Source: Thermococcus sp. JdF3 (GTDB taxonomy: Archaea; Methanobacteriota_B; Thermococci; Thermococcales; Thermococcaceae). Taken from it: a stretch of DNA of 64,000 bases. The notes under the pieces are model-generated. The model was not told where the DNA came from and searched no databases. It was given only the letters and a program-made list of their open reading frames with translations. The position numbers and the translations under genes were made by a program. Below are positions 1 through 64,000 of this stretch, piece by piece (position 1 is the stretch's first letter; each line of letters opens with the position of its first letter). The stretch lies in the NCBI RefSeq assembly GCF_012027495.1, contig NZ_SNUK01000002.1, forward strand, positions 124,001 to 188,000, in the 5' to 3' direction.

Positions 1-327
1 AAACTCTTGCAAGTAACACGGCCTCGAAGAGGCCACCTAAGAACAACCCAATGAGACGAGGGGTTTACGTTACCACTCCGTCTTGGAGTGGTTGACGCCG
101 TAAGGCGTCCTTTTAGAACCGCCATCAAGCGGTTCAAACCCGTCGGGTGGCCTCTTGGCAATAACCCCAATCAGGTCTTGCCGGTAGGGGTAACGGGCCC
201 GAGACCGGGCCTGCGGGCTGAACCGAAACCGGTGACGGGAGTAGGTGATGGGCCCGCAAACCTCTCCGTCAATGGAGAGGGGTTAATTCGCTGGAACCCT
301 CGCCCCTCACGGCAGGGAGGAGGTCAG
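1..327 (+). mobile_element. Right end of an IS200/IS605-type TnpB element (left part outside the window)
   Basis: The segment ends with a bulged stem, CCCT-C-GCC (297-304) pairing with GGCAGGG (311-317), followed by AGGAGGTCAG. This is the form I know from right ends of TnpB-carrying IS200/IS605 elements, where the stem closes the omegaRNA scaffold. The tnpB gene itself would lie to the left of the window. A possible tnpB 3' end is the open frame 3-95, which stops at TGA 93-95. Another open frame runs 88-336 through the stem-loops, so the true TnpB C-terminus is not certain. No left end or tnpA is visible. The call rests on the terminal motif and dense secondary structure, not on a visible transposase domain. 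Confidence 0.55.
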
Positions 328-350
328 TCGTTGTGATTTATCCTGTGTTG
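20..350 (+). ncRNA. Probable omegaRNA (TnpB guide RNA) scaffold with adjacent guide
   Basis: Perfect stem-loops follow one another: 20-25/29-34, 73-79/85-91, 94-99/104-109 with a GTAA tetraloop, 117-122/129-134, 196-201/206-211 and 261-267/274-280, ending in the bulged stem 297-317. TnpB guide RNAs overlap the 3' end of tnpB and finish with a scaffold stem followed by about 16-20 nt of guide taken from flanking DNA. Here the guide would begin near 328 (TCGTTGTGATTTATCC). The strand follows from the terminal motif. The exact 5' end cannot be set from sequence alone. Confidence 0.5.
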
Positions 351-368
351 TAGTCGTTCACAAAATGA

Positions 369-376
369 TTTAATAC
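369..376 (+). promoter_or_regulatory. TATA box of the ABC-2 exporter operon
   Basis: TTTAATAC lies 43 nt before the ATG at 419. A start of transcription about 25 nt downstream would leave a leader of roughly 20 nt that contains the GGTGA ribosome site at 408-412. Confidence 0.5.
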
Positions 377-418
377 CCCTCAAGAATAGTAAGTGGTAGA
401 AGTAACGGGTGAGTAACA

Positions 419-862
419 ATGGCAATGGGCTCGCTGGTGTCCCTTTTAATAGTGCTAACACCTATTCTAGGGATAGTGGCATTTGTGACCGTAATGATAA
501 AACGCTATTTGGACGAGTATGTACCGCTGAGAGTCACGGTGAGGCACAAACAGGGCAGGACAGAGCTGATTATACAGACAAAGAGGAAAACCGAGCGTAT
601 TGATGTCGCCAGCTTCGTCCCCAAAGCGCACCGGGAGGTGCTCAACCAGAGGATAGATGGACTTGGGTTCCGCGGATACAGGTTGGGGTATTACACCGGT
701 GGCTATGGCGAGGTCGTCTCGTATGCAATATCCGACTCGGGCATACTGATAAAGGACATGGGAGGAAAGAGATTCTATCTGGCCATTAACAACATCCAGG
801 AGGTTATGGATGCCCTGCTGGATGGTACTGTAACTGAAAGGGTCATAGAGGTGAGGAAATAA
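419..862 (+). CDS. Small membrane-anchored protein of unknown function, first gene of ABC-2 operon
   Basis: The 147-residue product has one N-terminal membrane segment (about residues 4-27) followed by a soluble mixed alpha/beta part, so it is probably anchored with the rest in the cytoplasm. I do not recognise the family. The ATG at 419 is preceded by GGTGA at 408-412. The stop overlaps the start of the next gene (TAATG at 860-864), so translation is coupled to the ABC-2 permease. The context suggests an accessory or sensing part of the exporter, which is inference only. Confidence 0.75.
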   Translation: MAMGSLVSLLIVLTPILGIVAFVTVMIKRYLDEYVPLRVTVRHKQGRTELIIQTKRKTERIDVASFVPKAHREVLNQRIDGLGFRGYRLGYYTGGYGEVVSYAISDSGILIKDMGGKRFYLAINNIQEVMDALLDGTVTERVIEVRK

Positions 863-1545
863 TGTCCGCAATGAACCGCGCAGTGACACCGGCTCAAATC
901 CTCGAAGAGCTCAGGTATACCGCAATGCACATTGGGATAAACATTCTTTTGATACCCTTTATGGCGGCCGTTCTTTACTGGATGGCGAGCCTGAATCCCC
1001 TATCAGGTGATGAAGTCGTTGGAAGCCTGAGCATTTCCCTCCCCATACTGGTTTCTCTCTTCTTCAGTGGCACAGTTTCCAGGGAGAGGCTCCTCGGCAT
1101 CCATGAGATGCTCCTCACTCTTCCGCTTGATCCGGTTCAGCTCGTCTTCGTTAGAACTCTCGGAGGTTTTATCATAGGAATTACGGGGATAACCTTGGGA
1201 AGTGCTGCAGGGTGGGCACTCGCCGAACACCTTGGCAATCCCCTTTCTCCGGCAAATATATTCAGTGGAGTTTTAATCTCGGCCCCTCTCCTCTTCAGCT
1301 TCACCTTTCTGGTAATCCTGATAACATTCCTGTTCCACTCGACACGTCTCGACGTCGCAAAGGGAGTCATTGCCTTTGTGGCGTTCTTTGCACCCCTCTA
1401 CATCCCCAAGTATCTGGGAGCGGGACTCTCAATACCGATGGCATTCGCTATTTCCCTGCTTCTCTCCACAGGAGCCATCGCCCTCTCCTTTTTAATGATA
1501 AAATCTCTTGGCATGCGGCTTGGGGAGGAAATGGTGCTCATCTGA
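862..1545 (+). CDS. ABC-2 type transporter permease
   Basis: The 227-residue protein is almost entirely hydrophobic with about six membrane helices, the layout of ABC-2 permeases. A short hydrophilic stretch after the second helix (GTVSRERLLG, then EMLLTLPL near residue 75) resembles the cytoplasmic coupling segment of ABC-2 proteins (ER-x-GT-E type). It overlaps the preceding gene by one base. The second permease (1651-2331) is a divergent paralogue with the same segment, so the exporter may be a heterodimer driven by the ATPase at 2355-3248. The substrate is unknown. Confidence 0.75.
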   Translation: MSAMNRAVTPAQILEELRYTAMHIGINILLIPFMAAVLYWMASLNPLSGDEVVGSLSISLPILVSLFFSGTVSRERLLGIHEMLLTLPLDPVQLVFVRTLGGFIIGITGITLGSAAGWALAEHLGNPLSPANIFSGVLISAPLLFSFTFLVILITFLFHSTRLDVAKGVIAFVAFFAPLYIPKYLGAGLSIPMAFAISLLLSTGAIALSFLMIKSLGMRLGEEMVLI

Positions 1546-1557
1546 GGTGACGAAAAA

Positions 1558-1565
1558 TATAAATA
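1558..1565 (+). promoter_or_regulatory. TATA-like box before the second permease gene
   Basis: TATAAATA within an A-rich stretch sits in the gap after the first permease gene. It could give an internal promoter for the second permease and the ATPase. The leader up to the ATG at 1651 would be about 60 nt. Confidence 0.4.
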
Positions 1566-1650
1566 TCTCTCGTGACCATTTGGCATGGTAACTATGTGGG
1601 TAGATATATTCCACAATCAACTTACTTCAAAGATGGTTGAAGGTGAGAAA

Positions 1651-2331
1651 ATGAGCTATGGACCGCTTATATCAACATTGCTGGAAGAGACTAAGTATAC
1701 CATAAAGGAACTGGGACTCCTCGGATTGAATGCCTTAGCAAACGTGATTATAATTTATACTGTAATCCTTCTGCTTAATCCAGGACTTGAGAGTGGATTG
1801 ATCCTTGGAATGCTGGCCGTAGCATTCTCCATTTCCGTCGGCATCATCGTGACCTCACCCGTATCCTGGGCCAAGACATTGGGCATGTTGGAGATACTGC
1901 TATCCGTTTCTCTATCTCCTCAGAGACTTCTCATATTAAAGGCTACAAGTGCCGCCTTGTACGGGTTTATCCTCATCGGCGGCGGGCTTGTGATTGGGAA
2001 TATCATCCTAGCACTCATCGGAATAACAATCCCCGCATCCTCTGTGTTCATAACCCTACTGGCATCTACGCCTCTGCTTTTCGCATTCAGCCTGCTGTTC
2101 ACACTGCTGGCAGTTCTCATTGATCAAAAACATCTCGATTCATTAAAAGTTCCCGTGTTTATGATATCCTACCTCGCACCTCTGTATCTTGCGGGATACC
2201 TTGAAGCTGGCATTTACATCTCAAGTGTGCTACTCGTTGCACTTCCAGTTGTGTTTCTTGTGCTGACAACCTACTTTGCCGTGGTCAGATACTATGGAGA
2301 AAACTTTTCGGAAGCTGTAATCATGGTGTAA
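1651..2331 (+). CDS. ABC-2 type transporter permease (second subunit)
   Basis: The product of about 226 residues has six predicted membrane helices and the same arrangement as the permease at 862-1545, including a cytoplasmic segment (SPVSWAKTLGMLEILLS) around residues 65-82. The frame is open from 1585, but the ATG at 1651 has AGGTGAG at 1641-1647 and is the better start; the upstream ATGs at 1585 and 1594 have no ribosome site. It is followed after 23 nt by the ATPase gene. The two permeases probably pair in one exporter. Confidence 0.75.
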   Translation: MSYGPLISTLLEETKYTIKELGLLGLNALANVIIIYTVILLLNPGLESGLILGMLAVAFSISVGIIVTSPVSWAKTLGMLEILLSVSLSPQRLLILKATSAALYGFILIGGGLVIGNIILALIGITIPASSVFITLLASTPLLFAFSLLFTLLAVLIDQKHLDSLKVPVFMISYLAPLYLAGYLEAGIYISSVLLVALPVVFLVLTTYFAVVRYYGENFSEAVIMV

Positions 2332-2354
2332 TCATCAGACACGAGGTGACCATC

Positions 2355-3248
2355 ATGATAGAGCTTGAGAATGTTAGGAAGGGCATAAATGGAAAGGAGG
2401 TTCTTCGGGGGATAACCATCACCGTAAGGCCCGGTGAAATTCACGCATATCTCGGCCACAATGGGGCGGGTAAAACCACCACTTTCCGCATCACCCTCGG
2501 CCTTTTCGTCCCGGACTCCGGGAGAGTGGAAGTTCTTGGTCTTAACCCGCTCAAAAACCCAGAAGTGAGGGCAGGGATTGGCTATCTTCCGGAGTACGAC
2601 CTCCTGTATCCGAACCTGTCGGTGTGGGACAACCTCAAGCGCCACGCTTTGCTGAAGGGGGTTTACGACGAGAAGGAACTGCGAGAACTTCTGGAGTTCT
2701 TCGAGATTGAGGAGTACGCCAAAAAGAAGGTCTCGGCCCTCTCAAGCGGAACCCAACGAAGGGTTGCAATGGCCAGAGCGTTCCTTGGAAACCCTGAAGT
2801 CCTCATCCTCGACGAGCCCACCAGAGGCCTCGACCCGGAATGGCGCCTGAAATTCAAGCGATTTTTGGAAGGATATGTGAAAGAGAGGAACGCCGCGGTC
2901 CTATTCTCCACCCACATACTGAGCGACGTTGATGAGCTATGTGAGAAGATTACGGTTATCAAAGAGGGCAGAATACTGTTCTCCGGAAGTCTGGAGGAGT
3001 TCAAGCGCAGTTTCCCCACTGGAACTTCAATTTCCCTGAAGGTGAAGAACATCAAGATGGCCACCAACGTGCTTAAGGAAAAGGGATACTCTCCAAAAAT
3101 CATTAAAGAGTACATCCTGCTGGAAAATGTCGAGCCGTGGGATATCAACACGCTCCTCGTGAGCAAGGGCATAACCGTTGAAGAGATAAAACGAAACGAA
3201 CCCACATTGGAAGAGCTCTACTCGATGCTCCACAGGAAAAACGAATAA
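2355..3248 (+). CDS. ABC transporter ATP-binding protein
   Basis: This 297-residue cytoplasmic ATPase powers the two ABC-2 permeases encoded just upstream. Visible motifs are Walker A GHNGAGKT (about 34-41), the signature LSSGTQ (about 129-134), Walker B VLILDEP (about 149-155) and the switch His in STHILS (about 186). The C-terminal 80 residues form the extra domain seen in drug- or antibiotic-type ABC-2 ATPases. The start is the ATG at 2355, behind GAGGTGA at 2343-2349, rather than the GTG at 2346 that lies inside that ribosome site. The gene ends convergent with the copper ATPase. Confidence 0.9.
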   Translation: MIELENVRKGINGKEVLRGITITVRPGEIHAYLGHNGAGKTTTFRITLGLFVPDSGRVEVLGLNPLKNPEVRAGIGYLPEYDLLYPNLSVWDNLKRHALLKGVYDEKELRELLEFFEIEEYAKKKVSALSSGTQRRVAMARAFLGNPEVLILDEPTRGLDPEWRLKFKRFLEGYVKERNAAVLFSTHILSDVDELCEKITVIKEGRILFSGSLEEFKRSFPTGTSISLKVKNIKMATNVLKEKGYSPKIIKEYILLENVEPWDINTLLVSKGITVEEIKRNEPTLEELYSMLHRKNE

Positions 3249-3268
3249 AATGCAAGAGCAGGGAGCAC

Positions 3269-5401
3269 TCAGGCCTTCAAAAACCTCGCGTTGATGGCAA
3301 CTATCACCGTGCTCAGGCTCATGAGCAGGGCACCGAGGGCGGGGCTGAGCAGGATTCCGTAGCCGTAGAGAACGCCCGCCGCCAGGGGAATCGTGAAGGT
3401 GTTATAGCCAGTCGCCCAGGCTAGGTTCTGCACCATCTTTCTGTAGGTGGCTCTAGCAAGGTGTACAGCAGTTATGACGTCTCCAGGGTCGTTCTTGACG
3501 AGGATTATGTCTGCGCTCTCTATTGCCACGTCCGTTCCAGCTCCGATGGCTATCCCAACATCGGCCTGAATCAAAGCCGGAGCGTCGTTTATGCCGTCGC
3601 CAACCATTGCAACGACGAACCCCTGTTTCTGGAGTTCCTGTATCTTTTCAGACTTCTGATGGGGCAGAACTTCGGCGAAGAAGCCATCCAGACCGAGCTC
3701 TTCGGCAACCCATTTGGCAACTTTGGCGTTGTCTCCGGTGAGCATGTAGGCCTTTATCCCCATCTCGTGGAGTTTTTCCACGGCTTCCCTCGATTCCGGC
3801 CTTATCTTATCTGCCAAAGCCAGAGCACCCACGAGCTTTCCATCGATGACCAGGAACACCACCGTCTTGCCCTGCTCTAAGACCTCCTTAACGCGCTCGT
3901 CCTCTCTCCACAGCCCGTTCTCCTTCAGGAAGCCGGGGCTTACGACGAGAATTTCCTTACCGTTTATAACGCCCTGAACGCCCTTACCGGGCAGGACCTT
4001 GGATTCGCTTACATCATAGACTTCAAGCCCGAGCTCTTTGGCCTTTTCCACTATTCCCCGGGCTATCGGGTGGCTGGAGTGAGCTTCGAGGGCGGCGGCG
4101 TACTTCAGAATCTCCTCCTCGCTCAGTTCGTCCAGCGGGATTACCTCAGTAACCTCAAACTTACCCTCGGTCAGCGTTCCCGTCTTGTCGAAGACAACGA
4201 CCTGCACGTCTTTGGCTCTCTCAAAGGCTTCCCTGTTCCTGATGAGTATGCCCTTCTTGGCCGAAATTGATGTCGAGACCGAAACTACCAGCGGGACTGC
4301 CAGGCCAAGAGCGTGGGGACACGTTATGACCATGACGGTTACCATTCTCTCAAGGGCAAAGACGAAGGGCTTGCCGAGGTAGAGCCACGCCCCGAGCGTT
4401 ACCGTTCCGGCCGTTATGGCTATGAGCGTGAGGTAGAAGGCCGCCCTGTTCGCCAGATCCTGCGTTCTTGAACGCGTTTCCTGCGCCTGTCTGACGAGCT
4501 CAACGACCTGCATGAGGTAGGTGTCCTTTCCAGTCTTCTCTATCCTGACCTTTATTGCTCCCTCAAGGTTTATCGAACCGCCGATGACGGCCTCGCCGGG
4601 CTTCTTGTAAACGGGCTTCGATTCGCCGGTGAGCATCGCCTCGTTGACGCTCGTTTCACCCTCGACTATGACGCCATCGGAGGGCACCTTTTCGCCGGGC
4701 TTGACTAAAACTATGTCGCCCTTTTTCAGCCCGCTCACAGGGACGTCCTTTATCCCATCAGGCGTTACCAGGTGGGCATCGGTGGGCATGAGCTTTATGA
4801 GTTCCTCAAGGGCCCGCGATGCTCCAAGGACGGAGCGCATCTCTATGTAGTGCCCTATAAGCATGATGTCGATAAGCGTCGCGAGTTCCCAGTAGAAGGT
4901 TTTCCCAGAGATGCCGAAGGTGACGGCGGCGCTGTAGAAGAAGGCAACCGTGATTGCCAGAGCTATGAGCGTCATCATTCCCGGGAGTCTCTTCCTCAGC
5001 TCGTCAGCCATGCCCTTGAGGAAGGGCCAGCCGCCGTAGAAGTACACCACCGCCGAGAGCGCAAACAGGACGTAGTGGTCGCCCGGAAAAGTCAGCTCAA
5101 AGCCGAAGAAGTTCTGTATCAGCGGGGACAGAATCAGAATCGGAACCGTCAGTATTGCGGAGACTATAAAACGTCTCTTAAAGTCCTGCATCATCATCTC
5201 ATGGTGCTTTGCATGAGAATGCCCCCCATGTTTCTCATGTTCGCTGTGTTCTTTATGAACGCGGCCATCATCTCCAGCAACTCTGTGTTCTTTATGTCTA
5301 TCTCCATGAATGTGTTCCCCATGTCCTGCTCCATTCATCCCAGAGATCTCTTTCATCTTATCCTGCACGTGCTCCCCGTGCACCTCATCATTTTCTTTCA
5401 T
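3269..5401 (-). CDS. CopB-type copper-transporting P-type ATPase
   Basis: This P1B-type ATPase of about 710 residues exports copper (probably Cu(II) or Cu(I)/Ag) across the membrane. Diagnostic residues are the intramembrane CPH (about 361-363), the phosphorylated Asp in DKTGT (about 405), the actuator TGES (about 258-261) and the GDGIND hinge. The N-terminus has no HMA domain but a His-rich tail (HGEH, HKEH, HSHAKHH) in residues 8-67, typical of the CopB branch. The ATG at 5401 is chosen because GGTG lies 6 nt upstream; in-frame ATGs at 5413 and 5422 and a TTG at 5458 are alternatives, the TTG lying within a TATA-like AT stretch. Confidence 0.9.
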   Translation of the reverse strand: MKENDEVHGEHVQDKMKEISGMNGAGHGEHIHGDRHKEHRVAGDDGRVHKEHSEHEKHGGHSHAKHHEMMMQDFKRRFIVSAILTVPILILSPLIQNFFGFELTFPGDHYVLFALSAVVYFYGGWPFLKGMADELRKRLPGMMTLIALAITVAFFYSAAVTFGISGKTFYWELATLIDIMLIGHYIEMRSVLGASRALEELIKLMPTDAHLVTPDGIKDVPVSGLKKGDIVLVKPGEKVPSDGVIVEGETSVNEAMLTGESKPVYKKPGEAVIGGSINLEGAIKVRIEKTGKDTYLMQVVELVRQAQETRSRTQDLANRAAFYLTLIAITAGTVTLGAWLYLGKPFVFALERMVTVMVITCPHALGLAVPLVVSVSTSISAKKGILIRNREAFERAKDVQVVVFDKTGTLTEGKFEVTEVIPLDELSEEEILKYAAALEAHSSHPIARGIVEKAKELGLEVYDVSESKVLPGKGVQGVINGKEILVVSPGFLKENGLWREDERVKEVLEQGKTVVFLVIDGKLVGALALADKIRPESREAVEKLHEMGIKAYMLTGDNAKVAKWVAEELGLDGFFAEVLPHQKSEKIQELQKQGFVVAMVGDGINDAPALIQADVGIAIGAGTDVAIESADIILVKNDPGDVITAVHLARATYRKMVQNLAWATGYNTFTIPLAAGVLYGYGILLSPALGALLMSLSTVIVAINARFLKA

Positions 5402-5511
5402 ATTCAACACCATATACAGCATCTCTTCGGGGCAAGTATTTAACCATTTTTTATTCAAAATTGAAAGGCCGCGAAGATCGAACCATGACTAAAAGAAAAA
5501 GGGATTCGGAA

Positions 5512-6078
5512 TCATTCCTTCATCATGTCCTCGATTTCGCGGAGCCTCTTTCCAGGTTCGAGCTCCCTCTCCGCCGATGAGGCCATCAGCCCTTCGGCCA
5601 TCTCTACGGTTTCAATGTCGAACTCGCCCGTTAGGATGCTCTCGCTGGTCAGGTCTATCATGGTGTTCAGAGCTTCCTCCAGGTTCTCAACCTTGCCCAT
5701 CGCCTTCTCGAACTCGACCTGCATCTTCGCCACGTCCTCCGCTCCGGGACCTTCCGCAATGCTCCTGACAACGTCCTTGCTGAACTGGATGAAGTCCGCG
5801 GAAACCTTGACGAGCTCCCTCTGAATCTCGGCCTCCTCCATGAGAAGGAGCAGGCGCTTCGCCTGCTTTATCCTCTCCTCAAGGGAGAGGTACTTCATGG
5901 CACTCCTCTTGAGGAGCGCTTCATCGCCGAGCTTCGCCGCTTCCTTCCCCTGAAGGAAGATTTTACGCTTCAAGTTTTCGAGATTGGTAATGTAGTGCTT
6001 CAGCGCCATCTTCGCCTTCCTCATGCGTATCTTCCGCTCTATCTCCTTCTCCTCCTTCGACTTCCACAGCTTAACCAT
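5512..6078 (-). CDS. ESCRT-III/Snf7-like coiled-coil protein
   Basis: The 188-residue protein is nearly all helical. A strongly basic N-terminus (KSKEEKEIERKIRMRKAK) is followed by a long helix pair (about 25-95) and further helices with acidic character toward the C-terminus, the plan and size of Snf7/CdvB proteins. Segments such as DFIQFSKDVVRSI and FEKAMGKVENLEEALN resemble the middle Snf7 helices. It is the last gene of the kinase-ATPase-phosphatase operon, with GGGAGGTG before the ATG at 6078. In ESCRT systems such proteins polymerise on membranes and are removed by Vps4. The family call comes from my reading of pattern and context and needs a profile search. Confidence 0.6.
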   Translation of the reverse strand: MVKLWKSKEEKEIERKIRMRKAKMALKHYITNLENLKRKIFLQGKEAAKLGDEALLKRSAMKYLSLEERIKQAKRLLLLMEEAEIQRELVKVSADFIQFSKDVVRSIAEGPGAEDVAKMQVEFEKAMGKVENLEEALNTMIDLTSESILTGEFDIETVEMAEGLMASSAERELEPGKRLREIEDMMKE

Positions 6079-6083
6079 GATCG

Positions 6084-6824
6084 TCACACCTCCCTAAACA
6101 CAACAACGGTTACGTTGTCCTCGGTAACCTTCAAAGCTTCCCCAATCAGCGCCTCCACGGTCGCTTTGGGGCTGGATTCCAGGGTGAGCTTTTCTATAGT
6201 CCCGTCATCCAGGTAATCATGAAGCCCGTCTGAGCTGAGAATCAGAACGTCCCCCGTTCTCATTTCCCACACGTAGGTGTCGACCTCAGGGTCAACGCCG
6301 AGGGCCTTTGTAACAACGTGCCTCATGGGGTGCCTTTTAACTTCCTCCTCGCCGATGACTCCCCTCTCAAGAAGCCCCTGAACCACCGAATGATCCCTCG
6401 TCCTTGCAATGATCTTTCCGTCCCGCACCAGGTAAGCCCTGCTGTCGCCGGTGTTCGCTATCAAAGCTTTTCCGTTCCTTACAAAGGTACTCACAAGGGT
6501 AGTCCCCATTCTTCCAGGGGCTTTTGAGGCATCCAGTATTCTGCGGTGGGCAGTCTCGTAGGCCATCAGGAGAAGCCTTTCAACGTCCGTCTCGCCCAGT
6601 TCTTGGCGGTAGTTCTCCTCAAAGACCTCGCTTAAGGTTTCAACCGCGGTTCGCGCCGCAAGCTCGCCTGCACTGTGCCCGCCCAGCCCATCGGCAACCG
6701 CGAGAAGGTAACCGTCCCCGAGGGGCAGGACGAGGAATGCATCCTCGTTTTTTTCCCTGCCCCCCGGATGGGAAATTCCCCAGACCCTGCCTTCAACACC
6801 ACAGGAGATGCCTCCCCCGCTCAT
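6084..6824 (-). CDS. PP2C-family protein Ser/Thr phosphatase
   Basis: This 246-residue metal-dependent phosphatase shows the PP2C motifs in order: REKNEDAF, VADGLGGHSAGE (metal-binding Asp and Gly), GTTLV, ANTGDSRAYLV, RDHSVV, SSDGLHDYL and DNVTVV. No membrane segment is visible. The ATG at 6824 overlaps the stop of the AAA ATPase gene (ATGA), and the gene runs directly into the Snf7-like gene, so the three proteins should be made together. It is the obvious counterpart of the kinase encoded two genes upstream and probably dephosphorylates the same targets. An in-frame start at 6845 would overlap the ATPase gene further and has a weaker ribosome site. Confidence 0.92.
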   Translation of the reverse strand: MSGGGISCGVEGRVWGISHPGGREKNEDAFLVLPLGDGYLLAVADGLGGHSAGELAARTAVETLSEVFEENYRQELGETDVERLLLMAYETAHRRILDASKAPGRMGTTLVSTFVRNGKALIANTGDSRAYLVRDGKIIARTRDHSVVQGLLERGVIGEEEVKRHPMRHVVTKALGVDPEVDTYVWEMRTGDVLILSSDGLHDYLDDGTIEKLTLESSPKATVEALIGEALKVTEDNVTVVVFREV

Positions 6825-8002
6825 CCGCCGAACTCCTCCGCCCATTTTTCGTAGCGCTCGATGTCTTTCTTTGTCAGAGGGCTCTTTATCTTCCTGAAAG
6901 CCTCCTCGAAGTCCCTCATCCCAAGCGGCCTGGTTCTGAGGGAGCGCTTCCTCAGCTCCTCAAGCGGAAGGCTGGCCAGCTTGTGGAGATCCCTGTTTTC
7001 CTCGCGTATCATGTTCCACACGGCCTCCTGGCAGAGGTTCCTGATGTCCCTGCCAGAGTACAGTCGCCTCACGCTCTCCTCCGCTATCGCGTCGAGGTCG
7101 AGCCTTGATATGTCCAGGCCTTTGGTGTGGATTCTTATGATGGACTTGGTCGCCTCTTTATCGGGAAGGGGGACGTAAATCCTCTTGGGGAAGCGCGAAA
7201 GGATGGCTTCGTCCAGATCCCAGGGAGTGTTGGTCGCCGCCAGCGTGAGAACGAGCTTATCACTCTCCCCTTCGTGAAAGCCCTCAAGCTCGGTGAGAAG
7301 CGTTGAGAGCATCCTCCGGGTAGCTTCGCTCGTATCGTTGGAGCGCCTCGTGGTGAGCGCGTCTATCTCATCAAGGAAAACTATGCTTGGTGCCTTTTCT
7401 CTCGCAACCTCATAAAGGGCCGAGATAATCTTGCTTGACTCTCCAAAGTACTTGCTCAGCACGCTCGAAGCCTTGACGTTGAAGAAGGCCGCGTTTAGGC
7501 TCCCAGCCGCAGCTGAAGCTAACAGGGTCTTTCCGGTTCCCGGAGGCCCGAAGAGCAGGATTCCCTTCCACGGCTGAACAGCGGCGGGCTTTCTCAGGGC
7601 AGATATAACCACGGTCTCCATCACGAGCATCTTAACGTTGCTGAGACCGCCGATATCGTCCCAGGTGATGGTTGATTTTGCCATGAGGCCGAGCACGTAC
7701 TCCCTGAACTGGTCATCTTCATCTTCCTCAGGCCGGGCTTTCCTGCCTTCAGCGCTCACCACCGCCTTTCTGCCGTATTCGCCCCGCTCTATCTGCCCGG
7801 CCACCTCCTCCCACTTTCTCGCCTTCCTGAGGTACAGCTCCCCGTTGTAGGGAACGTGACGGGCAAGCTCCCTCAGGAGTGAGGCACATCTCAGGGCGCT
7901 CCTCCTCGCCGTTTCCATATCCTCCGCGGAAACTGCTTTTTCGAACTGCTTCTTTGTCCGCTCAAACTCGCTCAGCAGGGGACCCGACAGGTCAACCGGC
8001 AT
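6821..8002 (-). CDS. Vps4-like AAA ATPase with MIT-like N-terminal domain
   Basis: The 393-residue protein has a three-helix N-terminal part (about 8-75) shaped like an MIT domain, an acidic linker, and one AAA module. Visible are ITWDDIGGL (about 112-120), Walker A GPPGTGKT (152-159), Walker B IVFLDEID (207-214), sensor 1 AATN (255-258), and SRFPKRIYVPLPD (269-281). The last element, followed by a C-terminal helix ending KKDIERYEKWAEEFG, is typical of the Vps4/katanin clade rather than of proteasomal or Cdc48 ATPases. The start at ATG 8002 lies 6 nt behind GGGGAGGTG; the frame is open to a GTG at 8008. It lies between kinase and phosphatase genes and beside Snf7-like genes, which supports an ESCRT-disassembly role. 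Confidence 0.85.
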   Translation of the reverse strand: MPVDLSGPLLSEFERTKKQFEKAVSAEDMETARRSALRCASLLRELARHVPYNGELYLRKARKWEEVAGQIERGEYGRKAVVSAEGRKARPEEDEDDQFREYVLGLMAKSTITWDDIGGLSNVKMLVMETVVISALRKPAAVQPWKGILLFGPPGTGKTLLASAAAGSLNAAFFNVKASSVLSKYFGESSKIISALYEVAREKAPSIVFLDEIDALTTRRSNDTSEATRRMLSTLLTELEGFHEGESDKLVLTLAATNTPWDLDEAILSRFPKRIYVPLPDKEATKSIIRIHTKGLDISRLDLDAIAEESVRRLYSGRDIRNLCQEAVWNMIREENRDLHKLASLPLEELRKRSLRTRPLGMRDFEEAFRKIKSPLTKKDIERYEKWAEEFGG

Positions 8003-8004
8003 TC

Positions 8005-9705
8005 TCACACCTCCCCAAATCCAAGCTGTATCTTGTGAACTATTATCTCGGCCTTCTCGACCAGCTCCTCCGGAACGTCAAGGCCGTTTTCAAGGCGGAG
8101 CCTGAGCTGCTCCCTCAAACCCAATAACTCGTCCCTCACCTCTCCCCTGGCATAATGGAAGAGGTCGTCGGCATACTTGAGCGCGTTAACCAGGTCGTTG
8201 AGCTTCAGGTACAGGAGAAACAGCTCGCCGGCGTAGTACGCGCTCCGGGACAGGTCGTTGAGCGAGACGCTCTTGCTGAGGTTCTCGCGGTAGTTCATCC
8301 CAAGGAACTCGGCTATATCCTTCTGGAGCTCCGCAACGCTCTGGTAGCGCTCCTCCTTGTTCTTCGCCAGACACTTCATTACGATGGGCTCGAGGGGCTT
8401 GGCCTCTGGATTGAGCCGGCTTGGTGGGACCGGCTCCTCAAAGGTTATCTTCGAGGCAACCTCCACAAAGTCCTCTCCCTCGAAGGGCGGCCTTCCTGTG
8501 AGGAGCTCATATAGAACCGCCCCTATCTGCCAGACGTCGGTTCTTTCATCGGTTCCTCCAAAGCGGGAGCTTATCTGCTCGGGGGCGGCGTAGAGAGGGG
8601 TGAAGCTGACCGTGTGGGTTGTCCTGCTCTCCTTGAGGAGCTTGCTCAGCCCCCAGTCGCTCACCTTCGCCCGGCTGTTCCTCAGGAGTATGTTGCTCGG
8701 TTTGAGGTCGCGATGGATTACGCCCTTGGAATGGGCGTACTTCAGCCCCTCGGCAACGTCGAAGATTATTCTGGCGGCCTTTTCAGGGCTCACGGGCTTT
8801 CGAAGCTTTCCAAGGCTCGTCTCGCAGTATTCCATCTCAAGGTACGGAACCGGGAAGATGTTGTAGTCATAGAGTTCAACTATGTTGGGATGGTTGAGGA
8901 GCGACCAGTTCCTGACCTCTCTGAGGAACGCCTTACCTCCCTCTTCAGTCAGACTGAGCGGAACTTTGAGGGCAACCACACTTCCATCGTGCTTCTCCGC
9001 CCGGTAGACCCGCGCAAAGCCGCCCTCACCGATGGGTTCAACCTTCCTATACCTTGCGAACAGCTCCTCCAGCAGCGACTTGGGGGAAGCGGGAGCGGAA
9101 CCCTCAACCGGAACCTGAACGGGTTTTTTCCGCTCCCTTGGTCTTTCAAGAACCTCGGCTCTGACCTTCACCTTTGCACTCACCGCACCGGAGCGGACGG
9201 TTATCCTGGCGCTTACCTTCCCGGGATTTCTGGGAACGGCCCTCAGCGTCTGAGAGACGTATTCGCCCGGCCTCACGTTCCTGAAGTAGACCCTCGTTGA
9301 ACTGAGCTCGAAGTACCTTGCCAGGTCTCCCAGGTCAACCTCAACGTTTATCGTTCCCCTGAGGAGATTCCTGAAGCCCACCTTGACCGGAACGTCCTCT
9401 CCAGCGTAGAGGCTGTGCGGAATCTCAACCACCAGGGACTTCCGGAGGAGCTCTTTCATGTCCTCCCTTGGAACGGGGGGAACAGGAGGGGCAGGTCCAG
9501 GGTAGCGGTATTTGTACCTCCTCTTGCTGGACTTTGAAACGTCCTTAAGCAGATGTTTTATCAGGCGTCCAAACCACATAACGACCACTATGAATATTAT
9601 GAATCCCGCTCCACCTCCAAAGATGAAGGAGATGAGCACGACCACGATGAAGAGCTTCACAAGGCTCTCCGCGATGTCATCGTCAAACCAGTGCCACATG
9701 TGCAC
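8005..9705 (-). CDS. Membrane-anchored Hanks-type Ser/Thr protein kinase
   Basis: Numbered from the upstream in-frame GTG at 9735, the protein has an N-terminal hydrophobic hairpin (about 21-57), a Pro-rich linker (79-90), a beta-rich domain (about 98-197) and a full kinase domain (about 228-478): GEGGFA loop (236-241), Lys257, Glu273, HRDLKPSN (341-348), DWG in place of DFG (360-362) and APE (384-386). The last 95 residues are helical. GGAGG lies 7 nt before the GTG at 9705, which I prefer as the start (566 residues). Kinase and sensor-like parts probably face the cytoplasm. It heads the operon with the Vps4-like ATPase, PP2C phosphatase and Snf7-like gene. Confidence 0.9.
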   Translation of the reverse strand: MHMWHWFDDDIAESLVKLFIVVVLISFIFGGGAGFIIFIVVVMWFGRLIKHLLKDVSKSSKRRYKYRYPGPAPPVPPVPREDMKELLRKSLVVEIPHSLYAGEDVPVKVGFRNLLRGTINVEVDLGDLARYFELSSTRVYFRNVRPGEYVSQTLRAVPRNPGKVSARITVRSGAVSAKVKVRAEVLERPRERKKPVQVPVEGSAPASPKSLLEELFARYRKVEPIGEGGFARVYRAEKHDGSVVALKVPLSLTEEGGKAFLREVRNWSLLNHPNIVELYDYNIFPVPYLEMEYCETSLGKLRKPVSPEKAARIIFDVAEGLKYAHSKGVIHRDLKPSNILLRNSRAKVSDWGLSKLLKESRTTHTVSFTPLYAAPEQISSRFGGTDERTDVWQIGAVLYELLTGRPPFEGEDFVEVASKITFEEPVPPSRLNPEAKPLEPIVMKCLAKNKEERYQSVAELQKDIAEFLGMNYRENLSKSVSLNDLSRSAYYAGELFLLYLKLNDLVNALKYADDLFHYARGEVRDELLGLREQLRLRLENGLDVPEELVEKAEIIVHKIQLGFGEV

Positions 9706-9763
9706 GGCTATCCCTCCATCCGCGCTAATTTCCACAGTCCCGGGCTCTCCTTAATCCTTTTTG

Positions 9764-9831
9764 ATTCCAATTTGGAATATCCTCCGAGCGGAATTTGGAG
9801 ATATGACAAGTTTTTGAGAGAGAATTTGGAC
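9764..9831. promoter_or_regulatory. Palindrome and TTTGGA box cluster upstream of the kinase operon
   Basis: The gap between the two halves of the ESCRT-like locus holds a perfect palindrome, ATTCCAA-T-TTGGAAT (9764-9778), and two more GAATTTGGA copies (9791-9799 and 9822-9830). The same box recurs upstream of the other half of the locus (13443-13519). A weak TATA-like AAGGATTAAGG on the minus strand (about 9749-9759) lies just downstream of the palindrome. This fits a binding site for a shared regulator, which is inference. Confidence 0.5.
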
Positions 9832-9841
9832 AAAATGAAAG

Positions 9842-10441
9842 TCACTCAAGCTCCGCCTCCTCCTTCCGCTCCTTCGTCACTTTCTCGGCTGCAGCCCTCG
9901 GCTCAAGCTCGCCCTCCTTAACGGCCTGTATCGTCCTCATAATCTCCTGCAGCTCTTCATCCTCCTCAAACTCAATTCCAGCCCCGAGGGCCTGGTCGGT
10001 ATAGCCGAGCATGGTGTTGAGGTTTTCGTTGAGGTTCCGGGCGTCGAGCTGCATGCTGACGAGGTGTTTCTCAAGCTCCTCCGGGGACATTTTCCTGAGA
10101 AGTTCCCAGGTGGGGGTTCCTTTCAGTATGGCCTCGTTCTCCTTGATTATCAGGAGATTGGCCACGAGCATGAGTTGCTTGTTGAGTTGGGCGTGGGTGT
10201 TCTGGAGGCTCTGCTTCTTCCTGTTCAGGGTTTTAATCTTGGTCGCTATGGTGAGCTCCTCGCTTTTGCTCCTCGCTTCCTTTGCCCTCTGGAACAGCGC
10301 CGCTATCTGGGCGTCAATCTCGGCTATCTCGTCCTCTATCTTCCGTATCTGCATGTCGAGTTTTACCTGGTTCTCCCTGAGCTGGTCAATCGGTATGTCC
10401 AGGGGGTTCTTCCTCCCGAAAAATCTGGAAAGGAACCCCAT
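9842..10441 (-). CDS. ESCRT-III/PspA-like coiled-coil protein (paralogue B)
   Basis: The 199-residue protein starts with a short amphipathic basic segment (MGFLSRFFGRKNP), as in membrane-binding ESCRT-III and PspA/Vipp1 proteins, followed by a long helical hairpin (about 20-95) and an acidic helical tail. It is a clear paralogue of the protein encoded at 10441-11037, sharing a pattern around NLIV-K--E--L, a Trp-Leu pair, then PE-LE--LV---LD-R. Its ATG overlaps the upstream stop (TGATG), with GGAGG upstream. It is the last gene of the four-gene upstream operon. Polymerisation on membranes and handling by the Vps4-like ATPase are inferred. Confidence 0.6.
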   Translation of the reverse strand: MGFLSRFFGRKNPLDIPIDQLRENQVKLDMQIRKIEDEIAEIDAQIAALFQRAKEARSKSEELTIATKIKTLNRKKQSLQNTHAQLNKQLMLVANLLIIKENEAILKGTPTWELLRKMSPEELEKHLVSMQLDARNLNENLNTMLGYTDQALGAGIEFEEDEELQEIMRTIQAVKEGELEPRAAAEKVTKERKEEAELE

Positions 10442-11037
10442 CACAGCTCCTCCTCCGTCTCTTTTTCAAGTTTGGGCGAGGCTATCTCGCTGGCGACCTG
10501 TTCAATGTCCGCTTCGCCGGTCTCGACTCTGGCCCAGGCCTCCATGAGCTCCCTCTCGGTCTGGTCTTCCGTTCCCTCAAACTCGGCTATGTCCATCTCG
10601 AAGACCCTGTTCAGGCTCTCAACCATCTCGTCGAACTCCCTTCCGTCGAGGGTCACCTTCACGAGCACGCTTTCCAGCTGCTCCGGCTCGACTTTGGAGA
10701 GCTTGTCCCACAGGCCTATCTTCCTTAGCTCCTTCTCATACTTCTTGACGACTATCAGGTTCTTGACGAAGGTGTACTGCTTCTGTGCCGTCGTGAAGTC
10801 CCTCAGCCTGAGCTTCTGCTCCATGTCGAGGCTTTTGATCTCCTGGGCGAGCATCTTCTTCTTGAGCACGTCCGCCCCGATGCCCTCCTGGAAGAGCTGC
10901 TTCTTTTTCTTCTCTATGCGCTCTATCTCCTTCTTCGTCCTCTCAAGCCTGTTCCTGAGGCGTATCTCTTCCTCCTGAAGCTCCCTGAGGGAGAGCTTTT
11001 CGATTGGGTTCTTCCTAAACCTGTCAAGTATTCCCAT
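10441..11037 (-). CDS. ESCRT-III/PspA-like coiled-coil protein (paralogue A)
   Basis: This 198-residue helical protein begins MGILDRFRKNP, an amphipathic basic start like that of its downstream paralogue and of PspA/ESCRT-III proteins. A long charged coiled coil (about 20-95) contains a run of KKKKQ residues, and the C-terminal third is acidic. The ATG at 11037 sits 5 nt behind GAGGTGG; a GTG at 11046 is in frame but inside the ribosome site. Two such paralogues in tandem suggest a mixed filament. Snf7-like and PspA-like assignments belong to the same superfamily, and I cannot separate them by eye. Confidence 0.6.
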   Translation of the reverse strand: MGILDRFRKNPIEKLSLRELQEEEIRLRNRLERTKKEIERIEKKKKQLFQEGIGADVLKKKMLAQEIKSLDMEQKLRLRDFTTAQKQYTFVKNLIVVKKYEKELRKIGLWDKLSKVEPEQLESVLVKVTLDGREFDEMVESLNRVFEMDIAEFEGTEDQTERELMEAWARVETGEADIEQVASEIASPKLEKETEEEL

Positions 11038-11047
11038 CTCAACCACC

Positions 11048-12871
11048 TCACTTCCGTATCAACACGAGTCCGAATCCATCTATGTATTTCACCAGATTGC
11101 CGTCGCGGCCGATTTCATAGAACGCCCGCCTCACGTATTCCTCATCACCGCAGTCGAGGCACTCGCTGAGAGGCAGATAGTCCCTGCCCTCAAGCTTTTT
11201 CCTCACGCAGTCCCTGACCTTCGCGTACATCTCCTCATCAAGCTCAAGGCGCACCAGCGGAGCGAGTGCCTTGGCGTAGCGGTCGTTGGGGTTGTGAATT
11301 ATCTCGCCGCTCTCTGTATCGAGGAGTATCAGCGAGACGTTCTCCGAGTAGAAGTTCCTGTGGAAGTCCTCCGATGAGACGTATTTTCTCACCCTCTCCT
11401 CGAAGCCGAGGGGAGAGGCTATAACGAGAACCGTCCTAGTGTTGTCCTTCGAGTCCCTCGCATCGATGAGGTGCACGTTGATCTCCGCCAGACTCAGGGG
11501 ATCCGTGTCGAGGCCGAGCTCCGCCAGCCTTTCAACCCTCGTCAGGTAAATTCCCCTAACGAGTATCCGCTCCTTCCTTCCGAGAAGCTTCTTCTCCTTC
11601 AGGGTTATCTCAACGTACCTGTTTTCCGGCAGGTTCTTGAGGGACTTCTCGTCAAGCTTTCCAGCAAATCTTGATGTGTCCTCACCCTTCCTCTCCTCTA
11701 GGCTCTCAACGGAGTAGGTTTTGCCAAGGAGCCGCACTTCCCTTGCGAATTTGCTCTTCATCCTGCCCACGAAGTTCAGCTCCCCTATCCTTGCCTCGTC
11801 CCTGAGAACCAGGCGGGAGCCCTTCTCAACCTTGCCCGACATCGCGAGGATTTCCTCTATCCTGCCCTTCAGCAGGCTCTCCTTCTCCGACAGCTCAAGC
11901 TCCCTTTTCCTGAGCTCCATCTCCCTGGATTTCAGCTCAAGCTCTCTCCTCCTGAGCTTCTCCTCAAGGAGCCTCGCCTCGCGCAGAGCCTCCTCCCTGG
12001 CGCGGGTCAGCTCCTCCTCCAGCTTTCTCCTCAGCTCCTCGTCCCTGAGCTCAAGTAGCCTCTTCTCAAGCTCGGCCTTTTCCCTCTCGAACCTCTCCAC
12101 GAGCTCCTCCCTTTCCCTGCGGAGCCTCTCAATCTCCTCAAGGCTCGATGACCGGAGTTCCGCCTCAAGCCTCTCGCGCTCTCCCTCGAAGAACGCCACC
12201 ATTTCGGCTATTCTCTTTTTCAGCCCGCGAACCTTTGCCTCGTAGCTCTCCCTGACAGCTTCAACTTCCTCCGCCTTTTCCCGCTCCCACTCTTCCATGA
12301 GCGTTCTGAACCAGCCGTATTTGCTCGCCTCGTTTATCGCCGCATCTACCTTCTCGCGGTAGCCCTTCCACGTTCTCTTCAGATAGTATCTGAGAGGAAG
12401 CTTTATCTCCGGGTCTTCGAGCTGCTCCTCTATCCACCTGTCCATACCGAGGTAGTAAGTTTTGAGGAGCTGAACCATCTCCGGCTCCCTGCGGTAGAGC
12501 TTTTCAAGTACGTCCTCCCTCGTCGTGATCTCAAAGACGTTGTACTTCAGTATCTCATCTATCACGCCTATCTCACGTTCTGAGAAGCGCTTTTCTGCAG
12601 GTGGGAAGTCCTCGCCCTTCTTCCGGAAGCTCCACGCCAGTATCGCCAGAGATGCCTCGAACTTTGACCTGAATGCCGTGTCGAGGTCCCTCAGAAAGTC
12701 CCCGCATTCGCCTTCGAGATAGCGCGAGTACGAGTCGAGAATCCTCTCCCACAGGTTCCTCCGGGTCTCGAAGTCCTCAACGGTCACGTCCCTGCCCTGC
12801 CTCAGAATCCTCTCCGCCGGCCGGAGCAGGTTCTTCACACATTCCGAGTTTCCCTCGTTGAACACCACCAT
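11048..12871 (-). CDS. Large coiled-coil protein of unknown function in the ESCRT-like locus
   Basis: The 607-residue protein has a helical N-terminal part (1-190) with Trp-rich stretches, an extended Glu/Arg/Leu coiled coil (about 195-365), a mixed alpha/beta region (about 370-540), and a small C-terminal domain holding CLDCGDEE (about 565-572) and a likely winged-helix ending (FYEIGRDGNLVKYIDGFG). No signal peptide or membrane helix is seen. I do not recognise the family. It lies between the unknown 172-residue protein and the tandem ESCRT-III/PspA-like genes, 1 nt from the latter's ribosome site. A scaffold or adaptor role is plausible but unproven. Confidence 0.8.
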   Translation of the reverse strand: MVVFNEGNSECVKNLLRPAERILRQGRDVTVEDFETRRNLWERILDSYSRYLEGECGDFLRDLDTAFRSKFEASLAILAWSFRKKGEDFPPAEKRFSEREIGVIDEILKYNVFEITTREDVLEKLYRREPEMVQLLKTYYLGMDRWIEEQLEDPEIKLPLRYYLKRTWKGYREKVDAAINEASKYGWFRTLMEEWEREKAEEVEAVRESYEAKVRGLKKRIAEMVAFFEGERERLEAELRSSSLEEIERLRREREELVERFEREKAELEKRLLELRDEELRRKLEEELTRAREEALREARLLEEKLRRRELELKSREMELRKRELELSEKESLLKGRIEEILAMSGKVEKGSRLVLRDEARIGELNFVGRMKSKFAREVRLLGKTYSVESLEERKGEDTSRFAGKLDEKSLKNLPENRYVEITLKEKKLLGRKERILVRGIYLTRVERLAELGLDTDPLSLAEINVHLIDARDSKDNTRTVLVIASPLGFEERVRKYVSSEDFHRNFYSENVSLILLDTESGEIIHNPNDRYAKALAPLVRLELDEEMYAKVRDCVRKKLEGRDYLPLSECLDCGDEEYVRRAFYEIGRDGNLVKYIDGFGLVLIRK

Positions 12872-12880
12872 GCTATCACC

Positions 12881-13399
12881 TCACAGCAGAAGGGAGAGCT
12901 CCTTCTCCAGCTTTCTGGCCAAGTCGTCAACCGCGGTGCCGTAGCCTTCAATGCCGATGACAACCCTCGTTCCCTCTCCGGTCTCCTCAACGGAGGCCTC
13001 TATCTCCATCCTGCCCTTTTTGGTGTACGCCCGGTACCTCGAAACGTTCCCCTCAGAGGAGACGTAGTAAGCTCCAAATTTTGAGAGGACATATTTCAGC
13101 AGCTTCTGAACGACTATGGGCTCTTCCCCGGCCAGATACTCAAGCTCCCTCCTGTTGGGGGCAACCTTCGAGCCTATGTCCTCCGGCTCCACCCGGTACA
13201 CCCTTACCTTTCCCTCCGTTGGGGGATCGAGCTTTGAGAGAAGCTCCTCCGCAAAACTCTCAACGTCGCTGGCCTCTATTATGAAGGATATCCCCCTAAC
13301 CTTGGAAATTCTGGCACGGTTTGACCACTTATCCAGCAGGTATTCAACGCGCTTTCGCTCGGCGTCGTTTTCATAACCCACTATGAACAGATGCGGCAT
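12881..13399 (-). CDS. Unknown 172-residue protein, first gene of the ESCRT-like upstream operon
   Basis: This soluble alpha/beta protein starts with a beta strand and helix (MPHLFIVGYEND) and ends with an amphipathic helix (VDDLARKLEKELSLLL). Its C-terminal half alternates strands (GRMEIEASV, TRVVIGIEGYG), like a SRPBCC/coenzyme-binding or TBP-like fold, but I cannot assign it. The start is supported by GGGGTGA 5 nt upstream. A TATA box (13451-13458, minus strand) and four TTTGGA boxes precede it. It is the promoter-proximal gene, 9 nt before the coiled-coil gene. Confidence 0.75.
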   Translation of the reverse strand: MPHLFIVGYENDAERKRVEYLLDKWSNRARISKVRGISFIIEASDVESFAEELLSKLDPPTEGKVRVYRVEPEDIGSKVAPNRRELEYLAGEEPIVVQKLLKYVLSKFGAYYVSSEGNVSRYRAYTKKGRMEIEASVEETGEGTRVVIGIEGYGTAVDDLARKLEKELSLLL

Positions 13400-13442
13400 G
13401 ACGGTTCACCCCTAATCTCTACTCACTTACGCTATGCTGGGG

Positions 13443-13519
13443 TTTTGGAGTATATAATGTTTTCGGCAATTTGGAGAAAAGATGAACATGTCCAAATTTT
13501 CCATTTTGTAAAATTTGGA
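13443..13519. promoter_or_regulatory. Promoter with TTTGGA operator cluster for the ESCRT-like upstream operon
   Basis: On the minus strand ATTATATA (13451-13458) is a good TATA box, placing the start of transcription about 13428. Around it are TTTTGGAG (13443-13450), CAATTTGGAG (13467-13476) and a perfect 10-bp inverted repeat, TCCAAATTTT (13491-13500) with AAAATTTGGA (13510-13519), separated by 9 nt. The same box occurs at 9764-9831. The arrangement fits cooperative binding by one dimeric regulator. Confidence 0.55.
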
Positions 13520-13529
13520 AGAAGAGAGA

Positions 13530-14090
13530 TCAAGTCCTCTCGATGACGTCCTTCAAAATGCCCTCAACTTCACCGGCGACCTTTAGCAGCTCGTCGTTTC
13601 CGGTTATGCTCATGGCCTTCGTTGGAAGCAAAAGCCCCACATAGGTCTTTCCATCCTTTACGTAGACCACTATGTTGCACGGAAGGAACGAACCGCTGTT
13701 GATGTCGATGCCTATGAGCTGGCTTGAGAACTTCGGGTTGCAGGCGCCCAGTATTACGTACGGCTCCATCTCAAGATCGAGCTTTTCCTTGAAGAGCGTG
13801 TCAACCCTGACCTCGCTGAGGACTCCGAAGCCCTCCTTCTTCAGCTCTTCCTTGACCTTTGCCACCGTCTCGTCAAAGCCGGTCTTAACCTCCCGGACGT
13901 AGGCATACTCCTTATGGGACTCCTCCATTTCCTTCATCCCGTGCATGCCGTGGTGGCCTTTGCCCATCCCCTTGCCGTGGCCCTTGCAGCCTCCTCCTTT
14001 CTTTCCCTTACCTTTCATCCCGGCCATTTTGCCGTGCATCACCTTCATGCCGCCCTTCATCTTTTCCATCTCTCCGGTTTCACCGTTCAT
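13530..14090 (-). CDS. DUF302 protein with Met/His/Lys-rich N-terminus
   Basis: The 186-residue protein has a low-complexity N-terminus (about 1-60) made of Met, His, Gly and Lys (MHGK, CKGHGKGMGKGHHGMHG), which looks metal-binding, and a DUF302 domain (about 62-186) with the usual YVILGACNP and FLPCNIVVY motifs. The function of DUF302 is not established. Two more DUF302 genes occur in this window (24085-24498 and 38146-38499), both near metal or redox genes. GGTGAT precedes the ATG. No membrane segment is visible. The Met/His content suggests Cu(I) or Cu(II) handling, an inference. Confidence 0.85.
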   Translation of the reverse strand: MNGETGEMEKMKGGMKVMHGKMAGMKGKGKKGGGCKGHGKGMGKGHHGMHGMKEMEESHKEYAYVREVKTGFDETVAKVKEELKKEGFGVLSEVRVDTLFKEKLDLEMEPYVILGACNPKFSSQLIGIDINSGSFLPCNIVVYVKDGKTYVGLLLPTKAMSITGNDELLKVAGEVEGILKDVIERT

Positions 14091-14202
14091 GTCAAATCAC
14101 CTTTTTCTTTTGTCAATGTCTTTTTAATTTGAAGCGTTAATAGGGTTATTATGAGCAAAATGGTAATTAAAAGCCCCAAAAATTTCCAATATTGAAGGGT
14201 AC

Positions 14203-15102
14203 CTATCTCAATGCATTATAAAGTGCCTTCAAAAGAAGAACGATGGCGATTCCAGAGGTGGCCAGTGCCACAGGAACGTTGGCCTCAAACCACAGGTTCC
14301 TCAGAGCGGAGTATACCGGAAGGGCAGCGGCCGGCATCAGCAGGGGTATGAAATATCCGCTCCTCTTTATTCCCCCATAGCTGGAGAAAAAGTTCTCCCC
14401 CCTGAGCCTCCGCAGGGCATAGAGGGCAACCCCTATGAGGGGCGGGAGAACGAGGAGTGAAAACGGAACGGCCAGAACTGTAAAGACTCCAAAAAACAGC
14501 AGAACGGCGGTAAAGCCCCGATTTCCAACCTCCCGGGTTCAAAGCTTCCAGGGGGACGAGGCATGGAGGACTGCGTATGCAGCCACCAAAAGGAGAGTCG
14601 AGAGAAACGCATAGATCGCAAAATCTCCAGGGCTCACCGCGTAGCCGTCCTCAAGCTTCCAGTAGGAAGCCCAGAATCCCCAGAAAGCGCCAATGAAAAC
14701 AAAAAGCATCGAGACTTTCTTGACACTCCAATCGCTCAGAGCCTCTCCCGCAAAGTAAAGGCCAATCAGTACAGATATCAAGGCGTGCCACGCCAGCGGC
14801 GTCCAGATGAGCTGGAAGGGAAAATCCGTGTAAACGGTCTGAACAACGACGCCCTCAACGAGCCAGCCAAAGACCGCCCCCACGAGGAAAACTGAGTAAA
14901 CGTCCCTGCTCTAAAGTAGTTCGCCATGAGGAGCACGAAGAAGGCCAGAACTGAGTAGACGAGCCACGTCATCACGAACCCGGATGGAGTATCCTCCGGC
15001 CTCCACCTGGCCCAAAACATCATCTCGGATGTAGAAGAAGAGGATGTAGCCCAGGGAAAGCGTGGAGAGGAGCCTTCTGAGTACCTTCACTTTGGCCGTC
15101 AT
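14203..15102 (-). pseudogene. Decayed multi-spanning membrane protein gene
   Basis: Reading three frames in turn on the minus strand gives one continuous hydrophobic protein: about 25 residues from the ATG at 15102 (MTAKVKVLRRLLSTLSLGYI), then MTWLVYSVLAFFVLLMANYF (about 14915-14975) in a second frame, then a third frame from about 14910 that reaches a TGA at 14539-14541 and continues in the same frame, without any start codon for over 100 nt, to TAG at 14203-14205. Two frameshifts and one internal stop therefore interrupt about 298 codons with eight or so membrane helices. A GGTG lies before the ATG. I do not recognise the family. Sequencing error cannot be excluded, but three separate lesions favour real decay. 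Confidence 0.75.
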
Positions 15103-15125
15103 AAGCGCACCGCTCCCGAAAAAGC

Positions 15126-15133
15126 ATTATATA
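15126..15133 (+). promoter_or_regulatory. TATA box of the GNAT gene
   Basis: ATTATATA ends 22 nt before the ATG at 15155, so the transcript should begin within a few bases of that codon. This supports a nearly leaderless mRNA and the start chosen. Confidence 0.6.
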
Positions 15134-15154
15134 ACCTCCCTCATAAAAGTAACC

Positions 15155-15772
15155 ATGACGGAGATGGTTCTCAAGGCCGGCGAAGGAAAGAAAACCGAAG
15201 CCGAGCACTTCGCGGGGCTCATGGAGATTTCGGCTCCCGAGTACTTTCCGGCCCTGCTCGGGCCAAGGTTCTCTGAGATGTTCAAAACGCTCTTCCTCGA
15301 AAAAGAAAACCTCTTCAGCCACGAGCACGTGATTTTTGCGGTCTATGAGAACCGCATAGCAGGAATGCTCCTGGGCTACGACTGGAAGGTCAAGGAAAGG
15401 GAGGAAAAGAGAACCGGCTGGCTGATGCTGAAAACCCTCGGCTTCGACTTTCTAAGGCAGCTTCCAGCTTTCATAAGCGCCGCTTCCGGTTCAGGGAAGC
15501 TTGAGGAAGGGGACTATTACATCAGCAACGTCGCCGTTTACCCGGAATTCCGCGGAAAGGGCATCGGAAAGGCCCTCATGCTGAAGGCCGAAGAACTCGC
15601 CGAACAAAGCGGGGCGAGGAGAGTCGCACTGGACGTTGAAAAGGACAACGAGAACGCGATAAGGATATACAAACGGCTCGGCTACTCCGTTGAGAGAGAG
15701 CACTCCATCGAGCTCGGAGGGAGGAGGTACAGGTTCTACAGGATGACAAAACCACTGGAGAAAATAGAGTAG
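15155..15772 (+). CDS. GNAT family N-acetyltransferase
   Basis: The 205-residue protein carries a GNAT fold: the central strand NVAVYPEFRGKGIGKALM (about 127-144) contains the acetyl-CoA pyrophosphate loop RGKGIGKA, followed by VALDVEKDNENAIRIYKRLGY, the usual motif B. The frame is open from 15062, but the ATG at 15155 lies right after a TATA box and begins the conserved part, so the upstream start would be untranscribed. The acceptor substrate is not predictable. Its promoter region abuts the decayed membrane gene transcribed in the other direction. Confidence 0.85.
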   Translation: MTEMVLKAGEGKKTEAEHFAGLMEISAPEYFPALLGPRFSEMFKTLFLEKENLFSHEHVIFAVYENRIAGMLLGYDWKVKEREEKRTGWLMLKTLGFDFLRQLPAFISAASGSGKLEEGDYYISNVAVYPEFRGKGIGKALMLKAEELAEQSGARRVALDVEKDNENAIRIYKRLGYSVEREHSIELGGRRYRFYRMTKPLEKIE

Positions 15773-15915
15773 AGACGTGGATGACCGTTATTGTTCAAGA
15801 CATTACGACCGAGTGTTTCTGACTAAAGACGGCGATCTTTGACTCCTTTTATAGTAGTAACATTTATGGGCATGCCAATCCTACACTTGATGACAATGTT
15901 CAGTAAGGTGATGCC

Positions 15916-17304
15916 ATGCGAATGAGAATTATGGCCATATCACTAATTGTAATAGTGATAATGACCACCATTGGGACGGCCGCTTCAGAGTTCCTGAGCG
16001 TGGAGCAGGTTCCAGTTCAGGGAAGCGCGAAGGCCTTCATCTTTCAGCCCTCCACCGACGGGGACGTTAAGCTTCTAAAGCAGGGCCGCATCGCCGGTAT
16101 CCTCACGTTCAGGAGCGAAAACAGGGCCTGGGAAAGATTGAATACCAACAACCTGCATTCCGTTCCCACCCCGCTGATCGTGTACTTCACGAAGGATGGG
16201 AAAGTTGGCGTTAAGAGCATCGTCCCTGGCAGGAAGCTGGTTCTGGAGGGAATGTTTTCGATCGAGGACGTTGCCGGGCTATCGGGGCGGCCGGATCTTG
16301 ACCTTCCACTGAGCGCCAGGATACGGTACAAGGTTCGCTCGCTGCTTGGAACTTCCTCATGTCCGCGGGGATACGAGGAACTGAACGCCAGGTACTGCAT
16401 CATCGAAAACTGGGAGTACCTGAAGGACTCTTACTACGCCGACTCAAGGACCTTCGTTGAGTGGGTTCCGTTTATGGGACTTAAAGTCCGGACGGAAGGG
16501 GGCAAGAAAATTGAAAGAATTGGAACATCGTGGGGAATACAGCTGACAACCTCAACGAGAGCCGTGTGGAGCCTCAGCGTTGATGGAATTCCCGTTTTCG
16601 ATTTCGGCTCATCATACTCCGGTTCAACATTGAAAGTCAGCTACGCTCCTGAACCCGATGTACAGACTGAGAATGGCTACCTCGATAGATACCTCAACCT
16701 TCCGCTGAAGTACGTAGTTGCGATATATAACATTCCTGTCTATGACAAATGGAGAAAACAGTACGCAAGTATTCCAATAGCTGGAGTGTATCCTATTGAG
16801 GTCATAATGAGCGGCTTTCATGAGGTAACAGAACGTGACTTGAACAGGAATAAGATCCTTACCGACTACCTTTTGAGTTCACAATTCCCTACAGTTAATA
16901 CAGGATCAAAAGTAAAAGTCTTCAGAACTACCAGTTACGGCACGTACGACAACATAGTTTTTGAATTCCGAGGTAGTTCCAACCATAAGTTCTACTCTGT
17001 TCCGTTAGGCGGCTCTGCCGCCAGCTGGCTGTGGAGCAAACTTCCAGGCGCCGGTGCACTCTCGATAACGTTCAGTTACTCCAATACATCCCAGTCCGTT
17101 GTGACGTACGGAATTAGAGTCATGAACGCCCCTCCAAACCAGCTGTATTATGCGACGGTATTAAAAAGGGACATCGAACTCACCAAGGACAACGTTGAGC
17201 TGGCGATGTACTTTACCACCATTGATGACGGCACGGATTCTATGCCGCCATGCTTTGGAAACGTGTGCCCAAGTTCCACGAACGAAAGGAAGACAGACAA
17301 CTAA
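15916..17304 (+). CDS. Secreted protein of unknown function
   Basis: The 462-residue protein has a clear signal peptide (about 1-23, MRMRIMAISLIVIVIMTTIG) and no further membrane segment, so it should be exported. The rest is rich in beta strands, Tyr and Ser, with two Cys pairs (CPRGYEELNARYC around 153-165, and CFGNVC near the C-terminus) that may form disulfides. I do not recognise a family. GGTGAT precedes the ATG and a TATA-like TTTTATAG lies near 15845. Codon use in its second half (AT-richer, 16640-17200) differs somewhat from the neighbours. Confidence 0.8.
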   Translation: MRMRIMAISLIVIVIMTTIGTAASEFLSVEQVPVQGSAKAFIFQPSTDGDVKLLKQGRIAGILTFRSENRAWERLNTNNLHSVPTPLIVYFTKDGKVGVKSIVPGRKLVLEGMFSIEDVAGLSGRPDLDLPLSARIRYKVRSLLGTSSCPRGYEELNARYCIIENWEYLKDSYYADSRTFVEWVPFMGLKVRTEGGKKIERIGTSWGIQLTTSTRAVWSLSVDGIPVFDFGSSYSGSTLKVSYAPEPDVQTENGYLDRYLNLPLKYVVAIYNIPVYDKWRKQYASIPIAGVYPIEVIMSGFHEVTERDLNRNKILTDYLLSSQFPTVNTGSKVKVFRTTSYGTYDNIVFEFRGSSNHKFYSVPLGGSAASWLWSKLPGAGALSITFSYSNTSQSVVTYGIRVMNAPPNQLYYATVLKRDIELTKDNVELAMYFTTIDDGTDSMPPCFGNVCPSSTNERKTDN

Positions 17305-17363
17305 ATCCCAATTTTGCCTCTTCATTTCTCCCGAACGCTGGAAGATAAATAAAAAAGTGATCT

Positions 17364-19451
17364 TCACCTCAGAATCCTCATCGCGTTGAAGACCGCTATC
17401 AAGGCCACGCCGACGTCGGCAAAGACAGCCTCCCACATCGTAGCCTCTCCGAGAATTCCGAGGCCGATAAAGGCGAGCTTAACGCCGAGGGCGAAGACTA
17501 TGTTCTGCCATACTATCCGCTGGGTCTTTCTGGCTATCCTGATGCCCCGGGGAAGCTTCGAGGGCTTGTCGTCCATTATGACAACGTCTGCCGTTTCTAT
17601 GGCAGCATCACTTCCCAGCGCACCCATAGCAACCCCAACGTCCGCTCTGGCCAGCACGGGAGCGTCGTTTATGCCGTCGCCGACGAAGACCACCTTTCCG
17701 TCCCCCTTCTCCTTCTCGAGCTCTTCTATAACCCTCACCTTGTCCTCCGGCAGAAGCTCGGCGTAGAAGCCGTCGAGGCCAAGCTGCTTCGCTATCTCCT
17801 CCGCGACTTCCCTGCTGTCACCGGTGACCATCACGACCTTCTTGACTCCAAGGCGCTTGAGCTCTTTCACGGCCTTCGGGGCGTCATCTTTTATCTCGTC
17901 CGAGATTATTATGTACCCAGCGTACTTCCCGTCGATGACGACGTGTGCAACGGTGCCTCTAACCCTGCACGTATCGTGTTCGATGTTGAAGCGGTGTAAC
18001 AGCCTGTCGTTGCCCACGAGAACCTCGATTCCGTCAATCCTCGCCCTGACGCCGTGGCCGGCTATCTCTTCGTACTCGACTGTCTCGGCCTCGTTGATTT
18101 CCTTGCCGTATGCCTCGCGTATGGCCTTCGCTATCGGGTGGTTCGAGTGAGCCTCGGCAAGGGCCGCGAACCTGATGATCTCCTCCTCGCTAAATCCGTT
18201 CCTCGTTTCCACCTTCGTGACCCTGAAAACGCCCTTTGTCAGCGTGCCGGTTTTGTCGAAGGCGACGATGCTTGCGTCCTTGAGTGCATCGAGGTAGTTG
18301 GAGCCCTTGACGAGTATCCCCTCCCTGGCGGCTTTCCCAATGCCCCCGAAGTAGCCGAGCGGGATCGAGAGCACGAGGGCGCAGGGGCACGAGATGACGA
18401 GAAGGACCAGCGCCCTGTAAACCCACGTTGAAAACGGGTCTCCCGTAATCAGCGGCGGGACCGTGGCTATGAGCGCCGCTATTCCGACCACCGCCGGAGT
18501 GTAGTAGCGGGCAAAGCGGGTTATGAACTTCTCGGTCCTAGCCTTTCTGGCGCTCGCGTTTTCGACCAGCTCAAGTATCCTTGAGACTGTGGAGTCGCCC
18601 AGCTCCCTGGTGACCCTCACCCTGAGAACTCCGGAGAGGTTGACCATGCCGGAGAGGATTTCCTCCCCTTCCCTCACCGTTCTGGGAACGCTCTCGCCCG
18701 TCAGGGCTGAGGTATCAACGGTTGATTCACCCTCTATGACAACGCCATCAACGGGAACCTTTTCGCCCGGCTTTACCAGGATTGTATCGCCGACCTTCAG
18801 CTCCTCCGGCTTCACCCTAACGACCTCGCCGTTCCTGAGCAGGTTAGCGTGCTCGGCCTTGAGCGCAAGCAGTGCCTTTATGGAGCGCCGTGACCTGTCC
18901 ACAGCTAGGTCCTGGAAGAACTCCCCTACAACGTAGAAGAGCATGACCGCCACTCCCTCTGGATACTCCCTGATGGCGAAGGCTCCCAGCGTGGCCACCG
19001 CGATGAGGAAGTTCTCGTCGAAGACGTTGCCGTGCAGGGAGTTGAGTACCGCGCTTCTAAGCACCTTCCAGCCAACGAGGAGGTAGCTCGCAACGAAGAC
19101 CCCGAAGACGAAGGCGTTGTCCATGCCGTAGTAATAGCGGAGTACCACCCCGATGCCAAAGAGCATGAGCGACGGGATTATGAAGTAGAGAGCCTTTTTG
19201 GGGTCCTCTTCACCGTGCTCGTGGTGGTGGCCGTGGTGCGAGTGACCGTGCTCGTCCGCTTCTATGACTTCAACGTCCGGCTCGACCTTCTTGATTATCT
19301 CCTTGGCCTTCTCAACGTCGCCCTCTATAACCGCCTCCTTGGTGGCGAAGTTGACCAGTGCGAACTCAAAGCCCTCCTTTTTGAGGGCCTCCTCTATCTC
19401 GTAGGCACAGCTCGCGCAGTCGAGTCCCTCGAGCTTGAGCTTTTTTGCCAT
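17364..19451 (-). CDS. Zn/Cd/Pb-type heavy-metal P-type ATPase
   Basis: This P1B-type ATPase of 695 residues has an N-terminal HMA domain with the metal-binding CASC (12-15), a His-rich linker (about 68-79), the intramembrane CPC (355-357), the phosphorylated Asp399 in DKTGT and the GDGIND hinge. It probably exports Zn, Cd or Pb. The ATG at 19451 overlaps the stop of the ArsR gene (TGATG) and is spaced 5 nt from GGAGGTG; the adjacent ATG at 19454 is too close to that site. Coupling to a CadC-type regulator with ELCTCDL supports a divalent soft metal rather than copper. Confidence 0.92.
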   Translation of the reverse strand: MAKKLKLEGLDCASCAYEIEEALKKEGFEFALVNFATKEAVIEGDVEKAKEIIKKVEPDVEVIEADEHGHSHHGHHHEHGEEDPKKALYFIIPSLMLFGIGVVLRYYYGMDNAFVFGVFVASYLLVGWKVLRSAVLNSLHGNVFDENFLIAVATLGAFAIREYPEGVAVMLFYVVGEFFQDLAVDRSRRSIKALLALKAEHANLLRNGEVVRVKPEELKVGDTILVKPGEKVPVDGVVIEGESTVDTSALTGESVPRTVREGEEILSGMVNLSGVLRVRVTRELGDSTVSRILELVENASARKARTEKFITRFARYYTPAVVGIAALIATVPPLITGDPFSTWVYRALVLLVISCPCALVLSIPLGYFGGIGKAAREGILVKGSNYLDALKDASIVAFDKTGTLTKGVFRVTKVETRNGFSEEEIIRFAALAEAHSNHPIAKAIREAYGKEINEAETVEYEEIAGHGVRARIDGIEVLVGNDRLLHRFNIEHDTCRVRGTVAHVVIDGKYAGYIIISDEIKDDAPKAVKELKRLGVKKVVMVTGDSREVAEEIAKQLGLDGFYAELLPEDKVRVIEELEKEKGDGKVVFVGDGINDAPVLARADVGVAMGALGSDAAIETADVVIMDDKPSKLPRGIRIARKTQRIVWQNIVFALGVKLAFIGLGILGEATMWEAVFADVGVALIAVFNAMRILR

Positions 19452-19807
19452 CATTTCACCTCCGAAAGGTGCTCAATGGCCGTCCTCAGTATCTCCCTGA
19501 TGTGCTCGTCGTCGAGGCGGTAGAAGACGTTCTTGCCGTCCTTGCGGTAGGCCACTATCTTCCTGTCCTTGAGAATGCGTAGCTGGTGGGAGATTGCCGA
19601 AACGGAAAGCTTGGTTATCGCCGAGAGGTCGCATGTGCAGAGCTCCCCGGCCTCCATGAGAGCGAGGAGTATTTTGAGTCTGGTTGGGTTGCCCAATGCG
19701 TCGAAGAAGTCCGCTATTTCAAGGATACGCTCCTCCCCGGGGAGTTTCGCCTGGGCCTCCAGGATTTTATCCAGATGCTCCTCGTAGACCTTACACACCT
19801 CAGTCAT
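19451..19807 (-). CDS. ArsR/SmtB-family metal-responsive repressor (CadC type)
   Basis: The 118-residue winged-helix protein carries the alpha3 metal motif ELCTCDL (55-61, Cys57 and Cys59) and a DNA-recognition helix SVSAISHQLRILK (68-80). In this family bound metal releases the DNA and turns on the efflux gene. An extra Cys5 near the N-terminus could complete a CadC-like Cd/Pb site. It is the first gene of the operon with the P-type ATPase and probably regulates its own promoter through the palindrome at 19822-19844. Confidence 0.93.
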   Translation of the reverse strand: MTEVCKVYEEHLDKILEAQAKLPGEERILEIADFFDALGNPTRLKILLALMEAGELCTCDLSAITKLSVSAISHQLRILKDRKIVAYRKDGKNVFYRLDDEHIREILRTAIEHLSEVK

Positions 19808-19821
19808 TCTCCATCACCTCT

Positions 19822-19857
19822 ACATTTGAGCATTTGTGCAAATGTTCTTATAAACCT
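19822..19857 (-). promoter_or_regulatory. Promoter and operator of the arsR-ATPase operon
   Basis: On the minus strand a TATA box (GTTTATAAG, about 19849-19857) is followed by CATTTG-CA-CAAATG (19831-19844), a 6-bp palindrome. A wider repeat pairs ACATTTG (19822-19828) with CAAATGT (19839-19845). The palindrome covers the expected transcription start, as for an ArsR-type repressor site. Confidence 0.6.
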
Positions 19858-19882
19858 TCCCATTTCGAAACCGGTCGAAAAA

Positions 19883-21037
19883 TCAGAGCAGGATTATCAG
19901 AATCGAAACCCCGAGGGCGAGCAGAAAGTACGGAATCGAAAACCTGTGGAAGTCTGCCATACCAATTCCGGAGATGCGGAGGGCTATGAGGTTGGCGAGT
20001 GAGCCGATTATTATCCCCGTTCCCCCGAGGTTCACACCGAGGGCAAGGGGGAGCCAGTCGGGTCTGGAGGTCAGGAAGACCACGGTCGCGGGAACGTTGC
20101 TGATGAGCTGGCTAAGCCCCGCAGAGGCCAGGAAGAGACCCAATCCGCCCGTGGGCAGGGTTAGGTCTGAAAGCAGGCCGGCAATCTCGCTGAAGTCTAT
20201 GAAAATGAACGCGAAGGTGAGAACCAGCGCCCAGTCAAAGCCGAGCAGGGCTTCCCTTCCAGCTATGAGGAGCACAAACAGGGTCAGAGGAAGCGTCCAC
20301 AGCCCCCTGCCGGCCTCGGCGAGAATCACGTCCGAAACCAGAAGGCCGAGTGAAGCAACGAAAAGCCTCCTTTTAACCGCCACGGGAGGCAGCCTCCCAA
20401 TGGATACAGGCCCTTCCCGTATCGTGAGTGTGAAGAGCAGCAGGACAGCGAGCCAGATGCCCACCGGGAGGAGCATCGCCCGGACAAATCCCAGAAAGGA
20501 GATGCCATAGGCGTTCCAGATTATGATGTTCTGGGGATTGCCGATTGGCGTCAGGGCAGAACCGACGTTCGCCGCTATTGCCGAAAGCGTAACGGCGCGG
20601 GCGGTGTTTATCCCGGCCAGACGGGCGGTGATGACGACGAGGGGGATGAACACGAGCATCGCGGTGTCGTTCATTATCACTGCGGAGGAGATAGCTATGA
20701 TGGGGATAAGGAGAAGCATCAGCTTCCTCTCCGAGCCGCCGGAGAGCGAGATGAGCCGTATGGAAAGGCGGGTGAAGACCCCCGACAGCTCAAGGCCCTT
20801 TGAGACCAGTATGAGCGACGTTATCAGGGCCAGGCTCTTCCAGTCCACCAACCCCGGGGTTCTGCCGGGAAGGGCGGGGTCGTGGAGAACCAGGACTAGG
20901 TAGAGCAGCAGTAGCGCCGTAAGGAACCACTCCCGCCTGGCGAAGTCCTTCAGTCTTTCAACCGCCGTGTCTCCTAACCTCCTCTGTAAGGCCGTAGTCC
21001 GGGATGAGCTCCCTGCCATCAGCCGAGACGCGGACAT
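19883..21037 (-). CDS. ArsB/NhaD-like (SLC13/CitT superfamily) ion transporter
   Basis: This protein of about 370-385 residues has ten or so membrane helices and the family's paired motifs: MNDTAMLVFIPLV with NVGSALTPIGNPQN in the first half and ISNVPATVVFL with GGTGIIIGSLAN in the second. It transports an anion (arsenite, citrate or similar) or exchanges Na+/H+. The start is awkward: the only in-frame start codons are ATGs at 21037 and 21019, both inside the upstream gene, while GGAGG (about 20984-20988) has no ATG, GTG or TTG after it in this frame. An unusual start codon near 20965 is possible. Confidence 0.85.
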   Translation of the reverse strand: MSASRLMAGSSSRTTALQRRLGDTAVERLKDFARREWFLTALLLLYLVLVLHDPALPGRTPGLVDWKSLALITSLILVSKGLELSGVFTRLSIRLISLSGGSERKLMLLLIPIIAISSAVIMNDTAMLVFIPLVVITARLAGINTARAVTLSAIAANVGSALTPIGNPQNIIIWNAYGISFLGFVRAMLLPVGIWLAVLLLFTLTIREGPVSIGRLPPVAVKRRLFVASLGLLVSDVILAEAGRGLWTLPLTLFVLLIAGREALLGFDWALVLTFAFIFIDFSEIAGLLSDLTLPTGGLGLFLASAGLSQLISNVPATVVFLTSRPDWLPLALGVNLGGTGIIIGSLANLIALRISGIGMADFHRFSIPYFLLALGVSILIILL

Positions 21038-21437
21038 GCAGGATTATAAAGCTTTTCCAGGCCACCGGGACAACCCAGCAGTCCTCCGGCCCGCGGAACT
21101 CGCAGGCATCGAGAACGTGAAGCTCCTTCAGGAGTTTCTGAGTCATCTCCCTCACTCTGCCCGGGCTGACCTCCCCGCCCGAAGAAACCGCTGGCATTCC
21201 CTTGGGAGAGGGCATTCCCGTTTTGGGGTCGTAGTGAACCCTGTCAACGGCAAAGTTCAGGTACATCACAGGGACGTCCACGTGAACCTCCCCTCCTGGT
21301 GCGCGGTGAATAATCGGCATTCCCGCGGTGAAGAAGGAAAGGGCGTTTCTCACGGTCTCTATTGCCCTCTCTGCAAGTTCGGGGGTGAGTTCCCTTCGCT
21401 CGGGTCTTCCCCTTATGGGTGGCGGTACGGGTGACAT
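20958..21437 (-). CDS. Unknown 159-residue protein coupled to the ArsB/NhaD-like transporter
   Basis: This soluble protein has a Pro/Arg-rich N-terminus, a helix (about 18-37) and a region with the pattern HVDVPVMYLNFAVDRVHYD. Two Cys (CEFRGPEDC, about 111-119) could bind metal or form a disulfide. I do not recognise a family. GAGGAGG precedes the ATG. Its end overlaps the apparent start of the transporter gene by up to 80 nt, so the two are probably co-expressed. Confidence 0.7.
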   Translation of the reverse strand: MSPVPPPIRGRPERRELTPELAERAIETVRNALSFFTAGMPIIHRAPGGEVHVDVPVMYLNFAVDRVHYDPKTGMPSPKGMPAVSSGGEVSPGRVREMTQKLLKELHVLDACEFRGPEDCWVVPVAWKSFIILHVRVSADGRELIPDYGLTEEVRRHGG

Positions 21438-21508
21438 GGCGAGACCTCCTCAATGAATACCTGCCTACATATTGGGTGTGAAAAAAGGCCGTATAACTTT
21501 TTGGGAGC

Positions 21509-22489
21509 TCAGCCGTCCCTTCGATGGGCCTTGAAGAACTCCCAGATGATTTCGCTGGCGTCCATGTCCCTGCTCGTCCTTCCAATGATGATTCTGGGAA
21601 GATACTGGTATCCACCGGGCCACGTGTGACCTCCGCCCTCTACACCGTAAAGGACTACCTCCGCGCCGTCGGTACAGTTCGAGTACCTCTCGACCCAGAC
21701 CCGCGTTCCATCTTCAGGATCGGCGTCCGGAAGGTATTCCCTCCCATGCCTCACTGTACAGCCGTTTCTGGCCGCCCAGTACTCAACGGTCTCCCCGATG
21801 GAAACAGCCTCTCCAAGTTCAACCGGCCCAAAGTGGAGCTTTCCCCCATTCCACGGAACTATGGGGTCATCAGTTCCAAGAATTATTAGAATTGGCAGGG
21901 GTGTTGCGGATGAGCAGTTTCCGTACAGGTTCTCGGACATGGAGACGCCGACAACGGCCACCGCGGCCAGCCTTTCAGGAATCTCACAGGCGAGTCTGTA
22001 GGCCATCAGCCCGCCGTTTGACATCCCGGTGATGTAAACCCTGCTTCTGTTCACGCCGTATTCATTCACAAAGAAGTCAATGAGGGCCAAGATAAAGGCC
22101 ACATCGTCTATGTTCTCCCGCTGGGCGCGGTAACGTGAGAGGTTTCGGCCGTCGTTCCAGTGCCTTTCTATTCCGTCGGGATAAACCACGACGAAGCGAT
22201 CCCTATCGGCGAGCTCGTTAAAACCGCCCCTGGTGAGGCGCTCCATGTCAAAACCCGTCCCTCCGCCGCCGTGGAGTGCTATTATAAGGGGCAGGTGCTC
22301 GTCCTCCGAGAAGTTCGCTGGGAGGTGGAGGATGAAAGTCCTCTCCAGCCCGTCCACCACAATCGAACCCCTAACATCACCCGGATATAGACGGGTTTTC
22401 CTGAGAACCCGGTTGTAGCTGAGCGACGCCAGAAGGAGCAGGATGAGCACTGCAAGGAGGATTATTTCCCGCTTATGTTTTCGTTCCAT
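21509..22489 (-). CDS. Secreted or membrane-anchored alpha/beta-hydrolase esterase (PHB depolymerase/LpqC type)
   Basis: The 326-residue protein starts with a membrane anchor or signal segment (about 9-23) and has the esterase family motifs: ALHGGGGTG oxyanion region (71-79), nucleophile GMSNGG (Ser157), acid Asp in GTDDPIVPW (about 219-227) and catalytic His in GGGHTWPGG (about 296). This architecture is shared by extracellular polyhydroxybutyrate depolymerases and feruloyl or acetylxylan esterases. A role in degrading an outside ester is likely. The true substrate cannot be read from the sequence. Confidence 0.88.
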   Translation of the reverse strand: MERKHKREIILLAVLILLLLASLSYNRVLRKTRLYPGDVRGSIVVDGLERTFILHLPANFSEDEHLPLIIALHGGGGTGFDMERLTRGGFNELADRDRFVVVYPDGIERHWNDGRNLSRYRAQRENIDDVAFILALIDFFVNEYGVNRSRVYITGMSNGGLMAYRLACEIPERLAAVAVVGVSMSENLYGNCSSATPLPILIILGTDDPIVPWNGGKLHFGPVELGEAVSIGETVEYWAARNGCTVRHGREYLPDADPEDGTRVWVERYSNCTDGAEVVLYGVEGGGHTWPGGYQYLPRIIIGRTSRDMDASEIIWEFFKAHRRDG

Positions 22490-22545
22490 CGCCGCTTCCT
22501 CATTATTCTTCTTTGGGATTAGTGCTATATGAGGCTTTGGGGGAA

Positions 22546-23448
22546 CTACTCCGCAGACAGCAGATAGACGCCGGCGAGCATGAGGGCGCCGAAGAACGCT
22601 TTAATGGCGGTGAAGCTCTCACCGAGAACAAGAAAAGCGAAGAAAGCACCAATCAACGAGGACGTCGAGAAAATCGCCCCCGTTCTCATCGCCCCGATCT
22701 CCCTAAGGGCAAACAGGAACAGCACGATGGAAAAGCCGATGCTGAAGGCCCCGACCGTCAGCACATAAGGAAGGCTCCCGAGCGGAACACTCAGGGGAAT
22801 TCCCAGGAGAAACGCCAGGCCCAGGAGGGCGGTTCCCCCAAGCAGCCCCTTCAGGGACGTCACGAGCAGCAGATCCCGCTTGAGGCTCAGGAGCTTGCTC
22901 AGGTTGTTGTCGAGGGCCCAGAAAAATCCGGCCAGAACGACCAGAATGTTGCCTATGAGGTTTTCTGCCAGCTGGACGGCCCCCAAATTTTCCGTTGAAA
23001 CAACGACCGCCCCAATCAGGATGAGCAGGATGCCTGCAACGCCCCGTCTGTGTGCCTTCTCCTTGAAAACAGCTATGGCAATCAGCACGGTGAAGAGCGT
23101 TTCCGTGTTAAGGAGCAGGGAAGCGTTGACCGCGGTGGTCCTCTCAAGGCCGAACATGAAGAAAATCGGGGCCAGGAATGAGCCGAAGAGAACCACCAGC
23201 GCCAGTATCTGAAGGTCGCGTCTTGAAAATGACCCCCGTGTTTTGACCCTGAACTCGAGCCTCCTGAGGAGCCTCTCTTTAATCGGGGTAAAGCGGAGGA
23301 GCATGAGGACGACTCCAGCCGTCAGATAGATGCTCCCGGCGACCACCATCGGGTGAACATCCCTGAGGGCAATCTTGTTCAGGGTGGAGCTTATCCCAAA
23401 GAGAACCGCCGCAAGCAAGGCCCCAACATAACCGTAGTGGTGCGTCAT
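22546..23448 (-). CDS. EamA/DMT-family transporter
   Basis: The 300-residue integral membrane protein has about ten helices arranged as two EamA repeats (first ending near residue 145, second from about 155). Typical marks are GISSTLNKIALRD at the start and a final FGALMLAGVYLL helix. The family moves amino acids, nucleotides, sugars or other metabolites. The substrate is unknown. It stands alone between the esterase gene and the small YHS gene. Confidence 0.85.
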   Translation of the reverse strand: MTHHYGYVGALLAAVLFGISSTLNKIALRDVHPMVVAGSIYLTAGVVLMLLRFTPIKERLLRRLEFRVKTRGSFSRRDLQILALVVLFGSFLAPIFFMFGLERTTAVNASLLLNTETLFTVLIAIAVFKEKAHRRGVAGILLILIGAVVVSTENLGAVQLAENLIGNILVVLAGFFWALDNNLSKLLSLKRDLLLVTSLKGLLGGTALLGLAFLLGIPLSVPLGSLPYVLTVGAFSIGFSIVLFLFALREIGAMRTGAIFSTSSLIGAFFAFLVLGESFTAIKAFFGALMLAGVYLLSAE

Positions 23449-23558
23449 GCATTACTGTTGAAAAAGGAGTTTATAAGGTTGATTCACACGAAGAGAAAGA
23501 AGATAACACCGAATCACACGAAAAGCCAGTAATTCACACGGAATCAAAATGAAAGACC

Positions 23559-23783
23559 TTAGTGGTGACAGCCGCCCATGCGGTGCCCCCTGCGGTGTCC
23601 GTGATGACCGCCGTGGGAGTGATGGGAGTGCTCCATGCCCTCCATTCCGGCGTATTTTTCGGGATTTGCCTCGAACTCCGCCTTGCATCCAGGAGAGCAG
23701 AAGTAGTAGACCTTCCCGCCGTATTCGACCTTGAGCCCGGTGTCCTCACTTACCTCCATCCCACAGACTGGGTCAATCGGCAT
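23559..23783 (-). CDS. YHS-domain metal-binding mini-protein
   Basis: The 74-residue protein is a YHS domain: DPVCGM at the start, YFCSPGC in the middle and FEANPEKY after it. A His-rich tail ([16 protein letters not shown], about 52-67) follows and ends in MGGCHH. YHS domains bind metals and often precede copper ATPases. The ATG lies at the stop of the HMA gene with GGAGGTGG before it, so the two mini-proteins are translationally linked. Together they look like a cytosolic copper chaperone or buffer pair. Confidence 0.88.
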
Positions 23784-23990
23784 TCAGGCCACCTCCACTT
23801 CGTAGCCGTACCTCTCTATAGCCTTGATTATCTCCTCCAGGCGAACCCTTCCCGGGTCGAAATGGACAACGGCCTTCTTTTCCTCAAGGCTGACTTCACC
23901 CTTTGCACCGACGCTCTCTATCGCCTTGGTTATCCTCATAACGCAGTGCCTGCAGCTCATGTTCGGTATCTTCAATACAACCTCGGTCAT
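23784..23990 (-). CDS. HMA-domain metallochaperone (CopZ-like)
   Basis: The 68-residue protein is a single heavy-metal-associated domain with IPNMSCRHCVMRI, in which CRHC is the metal site, and a ferredoxin-like beta-alpha pattern. The His inside CxxC is unusual compared with the typical GMTCxxC form. The ATG at 23990 is 4 nt behind GGTGAT; the in-frame TTG, GTG and ATG further upstream overlap that site. It is followed immediately by the YHS gene. It probably carries Cu(I) to one of the P-type ATPases. Confidence 0.85.
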   Translation of the reverse strand: MTEVVLKIPNMSCRHCVMRITKAIESVGAKGEVSLEEKKAVVHFDPGRVRLEEIIKAIERYGYEVEVA

Positions 23991-24084
23991 CTGCATCACC
24001 AATAGGAGCTAAGAAGGAAAGCTTATTGCGCTTATTGTTGGCAAGATGGAAAGAAGACAGAGGCCAAAGTTCAATCATTGAAAA

Positions 24085-24498
24085 CTATAACGAATCAATA
24101 ATCTCCTTCACCTGCTCCTCCATCGGGCGCATCAGCTCGACGACCCTCTCGCCGGCGATCTTCCAGGCGACGCTCGGCAGGGTTACGCCAAGGTAGTTCC
24201 CATCCTCTCTGCGGTAGCCGAAGCCGGTGCAGGGAAGGAGAGCGCCGATGTTGGGGTCTATCTTGACCAGCTCCTCAACCAGCTCACTGTGGCAGATGAA
24301 GAGCAGGTGATAGTCGGCGATTATTCCGTCCGCCCCCTCCGTTATGGCCACCGGGATCCTCTCTCCGATTAAAAGGAAGCCAGCTTCCTCGAGCTTCCTC
24401 TTAAAGCGCTCCCAGATGAAGTCCAGATCCTCATCAAAGCGCCTGACGTAGTAGAACTCACCCTCCACGGTTTTCACCCCAATTGAAGTTTGTTTCAC
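24085..24498 (-). CDS. DUF302 protein
   Basis: This 137-residue protein is a DUF302 family member: a helix-strand pattern with LLFICHSELVEELVKIDP and ALLPCTGFGY takes the place of the usual ACNP...LPCN motifs, keeping both Cys. It has no signal or metal-rich extension. It lies between the HMA gene and the iron permease gene, all on the same strand. The biochemical role of DUF302 is unknown to me; the repeated association with metal genes here is the only clue. Confidence 0.75.
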   Translation of the reverse strand: MKQTSIGVKTVEGEFYYVRRFDEDLDFIWERFKRKLEEAGFLLIGERIPVAITEGADGIIADYHLLFICHSELVEELVKIDPNIGALLPCTGFGYRREDGNYLGVTLPSVAWKIAGERVVELMRPMEEQVKEIIDSL

Positions 24499-24532
24499 CC
24501 TTTTTATTCATTACGGGTCAGAAATGGGAAAA

Positions 24533-25390
24533 TCAGGCCGCGCTCTCCGCGGCCTTTTTCTCTCGGTTCAGCACCGGTTCCTTACCGTATGCCCTGAGCA
24601 CCAGATAGAGCGCCGTTATGAGGTAGCCAAACTGTACAATCACCCTGCCCCACTCCATGCTGGTGGAATAGCCGAAGAGCACGGCAAAGACCGAGCCGAC
24701 AGCCCCTTTGTGGTGCCAGATGCTACCGCTCGGAATCCCGAGGTCGTAGGCTTCAGCAGAGAAAACCCCGAGGGAATAACCCTCCTCCTCTGCCCATTCT
24801 ATCAGCTCGTGCGTGCCGTATCCGGCAAGTCCCGCGGCAACGAATACCAGCAGGATGGAGCTGTAGTAAAAGAACCTCTTCAGGTCTATGCGCATCCCCA
24901 CGCCGTATATCAGATAAGCCAGCACGAGTGCCCCCGTCAGCCCCCCGATAAGGCCGAGAAGCGTCCCCGTCAGATTCTGGGTCATGAAGGGCGTAAGGAA
25001 CAGGACTGTCTCAAGCCCCTCCCTGAAAACCACGATGAAAGTGAAGCCTATCAGGGCGAACGGGGATATTGACCTCCTTACCCTGCTCTCTATCTCCACC
25101 CTGATGTCCTTCCCCTTTGTGGCCATCCAGTAGATCATGCTTGTGAGGACTATCACGGCGAGGTAAGAGGCCACCCCTTCAAAGAGCTCCTTCTCGGCCA
25201 AACCGCCGTAGAACTTTAGTATGCCAGCTCCAAGGAGGACGCTGACGCCAACCGACAGAGCGGTGCCTATCCACACGTCCCTTATCTGGTTCGCCCTGTT
25301 TGTCCTTCGCAGGTAGGCTATTATTATCGCCACGATTATGGCCGCCTCAAGGGCCTCCCTGAAGGTTATGAGGAAAGCGCCAACGCTCAT
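24533..25390 (-). CDS. FTR1-family high-affinity iron permease
   Basis: The 285-residue protein has seven membrane helices and both family motifs, REALE (11-15) and REGLE (123-127), whose Glu residues carry iron through the membrane. It ends in a short Lys/Ala-rich tail. GGAGGTGA precedes the ATG. A palindrome resembling a DtxR/IdeR box lies 17 nt upstream (25407-25424), consistent with iron-dependent repression. No partner ferroxidase or periplasmic protein is encoded next to it. Confidence 0.92.
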   Translation of the reverse strand: MSVGAFLITFREALEAAIIVAIIIAYLRRTNRANQIRDVWIGTALSVGVSVLLGAGILKFYGGLAEKELFEGVASYLAVIVLTSMIYWMATKGKDIRVEIESRVRRSISPFALIGFTFIVVFREGLETVLFLTPFMTQNLTGTLLGLIGGLTGALVLAYLIYGVGMRIDLKRFFYYSSILLVFVAAGLAGYGTHELIEWAEEEGYSLGVFSAEAYDLGIPSGSIWHHKGAVGSVFAVLFGYSTSMEWGRVIVQFGYLITALYLVLRAYGKEPVLNREKKAAESAA

Positions 25391-25406
25391 GGATTCACCT
25401 CCGATT

Positions 25407-25424
25407 TTTTAGGTCAATCTAAAA
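25407..25424. promoter_or_regulatory. DtxR/IdeR-like palindrome upstream of the FTR1 gene
   Basis: TTTTAG-GTCAAT-CTAAAA is a perfect 6-bp inverted repeat whose TTAGGT...CTAA form resembles the known DtxR/IdeR iron box. It ends 17 nt before the iron permease start codon. The rest of the gap to the peroxiredoxin gene (25425-25656) holds no convincing gene. Confidence 0.55.
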
Positions 25425-25656
25425 TTCCTAGGATGGCTTATGAGTCTTATTTTTGCCAAATCGAAATTTCGTACAATGGGCGGAAAACATCCCCTATCCT
25501 CAACGGAATATACCACGTGTCAAACCCAGAAGGTTCGAAGGGGGTATCCCAGGATATGAAAACCGACCGGACTGCTCAAATCTGTGAAAGAGGGCGAAAG
25601 CTTGACTCCATCTTGGTAAAAATGGGGTAGAAAAATTTACAGAATGGAAAGGCTCA

Positions 25657-26226
25657 TCATATCTTTCCTACCAGGTCGAGGCTAACCTCAAGGGTCTCCT
25701 TACCGGGCTCCCAGCTCGCCGGGCAGACCTGTCCCGGGTGCTCGCGGACGTACTTTGAAGCCCTCAGCCTTCTCAGAATCTCCTTTGCGCTCCTTCCTAT
25801 GCTTAGGTCGTGCATCTCCATGTGGACGACCTTTCCATCGGGGTCTATTATGAAGGTCGCCCTCCATGAAACGCCCTCGTCCTCGATGTAGGTCCCGAAA
25901 AGGCGGCATATCTTTCCGGCAGGGTCCGCGAGCATCGGGTACTTTATCTTCCCTATCGCGGGTGAGGTGTCGTGCCAGGCCTTGTGGACGTAGGCGGTAT
26001 CGGTGGAAACGCTCAGGATCTCAGCCCCTTCTTTCTTGAACTCTTCGTAATACTCAGCCAGCTCCTCAAGCTCCGTCGGACAGACAAAGGTAAAGTCCGC
26101 AGGGTAAAACGCCAGAACAACCCACCTGTCCCTGTAGTCCGAAAGCTTAACCTTCCCGATGTCGTCCTTCTCCGGGAAGTAGGCATCGGCCTCAAAGTCG
26201 GGAACGATTTCTCCAACCTTCACCAT
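25657..26226 (-). CDS. Peroxiredoxin (AhpC/Prx family)
   Basis: The 189-residue thiol peroxidase reduces hydrogen peroxide and organic peroxides. The peroxidatic Cys49 lies in FYPADFTFVCPTE, and a second Cys occurs in GQVCPASWEPG (about 169), as in typical 2-Cys enzymes. The length fits AhpC rather than the 215-residue archaeal Prx6 type. Its promoter carries a TATA box and a GGTTTG half-site (26261-26275), as do the rubrerythrin and rubredoxin-SOR promoters in this window. Confidence 0.93.
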   Translation of the reverse strand: MVKVGEIVPDFEADAYFPEKDDIGKVKLSDYRDRWVVLAFYPADFTFVCPTELEELAEYYEEFKKEGAEILSVSTDTAYVHKAWHDTSPAIGKIKYPMLADPAGKICRLFGTYIEDEGVSWRATFIIDPDGKVVHMEMHDLSIGRSAKEILRRLRASKYVREHPGQVCPASWEPGKETLEVSLDLVGKI

Positions 26227-26260
26227 TCCGGTTCACCTCGAATTTAATTAGGCCACTCGA

Positions 26261-26280
26261 ATTTATATGGGTTTGCCTAA
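26261..26280 (-). promoter_or_regulatory. Peroxiredoxin promoter with GGTTTG half-site
   Basis: On the minus strand the TATA box ATATAAAT (26261-26268) directly follows CAAACCC (GGTTTG on the plus strand, 26270-26275). TTAGGC (26248-26253) and GCCTAA (26274-26279) also form an inverted pair around the TATA box. The half-site is shared with the promoters at 44597 and 45205. Confidence 0.45.
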
Positions 26281-26366
26281 CAAAATGGAAAGTTTTGGAT
26301 TCAGGAGCATTCAACTTTGAAAGGCAAATTTAAAAGGTCCCAAAGCGAACTCCTCCAGGTGATGAG

Positions 26367-26664
26367 ATGAAGCTCAAGGTAGTTCTCGGAACGGCAAGGG
26401 GGGGCGGAAGAGCGAGAAGGTAGCGAGGTACATCACCGCAAAAGCCCGGGAACTCGGCTGGCAAGCGTGAACTACCGCATGCTCCCGGTGGAACAGGTTC
26501 TTTTCTACAACGTTGATGACCTGTTCAAGGGTGGAGAGCTGAGGGACGGAAAATACAAAGAAAGGGTTGAACGGCTTTTGGGAACCCTTGAGAAGTACGC
26601 CAGAGCTCTGAGGCCGATAAGGGATGAAATACGAAGGAAACTTGGAGAGGAAATTGGAAAATGA
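26367..26664 (+). pseudogene. Remnant of an NADPH-dependent FMN reductase gene
   Basis: The first codons give MKLKVVLGTARG, then a one-base shift in a run of six G (about 26399-26404) is needed to continue as GRKSEKVARYITAKARELGW, the N-terminal FMN-binding start of the flavodoxin-fold reductases. A stop (TGA) follows at once. The 3' part (26467-26664) encodes the family's C-terminal end (NYRMLPVEQVLFYNVDDLFKGG, then a helix). About 90-100 codons in the middle are missing. GGTGAT precedes the ATG, so the dead gene keeps its start signal. Confidence 0.7.
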
Positions 26665-26737
26665 AGCAAAATCCAAGGGTACTGCCAAGAAAGGCAAAAG
26701 GCAGGGAAAATTAGCCCCTGCCGCATAGCCTTTTCAG

Positions 26738-28717
26738 TCAGTTCTCTTCCACACTTTCCGGTGCAAAGACGCCGATTCTGACGGGTTTGTCTTTAACAAC
26801 GGCCATTGTCCTGATGGAGACCTTCCCATCCTCGTCGAGAACCTTGAGGGTAATTACGGATATCTCCCTGCCGGTCTGAGGGTTTCTGCCCGTCCACACC
26901 TCAAGGAACGTACTCCCCATGTAGGCTGGGGGTGTTTTGGAGTTTACTGCAGGACCAGTTACCGCCACGAGAACCTCTCCGCCCGAATCCACGACCGTCA
27001 GCTCGACGGGCGGAATGAACGGGCCCGTTCCAAAGTCCGTTACGTTGATGTACCTGAACTCAGGCAGGGGCGTCGGATCAAAGGGCCCCGTGCCGAAACC
27101 TTCAAGGACGCCGCTGAGGAACGGACCGGTGCTCCCACGCTCCGCGAGGAAGGCTGTGTACTCGCCGGCTCTCATCCGGGTAATCCCCCTGACGCCATCC
27201 ATTACTTCACTCATGAGGGTGTCCTTCACCCATCCCATGCCGGCCGCTCCTCCTGCAAGTCTTCCCGTTTCGGCCCTGAAGTTTACGAGCTGTTCCGCCA
27301 GCTGTTTAAGGTCCGCCCTCTGGTTTGAAACTGGTTCAAAGGTGCTGTTGGAAGAGGGCTCGAAGATGATGGGCATCATCGTGAACTCTTCCTCGCAGAC
27401 CTCCATGGGCTCCAGCGTCGTGTTGATGTTGAGCTCAAGCGGCCGGTAGCAGAACCCCCCATTCGGCGGATCCGCTTCCGCGACTATGCCGATGACCTCT
27501 TTGTCGAATCCGGGTATGCTGTAAACCCCCTTCCTGTCAGGGGTTAGAGTTCCTATCTCCTCTCCCGTCTCTGGGTCGATGAGAACCATAGCGCCGGGCA
27601 TCGAATCGCTGCCGATGACCTGTATCTTTGTTCCTCCCTCAGGGACGCCGACCACCAGCATTTCGGACGTACTGAGTGGGGCCACCGCGAGCTTAAAGGT
27701 CATTCCCGTGAGGTCATCCCCTTCAAAGTAGACCTCCCCAAACGGGACCGGCTCAGGAGTGGTGTTCCCAGTGCCCGGTTCAAATATGAAGGGTGCCAAT
27801 CCGGGTGAAGGACATATGAGCGGGTCCTCTGGCTCCTCCGGAATTGTGTTCATCGTGTTGCTGTCGAGGGGGAGTGGCCTGTAGCAGAAGCCCTCATCGT
27901 CAGCCATCCCAATGAGGGTGGTGTTTACGGGCGGAACCTGATAGACCCCGTTTCCATCGGGCTTGACCCGCAAAACGGTTTTCCCGGTATTGGGATCAAC
28001 GAGGCGCATGGCCCCCGGTGAATCCCCGATGGCCTGAAACATGAAGCCCTCCTTCGGAACGCCGATTCTGACGGCCACTAGCTGGCCCGCTCCAACGGTT
28101 CTTCCCCCCTCGCGGATTCTCAGGAGTGAGCCGCTTGAGATGTGGTATATCTCAATGCTCTGGGTCTCATATCCCCTGGTGAGCTCCATCATTCTGGCCA
28201 CCATCTCTTCCCTGCTCAGAGGTCTCATCTTTCCATTCTCCACAATGAAGAGCTTCCCGTCCGCCCTGTAAAAGGCCTCTATCGGTTCCCCCGTGGTGGC
28301 GTTCTCCCAGTAGGCGTTTTCAACCGCCGCTATAACCACCAGGTTTCTAAGCTCGGTCAGCTGAAGGAACTTTAAATGGGCCAGCCTTTCGAGGAGCAGG
28401 GTCTTTTCCCTGCCGGTGGAGTGCGCCGCGTCGCGCTCAAGGTTTTCAGCTTCCATCGTGAGACCGCTCAGGGTGACCGGAGTGAGTTTGCCTTCGATTT
28501 CCTTGATTTCCCTCTCGTAGGAGGTGATTGTTTTCAGAAGGTCGTCCTGATATTTCTCCTCCGAGACCTGGGGCGAAGACGGGGTGGGCTGAGAAGTTTT
28601 CCCAGTTTTAGTCTGGGTCTCGGTAATGTTTCCCTGGTCTATGCAGCCCGATATAAACGCACCGATCATGACAATGCTTAAAAGCAGGGCAAGGCCTGCG
28701 AGCTTTCCAATCTTCAT
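26738..28717 (-). CDS. Large lipoprotein with a tandem duplicated domain, unknown function
   Basis: The 659-residue protein has a signal peptide ending in a lipobox (FISGC, Cys25), followed by a Thr/Ser/Pro linker (31-50) and a helical region (52-130). Two repeats of about 150 residues follow; each contains an acidic or Gly turn, GFCYRPL, and then PFIFEP or PIIFEP. The C-terminal third has another motif, FGTGPF, twice. It is likely exported and lipid-anchored to the outer face of the membrane. I do not recognise a family. AGGTG precedes the ATG. Confidence 0.85.
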   Translation of the reverse strand: MKIGKLAGLALLLSIVMIGAFISGCIDQGNITETQTKTGKTSQPTPSSPQVSEEKYQDDLLKTITSYEREIKEIEGKLTPVTLSGLTMEAENLERDAAHSTGREKTLLLERLAHLKFLQLTELRNLVVIAAVENAYWENATTGEPIEAFYRADGKLFIVENGKMRPLSREEMVARMMELTRGYETQSIEIYHISSGSLLRIREGGRTVGAGQLVAVRIGVPKEGFMFQAIGDSPGAMRLVDPNTGKTVLRVKPDGNGVYQVPPVNTTLIGMADDEGFCYRPLPLDSNTMNTIPEEPEDPLICPSPGLAPFIFEPGTGNTTPEPVPFGEVYFEGDDLTGMTFKLAVAPLSTSEMLVVGVPEGGTKIQVIGSDSMPGAMVLIDPETGEEIGTLTPDRKGVYSIPGFDKEVIGIVAEADPPNGGFCYRPLELNINTTLEPMEVCEEEFTMMPIIFEPSSNSTFEPVSNQRADLKQLAEQLVNFRAETGRLAGGAAGMGWVKDTLMSEVMDGVRGITRMRAGEYTAFLAERGSTGPFLSGVLEGFGTGPFDPTPLPEFRYINVTDFGTGPFIPPVELTVVDSGGEVLVAVTGPAVNSKTPPAYMGSTFLEVWTGRNPQTGREISVITLKVLDEDGKVSIRTMAVVKDKPVRIGVFAPESVEEN

Positions 28718-28832
28718 TTTTTACACCTTTTCCAGCCACGAAACGCTAAAAATCGAGAAAAATCGTCAAGTGACTTATACCAGGGGTTAGACGCGGAGGT
28801 TATTAACGGTTATGCTTTCAAAGTGGAAAGGA

Positions 28833-29381
28833 TTAAGCGAAAATGCTTTCATCCCAGCGAGCAATGAGGAGCGAAAAGACCATTATCAGCGCTATCTCGT
28901 AGGTCTCTATGAGAGCCGCCGAGGGCCAGTCTATGAAGGTTCCGAGGAGAGCAAAGGCAAACAAAAGGGCGGAGCCATGCCTTATTAGCCTCCCCTTCGT
29001 TCCGGCCCCGTATATCAGCATCCCCAGGAAGAACTGGACAAAGAAGTAGGTGGAGACAAAGACATGGGGCCTTGTCCCGCCGTGAAAGATTCCGATCAGG
29101 GCAAGAAATATCGCCGAGATGCTGATGTAGGCTCCACCAACCGTCTGGATCTTGTTCTCTGCCGCGAGGATCAGATAGAGTGAGAACCAAAGGACAAAGA
29201 TCGCCGTAACCATCAGCCCGTAGTTGTATATCCACGGTGAGGAAGCCTTTGATGGATCACCCAGGTCGCTGAGAGCGTTATCAAAGAACGAAAACCAGGG
29301 ATTCCTGCCTATGCTCCATGCCACGAAGAGCCAGTATACTATTCCGCCGGCAATCCCGGCATACCGGAGAACCTTCAGCAT
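28833..29381 (-). CDS. DUF998-family membrane protein
   Basis: The protein of about 182 residues has six membrane helices and the DUF998 pattern: NPWFSFFDNALSDLGDP after the first helix and HGGTRPHVFVS in the middle. The biochemical role is unknown. I choose the ATG at 29381 because GGGGAG lies just upstream and a TATA-like TTTTTAAAG precedes it; the frame stays open to 29411. It stands alone upstream of the convergent-free suf region. Confidence 0.8.
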   Translation of the reverse strand: MLKVLRYAGIAGGIVYWLFVAWSIGRNPWFSFFDNALSDLGDPSKASSPWIYNYGLMVTAIFVLWFSLYLILAAENKIQTVGGAYISISAIFLALIGIFHGGTRPHVFVSTYFFVQFFLGMLIYGAGTKGRLIRHGSALLFAFALLGTFIDWPSAALIETYEIALIMVFSLLIARWDESIFA

Positions 29382-29440
29382 TGAACTCCCCACTTTAAAA
29401 ATCGGGGGCATGCACTATAAGGGTATCCAAAAGAAAGGGC

Positions 29441-30559
29441 TCAGAGGAGCCCCTCTATGAGCTCTCCGACGTTTCCCCTGGCCTTGCCTCGGAGCCTTTC
29501 GAGGTGACTGCTCAGGGCCTCGCCGATGCCGTGGACGAAGAGGCTGAGCGCTTCGTCACTGTCGAGGCCCCTCGACCGGAGGTAGAAAAGGGCATCCTCG
29601 TCGAACTGCCTCACCGCCGAGGAATGAAAGGCCGACTCGATTTCTCCGGTATCGACCTCAAGCATCGGCACGCTCACTCCAAGTGAGCCCTCGTCCATTA
29701 TGGTTATCTGAGACACGACACCGCTCGATGAGTTCCTGGCGCTCTCAAAGACCTTGGCAACTCCCCTGTGCACGGTCCAGCCGTTTTCGTAGGAGAAGCC
29801 GTGAACCCTCGTCTCGCTCGCAGTCTTTTCTCCGTACTGGAGGACGTTCGTAAGGTAGTCCACGGCTCTTCCGATGGCTATCGGCATGCCCCTGAGAACC
29901 AGCTCGCTTCCCCTGCCCTCAAGCGAGTAGTCCTCGCGGTGGTGGCTCATCTCCCCTGCGCTTACCACCGTGAAGGCCTTAACACTTGCACCCTCTCCAA
30001 GGCTCGCCCTGAGGAGATAGTGAGAAAGGCCCTTGTGCCTTCCAACGGTCAGAATCTCAAGCTCAGAGTTTTTGGCCCTAAGCTCGACCACGAGGGATTT
30101 AGCCCCTTCCTCGGCCATGTCGTAGATTATTATCGGGGCTTTAACGTTCTCAGCCTCGATGCTGACGTGGTGGCTGATAAAGGCCTTGGCGGAGAGGTGG
30201 GAGACTATAACGAGGGGCTCTATCAATTCCCCGGTAATCCTCAGCCGATAGGCCTTCCTGAGGGCGTAGAAGTGGAAGCCCAGGATTCTAGATTCCTCCG
30301 GTTGTGAGAGGCCGAGCGTCCCCTCGCTCAGCTGGACGTTGGCGGGAAGGTTGAACTCCGCTCCGCTTCCCGATAAAACGACGTTCCCCTTTATCGGAAC
30401 TTCTCCCGCTTCCGCCTCGATGGGAAGCCTGAGCGGTGAGTTCTCCTCGAAGAGCTTCCACTTGGTGTAGCTCTTTATGGTCGGGCTGTCCCCGTACTTC
30501 TGGTAGGTGAGCTTTTCAAGGGCTCCAGGAGTTATCGAGGGAACGTTCTCGTGAGACAT
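29441..30559 (-). CDS. sufD: SufD, Fe-S cluster assembly scaffold protein
   Basis: This 372-residue protein is the SufB/SufD-family partner in the SufBCD scaffold that builds Fe-S clusters in the cytoplasm. It has the right-handed beta-helix pattern of the family and the end motif with SRGLDSDEALSLFVHGIGEAL, the homologue of the SufB C-terminal helix. The ATG overlaps the sufB stop by one base (TAATG). It is the last gene of sufCBD. No sufS, sufE or sufU is present in the window. Confidence 0.92.
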   Translation of the reverse strand: MSHENVPSITPGALEKLTYQKYGDSPTIKSYTKWKLFEENSPLRLPIEAEAGEVPIKGNVVLSGSGAEFNLPANVQLSEGTLGLSQPEESRILGFHFYALRKAYRLRITGELIEPLVIVSHLSAKAFISHHVSIEAENVKAPIIIYDMAEEGAKSLVVELRAKNSELEILTVGRHKGLSHYLLRASLGEGASVKAFTVVSAGEMSHHREDYSLEGRGSELVLRGMPIAIGRAVDYLTNVLQYGEKTASETRVHGFSYENGWTVHRGVAKVFESARNSSSGVVSQITIMDEGSLGVSVPMLEVDTGEIESAFHSSAVRQFDEDALFYLRSRGLDSDEALSLFVHGIGEALSSHLERLRGKARGNVGELIEGLL

Positions 30560-31986
30560 TAACCAACCCCCCCAACCTCGCTGAACTCCAGCTCTATGAC
30601 CTTCTTGAGAACCTCGACGTACTCGAAGGGAAGTCCTTCGAGAATTTCGCTGATGAAGCCGAGCACTATGAGGCTCTTCGCCTCTTCCTCGCTTATGCCG
30701 CGCGAGTTCATGTAGAAGAGCTTGTCCTCGCCGAGCTTTCCGGTCGTGGCCTCGTGGATTATGCTCGCGCTCGGCTCATCGCTCTGGTTGTGTGGATAGG
30801 TGTAGGCCCTGCTCTCCTCGTCGAGGATTAGCGAGTCACACGAGACCGTCGCTGTGGAGTTTCCTGCCCCCTTGAGGATTCTCACGAGCCCGCGATAGAT
30901 GTTTATCCCACCGTTGGCGCTTATGCTCTTCGAGACTATCTTCGAGCTCGTGTTTGGAGCCAGATGCCAGGTTTTGGCTCCGGTGTCCTTCATGAACGGC
31001 CCGTTGCTCAGCGAGACGACGTACTGGGCCGTTCTGGCACCTTCGCCCTTCAGAACGCTCGACGGATAGGTGTACGTTATCTGACTGCCGATGCTGCCCT
31101 CTATCCACTCGACGTAAGCTCCGCTTTCTATTATCGCACGCTTGTTGTTGAAGTTTATCACGTTCCTGCTCCAGTTCTGTATCGTGGTGAACTTGACGGT
31201 GGCGTTTTTGTGGGCGTATATCTCGACCATACCGTCGTGGAAGGAGAATCCCTTGTACATCGGCGCGCTACAGCCCTCTATGAAGTGTATGTAGCTTCCC
31301 TCGTCAGCTACGAGCAGCGTGTGCTCGAACTGTCCCTCCAAGGCGGAACCTATGACGAAGAAGGCCTCGACCGGGAAGGGAATCCTAACCCCTTTCGGTA
31401 CGTAAACGAAAACGCCGCCGCTCCAGAGGGCGTGGTGTAAAGCTGAGAACTTGTGCTCTCCCGCCGGGAACACTCTGCCGAAGTACTTCTTCACTAGATC
31501 AGGGTACTTCTGAACCGCTTCCTCCATAGGAAGCATGATGATTCCCATCTTCTCGAATTCGGCCTTGAGGTTGGAGTAGACGCTCTCGCTGTCGAACACC
31601 GCCGTCAGCCCGGACAGAAACTTCTTCTCTATCTCCGGGATGTTCAGCCTCTCAAACGTCCTCCTGATGTTCTCGGGCAGGTCGTCCCAGTCCTTGACCT
31701 CGTTGCCTATCCCCGGCTTGGAATACAGGGCGAGGCTCTCAAGGTCAAGCTCTTCTATTCCCACCACCCACTTGGGCATTGGAAGCTTGTGGAACAGCTC
31801 AAGGGCCTTAAGGCGGTGCCTGAGCATCCAATCCGGCTCGTTCTTTATCCTCGAAAGCTCCTCGACCATGTCCCTCGTGAGTTCCCCCTTGAGCTCTATC
31901 TCCTTTGGATATGGAACTGCCGTTCCAAGGATTTCCTCAAGGGAACCGGCCCTGAGTATCTCCTCAAGCCTTGACTGCTGCCCCAT
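30559..31986 (-). CDS. sufB: SufB, Fe-S cluster assembly scaffold protein
   Basis: SufB is the main scaffold of the SufBCD complex. The 475-residue product shows family landmarks: LKAEFEKMGIIM, HHALWSGGVFVYVPKGV, EGCSAPMYKG, RNVINFNNKR and a C-terminal RGISEEEAKSLIVLGF. The ATG at 31986 lies inside the end of sufC (23-nt overlap) behind GGAGGAC. An in-frame start at 32019 would overlap sufC by 56 nt and adds no conserved residues. Coupling by overlap keeps SufC, SufB and SufD in step. Confidence 0.95.
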   Translation of the reverse strand: MGQQSRLEEILRAGSLEEILGTAVPYPKEIELKGELTRDMVEELSRIKNEPDWMLRHRLKALELFHKLPMPKWVVGIEELDLESLALYSKPGIGNEVKDWDDLPENIRRTFERLNIPEIEKKFLSGLTAVFDSESVYSNLKAEFEKMGIIMLPMEEAVQKYPDLVKKYFGRVFPAGEHKFSALHHALWSGGVFVYVPKGVRIPFPVEAFFVIGSALEGQFEHTLLVADEGSYIHFIEGCSAPMYKGFSFHDGMVEIYAHKNATVKFTTIQNWSRNVINFNNKRAIIESGAYVEWIEGSIGSQITYTYPSSVLKGEGARTAQYVVSLSNGPFMKDTGAKTWHLAPNTSSKIVSKSISANGGINIYRGLVRILKGAGNSTATVSCDSLILDEESRAYTYPHNQSDEPSASIIHEATTGKLGEDKLFYMNSRGISEEEAKSLIVLGFISEILEGLPFEYVEVLKKVIELEFSEVGGVG

Positions 31987-32707
31987 TGTCCTCCACCGCC
32001 GCGAAGCCTTCCTCCTCAATGAGCTTCACCAGCTCCATTCCGCCCGAGACAACCATTTTTCCCTCTTTGAGAACGTGAACGCGCTGGGGGTTGAGGTACT
32101 CAAGGATCCTGCCGTAATGCGTGATGAGCAGAATGCCAGTTCCCTCGCTGTGGAGCCTGGCTATTACCCCCGCAATGACTTTGAGGGAATCAACGTCAAC
32201 ACCGCTGTCGGGCTCATCGAGGATAAGGAGCTTGGGCTTCACAAGGTAAGCCTGAAGCATCTCGAGCTTTTTCCTCTCGCCACCGGAAAAGCCGACGTTG
32301 AGCTCCCTTGAGAGCATTGAACTGTCGAGGCCCAGCTCCTCCACGGCCTGGAAAACCCTGTCGTAGGCCTCAACCTCGTCTATCCCCTGCAGGTTCTTCA
32401 GCGTCCTCTGGAGGAAGTTGATGACCTTGACGCCCTCGACCTCAACCGGATGCTGGAAGCTGAGGAAGATGCCCTTCCTGGCCCTCTCCTCGGGCTTTGC
32501 CCCGGTTATGTCCTCCCCGTCGAACAGTATCCTCCCCTCGGTAACGCTGTACCTCGGATGTCCGGCTATCGTTAAAGCCAGCGTGCTCTTTCCGCTCCCG
32601 TTGGGCCCCATGACAACGTGAAGCTCGCCCGATGCGAGTTCAAAATCCACTCCCTTCAGAATTTCCTTATCGGCAACCTTAGCATGGAGATTTTCCACTT
32701 TCAGCAT
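31964..32707 (-). CDS. sufC: SufC, ABC-type ATPase of Fe-S cluster assembly
   Basis: The 247-residue ATPase drives SufBCD. Walker A GPNGSGKST, signature FSGGERKK and Walker B LLILDEPDSGVD are visible, and the DEPDSG(V/L)D pattern is typical of SufC. GGTGA precedes the ATG at 32707. The in-frame GTG at 32716 and ATG at 32713 fall on the ribosome site. It is the first gene of the operon, and its promoter holds a palindrome that may be a regulator site (32727-32742). Confidence 0.95.
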   Translation of the reverse strand: MLKVENLHAKVADKEILKGVDFELASGELHVVMGPNGSGKSTLALTIAGHPRYSVTEGRILFDGEDITGAKPEERARKGIFLSFQHPVEVEGVKVINFLQRTLKNLQGIDEVEAYDRVFQAVEELGLDSSMLSRELNVGFSGGERKKLEMLQAYLVKPKLLILDEPDSGVDVDSLKVIAGVIARLHSEGTGILLITHYGRILEYLNPQRVHVLKEGKMVVSGGMELVKLIEEEGFAAVEDNGAAVKA

Positions 32708-32726
32708 GAGCATCACCGTTTTTCTT

Positions 32727-32760
32727 TACCCGCGTTTGGGTAGAAAAGTACACTTTTAAA
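32727..32760 (-). promoter_or_regulatory. suf promoter with TACCC-N6-GGGTA palindrome
   Basis: On the minus strand a TATA box (TTTTAAAAG, about 32752-32760) is followed by TACCC-AAACGC-GGGTA, occupying 32727-32742. Another GGGTA lies upstream of the TATA box near 32779. The position over the expected transcription start suits a repressor such as an Fe-S or iron sensor. No regulator is identified. Confidence 0.5.
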
Positions 32761-32818
32761 ACCTTTCTTCACAAATGTGGGTAATCAAAGGATGCAAAAC
32801 GGGACAAAAGGAAGAAAA

Positions 32819-33343
32819 TCAGCCCCCAGCCTGAAGGAGAAGCCCCGGAAGCTTTGGCGCCCTCTGGCCGAGCTCCTGATCGAGCATGAAGAGAACCTGC
32901 GGGCTGTCCTTCGCGAACTTGAGCTTATCGACTATCTTTTTGACGCTCGCCTCCTCCTCGACCTGCTCGTTTATGAACCACTCAAGGAAGGCCCTCGTCG
33001 AGTAGTCCTTCTCCTCCTCGGCCAGTGCGGCAAGCTCGTTTATGCACTTGCTTATGAACTGCTCGTGCTCGTAGGCAGCCTCAAATGCGGCAAGCGGTGA
33101 CTCCCACTCCTTTGGTGGCTCCGGGATGGCCTTCAGTTCGACCCTGCCGTTTCTGTCGTAGATGTAGTTGTAGAACCTCAGGGCATGGCCAAGCTCCTCC
33201 TCGGCCTGGGCCTTCATCCAGTTGGCGAAGCCCTCAAGGTTCATGTCCTCGAAATAGGCCGCCATCGAGAAGTACAGGTAAGCCGAATAAAGCTCCCTGT
33301 TCAGCTGCTCGTTGAGGGCTTCGAGCATCTTTTCGCTCAGCAT
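32819..33343 (-). CDS. Ferritin
   Basis: The 174-residue protein is a non-haem ferritin that oxidises and stores iron in a 24-subunit shell. The ferroxidase ligands are visible as Glu in [11 protein letters not shown], the EEELGHA pair (Glu, His), EYEHEQF-like YEHEQF and [10 protein letters not shown]. The ATG at 33343 is 8 nt behind GGAGGT; an in-frame GTG at 33352 overlaps that site. A TATA box (CTTTTAAAG on the minus strand) lies near 33380-33388. It is the only true ferritin in the window; the others are rubrerythrin-like. Confidence 0.93.
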
Positions 33344-33392
33344 CTCCACCACCTCCAGGTATAGTTACACCCGGTTACTTTAAAAGCTTTCC

Positions 33393-34484
33393 TCATACCA
33401 GCCCTTCCCGCTCCAGCACCTCCAGCACGTGCTGAAACTCCTCAAGCTTCCCGCTTGTGACGACCCTGTCCGGCCGGAACGGGCAGTCGCAGTAGGGGTA
33501 CTCAAGGAACGCCTGATAAGTACCTATCCTCCTGGCTATCGCCACTATCTCCTCCTTGTCCATGCCGAGGAGGGGCCTGTGAACCGGGAAGCGCACGCTC
33601 ATCGTCTCGAAATACAGGTTCGAGAGGGTCTGCGAGGCCACCTGCCCGAGGCTGTCCCCGGTCACTATCCCGAGTGCGCCCTTTTCCGCCGCTATCTCCG
33701 CTGCCCTTCTCAGCATCGCCACCTTGCAGACAACGCACGTCCACTCCCCCTTTCCCGCCTCGATGAGGGCCTTCACGTAGGGCTTCAGAATCTCAAAGTG
33801 GTTCTCCACTATCAGCTCTATCGGCTCCGGGGAGTAATCCTCAAGTATATCAACGACCTTCTCGACAACGTTTCTCGCGTTCAGCCCCTGGTCAAAGTGC
33901 ACCGCAATGACTCCCGCGCCTCTCTTGAGCATGAGGAAAGCGGCAACCGGTGAGTCTATGCCCCCGCTCAGCAGAACGACGACCTTTCCCTGAGTGCCAA
34001 CGGGCAAACCTCCAACGCCCCTGAGCTTTTCGAGGAATACGTAGGCCTTTCCGGCTATTATCTCTATCCCGACGACGAGCTCGGGGTTCTTAAGGTCCAC
34101 CTTCCAGCCGAAGTTCTCGACAATAAAGGCTCCGATCTCGCGGTTTATCTCCATTGATGTCTTGAGGAAGGTTTTATCGAGCCTCTGGGTTTCCACCCTG
34201 AAGCTCTTCGGGTTAAGACCCTTCAGGGCGTCCGTCAGGTAGGCCGGAATCTCCTCGTAGTCCATTTCCATCGCTGGAGATACCGAGACGACGCCGGGAA
34301 CCTTGGCTATTATCTGGGCCGCCTCGTCGGGGGCATCGACCAGTATCCGCCCCCTGATTATCTTCGCCCTCCCCTCTATCCCTTTCCTCCTCAGCGCGGC
34401 GAGTACGTTGTCCCTGAGCTTCCTCTCGAATTCCCTCCTTTTGCCACCCTTGATGCCAACTTCGCCGTAGCGCACGATTATCAC
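33393..34484 (-). CDS. thiI: ThiI, tRNA 4-thiouridine sulfurtransferase
   Basis: ThiI makes 4-thiouridine at position 8 of tRNA. The 363-residue product has an N-terminal ferredoxin-like/THUMP region (1-165), the PP-loop LLSGGIDSPVAAF (about 180) and two sets of Cys in the C-terminal part (WTCVVCK and YCDCPF). It lacks the rhodanese domain of bacterial ThiI, as known for archaeal forms, which use an Fe-S cluster. The GTG at 34484 directly after the E1-like gene's stop (TGAAGTG) is the likely start, with GGTGGTTGA before it. Confidence 0.93.
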   Translation of the reverse strand: MIIVRYGEVGIKGGKRREFERKLRDNVLAALRRKGIEGRAKIIRGRILVDAPDEAAQIIAKVPGVVSVSPAMEMDYEEIPAYLTDALKGLNPKSFRVETQRLDKTFLKTSMEINREIGAFIVENFGWKVDLKNPELVVGIEIIAGKAYVFLEKLRGVGGLPVGTQGKVVVLLSGGIDSPVAAFLMLKRGAGVIAVHFDQGLNARNVVEKVVDILEDYSPEPIELIVENHFEILKPYVKALIEAGKGEWTCVVCKVAMLRRAAEIAAEKGALGIVTGDSLGQVASQTLSNLYFETMSVRFPVHRPLLGMDKEEIVAIARRIGTYQAFLEYPYCDCPFRPDRVVTSGKLEEFQHVLEVLEREGLV

Positions 34485-34485
34485 T

Positions 34486-35457
34486 TCAACCACCCAGATA
34501 GCGGGCAAAGAAGTTCTTGGCTTCCTTCTCGTCTTCGGCACCGCGGATTACCATCCTGCCGGTCTTGAACACCAGTATCTCGGCGTAGTCGTCCTCGAAC
34601 TGAATGAACTGGCTCGTCTTCAGGTACTCGATGCCGAGCTTCTCAAGCCGCTCCGCAAACTCGTCAAGGTTGATGCTCATAGGCACGGGCGGCGTTACCT
34701 GTATTGAACCGTCGCACATACGCTCGACCTTTATCCGCTTTTCAAGGAAGGTGAGCTCTTTCCTCACGCAGGCGGGGCAGTCTTCCCTCCTCGGTATCTT
34801 GACCTTCTCAAAGTCCATACTCCTGAGGTCGAAGAAGAACAGCTCGCTCTCGACCTCCTCGCCGAGGAGTATCTTCGCTGCCAGTGCGACGGCCAGAGAT
34901 GCCGCAAAGCTCGGTACGTAGCTCATTATACCGGCTATCGCGCAGGTCGGAAGGGGCCTCTCCGGGAGCTTGGGCATCAGGCAGCGGAAGCAGGCGGTTT
35001 TTCCGGGGATTACCGGCATTATGTTGCCGTAGGTTGCCAGAACGCCCACGTAAATCCACGGCTTGTTGTTTTTGACTGCGTAGTCGTTTATCACCTGGCG
35101 GGTATAGATGTTGTCGGTCCCGTCGATTATGAGGTCCGCCTCGTCAAGCAGGCTTACCGTTCCGGGGTTCAGGTCTTCGAAGTGGCCGGTGACCCCGAAC
35201 TTCTCCTTTAGCACCTCGACCTTCGGCTTTCCGACGTCCTCCGTGGTGTATACAGTCCTCGGGAGGTCGCTCTCGTCCACGAAGTCCCTGTCAATGACAA
35301 CTATCCTTCCCACGCCGAGCTTGTGGAGGAAGTAAACCTCCCAGCTGCCCAGTGCACCCGCCCCCACTACTGCAACAGTGCTCTCGCTCAGCTTCCTCTG
35401 GCCCTCGATTCCTATGATCGGGAAGTGCCTCGAAAAGTCCATCGTCACCCCTACCAT
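34486..35457 (-). CDS. E1-like (ThiF/MoeB/HesA) adenylyltransferase
   Basis: The 323-residue enzyme has the ThiF fold: GAGALGSW (nucleotide loop), DRDFVDESDLPR, DGTDNIYTR, and two Zn-binding Cys pairs (CFRCLMP and CPACVRK). It adenylates the C-terminal Gly of ubiquitin-like sulfur carriers (MoaD/ThiS/SAMP type). The C-terminal 80 residues form an extra domain. GGTGAG lies just before the ATG at 35457; an ATG at 35442 is the alternative. Its stop lies one base before the start of thiI, so the sulfur-carrier activation and tRNA thiolation genes are coupled. Confidence 0.9.
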   Translation of the reverse strand: MVGVTMDFSRHFPIIGIEGQRKLSESTVAVVGAGALGSWEVYFLHKLGVGRIVVIDRDFVDESDLPRTVYTTEDVGKPKVEVLKEKFGVTGHFEDLNPGTVSLLDEADLIIDGTDNIYTRQVINDYAVKNNKPWIYVGVLATYGNIMPVIPGKTACFRCLMPKLPERPLPTCAIAGIMSYVPSFAASLAVALAAKILLGEEVESELFFFDLRSMDFEKVKIPRREDCPACVRKELTFLEKRIKVERMCDGSIQVTPPVPMSINLDEFAERLEKLGIEYLKTSQFIQFEDDYAEILVFKTGRMVIRGAEDEKEAKNFFARYLGG

Positions 35458-35591
35458 GCTCTCACCATTGAGAAGTTTTAAAGCCCTCAAAAAAGGCTTT
35501 TGAAAACCAAAAGTTCTGGACAGTTCTGGGAAATACCAAAGCTGGGAAAGGGTATTAAACGGGTTTTCAGGAAATCCTCCTCGGTGGTGGC

Positions 35592-36128
35592 ATGGAGTTC
35601 TTCGAGGTTCTCAGAAAAAGGAGGAGCGTGAGGCGCTTCCAGGAGAGGCCAGTTCCCCGCAAACTTGTGGACAAGCTCCTTGAGGCGGCTTTTCTGTCAC
35701 CGAGTTCTTTCAACAGGAGGCCGTGGCACTTCATCGTGGTTGATGAAAGGGAAAAGCTCCTGGCGCTTTCAAAGGCAAAGCTCGGCGCCTCCGGTCTGGC
35801 AACGGCACCAGTGGCAATAGTCGTTACCGCCGACGAAAGCAGAAGCGACGTCTGGGTGGAGGACGCAAGCATAGCAGCTGAACACATACAGCTGGCGGCG
35901 TTCGACCTCGGCCTGGGAGCCTTCTGGGTGCAGATAAGGAACAGAATGCACGATGAGAATAGGACCGCGGAGGAATACGTGAGAGAGCTCCTTGGAATTC
36001 CCGAGAACTACCGCGTCCTCTGCATCATAGGGGTTGGCTATCCCGCGGAGAAAAAGCCTCCCCACGGCGATGAGGTTTTCGAGTGGGACAAGGTAAGCCT
36101 CAACCGCTTTGGCGAACCCTGGAAGTGA
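35592..36128 (+). CDS. Nitroreductase-family flavoprotein
   Basis: The 178-residue protein is a nitroreductase-fold FMN enzyme: RRSVRRFQERPV at the N-terminus (phosphate-binding Arg/Ser), SPSSFNRRPWHFIVV and DLGLGAFWVQI, with the FMN end in GVGYPAEKKPP. It reduces quinones, nitro compounds or flavins with NAD(P)H. A TATA-like GGTATTAAAC lies near 35550 and GGTGGTGG precedes the ATG. Physiological substrate unknown. Confidence 0.9.
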   Translation: MEFFEVLRKRRSVRRFQERPVPRKLVDKLLEAAFLSPSSFNRRPWHFIVVDEREKLLALSKAKLGASGLATAPVAIVVTADESRSDVWVEDASIAAEHIQLAAFDLGLGAFWVQIRNRMHDENRTAEEYVRELLGIPENYRVLCIIGVGYPAEKKPPHGDEVFEWDKVSLNRFGEPWK

Positions 36129-36221
36129 TTCCATTGTGTCAACCGTTCTTCCATCGATTTTTTCACAGTGCAAAAAATAAACGCCATAAAGAGAATGAAG
36201 TAGAAAGTCTCGGTGGGGTAA

Positions 36222-36443
36222 ATGGAGGCGAAGGTGTGCAAATTCTGTGCCGGTGAAAGGCTCGATGAGGTTGTCAATGTCCTTCGGGAAGCCGGTTACG
36301 AGGTAAGCGTCGAGGGCTGCATAGGACTGTGCGCTAAGTACGACTGCGGGAGGATAAACGTCATCGCAGGAGAGGCTGAAATCTCCGCTTCAGGCATGGA
36401 AGAACTCATAACTCATCTCAAGGCAATGGGGATGGGTCAATGA
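36222..36443 (+). CDS. Small CxxC thioredoxin/ferredoxin-fold protein (DUF1450-like)
   Basis: The 73-residue protein has an N-terminal VCKFCAGE (CxxC, residues 6-9) and a later CIGLCAKYDC (about 33-42), the arrangement of small DUF1450/thioredoxin-like [2Fe-2S] proteins. The ATG is spaced 5 nt from GGTGGG. Its stop overlaps the start of the next gene (ATGA), which encodes a DsrE-like protein. A role in electron or sulfur transfer is plausible from Cys spacing and neighbours. I do not know a characterised homologue. Confidence 0.75.
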   Translation: MEAKVCKFCAGERLDEVVNVLREAGYEVSVEGCIGLCAKYDCGRINVIAGEAEISASGMEELITHLKAMGMGQ

Positions 36444-36766
36444 AGGCGCTGGTGATAATATCAAGCCCGGATGAAAGGGCAATCCCCGGCTTCATGTGGG
36501 CGGTCAACGCAATAAAGAATGGATGGGCGGAGGACGTTGAGGTAGTACTCTTTGGCCCCATTGAGGATGCGGTTGCAAGAGGCGATAAGCGTTTCGTCCC
36601 CTGGATAGAAAGGCTTAGAGAGCTGGGAAAGCTGCCAACGGCATGCAGGAGAATAGCCGAGGAGAAAGGCTTCGAGGACATCCTCGGAAAACATGCCAAA
36701 GTTGAGTACGTCGGCGCAATCATCGCCGAGCTAATTGAGGAAGGCTACGTTCCGATGACGTTTTGA
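36440..36766 (+). CDS. DsrE-family protein
   Basis: The 108-residue protein follows the DsrE/DsrF pattern: KALVIISSPDERA, AINAI-like NAIKNGWAEDVEVVLFGP, then helices, and ends VGAIIAELIEEGYVPMTF. A single Cys in LPTACRRIAEEKG could carry sulfur. Proteins of this fold act in sulfur relay or sulfite metabolism. The gene overlaps the small CxxC gene before it by four bases and lies 62 nt before the redox membrane protein. Confidence 0.8.
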   Translation: MKALVIISSPDERAIPGFMWAVNAIKNGWAEDVEVVLFGPIEDAVARGDKRFVPWIERLRELGKLPTACRRIAEEKGFEDILGKHAKVEYVGAIIAELIEEGYVPMTF

Positions 36767-36828
36767 TGAAAAAAGCTTCAAAAAAAGACTTTTTAACCAC
36801 CCTATTAATCTTTTTTCAGGTGAAAGGG

Positions 36829-38133
36829 GTGCGCAGGGCGCTTTTGATGCTCGTGGTTCTATCGCTCTTCATACCACTGGCCAGCGCGGGAACCGTCAAA
36901 TACGGGAACCTGTCGTTTCATGACGTCACAACCGAGAAGGAACTCCAGGAGCTGGTCTCCTCGAACGATGGGGAGTATTTCTTCGTCTTCTACCACTCCG
37001 AGAGCTGTCCCGCCTGCCAGTACATGAAGACGAACGTCTTTCCAACGGCCACCGCCGAAAAAGCCCTCAGCGGATTCCTCCTCGTCTCGGTGGACGTCTA
37101 CAAAGGCCGCTCAATAACGACGCTCCGATACAGAATCTATGATCCGGTGATAGTCATCCAGCCGGAGAACGCGGGCTACTACAAACCCAAAACCCCCGGG
37201 GAAGAGATAAGCGTCGGCGTCCCGGGAACGCCAACCATGGTTGTTTTCAAGACCGTTAACGGGACGATGGTTCTGAAGGGAGTGGCCGTGGGCGCTCTGA
37301 ACCCGGATGGCTTGGCGTACTTCCTGGAGAAGGCAACGGAAGGGGAAGAAACCCAAACTGCTATCCAGTCCGATGACCAAAAGCCTCCGAGTGCCCAAGA
37401 TGTTTCAGAAACCGCGAACGGAGGAAGCAACCTCAGCCTGGCCGTTCTCCTGCCGATATTCTCCGCGGGGATCGTCAGCGTGTTCTCTCCCTGCGTCCTC
37501 CCGGTAATAGTCGGAACCCTCTCCCTGACCTTCGCAAGGAGGAAGGTCGAGGCGATAATAGCTGGAATGGTGGCCTCTTTCGCCCTGCTCGGGGCGCTCG
37601 TTGGAAGCCTCGGCTCCTACGCCTCCCAGATACAGGGGGCGCTCTACCTCATCGGCGGAATCGGCTTTGTGATAATCGGCGCGAGCTTCATGAGTGAACG
37701 CTTTAGTGCGAGGCTCGAAAGGTTCCTAAGCTTCTCTCCGGCCGACAGGGTATCTGGAAAAAGGGGCCTGGCCTACGACTTCGCCCTCGGCTCTGCTCTG
37801 GGAGCGACGTGGCTCGGCTGCATAGCGCCATACGTCGGCTTCGCGGTGATAACCGCTGCCCTGAGCGGGGACACACTGAGCGGGATCATCGTGATGGGCA
37901 CCTACGGCCTCGGGATGGGGCTGACTGTTTACCTCCTAACGGCATCGAAGGACCTCGGGGAGTGGGTGAACAGAAAAGTCCTCTCGAACCGGCTGTCGCT
38001 GAAGAGAGGCGCCAAGGCGAAGTGGGAAATCGTCCTCGGGGCGATGCTCATCTTGCTCGGCCTGCTGATGCTGACCGAGCTTACACCGCTCAAGCTCTGG
38101 AGCTCGCTGTTTGAATCGCTCTCACAGCTCTAA
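36829..38133 (+). CDS. DsbD/CcdA-like membrane thiol redox protein with N-terminal thioredoxin domain
   Basis: The 434-residue product has a signal peptide (about 1-20), a thioredoxin-fold domain with ESCPACQY (CPAC) facing outside, a linker, and a CcdA/DsbD-type membrane part of six helices with FSPCVLPVI and WLGCIAPYV (the paired Cys that shuttle electrons). It should pass reducing power from the cytoplasm to exported proteins. I choose the GTG at 36829 because AGGTGAA lies 5 nt before it and a TATA-like TTTTTAACC (about 36790) would place the promoter between it and the in-frame TTG at 36763. Confidence 0.85.
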   Translation: MRRALLMLVVLSLFIPLASAGTVKYGNLSFHDVTTEKELQELVSSNDGEYFFVFYHSESCPACQYMKTNVFPTATAEKALSGFLLVSVDVYKGRSITTLRYRIYDPVIVIQPENAGYYKPKTPGEEISVGVPGTPTMVVFKTVNGTMVLKGVAVGALNPDGLAYFLEKATEGEETQTAIQSDDQKPPSAQDVSETANGGSNLSLAVLLPIFSAGIVSVFSPCVLPVIVGTLSLTFARRKVEAIIAGMVASFALLGALVGSLGSYASQIQGALYLIGGIGFVIIGASFMSERFSARLERFLSFSPADRVSGKRGLAYDFALGSALGATWLGCIAPYVGFAVITAALSGDTLSGIIVMGTYGLGMGLTVYLLTASKDLGEWVNRKVLSNRLSLKRGAKAKWEIVLGAMLILLGLLMLTELTPLKLWSSLFESLSQL

Positions 38134-38145
38134 GGAGGTGGTTTG

Positions 38146-38499
38146 ATGTACAGGTGCAGGAGAAAACTTAGCTTGGGCCTCGAGGAGGCCGAGGAGAAGT
38201 TTAAGGCAAAGCTGGAGGAGAAGGGCTACAAGGTTGTTCTTGAGTTTACCCCGAGCGACGTCGTTAAGTCCAAGGTCGGCGTCGATATGGAGCCGTACAG
38301 GATTCTCTGGGTCTGCAACCCCAAGATATTCTACGAGATGACGAAGGAGGACTACGAGATAGGCTCCTTTGCACCGTGCCCGGTGCTCTTCTATCAGAAG
38401 AACGGCGAAACCTACGTAGCCATAAATACCGCCGACGACGTGCTGGAGGTCATCAAGGAGCCCCTTAAGGTCGTCAGGGGAATCATAGAGGAGCTCTGA
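38146..38499 (+). CDS. DUF302 protein
   Basis: The 117-residue protein is a compact DUF302 domain with YRILWVCNPK and SFAPCPVLFYQ, matching the conserved Cys pair of the family. GGAGGTGG lies 4 nt before the ATG at 38146. It follows the DsbD-like gene after 12 nt and is probably in the same operon. It is the third DUF302 gene in the window, and its pairing with an exported thiol system is notable. Confidence 0.85.
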   Translation: MYRCRRKLSLGLEEAEEKFKAKLEEKGYKVVLEFTPSDVVKSKVGVDMEPYRILWVCNPKIFYEMTKEDYEIGSFAPCPVLFYQKNGETYVAINTADDVLEVIKEPLKVVRGIIEEL

Positions 38500-38506
38500 G
38501 CCTCTC

Positions 38507-38512
38507 TTTTTT
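38507..38512 (+). terminator. Oligo-T terminator after the DsbD/DUF302 genes
   Basis: A TTTTTT run lies 8 nt after the stop codon, the usual intrinsic terminator form in Thermococcales. Confidence 0.35.
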
Positions 38513-38860
38513 ATTTGAAGAGCCCTTCGTAGGCGATGTAACAGTCTTGATGGTAATCCTCCGCTGGGTAAAATCCCCGCGCGGGCAGTATCTCCGTCGC
38601 TATCGGCCCCTCGAAGATTTCCAAAAGCTCAAGCTCTCCTCTTGGACTCCTCAGCCAAACCCCTCTGCCCCTCGTCCGGGTAGAAAATCGCCGTCCTGTA
38701 CTGCTCGCCCCTGTCGGCGAACTGACCGTACGGATCTGTGGGTCTATGTTCCTCCAGAAGATCTTCAGGAGTTTCTAAGCCCCTCAAATGCCTCCTCCAT
38801 GCACCAGAAACAGCCACCTGCAAAGATTGCAGCTTGGGATTCGAAGTTCCTACTTGGCAT
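38511..38860 (-). pseudogene. msrA: Wrecked msrA (peptide methionine sulfoxide reductase)
   Basis: From the ATG at 38860 the minus strand reads MPSRNFESQAAIFAGGCFWCMEEAFEGL, split here as the active-site GGCFWCMEEAF of MsrA, then a stop. After a deletion of roughly 50 codons, other frames give [11 protein letters not shown], then [20 protein letters not shown], then after another shift [19 protein letters not shown] and [17 protein letters not shown] to TAA at 38511-38513. All landmark MsrA motifs are present but in at least three frames. GGAG precedes the ATG. The gene is clearly inactive and lies between a redox operon and the ferredoxin oxidoreductase genes. Confidence 0.85.
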
Positions 38861-38891
38861 TCCGCTTCTCCAACCAAAGTTGGGCGGAAAC

Positions 38892-38900
38892 CTTTATATA
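38892..38900 (+). promoter_or_regulatory. TATA box of the 2-oxoacid oxidoreductase operon
   Basis: CTTTATATA lies 34 nt before the small ORF at 38934. The transcript start expected near 38922 leaves a short leader with GGTGG (38923-38927) before that ATG. Confidence 0.6.
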
Positions 38901-38933
38901 GCTTTGCACACTAATACCTATTGGTGGTTATAA

Positions 38934-39056
38934 ATGGACAAAAATGTCCCAAAATCTATCCGAAAGGGTTTTCGTTTTGTGCTCGAACTTCTGATGAGGC
39001 TGATGGAAACACAGACCCCCGGCAGAAGGCCCGTGGGAGTGATGTACCATGTCTGA
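38934..39056 (+). CDS. 40-residue protein coupled to 2-oxoacid:ferredoxin oxidoreductase
   Basis: The ATG at 38934 has GGTGG 6 nt upstream and a TATA box at the right distance. The reading frame encodes a basic, helical 40-residue peptide (MDKNVPKSIRKGFRFVLELL...) ending YHV. Its stop TGA (39054-39056) overlaps the start of the alpha subunit gene (ATG 39049) by 8 nt, so ribosomes would pass from one to the other. I do not recognise a family. It could be a small subunit or assembly factor, or a leader that tunes expression. Confidence 0.55.
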   Translation: MDKNVPKSIRKGFRFVLELLMRLMETQTPGRRPVGVMYHV

Positions 39057-40761
39057 GTTCCGTGATGAAGTCTCCATAGTTCTCGGCGGAGCGGCCGGGC
39101 AGGGAATCCAGACCGTCGAAGGGATTCTGACCTACGCGCTCAAGCGCTCCGGCTACCACGTCTATGCCAACAAGGAGTACATGTCCCGCGTGAGGGGCGG
39201 AATAAACACGACCGAGATAAGGGTCTCCTCAAGGCGCGTTAGAGCTTTCGTGAGGCGTATAGATATCCTCGTCCCCTTCAAGCAGGGCGTTCTGAGCTGG
39301 GTTGTGGACAGGATTGGCAAAAATACCGTCGTCCTTGGCGAGAGGGAGAACGTTGAGGAAAGCTTTCTTGGGAAGGTAAACCTCGTGGAGGTGCCCCCTA
39401 CAAAACTCGCCCTCGAAACCGGCAGTCAGCTCTATCTCAACACGACCGTGGCAGGCCTGATAGTCGGCCTCTTTCACGGCGACTTCGGGGCGGTCGAGGA
39501 GTACATAGGGAAGCGCTTTGGGGACAAAGGCGAAAAGGTCGTCCAGAAAAACATAGAAGCGGCGAGAAAAGGCTACGAGCTGGGCGTTAAGCTCCACTCG
39601 GACGGAACGATAAAGGTCGAGATTAAGAGGGACGAGAAAGTTAAGGAAGAAATTCTCCTCAGCGGGACCGAAGCGGTGGGAATAGGGGCCCTTGCCGGGG
39701 GCATGAACTTCCTGTCTTTCTACCCCATGAGTCCCTCCACGGGAGTTTCGACCTTCGCGGCGCAGAAGGCAGAGGAGTTCAGGATAATCGTCGAGCAGGT
39801 TGAGGACGAGATTTCGGCGATAAACATGGCTCTCGGAGCGTGGTTCGCGGGAGCCAGGGCGATGGTGAGCACTTCCGGCGGCGGCTTTGCCCTCACGAGC
39901 GAGGCGCTGAGCTTGGCCGGAATGGCGGAGAACCCGATCGTGATACACCTCGCCCAGAGACCCGGGCCGGCCACAGGCCTGCCAACAAGAACGATGCAGG
40001 GGGACTTAAACCTCGTCCTCTACGCCGGCCACGGCGACTTTCCAAGGATAGTCCTCGCCCCGGGAAGCATGGAAGAGGCGTTTTACCTGACGGCTGAAGC
40101 CTTCAATCTGGCCGACCGCTATCAGGTTCCGGTGATAATCCTCACCGACCAGTACTTCGTCGACACCTACTACAACCTGCCCAAGCCTGACGTTGGAAGG
40201 GTGAAGTTCGAGAGGTACATCGTTGAGGCAAAGCCCGGCTACCGGAGGTACGAGCTGACCGAGGATGGAATCTCACCGAGGGCCGTTCCAGGCTACGGCG
40301 AGGAGGTCGTCATAGCCAACGGTAACGAACACGACGAGTGGGGCGACATAACTGAGGATGCGGAGCTTACAAAGCTCATGCAGGAGAAGAGAGCCGTTAG
40401 AAAGCTCGAAACGATAAGAAGGAACGCACCCCTGCCGAGGCTCATCGGAAGTAAGGACGCAAAATACCTGGTGGTTTCGTGGGGCTCAGCGCTTCACGCC
40501 GTTGAGGAGGCCCTTGAGAAGCTCAACCGGAACGACGTGGCTCTTCTCCACTTCAGCTGGGTCTACCCGCTCAACCCTGAGACAAAGCGGTTCTTCGAGG
40601 GCAAAACGGTCATCGCCGTTGAGAACAATATCACCGGCCAGTTCGCCGACCTGCTAAGAAAGGAGCTGGGCGTTGAGGTTCACCGCAGGGTTCTGAAGTA
40701 CGACGGGAGGCCGTTTTCGGTGGAAGAGGTTTTTGATGCCCTGAAGGGGGTGATAGAATGA
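39049..40761 (+). CDS. 2-oxoacid:ferredoxin oxidoreductase, alpha subunit (gamma-alpha fusion)
   Basis: The 570-residue subunit joins the gamma domain (about 1-190, with VLGGAAGQGIQTVEGIL) and the alpha domain (from LSGTEAVGIGALAGG, about 205), where FYPMSPST is the 2-oxoacid-binding loop. With the beta subunit it oxidatively decarboxylates 2-oxoacids to acyl-CoA and reduces ferredoxin. The two-subunit form lacks the delta ferredoxin-like subunit. The gene ends in an ATGA-type overlap with the beta gene. The exact 2-oxoacid (pyruvate, 2-oxoglutarate, other) cannot be told by eye. Confidence 0.9.
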   Translation: MSEFRDEVSIVLGGAAGQGIQTVEGILTYALKRSGYHVYANKEYMSRVRGGINTTEIRVSSRRVRAFVRRIDILVPFKQGVLSWVVDRIGKNTVVLGERENVEESFLGKVNLVEVPPTKLALETGSQLYLNTTVAGLIVGLFHGDFGAVEEYIGKRFGDKGEKVVQKNIEAARKGYELGVKLHSDGTIKVEIKRDEKVKEEILLSGTEAVGIGALAGGMNFLSFYPMSPSTGVSTFAAQKAEEFRIIVEQVEDEISAINMALGAWFAGARAMVSTSGGGFALTSEALSLAGMAENPIVIHLAQRPGPATGLPTRTMQGDLNLVLYAGHGDFPRIVLAPGSMEEAFYLTAEAFNLADRYQVPVIILTDQYFVDTYYNLPKPDVGRVKFERYIVEAKPGYRRYELTEDGISPRAVPGYGEEVVIANGNEHDEWGDITEDAELTKLMQEKRAVRKLETIRRNAPLPRLIGSKDAKYLVVSWGSALHAVEEALEKLNRNDVALLHFSWVYPLNPETKRFFEGKTVIAVENNITGQFADLLRKELGVEVHRRVLKYDGRPFSVEEVFDALKGVIE

Positions 40762-41636
40762 ATCTGCCCACTGGCAGGGAGGCCTTTGAACCCAGAAGGC
40801 CAGGAAGCGAGGACGTCGCCTGGTGCCCGGGCTGCGGCAACTTCGGCATAAGGAACATACTCATCTCAGCCCTTGCTGAGCTTGGACTGAGGCCGAGTCA
40901 GGTGGCGATAATCAGCGGAATAGGACAGGCTGCGAAGATGCCCCACTACATCAACGCCAACGGCTACCACACGCTCCATGGAAGGGCGATACCGATAGCA
41001 ACCGGAGTGAAGGCGGCAAATCCGGAACTGACGGTTATAGCCGAGGGCGGAGACGGCGACATGTACGCCGAGGGTGGAAACCACCTGCTCCACGCGATAA
41101 GGAGGAACCCGGACATAACGGTTCTCATCCACGACAACCGGATATACGGCCTCACGAAGGGACAGGCTTCCCCGACGACCATGGTCGGGATGAAGACCCC
41201 AACCCAGCCGTGGGGAGTTTTTGAAGAGCCATTCAACCCCGTGGCCCTGGCGGTAGCTATGAACGCATCCTTCGTGGCAAGAACCTTCATGGGCTACTTC
41301 AGGGAAAGTGTGGAGATAATCAAGAAGGCAATTCAGCACAGGGGGTTGGCTATAGTTGACATCCTCCACCCGTGCGTCAGCTTCAACAGGGTGAATACCT
41401 ACGCCTGGTACAGGGAGCACACCTACTGGATGGACGACCACGACCCTCACGACAGGGAGGCCGCCTTCAGGCGCGCGATAGAGACCGATCCCCTCCCGCT
41501 GGGAATCTTCTACATCAACGAGAGGCCGACCTTTGAAGAGAGTGTTCCGGCCTACAGAACCGATAAACGGCCCCTGTGGAAGCGCGAGCCGAAGCTCGAC
41601 CTTGTGGAGGAGTTCTTCGAAAGCAAGAGGCTCTGA
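40758..41636 (+). CDS. 2-oxoacid:ferredoxin oxidoreductase, beta subunit
   Basis: The 292-residue subunit binds thiamine diphosphate: WCPGCGNFG (Cys for an Fe-S cluster, about 14-22), GDGDMYAEGGNHLLHA (the TPP/Mg motif) and NRIYGLTKGQASPT. The Cys in LHPCVSFN is a third cluster ligand. It overlaps the alpha subunit gene by four bases, so the two should be made in equal amounts. A T-rich stretch (about 41641-41650) follows the stop and may end the transcript. Confidence 0.93.
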   Translation: MNLPTGREAFEPRRPGSEDVAWCPGCGNFGIRNILISALAELGLRPSQVAIISGIGQAAKMPHYINANGYHTLHGRAIPIATGVKAANPELTVIAEGGDGDMYAEGGNHLLHAIRRNPDITVLIHDNRIYGLTKGQASPTTMVGMKTPTQPWGVFEEPFNPVALAVAMNASFVARTFMGYFRESVEIIKKAIQHRGLAIVDILHPCVSFNRVNTYAWYREHTYWMDDHDPHDREAAFRRAIETDPLPLGIFYINERPTFEESVPAYRTDKRPLWKREPKLDLVEEFFESKRL

Positions 41637-41682
41637 AACATTTTCTTTTTCAGCTTTAGCAAGAGTTGGTTGAGGTGTTGGT

Positions 41683-42135
41683 ATGAACGTTGGTGAAAAG
41701 GCTCCGGATTTCGTTCTGAAGGACCAGAACGGTGAGGATTTCAGACTGAGCGATTTCAGGGGGAAGAAAGTCCTCCTGTCCTTCCACCCGCTCGCCTGGA
41801 CAGGGATATGCGAGAAGCAGATGAAAGCCCTTGAGGAAAACCATGAGAGGTTTGAGGACCTGAACGTTGTCCCGGTGGGGATAAGCGTCGATGCCGTGCC
41901 GAGCAAGAAGGCATGGGCCGAACACATTGGGCTTAAGAAACTCAGAATCCTGAGCGATTTCTGGCCGCATGGGGAGGTCGCAAAGCTCTACGGCCTGTTC
42001 CGCGAAAAGGATGGCTTTTCAGAGAGGGCGAACGTCCTCATAGACGAAGACGGGAAGGTGGCGTTCTTCAAGGTCTATCCGATAAGGGAAGTGCCCGACC
42101 TGGAGGGGATATTCGGGCTCCTGGAGGGAGGGTGA
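41683..42135 (+). CDS. Peroxiredoxin (AhpE/Bcp-like thiol peroxidase)
   Basis: The 150-residue peroxiredoxin has the peroxidatic Cys in WTGICEKQMKAL (about 46), within the thioredoxin-like fold (LLSFHPLAWTG). No second conserved Cys is seen, so it is probably a 1-Cys type needing an outside thiol. GAGGTG precedes the ATG. It lies 99 nt upstream of the flavodiiron gene and probably belongs to the same peroxide and oxygen defence group. It is distinct from the 2-Cys enzyme at 25657. Confidence 0.9.
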   Translation: MNVGEKAPDFVLKDQNGEDFRLSDFRGKKVLLSFHPLAWTGICEKQMKALEENHERFEDLNVVPVGISVDAVPSKKAWAEHIGLKKLRILSDFWPHGEVAKLYGLFREKDGFSERANVLIDEDGKVAFFKVYPIREVPDLEGIFGLLEGG

Positions 42136-42234
42136 GTTCCTTTTCAAAATTTTAACTCTACCCATTTCTGTCCTTAACTTTTTGGTCAAGAAAGGCTTTT
42201 TATGCTTCCGCACCAAATAGGTTCGGTGATAGAA

Positions 42235-43464
42235 ATGCCGGATGTAAAAGTTGAAAGGATTCTTGAGGATCCGGAGCTCTACATAATCCGGGTCGACGAT
42301 GACCGGATAAAGTACTTCGAGGCCACCTGGGACATCCCTGAGGGGATAACCTACAACGCTTACCTGATGAAGCTTGACGGTGCGACGGTTCTCTTCGACC
42401 TGAGCAAGGCCGAATATACCGACCTCTTCATGGAGGCCCTCGAAAAGCTGGTCGATCCAAAGGAGGTAACCCACGTTGTAATCCACCACACCGAGCCCGA
42501 CCACACAGGGGCGCTGCCGGCCTTCCTTGAGGCCAACGGCTACAAAGCCAAGCTCATAGGCACGAGTTTCGCCAAGCGTTTCCTGGAGGGATTCTACGGC
42601 GAGAAAGTCGTTGAGAACTTTTACACCATCAAGGACGGCGAGGAGATGAACATTGGCGGCAAGACCTTCCGCTTCATAACCGTCCCCTGGCTACACTGGC
42701 CGGACACGATGATAACCTACGTGGTCGAGGACAAGCTAATCTTCTCCTGCGACGCCGGCGGCGGCTACGGAATCCCCGAGACCATCGACGACAGCAATGA
42801 AGAGGTCGTCCAACGCTATCTCCCCCACGTAACCAAGTACATAGTCACCGTCATCGGACACTACCACAAGTACATCGTCCAGAACATCAAGAAGCTCAAG
42901 AGCCTTGGCATAGTCGAGGAGGCCAGGATGATACTCCCAGGTCACGGCCTCATCTGGCGTAAGAACCCCATGAGGATATTCGAACACTACGAAGCTGTCG
43001 GCGCAGGAAAGACCACGAAGGGCAAGGTCCTTGTCATCTACGACTCCATGTACGGCTTCGTGGAGAGGAGGATGAACATCGTCCTAGACGAGCTGAGGAA
43101 GCACGGACTGAAACCGGTCGTCTACAAATTCACAGACAAGGAGGCCCCCGCTGTCAGCGACATACTGGGTGAAGTCCCCGACAGCGAGGCGATAATCATC
43201 GGCGCCTCGACCTACGAGGCCGAGATACACCCGCGCATAAGGTACGCCCTCTACGAGATAGTGGACAAGGCCAACTACGAGAAGCCCGTCCTCATCGTCG
43301 GCGCCTTCGGCTGGGCCGGTGTCGCGGGCAAGAAGATAGAGACACTAATAACTCGCAGCAAGTTCGACCACGTTGATACCGTCGAGAGCAGGGGAATGCC
43401 CCGGCCGGAGGACGAGGAGAGGCTCAGGGAGGGGGTCAGGAAGCTCGTGGAGTTGATCTCCTGA
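42235..43464 (+). CDS. Flavodiiron protein (A-type flavoprotein, oxygen/NO reductase)
   Basis: The 409-residue protein has the beta-lactamase-like diiron domain (ligands in HHTEPDHTG, with LHWPDT and GHGLIW further on) and a C-terminal flavodoxin domain (YDSMYGFVERR and GASTYEAEIHPR). It reduces oxygen to water, or NO, with electrons from rubredoxin. The start at ATG 42235 has GGTGAT 4 nt upstream, after a TATA-like CTTTTTATG (about 42197-42205); the in-frame ATG at 42202 lies at that promoter. It precedes NADH:rubredoxin oxidoreductase. Confidence 0.95.
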   Translation: MPDVKVERILEDPELYIIRVDDDRIKYFEATWDIPEGITYNAYLMKLDGATVLFDLSKAEYTDLFMEALEKLVDPKEVTHVVIHHTEPDHTGALPAFLEANGYKAKLIGTSFAKRFLEGFYGEKVVENFYTIKDGEEMNIGGKTFRFITVPWLHWPDTMITYVVEDKLIFSCDAGGGYGIPETIDDSNEEVVQRYLPHVTKYIVTVIGHYHKYIVQNIKKLKSLGIVEEARMILPGHGLIWRKNPMRIFEHYEAVGAGKTTKGKVLVIYDSMYGFVERRMNIVLDELRKHGLKPVVYKFTDKEAPAVSDILGEVPDSEAIIIGASTYEAEIHPRIRYALYEIVDKANYEKPVLIVGAFGWAGVAGKKIETLITRSKFDHVDTVESRGMPRPEDEERLREGVRKLVELIS

Positions 43465-43487
43465 GCTTTCTTTTTAAGGTGTGAAAA

Positions 43488-44573
43488 ATGCAGCTCGTCA
43501 TAGTCGGCAACGGGCCGGGCGGGGTTGAGCTGGCCAAGCGCTTGGCCGGAGAGTTCAACGTAACAGTGGTGGAAAAGGAAAACATCCCCCACTATTCAAA
43601 GCCCCTGCTGAGCCACCACATAGCCGGCTTTATTTCCGAGGAAAAGCTCTTCCCATATTCCAGGGAGTGGTACGAGGAGAGAGGAATAAACCTGCTCCTC
43701 GGGACGGAGGCAAAGCTGGTCGATAGACTCCGGAAGGTTCTCGTGACAGACAAGGGCGAGATACCCTACGATGCCCTCGTTATAGCGACCGGAGCGAGGG
43801 CCAGAGAGCTGGAGGTTCCTGGGAAGGAGCACATATTAACCCTCAGAACGCTTAACGACGCAAAACTGATAAAAGAGCGCCTTGAGGAGGAAGGGGAAAT
43901 AACGATCCTCGGTGGGGGCTTCATAGCGCTCGAGCTGGCCGGAAACCTGGCCAAGGCAGGCTATACAGTGCGGTTGGTCCACAGGGGAAGAACCCTGCTC
44001 GGCCTTGATAGAGATCTGAGCGAGCGTATCAGGGTAGAGTTAGAAGGAGCGGGCGTTGAGTTCCATCTGGAAACGAACGCTCTAGGGGCTGACGAGGAGG
44101 GTCTAAAAACCGATAGAGGTTACATCAAGGGCAGGCTGAAGGTCTGTGCCTTCGGCATAGTGCCGAACAGGGAGCTCGCCCTAAAGAGCGGCATCCACGC
44201 CGGCAGGGGGATACTCATAGACGACCGCTTTAGAACCTCCGCGCGGGATGTCTACGCGATAGGTGACTGTGCCGAGCACGGTGGCGTCGTTGGGGGAACA
44301 GCAAAGGCCGCCGTGGGGCAGGCAAAGGTTCTCGCCAACCTCCTGAGGGGCGCTGACGACCGCTATGACTTCTCTTTCAGGTCGGCCTTCTTCAAGTTCG
44401 CCGACTTCGGTGTGGCGATTATCGGAAAAACGAAAGGGCCTGGGAGCTGGCTCGGGGAGGATACGAAGGTCTTCTACGAAGGGGAAAGCCCCGTCGGGGC
44501 CGTTGTCCTCGGTAATGTAAAGAAAGCGTTCAGGCTCGAAAAAGCCATCAAAGAGGGACTGCCTATTGACTGA
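43488..44573 (+). CDS. NADH:rubredoxin oxidoreductase (FAD-dependent)
   Basis: The 361-residue flavoenzyme has the two dinucleotide folds: [12 protein letters not shown] (FAD, 4-15) and [12 protein letters not shown] (NAD(P)H, about 144-155), plus [13 protein letters not shown] and YAIGDCAEH (FAD). In Pyrococcus furiosus the homologue passes electrons from NAD(P)H to rubredoxin, feeding SOR, rubrerythrin and flavodiiron protein. All those partners are encoded within 3 kb. It follows the flavodiiron gene after 23 nt, including a short T-rich stretch. Confidence 0.93.
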
Positions 44574-44596
44574 AGTGCAGATTTCGTCAAACCTTT

Positions 44597-44626
44597 GGTT
44601 TGGAAAATCGTTATATACTCCAAACC
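44597..44626 (+). promoter_or_regulatory. Rubrerythrin promoter with inverted repeat around the TATA box
   Basis: GGTTTGGA (44597-44604) and TCCAAACC (44619-44626) form a perfect 8-bp inverted repeat that encloses the TATA box TTATATAC (44611-44618). A regulator bound there would sit over the TBP site. The GGTTTG half-site also marks the promoters at 45205 and 26270. Confidence 0.55.
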
Positions 44627-44665
44627 CGAAGATGTTAGTGCAGCACCGTTTGTTGGTGATATCGT

Positions 44666-45181
44666 ATGGTAGTGGAAAGAAAAATGACCCGGAAGTTTCT
44701 GGAGGATGCCTTCGCCGGCGAGAGCATGGCCCACATGAAGTACCTGATTTTTGCCGAACAGGCAGAGAAAGAGGGATACCCCAACATAGCCAAGCTCTTC
44801 AGGGCCATAGCCCACGCCGAGTTTATCCATGCCAAGAACCATTTCATAGCCCTCGGCAAGCTTGGAAGTACTCCGGAGAACCTTCAGGCCGGTATAGACG
44901 GCGAAACCTACGAGGTCGAGGAGATGTACCCGGTCTTTAAGAACACCGCCGAGTTCCAGGGGGAGAAGGACGCCATTAGGACGACGCACTACGCCCTGGA
45001 GGCCGAGAAGATACACGCCGAGCTGTACGCCAAGGCCAAGGAAAAGGCCGAGAGCGGGAAGGATATCGAAGTAAAGAAGGTCTACATCTGCCCGGTTTGC
45101 GGCTACACTGCAGTTGATGAAGCCCCCGAGTACTGCCCGGTGTGCGGTGCCCCCAGGGATAAGTTCGTGGTCTTTGAGTAA
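44666..45181 (+). CDS. Rubrerythrin
   Basis: This 171-residue peroxide reductase has an N-terminal ferritin-like diiron domain (AFAGESMAHMKYLIFAEQAE, FIHAKNHF, TTHYALEAEKIHAELY) and a C-terminal rubredoxin domain with ICPVCGY and YCPVCGAP binding one Fe. It reduces hydrogen peroxide with electrons from rubredoxin. It is the archaeal short-linker form known from Pyrococcus. GGTGAT lies 5 nt before the ATG, and the promoter contains the inverted repeat described above. Confidence 0.96.
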   Translation: MVVERKMTRKFLEDAFAGESMAHMKYLIFAEQAEKEGYPNIAKLFRAIAHAEFIHAKNHFIALGKLGSTPENLQAGIDGETYEVEEMYPVFKNTAEFQGEKDAIRTTHYALEAEKIHAELYAKAKEKAESGKDIEVKKVYICPVCGYTAVDEAPEYCPVCGAPRDKFVVFE

Positions 45182-45204
45182 ATCTTTCGCTTTTCCATTT
45201 CTCA

Positions 45205-45228
45205 GGTTTGAGGCGCAAACCTTATAAG
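45205..45228 (+). promoter_or_regulatory. Rubredoxin-SOR promoter with GGTTTG inverted repeat
   Basis: GGTTTG (45205-45210) and CAAACC (45216-45221) form a perfect inverted repeat with a 5-nt spacer, directly before the TATA box CTTATAAG (45221-45228). The half-site is the same as in the rubrerythrin promoter. Confidence 0.55.
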
Positions 45229-45260
45229 GGCGAACTAATAACATCAGGATGGTGAAAGAG

Positions 45261-45422
45261 ATGGCGAAATGGAAGTGTATAGTCTGCGGCTACATATACG
45301 ATGAGGATGAGGGTGACGAGGACGCCGGGATTGCCCCGGGAACCAGGTTTGAAGACCTCCCCGAAGACTGGGTCTGCCCGCTCTGCGGCGCTCCCAGGGA
45401 CATGTTTGAAAAGATAGAGTGA
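45261..45422 (+). CDS. Rubredoxin
   Basis: The 53-residue electron carrier begins [19 protein letters not shown] (split form) and holds one iron through CIVCGY and CPLCGAP. It is the hub between NADH:rubredoxin oxidoreductase and SOR, rubrerythrin or flavodiiron protein. The ATG at 45261 has GGTGAAAG upstream; an in-frame ATG at 45249 overlaps that site. It is followed 10 nt later by SOR in the same operon. Confidence 0.95.
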
Positions 45423-45432
45423 GGTGGTTGAG

Positions 45433-45780
45433 ATGCTTAGCGGAACCATAAAGAGTGGAGACTGGAAGGGGGAGAAGCACGTCCCCGTTATAGAGTACGA
45501 GAAGGACGGCGACCTCGTGAAGGTCGGGGTCAGCGTTGGAAAGGAGATACCGCACCCGAACACATCCGAGCACCACATAGCCTGGATAGAGCTCTACTTC
45601 CACCCCGAGGGGGAGAACTTCCCGGTTCTCGTCGGCAGGGTTGCCTTCACCAACCACGGCGACCCGCTGACCGAGCCGAGGGCGGTCTTCTTCTTCAGGA
45701 CTGCCAAGAAGGGCAAGCTCTACGCGCTCAGCTACTGCAACATTCACGGCCTCTGGGAGAACGAGGTCGCGCTCGAGTGA
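45433..45780 (+). CDS. Superoxide reductase (class II, neelaredoxin type)
   Basis: The 115-residue SOR reduces superoxide to peroxide at a mononuclear Fe(His)4Cys site: His in EKHVPVIEY, EIPHPNTSEHHI and the Cys and His in SYCNIHGLW are all present, as is the Lys of the GKE loop. There is no N-terminal desulforedoxin domain, so it is class II. GAGGTGG precedes the ATG at 45433. Compared with P. furiosus SOR there is a shorter loop near residue 80. A T-run (45802-45807) follows the operon. Confidence 0.95.
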   Translation: MLSGTIKSGDWKGEKHVPVIEYEKDGDLVKVGVSVGKEIPHPNTSEHHIAWIELYFHPEGENFPVLVGRVAFTNHGDPLTEPRAVFFFRTAKKGKLYALSYCNIHGLWENEVALE

Positions 45781-45801
45781 CTTCCACGCCCCAACCCCTT
45801 C

Positions 45802-45807
45802 TTTTTT
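45802..45807 (+). terminator. Oligo-T terminator after superoxide reductase
   Basis: TTTTTT lies 22 nt after the SOR stop codon, preceded by a C-rich stretch. This is a plausible end of the rubredoxin-SOR transcript. Confidence 0.4.
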
Positions 45808-45889
45808 AGTGGCCGAGAGCCGGCCGGAAGGTTTATCTATGGTGACGTACTAAATTCTTTCGTTTGAACTGTTTAAGGTGCTGAGAAAG

Positions 45890-46537
45890 ATGCCCGAGAT
45901 GTGGTATAAAATCGTGATGAGCTCCACTGGGATGCTGATATTCTGCGGTATTTTCCTTGCATGGATGATCCTGCGCAAGATTGAAAAACATCGGGGCGAT
46001 GCGAGGAGTCCCTACCCCACCGTTATGTTGCTCGGGGGACTTCTGACTTCCCTGGGATTTGCATGGGGGGTTCTCGGTAGCGGCGGGATGACGACTGCAG
46101 TGCTCTCTCTTATTCTGATCGGACCTGCGATGATTGGGTATGCACTCGCCAACGTTGGTGTCGAGGGGATAACCGGAAGGCTCATGATTCAAAGCGTCCT
46201 GACACTCTTGAGCCTCTTTCTGGCGGGGAACTACTCGACAGTTGCCGTTGATGTGGCCTACGCCGGCCCCTTCCTGGCTCTCCTTCTCCTAATGAACGCC
46301 CACATGATGATTGAGGGAGGACTTCGGAGACATCTACTAGTGCTCTCCTCATGGCTCATCGTCCTGTTCTCCTGGACCCGGTACGCTCTGAACGATACCT
46401 ATGGGATACTAAAGGCCACGATAGTGCTGCCATATGTTGCCGCGGTGCTCCTCTGGGTCGGCGTTCTCACGGTGACATACTTCAAATTATCCTCAAACTA
46501 TCCCACATTACACATAACCGCCCAGGAAGGCTTATAA
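45890..46537 (+). CDS. Multi-spanning membrane protein of unknown function
   Basis: The 215-residue protein has about seven membrane helices with short loops; I recognise no family. GGTG lies 8 nt before the ATG at 45890; a GTG at 45878 overlaps it. Its end contains a TATA-like GGCTTATAACC (about 46529-46539) that probably serves the next gene. It stands between the oxidative-defence and DUF59 genes. Its function is unknown. Confidence 0.75.
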   Translation: MPEMWYKIVMSSTGMLIFCGIFLAWMILRKIEKHRGDARSPYPTVMLLGGLLTSLGFAWGVLGSGGMTTAVLSLILIGPAMIGYALANVGVEGITGRLMIQSVLTLLSLFLAGNYSTVAVDVAYAGPFLALLLLMNAHMMIEGGLRRHLLVLSSWLIVLFSWTRYALNDTYGILKATIVLPYVAAVLLWVGVLTVTYFKLSSNYPTLHITAQEGL

Positions 46538-46570
46538 CCGGACACTTCAAACCCACCACTGGTGAGAAAA

Positions 46571-46930
46571 ATGAAGGTTTACATGCCAGACAGAGAATGG
46601 CCGGAGCACTACCGGGTGGTTCTGGACGAGCTCGCCAAAATAACCGACCCCGTCACGGGAGGGGATATCCTGGACTCTGGAGTTGTTGCAGGGCTTGAAG
46701 TGGGGGACGATACCCTGAAGGTGTGGCTCAACTTCGAGAGCCACGCGGAGTACAACATAACCGGTGCAAGCGCCATAGCCTACTCGAAGATAATCGGGGA
46801 CATCATCGAGCGCTTCGCCCTCGTGAAGTTCCAGAACGTCTACGTCTACGACCTCAAGAACAACCCCGTTGGAGTGTTTGAGAACAAAAAGGGATACGCT
46901 ATCGAGGACATCAGCACCGAGAGGGTCTGA
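46571..46930 (+). CDS. DUF59/MIP18-family (PaaD-like) protein
   Basis: The 119-residue protein follows the DUF59 pattern: LAKITDPVTGGDILDSGVV (the family's D-P-E/V motif with LG), a strand-rich core, and a C-terminal helix. In other systems MIP18/SufT proteins assist Fe-S cluster delivery. GGTGAG is 4 nt before the ATG at 46571; an in-frame GTG at 46562 overlaps that site. It is the first of two tandem DUF59-like genes and lies among iron-protein genes. Confidence 0.7.
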   Translation: MKVYMPDREWPEHYRVVLDELAKITDPVTGGDILDSGVVAGLEVGDDTLKVWLNFESHAEYNITGASAIAYSKIIGDIIERFALVKFQNVYVYDLKNNPVGVFENKKGYAIEDISTERV

Positions 46931-46933
46931 GAT

Positions 46934-47281
46934 TTGGGCCTCTTTGACGTTTTTACGCGGAAACAGCCACTATCCGGGCCAAGGGAAGACCTGCCCCCCG
47001 ACGTCAAAAATGTGGTTCAGATCCTACGGAAGGTGAAAGACCCGGAGACTGGGCTGGATATAGTGGATGAAGGACTTCTTTACGGCATCACGGTCGAGGG
47101 GCGGAGTGTCGAGCTGTTTCTTCTGATGGCCCGATCAACACCCGAGTGCCACTTCTGCCAGATGCTGGCTATAAACTTGCAGAACAAGATTCTAAGTGAT
47201 ATAGTTGAAGTTCTGAAGCAGGAAGGGTTTAATAAGATAAAGATTTACAATGAAATTGGTCTGTTGCTTGCGGAGGGATGA
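46934..47281 (+). CDS. DUF59/MIP18-family protein (second copy)
   Basis: The 115-residue protein contains VQILRKVKDPETGLDIVDEG (the canonical DPE...DIV motif of DUF59) and ECHFCQM (CxxC, about 75-79), which the upstream copy lacks. The start is a TTG at 46934, three nt after the upstream stop; GAGG and a GAGA stretch precede it. The ferritin-like gene begins 3 nt after its stop. A role in Fe-S or metal delivery is inferred from the family. Confidence 0.75.
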   Translation: MGLFDVFTRKQPLSGPREDLPPDVKNVVQILRKVKDPETGLDIVDEGLLYGITVEGRSVELFLLMARSTPECHFCQMLAINLQNKILSDIVEVLKQEGFNKIKIYNEIGLLLAEG

Positions 47282-47284
47282 GTT

Positions 47285-47809
47285 ATGGTTCGACAGGAAA
47301 TTGATGAGGGACTTCCCATCGAGAAGGTCAGGGATTTCTCGCTTGAGGAGCTCCTCGGAATGGCCATCAAGGCGGAAGTCGGGGCGAGAAAGTTCTATGA
47401 GAGCCTCGCCGAGAGGATAGAGATCCAGGCCCTAAAGGACAAGATAGTGTGGCTTGCCGGGGAGGAGGGCAAGCACGAGGCGCTGCTCAGGAAGATGTAC
47501 GAGTCGATGTTTCCAGGGAAGGAGGTTATCTATCCGGAGGAACACATAGGGCCCGAGCTCCAGCCCGTGGCGAGGGAGCTCCACGGCGCGGAGGATATCC
47601 TGGAGCTTATTCGCTGGGCCATTAGAGCGGAGGATATAGCGGCCAAATTCTACGCCGAAATCGAGAACCTGGTCGATACCGATGACAAAAAGAGGCTGAT
47701 GCGCTACCTCAGCGACATGGAGAAGGGCCATTACTACACCCTGAAGGCCGAGTACGAGCTCCTTCTCGACTGGGAGATGTACAGCCAGATGATGCACGTC
47801 GGACCTTGA
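47285..47809 (+). CDS. Ferritin-like (rubrerythrin-type) diiron protein
   Basis: The 174-residue protein has two halves of a four-helix bundle: AIKAEVGARKFYESLAE with GEEGKHEALL, and AIRAEDIAAKFYAEIE with MEKGHYYTLKAEYE. The Glu and ExxH residues are right for a diiron site. It has no rubredoxin domain. It is the last gene of the DUF59 cluster. Probably a peroxidase or iron-binding protein; function inferred from fold. Confidence 0.85.
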   Translation: MVRQEIDEGLPIEKVRDFSLEELLGMAIKAEVGARKFYESLAERIEIQALKDKIVWLAGEEGKHEALLRKMYESMFPGKEVIYPEEHIGPELQPVARELHGAEDILELIRWAIRAEDIAAKFYAEIENLVDTDDKKRLMRYLSDMEKGHYYTLKAEYELLLDWEMYSQMMHVGP

Positions 47810-47837
47810 TAAGAACTCGAAAATAGGAAGGAGCAGA

Positions 47838-48140
47838 TCAAAGCTCTACCCTGATCCCAGTCTCCTCCTCAACCTCGTCAAAACCTTCCTTCATGTACTT
47901 GCCGAGCTCTTCATCAACTTCAAGGAGCGCCGCGAGGAACTCTCCAACGTGCTCCTTCTCCTCGTTGGCGACGTCGTAGAAGATGTGCTTTATCCTCTCA
48001 TCTTCAACAAGCTCGGCCAGCTGCTCGTAGAAGCTTATGGCGTCGAGCTCGGCCTCGATGGCCCAGCGGAGAGCCTGGGCGATTTCCCTCTTCGAGAGGG
48101 GTCTATCCTTCGGCAACTCAAACGGGTATTTTGCAAGCAT
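47838..48140 (-). CDS. Encapsulin-type ferritin-like domain protein without a capsid
   Basis: The 100-residue protein matches the encapsulated-ferritin-like cargo pattern: ALRWAIEAELDAISFYEQLAE, an internal pair of helices, and VANEEKEHVGEFLALL-type EEKEHVGEFLAALL with EELGK and GFDEVEEETG. In P. furiosus the same domain is fused to the HK97-like encapsulin shell (as I recall PF1192). Here it stands alone, and no shell gene is seen nearby. GGTGGTG precedes the ATG at 48140. Confidence 0.75.
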   Translation of the reverse strand: MLAKYPFELPKDRPLSKREIAQALRWAIEAELDAISFYEQLAELVEDERIKHIFYDVANEEKEHVGEFLAALLEVDEELGKYMKEGFDEVEEETGIRVEL

Positions 48141-48201
48141 GGGGCACCACCACATTCACTCTCAAATAGCTGGAATAAAAGAAAACACCTCTCGCAGGGC
48201 T

Positions 48202-48681
48202 TCAGTCCACCTCCAGGCTGAAGTCCTGGTAGTCCATCCAGATGCCGGTCTTCATGACGGAATCATACTGGGCCTTCAGGAGCTCGTAGTGAGCCTTCTC
48301 GATTTTTGCCAGCTCCTCAAACACGCGCCTGACGTCATCGTGCTCCGCCCCGCTCGCGGCCTTCTCGTAGAACTCCCACGTCTTCTTCTCCTGCTCCATG
48401 CCTATCCTAACGGCATCGACCTCGCTCAGGTTTTCGTTTTCGACCTCAATAAGAAGCGCCTCAAGGAGCTCGCGGTTCACGGCGGGGAGCTCGCACTCCT
48501 CTATAAGCTTCTCGACGAACTTTTCCTCGAACAGCTCCCAGTGGCCGGCCTCCTCCATAGCAAGGAAGAGGAACATTCTCTTTGCCTTTTCATCGCCCGC
48601 CTTCCTGGCCAGGTTCAGATAGAATTTCAGCTCGGCCTTCTCGACCTCGAGGGCAAGGGCCAAAGCCTCAAGCTCGTCCAC
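48202..48681 (-). CDS. Ferritin-like diiron protein
   Basis: The 159-residue protein is a four-helix bundle with EVEKAELKFYLNLAR, MEEAGHWELFEEK and, in the second half, EQEKKTWEFYEKAA and EKAHYELLKAQYD. These carry the Glu and ExxH residues expected of a diiron centre. It is paired with the cargo-like gene on the same strand and shares no rubredoxin domain. Related proteins act as peroxidases. Confidence 0.82.
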   Translation of the reverse strand: MDELEALALALEVEKAELKFYLNLARKAGDEKAKRMFLFLAMEEAGHWELFEEKFVEKLIEECELPAVNRELLEALLIEVENENLSEVDAVRIGMEQEKKTWEFYEKAASGAEHDDVRRVFEELAKIEKAHYELLKAQYDSVMKTGIWMDYQDFSLEVD

Positions 48682-48735
48682 AGTATCACCGGTAAAAATT
48701 TATGACATCAACCCTAATAACCTTTGGGACCGGAA

Positions 48736-49263
48736 ATGGGGATTGAGAGTGTAGAGAATCCGCTCGAGCTGAAGGGAGAGCTGGTTCGCTTTGTCCACAG
48801 GGTTTATCGGGGCACTAATGGGGCCTACCCCGCACTGGAGTGGGTGGAGGAGAAGCCAGGCATCGATGACTTCGAAGGCTTCAGGGAAGTCTACGAGCCG
48901 TTCCTTGAGTTCAGATTGGGGAAAGAGTTCGATGAACTCTACGTGCTAAGGGACGGGGAGGGCAGAATAATCGGCACCGTAGCACTCGTTTACAACCTCG
49001 AAGGCAAGGCCCTCTGGTGGGTGCCGGAGGAGATAAAGGGGGAGAAAACCGGGCTCATCGAGTTCTTCATGGTCGATCCAGCGTACAGGGGCAGGGGCTA
49101 CGGCTCAAAGCTCCTGGAGTTCGCCATAGGAAGACTCAAAGAGCTTGGTAGGGAGGCGTACGTCATAACCTTCCCCGAGCTTGAGGCTTATTCATATTAT
49201 ATAAAAAAGGGCTTCGAAAAGGTGATGGACTACCGTGAGTTCGTGGTGCTCAAGAAGGTGTGA
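48736..49263 (+). CDS. GNAT family N-acetyltransferase
   Basis: The 175-residue protein has the GNAT core: FFMVDPAYRGRGYGSKLLEFAI (acetyl-CoA loop RGRGYGS) and a C-terminal strand with YSYYIKKGFEKV. The ATG at 48736 is chosen because the TTG at 48724 has no ribosome site; the mRNA may be nearly leaderless. The acceptor is unknown. It lies among ferritin-like genes but shows no clear link to them. Confidence 0.82.
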   Translation: MGIESVENPLELKGELVRFVHRVYRGTNGAYPALEWVEEKPGIDDFEGFREVYEPFLEFRLGKEFDELYVLRDGEGRIIGTVALVYNLEGKALWWVPEEIKGEKTGLIEFFMVDPAYRGRGYGSKLLEFAIGRLKELGREAYVITFPELEAYSYYIKKGFEKVMDYREFVVLKKV

Positions 49264-49347
49264 GCCGCCAGAGCAATTTCCCTCAGCAGGCTCACTAAGC
49301 CGGGCTTCGTTCCGCCAAAGGCTAAATCCAAAAGAAATTGAAAAGAG

Positions 49348-49872
49348 TCAGAAGTTGAAGTTTATATCCTTCATCAGCTGGTCGTAGAACTCCTCGCGGT
49401 AGATGTCGGGGTAGCGGGTTATGTACTCGTACTGCTTCCTCAGAAGGTTGTAGTGGTTGCGCTCCATGTCCGCGAGCATCTCAAGGACGAGGCGCGTGTT
49501 CTCGTTGGCGGCGTAGCCGGCTAACTCGTGGTAGAGCTTCTCGCTGACCAGTTCCGCCTTCATGGCTACCTCGTAAATCTCGTCGATGTTTAGGTCCGGC
49601 CTCTTGATGACATCGCCCATCTTCTCGGCGATGACTTTGAACTCACCCATCACCCCTATCTCAATCTTCTTTGGCTCGGTCCTGCCGCCGATGAACTTCT
49701 CGGCCATCTTCTCTATTATCTCGCGGTGCCTGTCCTCCTCCCTCGCCAGAAACAGCAGTTCGTCCCGAATAATGTCGCTCTTGACGACAGAAGCGAGCTT
49801 CTCGTAGGCCTCCTTGGCCCTTATCTCGGCGTTCATTGCAATCTCAAAAACTTCCCTGTCGGTTATCTCCAT
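49348..49872 (-). CDS. Ferritin-like diiron protein
   Basis: The 174-residue protein contains EIRAKEAYEKLA, REEDRHREIIEK, ELVSEKLYHELA and ADMERNHYNLLRKQYEY, the duplicated diiron half-sites seen in its neighbours at 47285 and 48202. The ATG at 49872 is 5 nt behind GGTGAT. A TATA-like GGATTATAATG (minus strand, about 49892-49902) lies upstream. It is the fourth rubrerythrin-like or ferritin-like gene in 5 kb. Confidence 0.83.
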   Translation of the reverse strand: MEITDREVFEIAMNAEIRAKEAYEKLASVVKSDIIRDELLFLAREEDRHREIIEKMAEKFIGGRTEPKKIEIGVMGEFKVIAEKMGDVIKRPDLNIDEIYEVAMKAELVSEKLYHELAGYAANENTRLVLEMLADMERNHYNLLRKQYEYITRYPDIYREEFYDQLMKDINFNF

Positions 49873-50032
49873 CAAGAATCACCACTACATTATAATCCAA
49901 AGAGACTATTAATCTTCTGGTTACACAAGCCGAATGTTTCAATGGGCAAAAATGGACACCATCTTCTGTCGTCGGCATAACGACAAATATTTCATGAGAA
50001 GTTGATTGAATGACAGCAAATCTAGGGATAGT

Positions 50033-50040
50033 ATTTTAAA
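50033..50040 (+). promoter_or_regulatory. TATA box of the histidine operon
   Basis: ATTTTAAA lies 25 nt before the ATG at 50066, so the mRNA should begin near that codon and carry the 37-codon ORF. Hence hisZ has a leader of about 190 nt. Upstream, TGTCGT-CGGCATA-ACGACA (49967-49985) is a small inverted repeat of unknown role. Confidence 0.5.
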
Positions 50041-50065
50041 CCCCTTCAACCTACGGGGGGCACCA

Positions 50066-50179
50066 ATGGGGGGAAAGAAGATGTCCCGGAAAAAGGCGAC
50101 GGTTGGAACGTATTTCAAGGAGCCAAATATGAGGTGCCTCAGCGTACCGGCCCTTCCGGTGAGCTACCGCCATCATTGA
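50066..50179 (+). CDS. Small upstream ORF in the his operon leader
   Basis: A 37-codon ORF starts 25 nt after the TATA box and 189 nt before hisZ. Its peptide is basic at the start (MGGKKMSRKKATVGTYFKEP) and ends SYRHH, with two His codons next to the stop. It may be a regulatory leader or a small protein. The region 50180-50254 after it holds no further gene. No ribosome site is needed if the mRNA is leaderless. Confidence 0.4.
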   Translation: MGGKKMSRKKATVGTYFKEPNMRCLSVPALPVSYRHH

Positions 50180-50254
50180 CTCTTCTGGAACTTCGTTAGG
50201 CCCGGATAGTTCTGAAACTGCTGATTTTGTGAATAAAACTCGGGAGGGGTTAGT

Positions 50255-51145
50255 GTGAGAAAGGGTTTGCTGGCCGAGTCAGAGAAACTGTCGGAGATTA
50301 GCAGGTATCTGAGACGAACCTTTGAGCTGTGGGGCTACCGCGAGGTTTTCCTACCGGTTATTGAGGAGTACAGCGAGAACCTGAGGAAGGGGACAAAGTT
50401 CGCCTACAACAATGGGTTCTACGTCATAAAACCCGACATAACCTCGCAGATACTGGAGAACATCAAGGAGCCGCCCGAGAAGCTCAAGCTCTACTACATC
50501 AGCGAGGTTCTTGACGGAGGGATTAGGGGACAGTGGCAGGCCGGGGTGGAGTACATCGGCGGGGACGTTACGAAGATGGCCGCGGAGGTGCTCCTCACGG
50601 TCATAACCTCCCTCGAAGCCCTGGGGATAGAGGAGTTCTACATAGACATCGGAAGTCTGAAGGTCTGGGAAAAGGCCACCGAAGACGTGAAGGAGTTCCG
50701 GAAGGAAATCTACAGGGCGCTCGTGAGGAGGAACTTTGAGATAATAGAGCGCCTCCCGATAAGCGTGGAAAAGAAGGAAGAGCTCTGGAGGCTCTTCAAC
50801 TTCTGGGGAAAGGAGAGCGGTTATCAGAAGCTTGATAGAATAGTCGAGGCGGTTGATGACGAAAGGCTGTTCATAGACTTCGGCACAGTCAGGCCTCTCC
50901 CCTACTACCGGGACGTACTCTTCGAGGTGTACTCTCCGGAACTCGGGAAACCCCTCGGAGGAGGCGGGGAGTACACCTTCAAGGGAAAGCCCGCCTTTGG
51001 CTTTGCCTTTGATATGGGGGCGCTTTCAAGGCTTTTCAGAAAGAGGGGGGACAGGAACCGGAAAAAGCTGAGAGGGGAACTCAGGGAAGTCTTTGCCGGG
51101 GCAAAAAGGCTCGTGAGAATGGGCATCCCGGTGGAGGTGGAGTGA
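50255..51145 (+). CDS. hisZ: HisZ, ATP phosphoribosyltransferase regulatory subunit
   Basis: HisZ is a class II aminoacyl-tRNA-synthetase-like protein that pairs with the short HisG to form active ATP phosphoribosyltransferase, the first step in His synthesis. The 296-residue protein shows FELWGYREVFLPVIEEY (motif 2-like), FYVIKPDITSQI and a C-terminal GGGGEYTFKGKPAFGFAFDMG. The GTG start has GGGAGGGG upstream. Its presence fits the 213-residue HisG next to it. Confidence 0.93.
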   Translation: MRKGLLAESEKLSEISRYLRRTFELWGYREVFLPVIEEYSENLRKGTKFAYNNGFYVIKPDITSQILENIKEPPEKLKLYYISEVLDGGIRGQWQAGVEYIGGDVTKMAAEVLLTVITSLEALGIEEFYIDIGSLKVWEKATEDVKEFRKEIYRALVRRNFEIIERLPISVEKKEELWRLFNFWGKESGYQKLDRIVEAVDDERLFIDFGTVRPLPYYRDVLFEVYSPELGKPLGGGGEYTFKGKPAFGFAFDMGALSRLFRKRGDRNRKKLRGELREVFAGAKRLVRMGIPVEVE

Positions 51146-51787
51146 ATGAAGCGTTCCAACGGCTCCCCAATAAGGTTCGTCCTCCCCAAGGGGCGGCTTC
51201 TTCCCGGCTCTCTCGAAATCCTCCAGAGGGCTGGAATCGAGCTGAGGCCCCCAGCAGAGAGGAGGCTCATCGAAAGAATCGGCAGCTATGAGGTTCTCCT
51301 TGCAAGGGCCTTTGACGTTCCCGTTTACGTGGAGTACGGAATCGACGTCGGCATCTCCGGGAGCGATGTGGTGGAGGAGCGCGGAAGCGACGTCCTCATA
51401 CCCCTTGAACTGCCCTTCGGAAAGTGCAGGTTGAGCCTGGCCATGCCGGCTGAGAGCACCGTCAAGCCCGAGGATATGGACGGCTACCGGATAGCCACCA
51501 AGTATCCAGGGATAACGAGGCGGTTCTTTGAGGGGCTCGACGTTGAGGTGGAAATCCTGAAGCTCCACGGGAGCATCGAGCTGGCCCCAAAGATAGGGAT
51601 AGCCGACGCCATCGTGGACATAGTCGAGACCGGAAACACGCTGAGGGCAAACGGTCTGGTCGAGGTGGAGAAGATAATGGACGTCTCCGCCCTGCTACTC
51701 GTTAACAGGATAGCCCAGAAAACGAAGTTCGAGGAGATAAACGAACTCGTGTGGAAGGTTAAGGAGGTGATTGGGGATGGATTTTGA
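51146..51787 (+). CDS. hisG: HisG, ATP phosphoribosyltransferase (short form)
   Basis: The 213-residue catalytic subunit condenses ATP with [21 protein letters not shown] at the start, GISGSDVV, and [19 protein letters not shown] (PRPP site) are typical. The absence of the C-terminal regulatory ACT-like domain defines the short form, which needs HisZ. The ATG directly follows the hisZ stop (TGAATG). The 3' end overlaps the hisD ribosome site. Confidence 0.95.
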
Positions 51788-52910
51788 GCTTGAGAGATAC
51801 GTCGCCGGAATACTGCGGGATATTCGGGAGAGAGGGCTTGAAGCGGTTAGGGAGTACTCCCTCAGGTTCGACGGCTACGCCGGCCCGTTCCGTGTGACCG
51901 AGGAGGAGTTCGAGGAGGCCGCGCGAAGCATTCCCAGGAGGGACAGGAAGATAATCCTCCGCACCGTTGAACGCCTGTGGGAGTACCACGAGAGGCAGAT
52001 GGAAAGGGAACGGCTTTTCATCAAAAACGGCTCCCTCTACGGGATAATCTACCGCCCGGTAAGGAGGATAGGAATCTATGTGCCCGGCGGAAAACCGCTC
52101 CCCTCGACGCTGATGATGGTGGCAGTTCCAGCAAAAATCGCGGGCGTTAAGGAGATAGCGGTCACAATCCCGCCAAAGGACGGAAAGGTGAATCCCTACG
52201 TCCTCTACGTTGCAAAACTGCTCGGCATCACCGAGGTCTACAAGCTCGGTGGAATCCAGGCGATAGGCGCGATGGCCTACGGGGTCGGTATGAAGAAGAT
52301 GGACAAAATATTCGGCCCCGGAAACAGGTTCGTCAACGAGGCCAAGAGGCAGGTTTTCGGTGTCGTTGGCATAGACAGCCTCGCCGGGCCGTCGGAGATA
52401 GCGGTGATAGCGGACGAAACGGCAGAGAAGGAGTACGTTCTGGCGGATTTGCTCAGCCAGCTGGAGCACGGAAAGGACAGCAGAGCCTGGCTCCTCACGA
52501 CCTCAGGGGAACTCGCGGAGTTCTGCTCCCGGGAGGGGGTAGAGGTCGTCCTCTGCGAAAACTTAGAGGAGTGCGTTAGGAGGGCCAACGAGATAGCGCC
52601 GGAGCACCTTGAGATAATCACGGAGAGACCGATGGAGCTCGTCGATGGGATAGAAAACGCCGGGGCGATTTACTTAGGCCCCTACACGCCGGTTCCAGCC
52701 GCTGATTACTTCCTCGGCGTCAACCACGTCCTGCCAACCGGAGGGGCGGCGAAGTTCAGCGGCGTCCTAACTGTGAGGGACTTCCTCAAGCCAATAAGCC
52801 TTGCAGGGGTGAGCAGAGAGGAGTTCCTCGCGGAGAGGGAGCTGGGGCTGAGGCTGGCCGAGATAGAGGGCATGAACTACCACAGGAGGAGCATGGAGGC
52901 GAGGAGATGA
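51777..52910 (+). CDS. hisD: HisD, histidinol dehydrogenase
   Basis: This 377-residue zinc enzyme performs the last two oxidations to histidine with NAD. Visible are [54 protein letters not shown] and the end [14 protein letters not shown]. The ATG at 51777 is 6 nt behind GGAGGTGA; an upstream TTG at 51771 overlaps that site. It overlaps hisG by 11 nt. Confidence 0.96.
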
Positions 52911-53443
52911 GGCGCAAAACCAAAGAGACCGACGTAACGGTCGAGCTTGATTCGAAAGGGAGCATCAGGACGGGCGATAAGGTGCTCGACCACCTCCTCA
53001 CCGCCCTCTTTTTCTACATGGGGCGGGAGGCGAAAGTAGAGGCCACCTACGACCTCAGGCACCACCTGTGGGAGGACGTCGGGATAACCCTCGGAGAGGA
53101 GCTTCGCTCAAAGCTCCCGGGGAAGTTCGCCCGCTTCGGGAGCGCGGTGATGCCTATGGATGATGCCCTCGTGCTGGTCGCTGTTGACATCTCGGGAAGG
53201 CCATACGTAAGCCTTGAACTGTCCTTCGAGGAGGAAGAGGAGGGGTTTGAGAAAGCCCTTGTGAGGGAGTTCCTGTGGGGGCTGGCGCGGTCGCTGAAGG
53301 CAACGGTCCACGTGAAAACGCTGAGCGGGGTCAATGCCCACCACGTCATCGAGGCGGCATTCAAGGGACTCGGCGTCGCCCTCGGGAAGGCAGTCCGGGA
53401 GAGCGGGAAGCTTGAGAGCACGAAGGGCCTGCTGGAGGTGTGA
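52907..53443 (+). CDS. hisB: HisB, imidazoleglycerol-phosphate dehydratase
   Basis: The 178-residue enzyme makes imidazole acetol phosphate; [15 protein letters not shown] and [12 protein letters not shown] hold the metal-binding His and Glu. The N-terminal histidinol-phosphatase domain of enterobacterial HisB is absent, so another gene must supply that step (57113-57844). It overlaps hisD by four bases. Confidence 0.96.
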
Positions 53444-53445
53444 GG

Positions 53446-54033
53446 GTGATAGCGATAGTTGACCTCGGAATAGGGAACCTCGCCAACGTGAAGAAAGCTC
53501 TGGGAGGAACCATAACGAGCGACCCCTACGAGATAGAGAGGGCCGAGAAGATAGTACTGCCCGGCGTTGGAAACTTCGGGGCGGTGATGGACAGGCTTGA
53601 GCCCCTCAGGGGCGTCATACTCGATGCCATAAACGACGGGAAGCCCTTCCTGGGGATATGCCTCGGCCTTCAGCTGCTCTTCGAGGGGAGCGAGGAAAGC
53701 CCGGGGAAGCCCGGTCTGGGGGTCTTCAGAGGGAACGTGGTGAGGTTTCGGGGCGTCAGAACACCTCACATCGGCTGGAACCAGCTCTGGCTCAGAAAGG
53801 AGTGCCCCCTCTTCAGGGGCATAAGGGACGGGGCGTACTTCTACTTCGTCCACTCCTACCACGCGGTCCCGGAGGAGGACATCGTTGCGGGCGTTACCGA
53901 CTACGAGTCAAAGGGGCAGAGAGTCGTCTTCACCTCGGCGGTGTGCAGGGACAACGTTTACGCCGTCCAGTTCCACCCGGAGAAGAGCGGGAGAAACGGG
54001 CTTACCGTGATGAGGAACTTCAGGGGGCTTTAG
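53446..54033 (+). CDS. hisH: HisH, imidazole glycerol phosphate synthase glutaminase subunit
   Basis: HisH supplies ammonia to HisF from glutamine. The class I amidotransferase triad is visible: Cys in LGICLGLQLL, and His and Glu in VQFHPEKSG. DLGIGNLANVKKAL opens the protein. The GTG at 53446 lies 7 nt behind GGAGGT; an in-frame GTG at 53440 overlaps the hisB stop. The protein has 195 residues. Confidence 0.95.
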   Translation: MIAIVDLGIGNLANVKKALGGTITSDPYEIERAEKIVLPGVGNFGAVMDRLEPLRGVILDAINDGKPFLGICLGLQLLFEGSEESPGKPGLGVFRGNVVRFRGVRTPHIGWNQLWLRKECPLFRGIRDGAYFYFVHSYHAVPEEDIVAGVTDYESKGQRVVFTSAVCRDNVYAVQFHPEKSGRNGLTVMRNFRGL

Positions 54034-54034
54034 A

Positions 54035-54733
54035 ATGGAGGTTTATCCCGCGATAGACCTTATGGGTGGAAAAGCGGTGAGGCTCTACAAAGGGAGGAGA
54101 GAGAAAGTCAGGGTCTACGGCGAGCCGGTTGAGATAGCTGGGCGGTTCGCCGAACTCGTGGACAAAATCCACATAGTTGACCTGGACGGGGCCTTTGAAG
54201 GCTTTCCCCGGAACCTCGACGTTGTCAGGGAGATAATCGAGGAGACCGGGCTGAGGGTTCAGTTCGGCGGCGGACTCAGGAGCTATGAAGCCATCGCCAA
54301 GGCCTACGAAATCGGCGTGGAGAACGCCATAATAGGCACAAAGGCCCTCGACTTGCGCTTCCTTGAGAGGATAACTGAGGAGTTTGAAGGCATAACGGTC
54401 AGCCTCGACTCGCGGAACGGGAGGATAGCCGTGAGGGGCTGGCTTGAGAGTGGAATGCCGGTTAGAGAAGCCTACGAAACGCTGAAACCCTACGTGGACC
54501 GCTTTATTTACACCTCCGTTGAGAGGGACGGCACGCTGACGGGAATAGAGGAAATCGAGAGGTTCTGGCAAAGCGGGGAGTTCATCTACGCCGGGGGAGT
54601 GTCGAGCGCCGAAGACGTAAGAAAGCTTGCGAAAATCGGCTTTTCGGGGGTCGTGGTCGGAAAGGCCCTGTACGAGAGAAAGCTCGCCCTTGAGGAGCTC
54701 CTGGAGGTGGCAAAATGCTCGCCAAGCGAATAA
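54035..54733 (+). CDS. hisA: HisA, ProFAR isomerase
   Basis: The 232-residue beta/alpha barrel isomerises ProFAR to [37 protein letters not shown] and [11 protein letters not shown] mark the catalytic Asp residues and phosphate sites. The start ATG follows hisH after one base; the end overlaps hisF by 19 nt. Confidence 0.96.
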
Positions 54734-55473
54734 TAGCGGCCCTGGACATAAAGGACGGGAGGGTCGTCAAGGGGATAAAGTTCAGGAACATACGCGACGC
54801 CGGCGACCCGGTCGAGCTGGCGAAACGCTACGAGGCGGAGGGAATAGACGAGATAGTCTTCCTCGATATAACGGCGTCGTACGAAAGGAGAAAAATCCTG
54901 CTCGGGCTGGTCGAGAGGATAGCCGGGGAGATATACGTCCCCTTCACGGTCGGCGGCGGCATAAGGACTGTTGAGGAGGCGAGGGAGATAATCAAGCGGG
55001 GGGCGGATAAGGTTTTCATCAACACGGCGGCGGTTGAAAGGTCGGAACTGGTGAGGGAGATTGCCGAGATAGTTGGCACCGCCAACCTCGTGGTGGCAAT
55101 CGACGCCAGGTGGAACGGCTCCTTCTGGGAGGTCTACACCCACGGCGGAAGGAAGCCGAGGGGAATTGATGCGGTCGAGTGGGCGAGAAGGGTTGAGGGG
55201 CTGGGCGCGGGCGAGATACTGCTCACGAGCATGGACACCGACGGAACGAAGAGGGGCTTCGACATAGCCCTGACGAGGGCCGTCGTGGAGGCGGTTGATA
55301 TACCGGTCATAGCCTCTGGCGGAGCTGGAAAACCGGAGCACTTCTACGAGGCCTTTAAGGCCGGGGCTGAAGCGGCTCTTGCGGCTTCAATCTTCCACTA
55401 CGGGGAATACACCGTCGGCGAGCTGAAGGGGTACCTAGCCGAGAGGGGAATCCCCGTGAGGCTGGACTACTGA
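54715..55473 (+). CDS. hisF: HisF, imidazole glycerol phosphate synthase cyclase subunit
   Basis: HisF, 252 residues, is a beta/alpha barrel forming a complex with His[49 protein letters not shown] and [11 protein letters not shown] are canonical (catalytic Asp in DIKDG and MDTDG). GGAGGTGG lies 4 nt before its ATG, inside the end of hisA. Confidence 0.96.
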
Positions 55474-55482
55474 GGTGGTAGC

Positions 55483-56106
55483 ATGGAGGAGCTAATCGAG
55501 AAGGTTGACTGGGAGAAGAACAACGGTATCGTCCCCGTTGTGGTTCAGGACACGAAGGGGGAAGTCCTAACGCTCGCGTACATGGACAGGGAGGCCCTCA
55601 GGAAAACCCTTGAGACCGGCTACGCCCACTACTACTCCCGCTCGCAGGGAAGAATCCGCATGAAGGGCGAGGTGAGCGGGAACGTCCAGAGGGTGAAGGA
55701 AGTCCGGATAGACTGCGACGGCGATGCCCTGCTCCTGATAGTCGAGCAGAGAGGTGCCGCATGTCACACGGGAAACTACTCCTGCTTCTACCGTAAGCTC
55801 GGCGAGCCGGAGAGGGTTCTCCCGGTGGACTACTCCCTGACAATCCTGCGGGAGCTTGAGGAGCTGATAAGGGCGCGGAAGCAAAAGCCCGTCGAAGGCT
55901 CCTACACCTCAAGGCTGTTCAAGGAGGGCAGGGAGAGGATATACAAGAAGTTCGGCGAGGAGGCGGTCGAGGTTCTCGTTGCTGAAACGAGGGAGCGGCT
56001 GATCTACGAGACGGCCGACATGCTCTACCACCTGCTCGTTTTGCTGGTTTACAACGACGTTGCCCTCGGTGAGGTGATGGCCGAGCTGAGGAGGCGGAGG
56101 AGATGA
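55483..56106 (+). CDS. hisIE: HisIE, bifunctional PR-AMP cyclohydrolase / PR-ATP pyrophosphatase
   Basis: The 207-residue protein joins HisI (about 1-110, with [30 protein letters not shown] and [12 protein letters not shown] as Zn ligands) and HisE (about 120-207, with [15 protein letters not shown] and [13 protein letters not shown]). It catalyses steps two and three of the pathway. GAGGTGG precedes the ATG. It overlaps hisC by four bases. Confidence 0.95.
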
Positions 56107-57122
56107 GGATTAGAGAGCTCGTGAAGTCCTTCGAGCCGTACCGCGTTGAAGAGGGGGACTACCCCGTAAGGCTCGACAAGAACGAGAGTCCCTACGACCT
56201 TCCCTGCTGGGTGAAGGAGGAAATCTTTGAGGAGCTGAGAGAGCTTTCCTTCAACCGCTACCCGCACATAACCTCGATGCCCGCCAGGGAGGCCATAGCG
56301 GACTTTTACGGCCTCTCACCGGAGAACGTTGCGATGGGAAACGGGGGGGACGAGCTGATAAGCTATCTCGTCAGGCTCTTCGAGGGAGGCTATGTAGTCA
56401 CGACACCGCCGACCTTCAGCATGTACTACTTCTACGCAAAGCTGAACGGAATTCCCGTCCTTGAGGTGCCCCTGAGGGAGGACTTTACGATAGACGGCGA
56501 CGCCATAGCGGAAAAGGCCGGAAATGCGAGCGCTGTCTTCATAGCCTCACCTAACAACCCCACAGGCAACCTCCAGCCGGAGGAGGAGATAGTGAAAGTC
56601 CTCGACACGGGGACGGCGGTGGTTCTCGACGAGGCCTACGCGGAGTTCGCCGGAAAAACCCTCTGGAGGCTCATCGAGGAGTACCCCAACCTGATTGTGC
56701 TTAGAACCTTCTCCAAGGCCTTCAGCCTGGCCGGGGTGAGGGCGGGCTATCTTCTGGCGAACGGGGAAACCGTTGATGCCCTCTACCGGGTGAAGTCGCC
56801 CTTCAGCGTCGGGGTAATGACCATGGCGGCGGTGAAGGTCGTGCTCAGGCACTACGACCTCGTTGAGAGGCGCGTGGCGAAGATCATCGAGGAGAGGGAG
56901 CGGATAAGAAGGGCCTTCCGGGAGTTCACGTATCCAAGCGACGCGAACTTCCTCCTGATGAGGCTGAACGCCTACGAGTTCCTTCTGGGGAAGGGCATAG
57001 CCGTCAGAAAGCTCGCGGGGAGGCTCGACGGCCACATACGGGTTACCGTCGGAAGGAAATGGGAGAACCGGAAGCTGATCGAAGCCCTCAGGGAGTTTCT
57101 GGAGGTGAGGGAATGTGGGTAG
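56103..57122 (+). CDS. hisC: HisC, histidinol-phosphate aminotransferase
   Basis: This 339-residue PLP enzyme transfers an amino group to imidazole acetol phosphate. [20 protein letters not shown] and the PLP Lys in [16 protein letters not shown] are visible. Start ATG overlaps hisIE (ATGA). It lies directly before the HAD gene, whose product would dephosphorylate the HisC product. Confidence 0.95.
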
Positions 57123-57844
57123 TTTTCGACGTTGACGGCGTGCTGATAGACGTGGGGGAAAGCTACGATGTCGCGACCAGGCTCACGGCGGAGTACTTCC
57201 TCAGGCTGTTCGGGGTCGAGAGGGAGATAAAACCCGAGTGGGTCCGGGAGCTCAGGAGGAAGGGCTCCTTCGGAGACGATTTCAAGGTCAGCGAGGCCCT
57301 GATACTCTTCGCCCTTTCAGGAAGGGCTGAAGAGCTCATCGAGGAGTTCCCGGAGGGGGGAACGATAGAGTGGGTTCGGGAGAGATTCGGGTTCCAGGTC
57401 TTCGGCGGGAGCATCGAGCGGGTCTTCAACACCTTCTACCTGGGGAGCGAGTATCCGGGGAGGCTCTTTGACTTCCCGGGGCTGTGGAAACGGGAGAGGC
57501 CGATTGTGAGGAGAAACCTCCTGGAGGAAGCGTCGGCCCGCTTCAAACTCGGGGTCGTCACCGGAAGGAGTGCCCTTGAGATGAAGCTGGCGGAGCGGGT
57601 AATCGGCTTCCGCTTTGAGAACGTCGTTACAAGGGGGAGCTATCTCAAACCGGACCCCCGGGCACTGTGGGAGCTCGTGAAGGGCGAAAGGGGAGTTTAC
57701 GTGGGGGATACAATCAACGACGGTCTTTTCGTCGAGAACTACCGGAGGAGATACGGAAGAGAGTTCGGCTTCGTAATGGTGGGGCGGGACGTGAGGGACG
57801 TGAACCAATTCCTGGAGGAACTGCTGGAGGGGGAACAAACTTAA
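57113..57844 (+). CDS. HAD-family phosphatase, likely histidinol-phosphate phosphatase
   Basis: The 243-residue protein starts [11 protein letters not shown], where the two Asp of the DxD(G) motif are the HAD nucleophile and acid, and later has VVTGRS, then GVYVGDTINDG (motif IV). GGAGGTGAG lies before the ATG at 57113 and inside hisC. HisB here lacks the phosphatase domain and no other candidate is in the operon. A HAD (DDDD-type) histidinol-phosphate phosphatase has been reported from Thermococcus, to my memory, which fits this place. The substrate is inferred from position, not motif. Confidence 0.82.
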   Translation: MWVVFDVDGVLIDVGESYDVATRLTAEYFLRLFGVEREIKPEWVRELRRKGSFGDDFKVSEALILFALSGRAEELIEEFPEGGTIEWVRERFGFQVFGGSIERVFNTFYLGSEYPGRLFDFPGLWKRERPIVRRNLLEEASARFKLGVVTGRSALEMKLAERVIGFRFENVVTRGSYLKPDPRALWELVKGERGVYVGDTINDGLFVENYRRRYGREFGFVMVGRDVRDVNQFLEELLEGEQT

Positions 57845-57868
57845 AAACCCCTCCGAAAAGCTCCAACC

Positions 57869-58867
57869 ATGCTCTACCTTGAGATACTCGGAAACCTGCC
57901 GGAGATGGCAAGGGACGAGGTAAAGGCCATGCTTGAGCTGGCCGGCGGAAAGATAGTTAGTCAGGATTATCTTTTCCTCAAGATAAACGCCGATGAGAGG
58001 CCTTTTCCCTACTTTGACCGCCTTGGTCTAGCCCACGAGTACGGTGAGCTTCTGGTTGAGGCGGACTCGGTGGAGGGGCTCCTTGATAAGGCCAGGGAGA
58101 TCGAGTGGCCGATAAAAGGGACTTTCAAGGTGGACACCGAGACCATGGCCAACTGCCGGCACAGCGTTCTTGACCTACCCAGAAAGCTCGGCGCCGTCAT
58201 ACACGCCCAGGGGTTCAAGGTGAACCTCTCAAGGCCCGACACCCTCGTGAGGGTCTACTGCGGCGAGAGGCTCTACGCGGGGATAAGGCTCAGGTTTTTT
58301 GACCCCAAGGACTTTGAAAAGAGGAAGGCCCACCACAGGCCCTTCTTCAGGCCGATCTCGCTCCACCCGAGGGTTTCCAGGGCGCTGGTGAACCTCACTA
58401 AGGCGAGGAGGGAGCTCCTCGACCCCATGATGGGCGCCGGTGGTATTTTGATGGAGGCTGGCCTTCTCGGCCTGAGGGTCTACGGGATCGATATAAGGCC
58501 GGAGATGGTGGAAGGCGCCGAGATGAACCTGCTGCACTACGGGATAACGGACTACGTCCTGAAGCTCGGCGACGCAACGAGGCTGGGGGAGCTGTTCCCG
58601 GGGAAGAAGTTCGAGGCGGTAGCAACCGACCCGCCTTACGGAACGTCGGCGACACTCGCCGGCAGGAAGAGGGACGAGCTGTACAGAAGGGTTTTGGAGA
58701 GCATCTATGAAGTGCTCGAGGACGGCGGAAGGCTGGCGATAGCGTTTCCAACGAGCTTCGACGGAAAGGCCGAGGCCGAGAGGATAGGCTTCAAAACGCT
58801 CGGCAGGTACTACCAGAGGGTGCACAAGAGCCTGGAGAGGTACTTCTACGTCCTCGAGAAAGCTTGA
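57869..58867 (+). CDS. Trm-G10/Trm14-type tRNA guanosine methyltransferase
   Basis: This 332-residue enzyme has an N-terminal THUMP/ferredoxin-like half (1-160) and a C-terminal methyltransferase with [15 protein letters not shown] (SAM motif), [11 protein letters not shown] and ATDPPYGTS (about 253), the N2-guanine methyltransferase catalytic NPPY-like motif. It probably forms m2G/m22G at position 10 of tRNA. A TATA-like TTAAAAACC (57841-57849) gives it its own promoter after the his operon. Trm14, acting at position 6, is the alternative. Confidence 0.88.
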
Positions 58868-58957
58868 ATGCCTTAATCGAAATGTCTCCACGCCCGCAGT
58901 CGCGGGGGGTATTACTAACCCGAAAAGTTTATATCGTCAAGACTTGCAAGCATAATC

Positions 58958-60124
58958 ATGAGAGGCGTCGCGTTAGTTATGGCAGCATTCCTGCTTCTCC
59001 AGCCGGTTCTGGCGTGGGAAACCACGATAGACGTTCCAGGCAGGGAGTACCAGGTCATCGAGGACATTGAGATGAACTACACCTCCTCCTGCCCCCAATG
59101 GGTCTTCTTCACCTTCTCCGGTCCCGAAAATAGCGAAACCGCCTCCTTCTTCGCCAACGGTTCGGGGACCCTCAACCTGCGGAACCTCTCGCCGCCTGTG
59201 GTGAGTTCTGACTGGAAACACGTCAGGATAACAATCGAGGCCCGCTGTCCGGTGAACATCACCGCCAAGCCCATCTACAGTCCCAGCGTCTGCGGCGAGG
59301 AGTACTACGTCGCGCACTGGAGGTACCGCATCGTTAAGATGCCCCTTCACCGTCGCGGGGACGGTTACTTTCTCGAAAGCCCCCTCGATGTCAAGGCCAT
59401 ATACTTCTCATCGAACCGCCCCTACGTGAACGGAAGCAACGTCCTCGACCTGCCCCTGGAAGTTCTAATAAAAACCGGCGATTCCAGCACCACGGTCAGC
59501 CCGAGGCCGGCCTGGGATGGCGTGTGGTGGCTACCGATCAACGCCTCCGGGAGGATTGAGGTTACCCTGAGGGGAGAAGCGGCGCCTTACATCAGCGAGG
59601 TTTACGCCCTCGCCCTTCTCCCGCAGAGGGAAAGTCGGGGCTTCATACCGGCCTACGGGGACGGCTATCACCCCCAGAGCTGCTGGCCGAGAGAATACCT
59701 CCACCTGAGCGGGGAAGCCTTCTGGGGCGGGGAAGATTTCACCCTCTTTGAGTACACGACTCCCGACGGAAAGATGGAGAGGATTTACGTTAAGGACGGC
59801 TACGTCTGTGCAAGGATAGACGGTGGGGAAGCCTGCGGCGGGAGGCTCATACCCGGGCCCTCGCGCTTTGAGGTTCTCTTCGTCCAGGGAACCCTGTACA
59901 TCTACCAGTGGGGCCGGGAATTCCTGAGTATGGACGTTGGGAGCAGGGCGATTTTTCCCGAGCGGTTCATCGGCCTTCCAAGCAAGAAACTTTACGGAAT
60001 GGAAATTTACGGAAGGAAACCCGTCCCCTGGGAGGAGAAGAAGGGCGTTCCTGACGTCCTCCTGGGGGCGCTCGCCATCGCTGCCGGCATTGGAATAATT
60101 GTGGTAATGGCGAGAAGGCGTTAG
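58958..60124 (+). CDS. Secreted membrane-anchored protein of unknown function
   Basis: The 388-residue protein has a signal peptide (about 1-19) and a C-terminal membrane helix (about 366-384) followed by Arg residues, so it is anchored with its bulk outside. The outside part is beta-rich with several Cys and N-glycosylation-like NxS/T sites (MNYTSS, FANGSG, YVNGSN). I recognise no family. A TATA box (TTTATAT, 58928-58934) lies 24 nt before the ATG, so the mRNA is nearly leaderless. Its stop overlaps the alaX stop (convergent). Confidence 0.8.
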   Translation: MRGVALVMAAFLLLQPVLAWETTIDVPGREYQVIEDIEMNYTSSCPQWVFFTFSGPENSETASFFANGSGTLNLRNLSPPVVSSDWKHVRITIEARCPVNITAKPIYSPSVCGEEYYVAHWRYRIVKMPLHRRGDGYFLESPLDVKAIYFSSNRPYVNGSNVLDLPLEVLIKTGDSSTTVSPRPAWDGVWWLPINASGRIEVTLRGEAAPYISEVYALALLPQRESRGFIPAYGDGYHPQSCWPREYLHLSGEAFWGGEDFTLFEYTTPDGKMERIYVKDGYVCARIDGGEACGGRLIPGPSRFEVLFVQGTLYIYQWGREFLSMDVGSRAIFPERFIGLPSKKLYGMEIYGRKPVPWEEKKGVPDVLLGALAIAAGIGIIVVMARRR

Positions 60125-60762
60125 CCTTCAAGCCATATCTCCAGCCTCTGCTTCCCCTTTCCCAGGCTGGAGCGCTTGAACTTCTTGAGGTGGCCTATCT
60201 CTCTTATGTCCCTCACGTGCGTCCCACCGCAGGGAATGATTTCGAAGTCCCTTATTTGGGTGTAGCGCGTTTCCCCTTCCCACCATATCCTCATCTCTCC
60301 GCCCTCGTCGACGAGCCGGTTGAAGGTCTCGATTATCTGCTCCTTCCACTGGTTCACGTTCTCGGGGTAAAGTATGTCGTATCTGCCCTTCTCGACGCTC
60401 ATTCCGCTTCCGTAGAGCTTCCACTCGCCCGGCAGGACGAGGTTGAGGACGTGCTCCAGCAGGTGCATGGCGGTGTGTATCCTCATGAGCCTGTACCTGT
60501 AGTCCCAGTCGATTTTGAGCTCGACCTCATCGTTAGGCTTGAACCTCTCGGGTTCAGCCACCACGTGCCAGACGTTGCCTGCATCGTCCTTGTAGACATC
60601 GAGAACATCAACGCCGTTTATCGTCCCCCTGTCGTGGGGCTGGCCGCCGCCGGTCGGGTAAAACACCGTCTGATCAAGAAGAAGGGCACCCTCTTTTACC
60701 TCAAGGACCTTCGCCTTCGCTTCCCTCAGGTAGGCATCCTCGTAGTAGAGCTTGCGCGTCAT
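60121..60762 (-). CDS. AlaX-type alanyl-tRNA editing hydrolase
   Basis: The 213-residue protein is a free-standing AlaX editing domain, which hydrolyses Ser or Gly mischarged to tRNA-Ala. Zn ligands are HTAMH (about 93-97) and the CGGTH motif (about 185-189), and FYPTGGGQPHDRG is the family start. The ATG at 60762 has GGTGGTCAGG; upstream sequence in this frame up to 60888 has no conserved residues. The product is short, so it is a medium AlaX without the full AlaRS core. Confidence 0.92.
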   Translation of the reverse strand: MTRKLYYEDAYLREAKAKVLEVKEGALLLDQTVFYPTGGGQPHDRGTINGVDVLDVYKDDAGNVWHVVAEPERFKPNDEVELKIDWDYRYRLMRIHTAMHLLEHVLNLVLPGEWKLYGSGMSVEKGRYDILYPENVNQWKEQIIETFNRLVDEGGEMRIWWEGETRYTQIRDFEIIPCGGTHVRDIREIGHLKKFKRSSLGKGKQRLEIWLEG

Positions 60763-60838
60763 CCTGACCACCAACCAAAATTGGAGCGCTCCCTTAAATG
60801 GGTATCGAAACGGAGAATGAAAGGGAAGAAGGGGAAGC

Positions 60839-62308
60839 TCAGTGCTTCTTCCAGAAGGCCACCGCCAGGGCCACGATAAGCACCGCAACGATGACCGCGG
60901 CCATCTTCTGTGTGTCGCTCATTCCTCCGTTGGTCTCCTCTGCCGGCAGGGTGTACCTGACCGTTGCGCTGGTGCGGTTGGCGAGGAGGGCCTTAACGTC
61001 CTCCGGCTGGGCGCCGTAGCGGATGTAAACGTTGGAGACTATCTCCAGGGTGTTCCCCCTGCGGACAACGGTCATGGTAAAGCGGTTGCCCTTGACCTCG
61101 TCGCTGATGTTGTCGGGCACTTCGAGGAACTCCCCGCCGCCGGTCAGGTTGAGGGTGAGGTGCAGGGTGTTGTTTACCTCATACTCACTCCTGTCCCGGA
61201 GGCTCTGGGCCATTCCCATCGTTGGGTCGAAGGTGTAGACGTACGACCCGTTCTCATACTTTGTGAAGTTCCTCAGCGTGTACTCCGCGTCGATGACGAG
61301 GGGCGCGGTTGTCTCGTTGAGGCCAAGGATGGTGACCTTGCCCCCGTCCACTATGGCGCCCTGGTAGCCGAGGGCCAGGGAGTAGGTCCTCAGTATGTAC
61401 TCCGTCACGTTCTGGACGCCGTAGGAGACTATCTCCGCCTTCCTGGCGACGACGTCCCTGAGGGGTTCAACGTACTCGTCCTTCATGTGGAGCCTTACGG
61501 TGCCGTTGGCGTGGATGTCGAGGGTGACGTACTCGTTGGTTATGCTCTTCTCGTAGTGCTCGACTCCCTCGTAGGGGGTCTTGTAGCGAATGTAGTAATC
61601 CCCGTAATCTCCGAAGAGAGACTTAAAACCGTCGGGGGTCAGCCAGGGCTCGAGGTGGATGTGGGAGCGCACGACGACGGTGTTTCCATCGGCACTCGAC
61701 TCGACTTCAAAGCGGCTCTGATTGTACTGCTTGACGAAGGGCTTGGGGTAGCTGAGCAACGTCGCATTGGGCGGGAGGACAACGATGAAGGTGTTGTTGG
61801 CCTCTATGCCGAAGGGGAAGCCGGTGTCGGGAACCATCATCGAGCCGTAGCCCCTCGTGGGGTCCACCCGGAGCTCCCAGTAATGGTCGTAGGAGTAGTA
61901 CCTGGCGTAGTCGAGGGCTATCGCGTTGAAGACGAGGGTTATGTTGTTGCCCTCCTCTATGCCGTAGGACTTCATGCTCTCGTTCACAAGCTTGACCCCG
62001 GCCTGGGTGAGGCCCTGAATGTACCTGGCGAGCTGCTCCTGCTCGAACTTCTTTATGGCTTCCTCGAGCGTCATGTTGCCGTTCTGGGTCTCGTTGAGTA
62101 TGCTCTCTATTTGCTTGTCTATTTCCTCCTTCGGCCCCAGCCAGACGCTGGTCATGGTTATGTTGGCGCTGCCGTTGGGCAGGAGGACTATCCTGAAGGT
62201 GAAGTCCTGCTTGTAAACCTGGACCTCGTCTCCAGCCGAGACAAAGCCCGGGCCAACGAAGGACGCCAGGAGAATCGCGGCGAAAATGACCGCAAGGACT
62301 CTTTTCAT
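60839..62308 (-). CDS. Secreted protein with C-terminal membrane anchor, unknown function
   Basis: The 489-residue protein has a signal peptide (about 1-25) and a C-terminal membrane helix (about 468-485) ending WKKH. The outside region is beta-rich with many NxT/NxS sites (NGSANIT, NETQNG, NNITLV, NGTVRL), typical of an archaeal surface protein. I recognise no family. A TATA-like GTTAAATACC lies near 62355-62364 (minus strand). The gene layout (signal, beta, anchor) parallels that of the protein at 58958 but the sequences differ. Confidence 0.82.
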   Translation of the reverse strand: MKRVLAVIFAAILLASFVGPGFVSAGDEVQVYKQDFTFRIVLLPNGSANITMTSVWLGPKEEIDKQIESILNETQNGNMTLEEAIKKFEQEQLARYIQGLTQAGVKLVNESMKSYGIEEGNNITLVFNAIALDYARYYSYDHYWELRVDPTRGYGSMMVPDTGFPFGIEANNTFIVVLPPNATLLSYPKPFVKQYNQSRFEVESSADGNTVVVRSHIHLEPWLTPDGFKSLFGDYGDYYIRYKTPYEGVEHYEKSITNEYVTLDIHANGTVRLHMKDEYVEPLRDVVARKAEIVSYGVQNVTEYILRTYSLALGYQGAIVDGGKVTILGLNETTAPLVIDAEYTLRNFTKYENGSYVYTFDPTMGMAQSLRDRSEYEVNNTLHLTLNLTGGGEFLEVPDNISDEVKGNRFTMTVVRRGNTLEIVSNVYIRYGAQPEDVKALLANRTSATVRYTLPAEETNGGMSDTQKMAAVIVAVLIVALAVAFWKKH

Positions 62309-62430
62309 TACACATTACCTCCATTCTACCTGTGCTGGTAGTTAGCGCCACTTTGGGGTATTTAACTTTATCCCAGAGAGGCCAGAAGAGAGAGCCAGCC
62401 AACACAGGGAAAAATGAGAGGACAGAGAGT

Positions 62431-63723
62431 TCAGCTCGTCCACTTGGAAGAGTCCAGTTCTCCTTCCGTCTTGGCAACAATGGTCGTTCCTGCCAGGTCG
62501 CCGGTGACGTTCACCATCGTCCTGCCCATGTCAAGGATTGCGTCGATTCCGAGTATCATGGCGTAGGCCAGGGCAACAGGACTTCCGGCCGTGAGGTCGA
62601 GACCGACGCTCTGGAGAACCATGGCGAGCATTATGGCTCCCGCGCCGGGAACTCCGGCCGTTCCTATCGAAGCCAGAACCGCCGTGAGAACGACCACGAG
62701 TTGCTGGCTCAGGGAGAGTGGCTGGCCGATGGCGTATGCGACGAATAGGACTGTAACCCCCTGGTAGAGCGCGGTTCCGTCCATGTTTATCGTCGCACCA
62801 AGGGGCAGCGTGAAGGAGAATATTCCCCTGTCGATGCCCATCCTCTCCTCCGCAACGCGCATCGTAACCGGCAGCGTTCCGCTGGAGCTCCTCGTGACGA
62901 AAGCCGTCAGCATGGCGTCCTTTGCCCTTTTGAGGAACTTAACCGGGTCGATACCAAAGATTTTGAGCAGGACGGCATATACAAGCAGTATTTGAAGAAC
63001 CAGACCGGCGTAAACGGCCAGAACGACCGTTGTCAGCGGCCCGATGACCTTCGTGCCCTGGATTGCCATGACGTAGGCTATGAGTGCGAAGACACCTATC
63101 GGTGCGTACTGCATGACCCCTCCGACTATGAGGTACATCGCCTCAGCAAGGCCGTCAAAGGCCCTGAGAAGTGTCGTTCCAGCGGTCCTAAGCCTCTCGT
63201 CCTCCCTGTTGGTGAGGTATGTTAGGGCTATCCCAAGGACTATCGCAAAGAATATCGTCTGAAGAACCGCACCGCTGGAGAGCGACTCAAATGGGTTCGT
63301 CGGCACTATGTTCAGGAGAGTGTCAACCAGGGACGGCGGCTGGGCCTCGATGGCCTTGCCGGCACCGGTTCCAAGGTCAACCCCCCTCCCCACGTGGAAG
63401 AGGTTGCCCATGAGCAGGCCGAAGAACACCGCAAACGCTGAGGTAAACAGGTAGTAAACGACGATCTTAACGCCCACACGACCCAACCTGGCGGGGCTGA
63501 TGCTTGATGCACCCACCACAAGGGACGCGAGGACTATTGGCATGACGAGCATCTTCAGAAGCCTGACGAAGAGGTCGCCGAAGGGCTTTACGTATGTCTC
63601 AACGGCGTCCTGCCAGCCGAAGTGAGCCGCTACCAGGCCAAACACTGCGCCCAGAATGAGGCCCCAGAGTATCTTCCAGAGAACCGGGTAGTCCAGATAC
63701 CTTCTCAGAAGTCCCTTTCCCAC
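62431..63723 (-). CDS. Dicarboxylate/amino acid:cation symporter (Glt type)
   Basis: This 430-residue sodium-coupled carrier (aspartate or glutamate) belongs to the GltPh/GltTk family: eight helices, hairpin loop 1 [21 protein letters not shown] with the sodium-binding Asp, and hairpin 2 GVPGAGAI near [12 protein letters not shown]. The NMDGT motif and the [12 protein letters not shown] segment are diagnostic. A TATA-like AACATTAATATATC lies upstream near 63778-63791 on the minus strand. Confidence 0.95.
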
Positions 63724-63825
63724 TGTTCCACCCCCTCATTAAGCTGACTAATTGCCAGCAGAATCAATAAGCCGATGATGATATATTAATGTTATCCGTC
63801 AAATATTGACAGAATGACAAAGAAC

Positions 63826-64000
63826 TTAGAAGAACCTTAGCGAGACGTCTCCATACAGGATTCTCCTTAACTGTCCGTCAATGTCCATAAGTAATGAGCC
63901 ATCGTCCAGTATGTCCAGTGCCATACCGGAGATTCTCTCATTCCCTTCAGTTACGGTGACGGCCTTTCCCAGTATGAATGCTCTCTCGCGAACCTTCGCC
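63826..64000 (-). CDS. birA: Biotin-protein ligase, C-terminal end (cut by the window edge)
   Basis: The last 58 codons of a minus-strand gene run from the window edge to TAA at 63826-63828. The peptide fits the C-terminal domain of biotin-protein ligase: strand pattern KAVTVTEG, then ISGMALDILDDGSLLMDIDG and the closing ILYGDVSLR. The N-terminal catalytic part would lie beyond 64000. It is 102 nt downstream of the symporter gene start, in the same direction. Confidence 0.72.
   Translation of the reverse strand, partial: AKVRERAFILGKAVTVTEGNERISGMALDILDDGSLLMDIDGQLRRILYGDVSLRFF

Follow-up and report, generated by a model that had tools for sequence, protein, structure and literature searches.

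Euryarchaeal ESCRT systems have been catalogued by Makarova et al. 2024, whose "Main" clade includes Thermococcales among its members (PMC10936438). According to the available text of that paper, many members of the clade encode a membrane STK with an Ig-like region and a helical C-terminal domain, plus a PP2C-type phosphatase; the arCOG09748 protein is described there with a C-terminal winged helix, the arCOG08177 protein as a small, two-domain protein with a Cas2-like plus a TBP-like fold, and the ESCRT-III assignment for the clade was published independently of our analysis. A 2021 review described Thermococcales as without ESCRT-III, and our literature search found no established function for the ESCRT of FtsZ-dividing Euryarchaeota.

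The locus studied here lies in a 64,000-nucleotide stretch of Thermococcus sp. JdF3 (the whole of which we call the window) and is best explained as a compact member of the Main clade. It shares with that clade a Vps4 encoded together with ESCRT-III and a membrane kinase with a PP2C-type phosphatase, the Ig-like region of the kinase being probable from a CARDB match in a paralogue, and probably also the coiled-coil/globular protein and the small two-domain protein. It differs in its copper genes, its CopR-type site and the contrast between compact and multi-kinase loci, none of which appears in the available text (PMC10936438). The first-pass annotation had left open whether surveys covered the locus; the system type, at least, is already published. 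Like the Cdv machinery of Sulfolobus and other TACK archaea, the locus combines ESCRT-III-like hairpins (closest solved structures, CdvB and CdvB2) with a Vps4/CdvC ATPase, but it has no CdvA neighbor that we could see, it carries a kinase/phosphatase pair and its ATPase clade is apart from CdvC. The solo Vps4 of Thermococcales, as far as the same paper's available text describes it (PMC10936438), is a related ATPase with Vps4_C but stands alone, in its own clade (100/100 in our ATPase tree).

Gene content and conservation

Eight same-strand open reading frames span 5512–13399 in the 5' to 3' order g8, g7, g6, g5, g4, g3, g2, g1 (Table 1), with junctions that mostly overlap by 4–25 nt or lie 1–9 nt apart; the exception is a gap of 106 nt between g5 and g4. 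The earlier annotation had reported an eight-gene, same-strand locus with overlapping ends, and its reading frames, coordinates and most of the overlaps were confirmed; it missed, however, the copper genes immediately outside g1 and g8. All eight genes and their order are kept in four other genomes (64–94% identity), giving five genomes in total with the compact version, and the expectation that the gene set would stay together in relatives is thus borne out by synteny. The locus type is patchily distributed (20/37 genomes of the group), and 13 relatives have, in place of the compact version, expanded loci with multiple kinases that are not next to copper genes. Pfam searches gave no meaningful match for g6, g7 or g8.

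Table 1. Features of the ESCRT locus and its surroundings, in window coordinates.
Feature	Position	Strand	Description	Basis
copB-like gene	3269..5458	-	Copper-translocating P-type ATPase, His/Met-rich N-terminus; directly downstream of g1	TIGR01511
g1	5512..6087	-	191 aa, ESCRT-III (Snf7/CdvB-like) as modeled; conserved C-terminal helix MIM-like by eye	
g2	6084..6845	-	PP2C-type Ser/Thr phosphatase; ADGLGG/GDSR/SDGL motifs	PP2C_2 4.8e-17
g3	6821..8008	-	Vps4-type AAA ATPase, 395 aa; GPPGTGKT/DEID/SRF, Vps4_C domain, helical N-terminus	
g4	8005..9735	-	Membrane-anchored Hanks-type kinase; kinase 229-466	Pkinase 2.2e-47
g5	9842..10444	-	200 aa, probable ESCRT-III paralogue; homologous to g6	AF2 and Foldseek
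g6	10441..11046	-	201 aa, probable ESCRT-III paralogue	hhalign with g5
g7	11048..12871	-	607 aa; helices at the N-terminus, a long coiled coil and a C-terminal half that is globular; probably arCOG09748 type	
g8	12881..13399	-	172 aa, opens the unit; probable arCOG08177 type	
Core promoter of ESCRT unit	13451..13466	-	BRE CCGAAAAC (13459-13466), TATA ATTATATA (13451-13458)	Conserved in five compact loci
Predicted CopR site	13498..13512	-	TTTACAAAATGGAAA	Exact match to TTNNCAWWWTGNNAA
DUF302 gene	13530..14090	-	Met/His/Gly-rich N-terminus; directly upstream of g8	PF03625 1.1e-18

Copper neighborhood and promoter

The copper context is the most specific functional clue for the eight-gene locus. 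The copB-like ATPase (643.6 bits against TIGR01511; cut-off 397) and the DUF302 gene flank the cassette at its two ends in 5/5 compact loci, and in two relatives without the cassette copB is directly adjacent to DUF302. Both cassette-free relatives are nested within the cassette-bearing group in the copB tree (93/94), which suggests an arrangement of long standing in that group that was then lost. Also encoded nearby is a homologue of CopR, which has cysteines of the TRASH type and a tail rich in His. A single 10-gene operon including copB and DUF302 was considered and dropped because the cassette and copB each have their own promoter-like elements. Our literature search on copper and archaeal ESCRT returned no reported link, and the copper context of the cassette appears unreported.

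In Pyrococcus furiosus the CopR motif is TTNNCAWWWTGNNAA, and the available text of the published study places its site directly upstream of BRE (PMC7830388). The predicted site of the ESCRT unit lies farther out, 31 bp upstream of BRE, which is abutted instead by a degenerate second element. Among the compact loci the motif is exact in 3/5 and has one mismatch in 2/5, compared with 0/208 exact and 2/208 one-mismatch matches in background upstream regions; none of the eight g8 promoters of expanded loci examined has an exact site. The match in the cassette promoter is one of four exact ones in the 2.1-Mb genome (G000), against two for a reversed-pattern control, and exact matches elsewhere in these genomes are often intragenic. 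One-mismatch sites also occur upstream of DUF302 (14152–14166), between copA and copR, and upstream of peroxiredoxin and FTR1-type genes—the kinds of gene that make up the P. furiosus CopR regulon as far as the published text describes it (PMC7830388). The two settings are alike in motif, in a CopR/copA pair, in peroxiredoxin and iron-transporter targets and in a clustered regulon; they differ in that we found no ESCRT gene in the P. furiosus regulon as described in that text, and in the spacing to BRE.

Since the cassette has copper genes on both sides and a CopR-type operator, its expression under copper stress is probable, and its sequence surroundings suggest copper as the switch of the ESCRT operon. 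From gene content, ESCRT-III-like models, the ATPase tree, five-genome synteny, the exact motif and the two sites that lack the cassette, we infer a phospho-regulated Main-clade ESCRT that was rewired to copper stress in the compact lineage, a reading that we put at about an even call. Its predicted parts are polymerization, the substrates of the kinase and of the phosphatase, binding by CopR, induction by copper and the task at the membrane. Specifically, g1 and the g5/g6 pair would be ESCRT-III subunits forming polymers at the inner side of the cell membrane, g3 would remodel and recycle them, g7 and g8 may serve as adaptors, and assembly would be gated by phosphorylation through the opposing action of kinase g4 and phosphatase g2; under copper stress the unit would be made and damaged or copper-loaded membrane reshaped, sealed or shed. 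The fuller version places a kinase-gated ESCRT-III/Vps4 machine under the control of CopR in an archaeon that divides by FtsZ, and has it repair copper-damaged membrane, shed it, or package copper to be exported; this version is offered tentatively, and we would sooner expect it to fail than to hold. A role in vesicle release, one of those that the first-pass annotation had proposed, is weakened by an unpublished statement that vesicle output stays the same when the Vps4 homologues of Thermococcus kodakarensis are disrupted (PMC10117752).

The ESCRT system and its mechanism could be the same and the copper link nonetheless incidental, the cassette having landed in a metal-resistance island with its own regulator and general envelope or vesicle tasks; we regard this as a real possibility, if somewhat short of an even one. 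A conserved promoter belongs to the unit itself, so its neighbors need not share its function, and homologous expanded loci occur elsewhere, without copper genes. Moreover, the BRE-abutting palindrome of the expanded loci, CTCCAAAATGGAG, has a core, CAAAATGGA, in common with the CopR-like site, and that site could therefore duplicate the operator of a different regulator; given that core, we roughly estimate that the outer TT/AA would match by chance in a few percent of AT-rich promoters. Yet the linkage is kept in 5/5 compact genomes, the match is exact in a genome that has only four such matches, and the compact loci conserve the upstream site while their BRE-proximal palindrome is degenerate. 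The predicted copper switch names a specific inducer and a candidate regulator and, together with relatives that naturally lack the cassette, makes the role of a non-division archaeal ESCRT testable. If copper induces the cassette, metal stress would be tied to archaeal ESCRT membrane remodeling, which would suggest membrane maintenance outside cell division.

ESCRT-III candidates and the Vps4-type ATPase

The AF2 model of g1 (pLDDT 81; helices 11–53, 56–110, 116–153, 158–172 and 178–190) has the ESCRT-III build of a long alpha1-alpha2 hairpin, a basic N-terminal half and C-terminal regulatory helices. Its top nine Foldseek matches in the PDB are all Sulfolobus CdvB or CdvB2 (probability 0.99–1.00), which supports g1 as an ESCRT-III protein at the level of the model, although Foldseek E-values exceed 0.001 and the alignments underlying the g1 and g5 models are shallow. 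The g5 model (pLDDT 76) has CdvB2 as its best match (probability 0.97), with CHMP3 also listed, and g6 is related to g5 over its full length (hhalign 98.7%, 3.7e-16); the two are probably an ESCRT-III paralogous pair, g5 by its model and g6 by homology to g5, a weaker case than that of g1. Profile comparison detected no relation between g1 and g5/g6.

That the three proteins are instead generic helical hairpins, scaffolds for a kinase and an AAA ATPase, is very unlikely. Their Snf7 scores fall below the curated cut-off (g1, E 0.0023, 18.1 bits against 27.3; g5, E 0.12), but Snf7 matches in a Sulfolobus acidocaldarius control do so too, so in archaea the cut-off discriminates poorly, and in genome-wide searches g1 scores well in each genome that has the locus. 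Designed bundles do occur among the structural matches of g5, and comparison of g1, g5 and g6 with TACK CdvB gave no match, a failure owed to nearly single-sequence profiles. The CdvB/CdvB2 matches of g1, a partner ATPase that bears Vps4_C and the independent ESCRT-III assignment for the Main clade, as far as its published text extends (PMC10936438), all argue the other way.

In bacteria the ESCRT-III superfamily includes the PspA/IM30 (Vipp1) proteins, whose hairpin build is similar. The annotation had described three proteins of Snf7/PspA build and proposed profile searches of them; the hairpin holds for g1 and less firmly for g5 and g6, whereas none of the three matched PF04012 (PspA/IM30) at E<=1.

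Sequence supports g3 as a Vps4-type ATPase set apart from Cdc48 and PAN. It matches Pfam AAA (1.6e-38) and Vps4_C (6.4e-9, above the Vps4_C cut-off), and in a tree built without katanin and spastin the Thermococcus-type (100/100), CdvC (100/98) and Cdc48+PAN (100/97) ATPases form three separate groups, with Cdc48+PAN on one side of the 100/97 branch and the locus ATPases on the other. From its sequence, MIT-like helices in g3 are plausible, but searches gave no confirmation: neither PF04212 nor a PDB profile matched, and hhalign of its N-terminus with the CdvC MIT gave 20–27%. Structure, phylogeny and synteny all back the core reading, that of an ESCRT-III/Vps4 module joined by a kinase and a phosphatase; on all three points where it might have failed, the g1 model is ESCRT-III-like, the ATPase falls outside Cdc48/PAN and the genes stay together.

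Kinase, phosphatase and remaining proteins

Pkinase, PP2C_2 and hydropathy agree with the annotated membrane-anchored Hanks kinase and PP2C phosphatase. By hydropathy and motifs, g4 has an N-terminal hydrophobic hairpin (~22–57), HRDLKPSN and DWG in the kinase domain, and a helical C-terminus. An anti-virus or conflict system of kinase, phosphatase and AAA ATPase is scarcely probable and was rejected: the distribution is patchy and the kinase matches the PADLOC PD-T4-6 and Mad6 models, but those matches span the kinase domain generically, as the AAA matches are also generic, no nuclease or toxin partner is present, no defense gene was recognized alongside in this metal island, and viral contigs held no relative, which led us to reject a viral origin as well. 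In the expanded loci, an MIT-like match in a 665-aa kinase looked equally TPR-like in the PDB, and an MIT-kinase is for that reason not claimed.

No PDB homologue of g8 was found by sequence; its size, position and layout fit the described arCOG08177 type (PMC10936438), to which it probably belongs. Likewise, g7 is probably of the arCOG09748 type, whose published description its size, coiled coil and layout fit (PMC10936438).

Composition of the cassette

The eight ORFs of the ESCRT-type cassette are transcribed in the order g8, g7, g6, g5, g4, g3, g2, g1, their adjacent ends overlapping by 4–25 nt or lying 1–9 nt apart, with a 106-nt g5/g4 gap as the sole exception. In Pfam, g3 is an AAA ATPase with a Vps4_C domain, g4 a protein kinase and g2 a PP2C phosphatase, all with intact catalytic motifs on sequence inspection, which upholds the first-pass annotation on both the same-strand layout and the kinase/phosphatase pair. 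The type of system is already described, as it matches the ‘Main’ clade of euryarchaeal ESCRT systems, which includes Thermococcales and comprises Vps4, ESCRT-III, arCOG09748 and arCOG08177, often with a membrane kinase and phosphatase (Makarova et al., 2024; PMC10936438). The length, position and layout of g7 (607 aa) and g8 (172 aa) make them candidates for arCOG09748 and arCOG08177, respectively. A 2021 review still described Thermococcales as without ESCRT-III, and cited as unpublished that disrupting any one of three Vps4 homologues of T. kodakarensis left vesicle production unaffected (PMC10117752).

Features and their coordinates
Feature	Sequence	Position	Strand
Eight-gene cassette, g8–g1	window	5512-13399	minus
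FTR1-type iron permease and peroxiredoxin genes	window	24533-26291	
One-mismatch CopR-like site	window	25636-25650	
One-mismatch CopR-like site	window	26277-26291	
Expanded-locus 665-aa kinase	L042 (stretch from relative G017)	12122-14119	

In an AAA-domain tree that left out katanin and spastin, Thermococcus-type Vps4 (support 100/100), TACK CdvC (100/98) and Cdc48 plus PAN (100/97) form separate groups, with the compact-locus ATPases as a single clade (99/95). Rooting in Cdc48/PAN makes Thermococcus-type Vps4 and CdvC sisters, as expected of Vps4; this grouping and the Vps4_C domain support the proposed assignment to Vps4. The MIT-like helices also proposed are visible by eye as a pattern in the N-terminal 80 residues, but profile, PDB and CdvC MIT comparisons gave no confirmation.

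A Snf7 profile search of 37 genomes, 23 of them from the same genus, recovered g1 in nearly every complete-locus genome (E ~2.6e-4 to 0.05), above the cut-off in none; locus-free genus members gave E = 0.1 or worse. Against Pfam, the Snf7 match of g1 was likewise subthreshold, and g5, g6, g7 and g8 returned nothing meaningful. The g1 AlphaFold model (pLDDT 81) has a long hairpin with further helices C-terminal to it, and its nine best PDB matches are all Sulfolobus islandicus CdvB or CdvB2 (probability 0.99–1.00, E 0.01–0.09). The g5 model (pLDDT 76) first matches CdvB2 (probability 0.97), with CHMP3 and unrelated helical bundles also among its matches, and profile alignment makes g5 and g6 paralogues over their full length (98.7%). 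Of the three coiled-coil proteins proposed as Snf7/PspA-like, we assign g1 to ESCRT-III with good confidence and g5/g6 as probable members.

Copper neighborhood and promoter

In 5/5 compact loci the cassette lies between a copper P-type ATPase gene (copB; TIGR01511) and a Met/His-rich DUF302 gene on the same strand; copB adjoined none of the expanded, multi-kinase loci examined. Two relatives (G001 and G013) have copB and DUF302 adjacent, 58 bp apart, with the cassette absent. Their nesting within the cassette-bearing set in the copB tree (93/94) points to loss of the cassette there, a matter on which the DUF302 tree is too weakly supported to inform.

The DUF302–g8 gap of compact loci (130–148 bp) contains a conserved BRE/TATA, which indicates that the ESCRT unit has its own promoter. 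The sequence TTTACAAAATGGAAA, 31 bp upstream of that BRE, was first picked as a palindrome and compared only afterwards with the published ChIP-derived CopR motif, TTNNCAWWWTGNNAA (PMC7830388). This predicted site is exact in G000 (the genome holding the window), G020 and G024, and has one mismatch in G011 and G021. Exact motif matches number 4 in G000 (2.14 Mb) versus 2 for a reversed-pattern control; 208 congener upstream regions held no exact and two one-mismatch copies, and genome density puts the chance of an exact match in a 130-bp gap at ~1–2 in 10,000. Within the window's first 27 kb, DUF302 and peroxiredoxin each have a one-mismatch site upstream, and another falls in the FTR1–peroxiredoxin gap; copA-copR also has one. 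The FTR1/peroxiredoxin sites would fit a clustered copper regulon; in P. furiosus, peroxiredoxin and iron-transporter genes likewise belong to the copper response (PMC7830388).

However, the P. furiosus CopR site abuts the BRE, unlike the compact-locus site. At the promoter upstream of g8 in other, expanded loci (e.g., L041, L052), a different palindrome, CTCCAAAATGGAG, abuts the BRE; the genomes concerned contain few further exact copies of it, and it may be a dedicated operator. Compact loci retain a degenerate form. Because both elements share the core CAAAATGGA, the CopR-like site could derive from a CTCCAAAATGGAG-type element; given the core, our estimate is that a few percent or so of AT-rich promoters would match the four other CopR-motif bases by chance. 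In view of the BRE spacing, the common core and this chance, we consider CopR control of the ESCRT unit possible, somewhat short of an even prospect.

Distribution and proposed function

A close Vps4 (about 70% or more) occurs in 20 of the 37 genomes of the group, and all eight genes stay together, as the compact locus, in five. Mapping of 13 other genomes (L035–L057, e.g., L037/L038 in G012) showed expanded loci as long as about 30 kb, some maps being partial owing to contig ends or the extent of the stretch mapped. These loci usually carry a second Vps4 and further PP2C genes, of which one is a fusion with a membrane region, along with several kinases (up to five recognized) whose N-terminal regions run to hundreds of residues, and single-pass proteins bearing PEGA and beta-propeller repeats. 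This gene content suggests that a single ESCRT machine receives many receptor-like inputs. Solo Vps4 genes (L058–L063), with no ESCRT-III neighbors, form a separate clade that branches, on a long branch, with the expanded-locus second Vps4.

Most likely, ESCRT-III subunits would assemble at the membrane and be recycled by Vps4, with the kinase/phosphatase pair setting the timing of assembly. In expanded relatives this machine could take signals from many receptor-like kinases, and the compact lineage would receive input from one kinase and, probably, copper-dependent transcription. The membrane task, we infer, may be repair, shedding or vesicle export.

One expanded-locus kinase of 665 aa, with equivalents in L037 and L050, has no transmembrane segment and bears N-terminal MIT- or TPR-like helices (PF04212: E ~1e-4 when one genome was searched, 0.002 against Pfam). 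An expanded-type ESCRT locus also occurs in a MAG named Archaeoglobus sp. GB_MAG3_049 (L075), its Vps4 and g1 being 76–83% identical to those of Thermococcus, reflecting a transfer into Archaeoglobus or else a mis-binned contig.

Follow-up and report, generated by a model that had tools for sequence, protein, structure and literature searches.

The window, by which we mean the whole 64,000-nucleotide stretch of Thermococcus sp. JdF3 DNA analyzed here, contains a run of eight minus-strand genes in the order P0008-P0007-P0006-P0005-P0004-P0001-P0003-P0002. Five of the seven junctions in this operon are overlaps of 4-25 bases or 1-base spacings, and the widest gap, 106 bases, lies ahead of the kinase gene P0004. 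P0001 (6821..8008, minus strand) has a GTG start and encodes a 395 aa protein, a Vps4-type AAA ATPase by its sequence; the initial annotation had placed it at 6821-8002, which is correct at the start of the range, but at its other end the ORF reaches 6 bases further, to 8008. The protein consists of an MIT-like three-helix N-terminus (residues ~8-74), an AAA domain (~110-340), and a Vps4_C region (350-394). It has a single AAA module carrying WDDIGGL, in which Walker A (GPPGTGKT at residue 154), the pore loop (SKYFGES at 185), Walker B (IVFLDEID at 209), and the SRF arginine motif (NTPWDLD...SRF at 260-273) are all intact.

The two genes that overlap P0001 encode a kinase and a phosphatase. 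P0004 (8005..9735, minus strand), which shares 4 bases with P0001, is a Ser/Thr protein kinase (Pkinase, 2.2e-47) with HRD and DWG motifs, a C-terminal extension, and an N-terminal hydrophobic stretch that, as read from the sequence, would be a membrane segment. P0003 (6084..6845, minus strand), with a 25-base overlap, encodes a PP2C-type Ser/Thr phosphatase in which the motifs NED, DGLGG, GDSR, SDG, and DN are present. The last gene, P0002 (5512..6087, minus strand), overlaps P0003 by 4 bases and encodes a 191 aa ESCRT-III (Snf7)-like protein. P0005 (9842..10444) and P0006 (10441..11046), both on the minus strand, encode paralogous coiled-coil proteins (hhalign of the two families: 99.0%, 3.5e-18). 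The remaining two genes were described from their ORFs and context. P0007 (11048..12871, minus strand; 607 aa, with a long coiled coil) fits arCOG09748 of published main-clade archaeal ESCRT systems in its place and make-up, and P0008 (12881..13399, minus strand; 172 aa), with which the operon begins, would correspond by its position to arCOG08177 (Cas2-like plus TBP-fold), with a Pfam search of P0008 returning nothing below E 0.19. A metal-type P-type ATPase and a DUF302 gene flank the operon in the window and in some relatives.

Pfam assigns to P0001 both an AAA domain (1.6e-38) and a Vps4_C domain (6.5e-9, 36.1 bits against a cut-off of 21.3). The same Vps4_C cut-off is, however, passed by Cdc48-like ORFs of ~730-850 aa, so the match is not diagnostic by itself; we dropped it as proof of Vps4 and left the class of P0001 to be decided by the tree. 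Likewise, the WDDIGGL motif and C-terminal helix from which the initial annotation had deduced Vps4 are present, but they cannot alone separate Vps4 from Cdc48. The NCBIfam ranking was rejected as a classifier because its scores for Cdc48 (209.8 bits), CdvC (199.1 bits), and PAN (197.0 bits) are non-discriminating, and sequence searches of the PDB, whether made with P0001 or with an Asgard Vps4, always showed alignments to two-domain p97/Cdc48. The predicted model of P0001 (mean pLDDT 79.4) has katanin, FIGL-1, spastin, and Vps4 as its top Foldseek matches, and a second structural comparison of this model gave Z-scores of 31.2 for spastin (rmsd 2.2, 272 aligned), 29.9 for Metallosphaera Vps4, and 27.2-27.4 for PAN, differences too slight to build on.

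A maximum-likelihood tree of AAA domains was built from 81 archaeal and bacterial rows, with Cdc48 D1/D2, PAN, and FtsH representing other families; neither this tree nor the second one described below contains eukaryotic Vps4, katanin, or spastin sequences. P0001 falls within a 17-row clade of Thermococcales and methanogen-like proteins (99/99). The next clade out (26 rows, 100/98) adds a Cuniculiplasma protein and one of two planctomycete types of Vps4 (type A, see below), and a wider archaeal Vps4 clade (35 rows, 100/99) adds Sulfolobales-type CdvC, other TACK-like proteins, and Asgard Vps4, with Cdc48, PAN, and FtsH all outside. When L134, L265, L272, and L113, four rows that were long or of doubtful standing, were removed, the clades persisted in the resulting 77-row tree, with 17 rows at 99/99, 25 rows at 100/98, and 33 rows at 99/97. 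As for the anchors of the tree, the Asgard proteins align with yeast and mammalian Vps4 from the N-terminus through the AAA domain, and the CdvC anchor aligns with 4LCB. A solo-type Vps4 from a Thermococcus MAG (L131) groups with the same-genus genomes in the 81-row tree. Seven alphaproteobacterial and acidobacterial matches were set aside as candidate Vps4s, being proteins of 749-832 aa that lie next to Cdc48 D2 in the tree. On the evidence of these sequences, P0001 is supported as a Vps4-clade ATPase that branches together with CdvC of the Sulfolobales type and the Vps4 of Asgard archaea, and not with PAN, Cdc48, or FtsH. The phylogeny agrees here with the initial annotation, which had proposed the Vps4 clade and had named grouping with proteasome-activating nucleotidases or an N-terminal OB domain as grounds for refuting it; P0001 lies away from PAN in the tree, and its N-terminus is predicted to be helical, with no OB fold.

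The first 75 residues of P0001 had also been proposed to resemble an MIT domain. Three helices are indeed predicted (residues 8-27, 31-51, and 53-74, in a block with pLDDT mostly 85-92), but the Pfam MIT model has no match to P0001 and, across 15 of its relatives, matches only one, at 0.039. Profile comparisons link the archaeal P0001-type N-termini to those of Asgard/TACK proteins (56%, 1.1e-4) and to those of planctomycete Vps4 types A and B (81% and 92%), which are themselves linked to the Asgard/TACK set (95% and 94%); reversed sequences reached at most 8.4% and helical proteins of the same loci at most 1.7%. A PDB profile search with the P0001-type N-terminus retrieved no MIT entry among its 11 matches. 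Ten planctomycete Vps4 N-termini gave no Pfam MIT match at E<=0.1, while TPR_2 weakly matches six of the ten (best 0.0045). We read the N-terminus of P0001 as a divergent MIT domain, an assignment that falls short of proof.

The initial annotation further held that filaments for the ATPase to act on are encoded beside it. P0002 is a supported candidate for such a protein. The Snf7 model scores P0002 at 18.1 bits, under its cut-off of 27.3, but this is a model that barely accepts a genuine CdvB (28.8 bits for the CdvB of L119). When P0002 is pooled with its bacterial relatives in one family, Snf7 is matched at E<=1 by 19 of the 20 proteins (best 2.7e-6), compared with 7 of 20 for the runner-up Pfam family, and one bacterial member (L261) passes the Snf7 cut-off with 27.6 bits. 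The predicted helices of P0002 (11-53, 56-110, 116-153, 158-173, and 178-190) would form a long hairpin followed by shorter helices, and Foldseek places CdvB/CdvB2 at ranks 1-9 for the predicted model, with weak E-values of 0.017-0.12. VIA-align gives BAR domains a Z of ~10 on the same model and ESCRT-III 8-9. A profile comparison of P0002 with CdvB alone produced no alignment (0.1%), and when the P0002 family was used for a profile search of the PDB, artificial PPR repeats came first, through many tiny stretches, and after them CHMP3, CHMP2A, and SNF7 at E 0.13-2.3. Taken together, P0002 is well supported as ESCRT-III-like, and it is the only one of the window's coiled-coil proteins for which this holds.

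For P0005 and P0006, the filament claim is not established. Snf7 matches at E<=1 come from 5 of the 18 proteins in their joint alignment (best 0.026), and a PDB profile search returned a single CdvB, at E 0.77, among 16 weak matches. P0005 is a possible divergent ESCRT-III candidate. The last 40 residues of each family member were also searched for the MIM1 core pattern, a test for MIM-like motifs having been proposed for the three coiled-coil proteins. The window proteins themselves lack the core. It occurs in 0/11 P0002-type and 0/12 P0005-type tails, in 3/10 P0006-type tails (those of methanogen-type relatives), and in 2/14 bacterial tails, where shuffled tails give a chance expectation of 0.45-0.96 per family. 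All 11 P0002-type proteins have a conserved terminal [RK][LI][RK]xIE stretch, as counted by eye.

The distribution of these genes was examined in 37 genomes of the genus, including the source genome (2.14 Mb, 99.18% complete). The main-type Vps4, counted at >=70% identity over its full length, is present in 20 of them, and the ORF of P0001 is therefore not a chance reading frame. All 17 genomes that carry a P0002 homologue are among these 20 (Fisher 9e-8), and in the three Vps4 carriers without one (G003, G015, and G030) the locus sits close to where its contig ends, or the contig is short. A second Vps4 of ~60% identity occurs in 10/37 genomes and adjoins or lies close to a P0002 homologue in the loci read; a third, of ~50% identity, occurs in 6/37 and, where its locus was read, stands apart from the other ESCRT genes. 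Several species have swollen loci of ~18-30 kb with many kinases. Four methanogen-like genomes have, whole or in part, the order P0008-P0007-P0006-P0005-Vps4-kinase-phosphatase, as does a Methanothermococcus contig; P0007 and P0008 thus recur there, and no P0002 was seen at the loci of the four methanogen-like genomes. The source organism had been presumed to have FtsZ, which is borne out by two genes that pass the curated cut-off; a third FtsZ-like gene falls below it.

ESCRT systems were not known to occur in bacteria of the Planctomycetota. A scan of contigs (best 80 of 589 matching stretches) nonetheless contained the ATPase of a Planctomycetota MAG, L182, that aligns with residues 12-392 of P0001 at 31% and adjoins a P0002 homologue and a kinase. 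Across 294 Planctomycetota genomes, homologues of this MIT-AAA protein, which we call type B Vps4, were found in 34, the limit between genomes 34 and 35 having been set after the gap there (E 2e-88 to 4e-75) was seen. Apart from the L182 protein itself, they are 43-57% identical to it, most over nearly the full length. A Snf7-family P0002 homologue (profile, E<=1e-8) is present in 54 genomes, and 31 have both (Fisher 6e-24). In 15 of 25 loci read, an ESCRT-III-like gene lies directly upstream of type B on the same strand; of the other ten, four have <2 kb of upstream sequence and six have >3 kb and no ESCRT-III-like gene. The type A Vps4, 41-46% identical to P0001 over ~290-330 residues, lies next to an ESCRT-III-like gene in 8/25 loci. 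Profiles of P0002 and of the ESCRT-III-like proteins from bacteria align from end to end (98.8%, 5.5e-17; 0.054 for the reversed control). The planctomycete clusters resemble the window in having a P0002-homologous partner and, in many loci, kinases; they differ in their bacterial hosts and in the second, deeper Vps4 (type B). They also include additional genes (PL5, PL6, and PL10) whose scanned members match no Pfam family.

Contamination is an unlikely general account of these planctomycete genes, since they occur in dozens of assemblies, a bacterial rpoB passes the cut-off in 9 of 10 carrier genomes checked, and some of their contig neighbours read as bacterial genes. On two contigs of ~106-107 kb, three of eight neighbours scanned are clearly bacterial by cut-off (NAD(P) transhydrogenase alpha, MiaA, and YfmH), and a fourth passes a general tyrosine-recombinase model. 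One carrier genome, G385, contains rpoB twice, both copies full, and is probably a mixed assembly. FtsZ passes the curated cut-off in none of the 294 genomes, and weaker matches occur in ten, none of them a Vps4/ESCRT-III carrier. With only 34 genomes carrying Vps4 and none with FtsZ over the cut-off, the planctomycete cluster is not a general FtsZ replacement or division machine. We consider it probable that Planctomycetota encode a true ESCRT-III/Vps4 machine, made of a Snf7-family polymer, one or two MIT-AAA Vps4s, and often kinases. The grouping of type A with the Thermococcales/methanogen enzymes in both trees (100/98) points to transfer between archaea and bacteria. In the open-access literature, preprints not included, we found no report of a bacterial Vps4/ESCRT-III system, and if this reading is true, the two-part ESCRT machine extends beyond archaea and eukaryotes.

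For the window itself, we are confident, short of certainty, that P0001 is the Vps4 of a main-clade archaeal ESCRT system, which would remodel ESCRT-III-like polymers under kinase and phosphatase control for a task other than division. The data bear directly on the sequence class of the proteins, their intact catalytic motifs, the gene order, and the co-inheritance; the mechanism that follows is inferred from these and from known Vps4s. P0001 would form a hexamer, as known Vps4s do, and its MIT-like N-terminus may recruit it to the tails of P0002 polymers, and perhaps to P0005/P0006, on the cell membrane. There its pore would pull subunits through with the energy of ATP, and the polymer would be remodelled or taken down. 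P0004, as a kinase anchored in the membrane, and P0003, as a phosphatase, could turn assembly on or off or tag cargo. The cellular task may be membrane remodelling outside division, i.e., the budding of vesicles or cargo, or repair of the membrane; that it is not division is likely because the cell has FtsZ. The locus would place a kinase/phosphatase-controlled ESCRT system in hyperthermophiles that have genetically tractable relatives known for vesicles and nanotubes.

Other explanations were considered for both the ATPase and its partners. P0001 could be a general unfoldase of the Cdc48/PAN type that lies near coiled-coil genes by coincidence, given that Cdc48 ranks first in sequence searches, that Cdc48-sized ORFs share the Vps4_C match, and that the structural Z-scores of p97 D2 and PAN are only ~2-4 under the best. 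We regard this as very improbable: two trees strongly separate P0001 from Cdc48 D1/D2 and PAN, and a single AAA domain, an MIT-like N-terminus, and strict co-inheritance with P0002 do not suit such an enzyme. The partners P0002, P0005, and P0006 might instead be BAR-like or other coiled-coil scaffolds, a suggestion that draws on BAR domains scoring at or above ESCRT-III in VIA-align and on the failed comparison of P0002 with the CdvB profile. For P0002, the predominance of Snf7 over every other Pfam family and the unbroken run of CdvB/CdvB2 at the head of the Foldseek ranking make this unlikely.

Two further alternatives accept the Vps4 assignment and concern the task. CdvB and CdvC divide the cells of Sulfolobales, and by this precedent the window's system might aid cell division, alongside FtsZ or in its place; the two FtsZ genes of the genome, together with a distribution over 20/37 same-genus genomes that poorly fits an essential divisome, leave this with little probability. 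That same patchy distribution speaks for a conditional or stress-linked module, in which signal-controlled envelope repair, secretion, or defence would use Vps4 chemistry for something other than vesicle budding. The expanded related loci, with their numerous kinases, sizeable N-terminal extensions, and, next to Vps4, a pentapeptide/ion-channel protein, lend themselves to this idea, as do the metal-type P-type ATPase and DUF302 gene that flank the operon. A core of Vps4 and an ESCRT-III-like protein is nevertheless that of membrane-remodelling systems, and we treat the stress-linked module as a possibility to be kept in mind rather than as the expected outcome.

We compared the locus, read as a main-clade ESCRT system, with known systems. 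The Vps4 and ESCRT-III of FtsZ-bearing Thermococcales are already in print: PMC10936438 describes 'main clade' archaeal ESCRT systems, Thermococcales included, with Vps4, ESCRT-III, and two further proteins, joined in many of the genomes by a phosphatase and a Ser/Thr kinase that is membrane-associated. In the same paper, solo Vps4 genes are noted in Thermococcales, complex archaeal ESCRT systems are said to co-occur with FtsZ, and vesicle formation and protein sorting are proposed as their roles. An earlier review (PMC10117752) describes Thermococcales as being without ESCRT-III and mentions, as unpublished, that disruption of any of three Vps4 homologues of T. kodakarensis left vesicle production unchanged. 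Set against the main-clade systems of Thermococcales, Methanococcales, and others, the window has the same Vps4, ESCRT-III-like, coiled-coil, and small proteins, its locus likewise includes a phosphatase and a membrane Ser/Thr kinase, and the host is an FtsZ-bearing archaeon. Because of this match, we regard the window locus as a further case of the described system. There is no basic difference between them, with the window having a compact form of eight genes.

Compared with the CdvC/CdvB of Sulfolobales, the window has in common an ATPase of the Vps4 clade, an N-terminus that profiles relate to MIT, and an ESCRT-III-like gene close by. It differs in that P0001 and CdvC are 31-33% identical over the AAA part, that the organism has FtsZ and that a kinase and a phosphatase are part of the operon, and no CdvA-like gene was recognised by eye at the window locus. 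Against the eukaryotic and Asgard systems, no ESCRT-I/II or ubiquitin genes were noticed at the window locus, and P0001 lies on a distant branch from their Vps4s, yet it shares with them the same domain order of MIT (MIT-like in P0001), AAA, and Vps4_C.

The eight-gene operon of Thermococcus sp. JdF3 that encodes the Vps4-type AAA ATPase and the Snf7/ESCRT-III-like protein is flanked by a P-type ATPase gene (window 3269-5458) whose product has a His-rich N-terminus, and upstream by a gene (window 13530-14090) for a Met/His/Lys-rich protein assigned to DUF302 by Pfam, both in the same orientation as the operon. The P-type ATPase gene was found again beside the operon in locus L126 by Pfam and in L057 and L127 by eye, and the DUF302 gene recurs there in L126 and L057, both by Pfam. 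It is possible that the operon is tied to metal handling.

Several related species carry a swollen locus of about 18-30 kb (L055, L056, L058, L061, L062, L064, and L065) with many kinase genes whose products have large N-terminal extensions, and in some of these a gene for a pentapeptide/ion-channel protein immediately precedes the Vps4 gene. The solo-type Vps4, of about 50% identity, lies distant from other ESCRT genes in L066, L067, L068, L107, and L131, where it adjoins a putative seryl-tRNA synthetase gene, as judged by eye. The locus of contig L129, labelled Archaeoglobus sp. GB_MAG3_049, is almost the same as that of the Thermococci MAG L128, and this contig is probably mis-binned.

A conserved bacterial cluster was observed in Planctomycetota (L182/L245 and L246-L262), in which a Snf7-family ESCRT-III-like gene adjoins one or two Vps4-type ATPase genes. 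The cluster also includes the families PL5, PL6, and PL10, whose scanned members matched no Pfam family, and many of its loci contain Ser/Thr kinases as well. Further AAA proteins from Planctomycetota loci L265, L266, L267, and L271, with open frames of about 420-560 aa, are long-branched and are placed in the tree beside the type B Vps4s, the deeper of the two planctomycete types.
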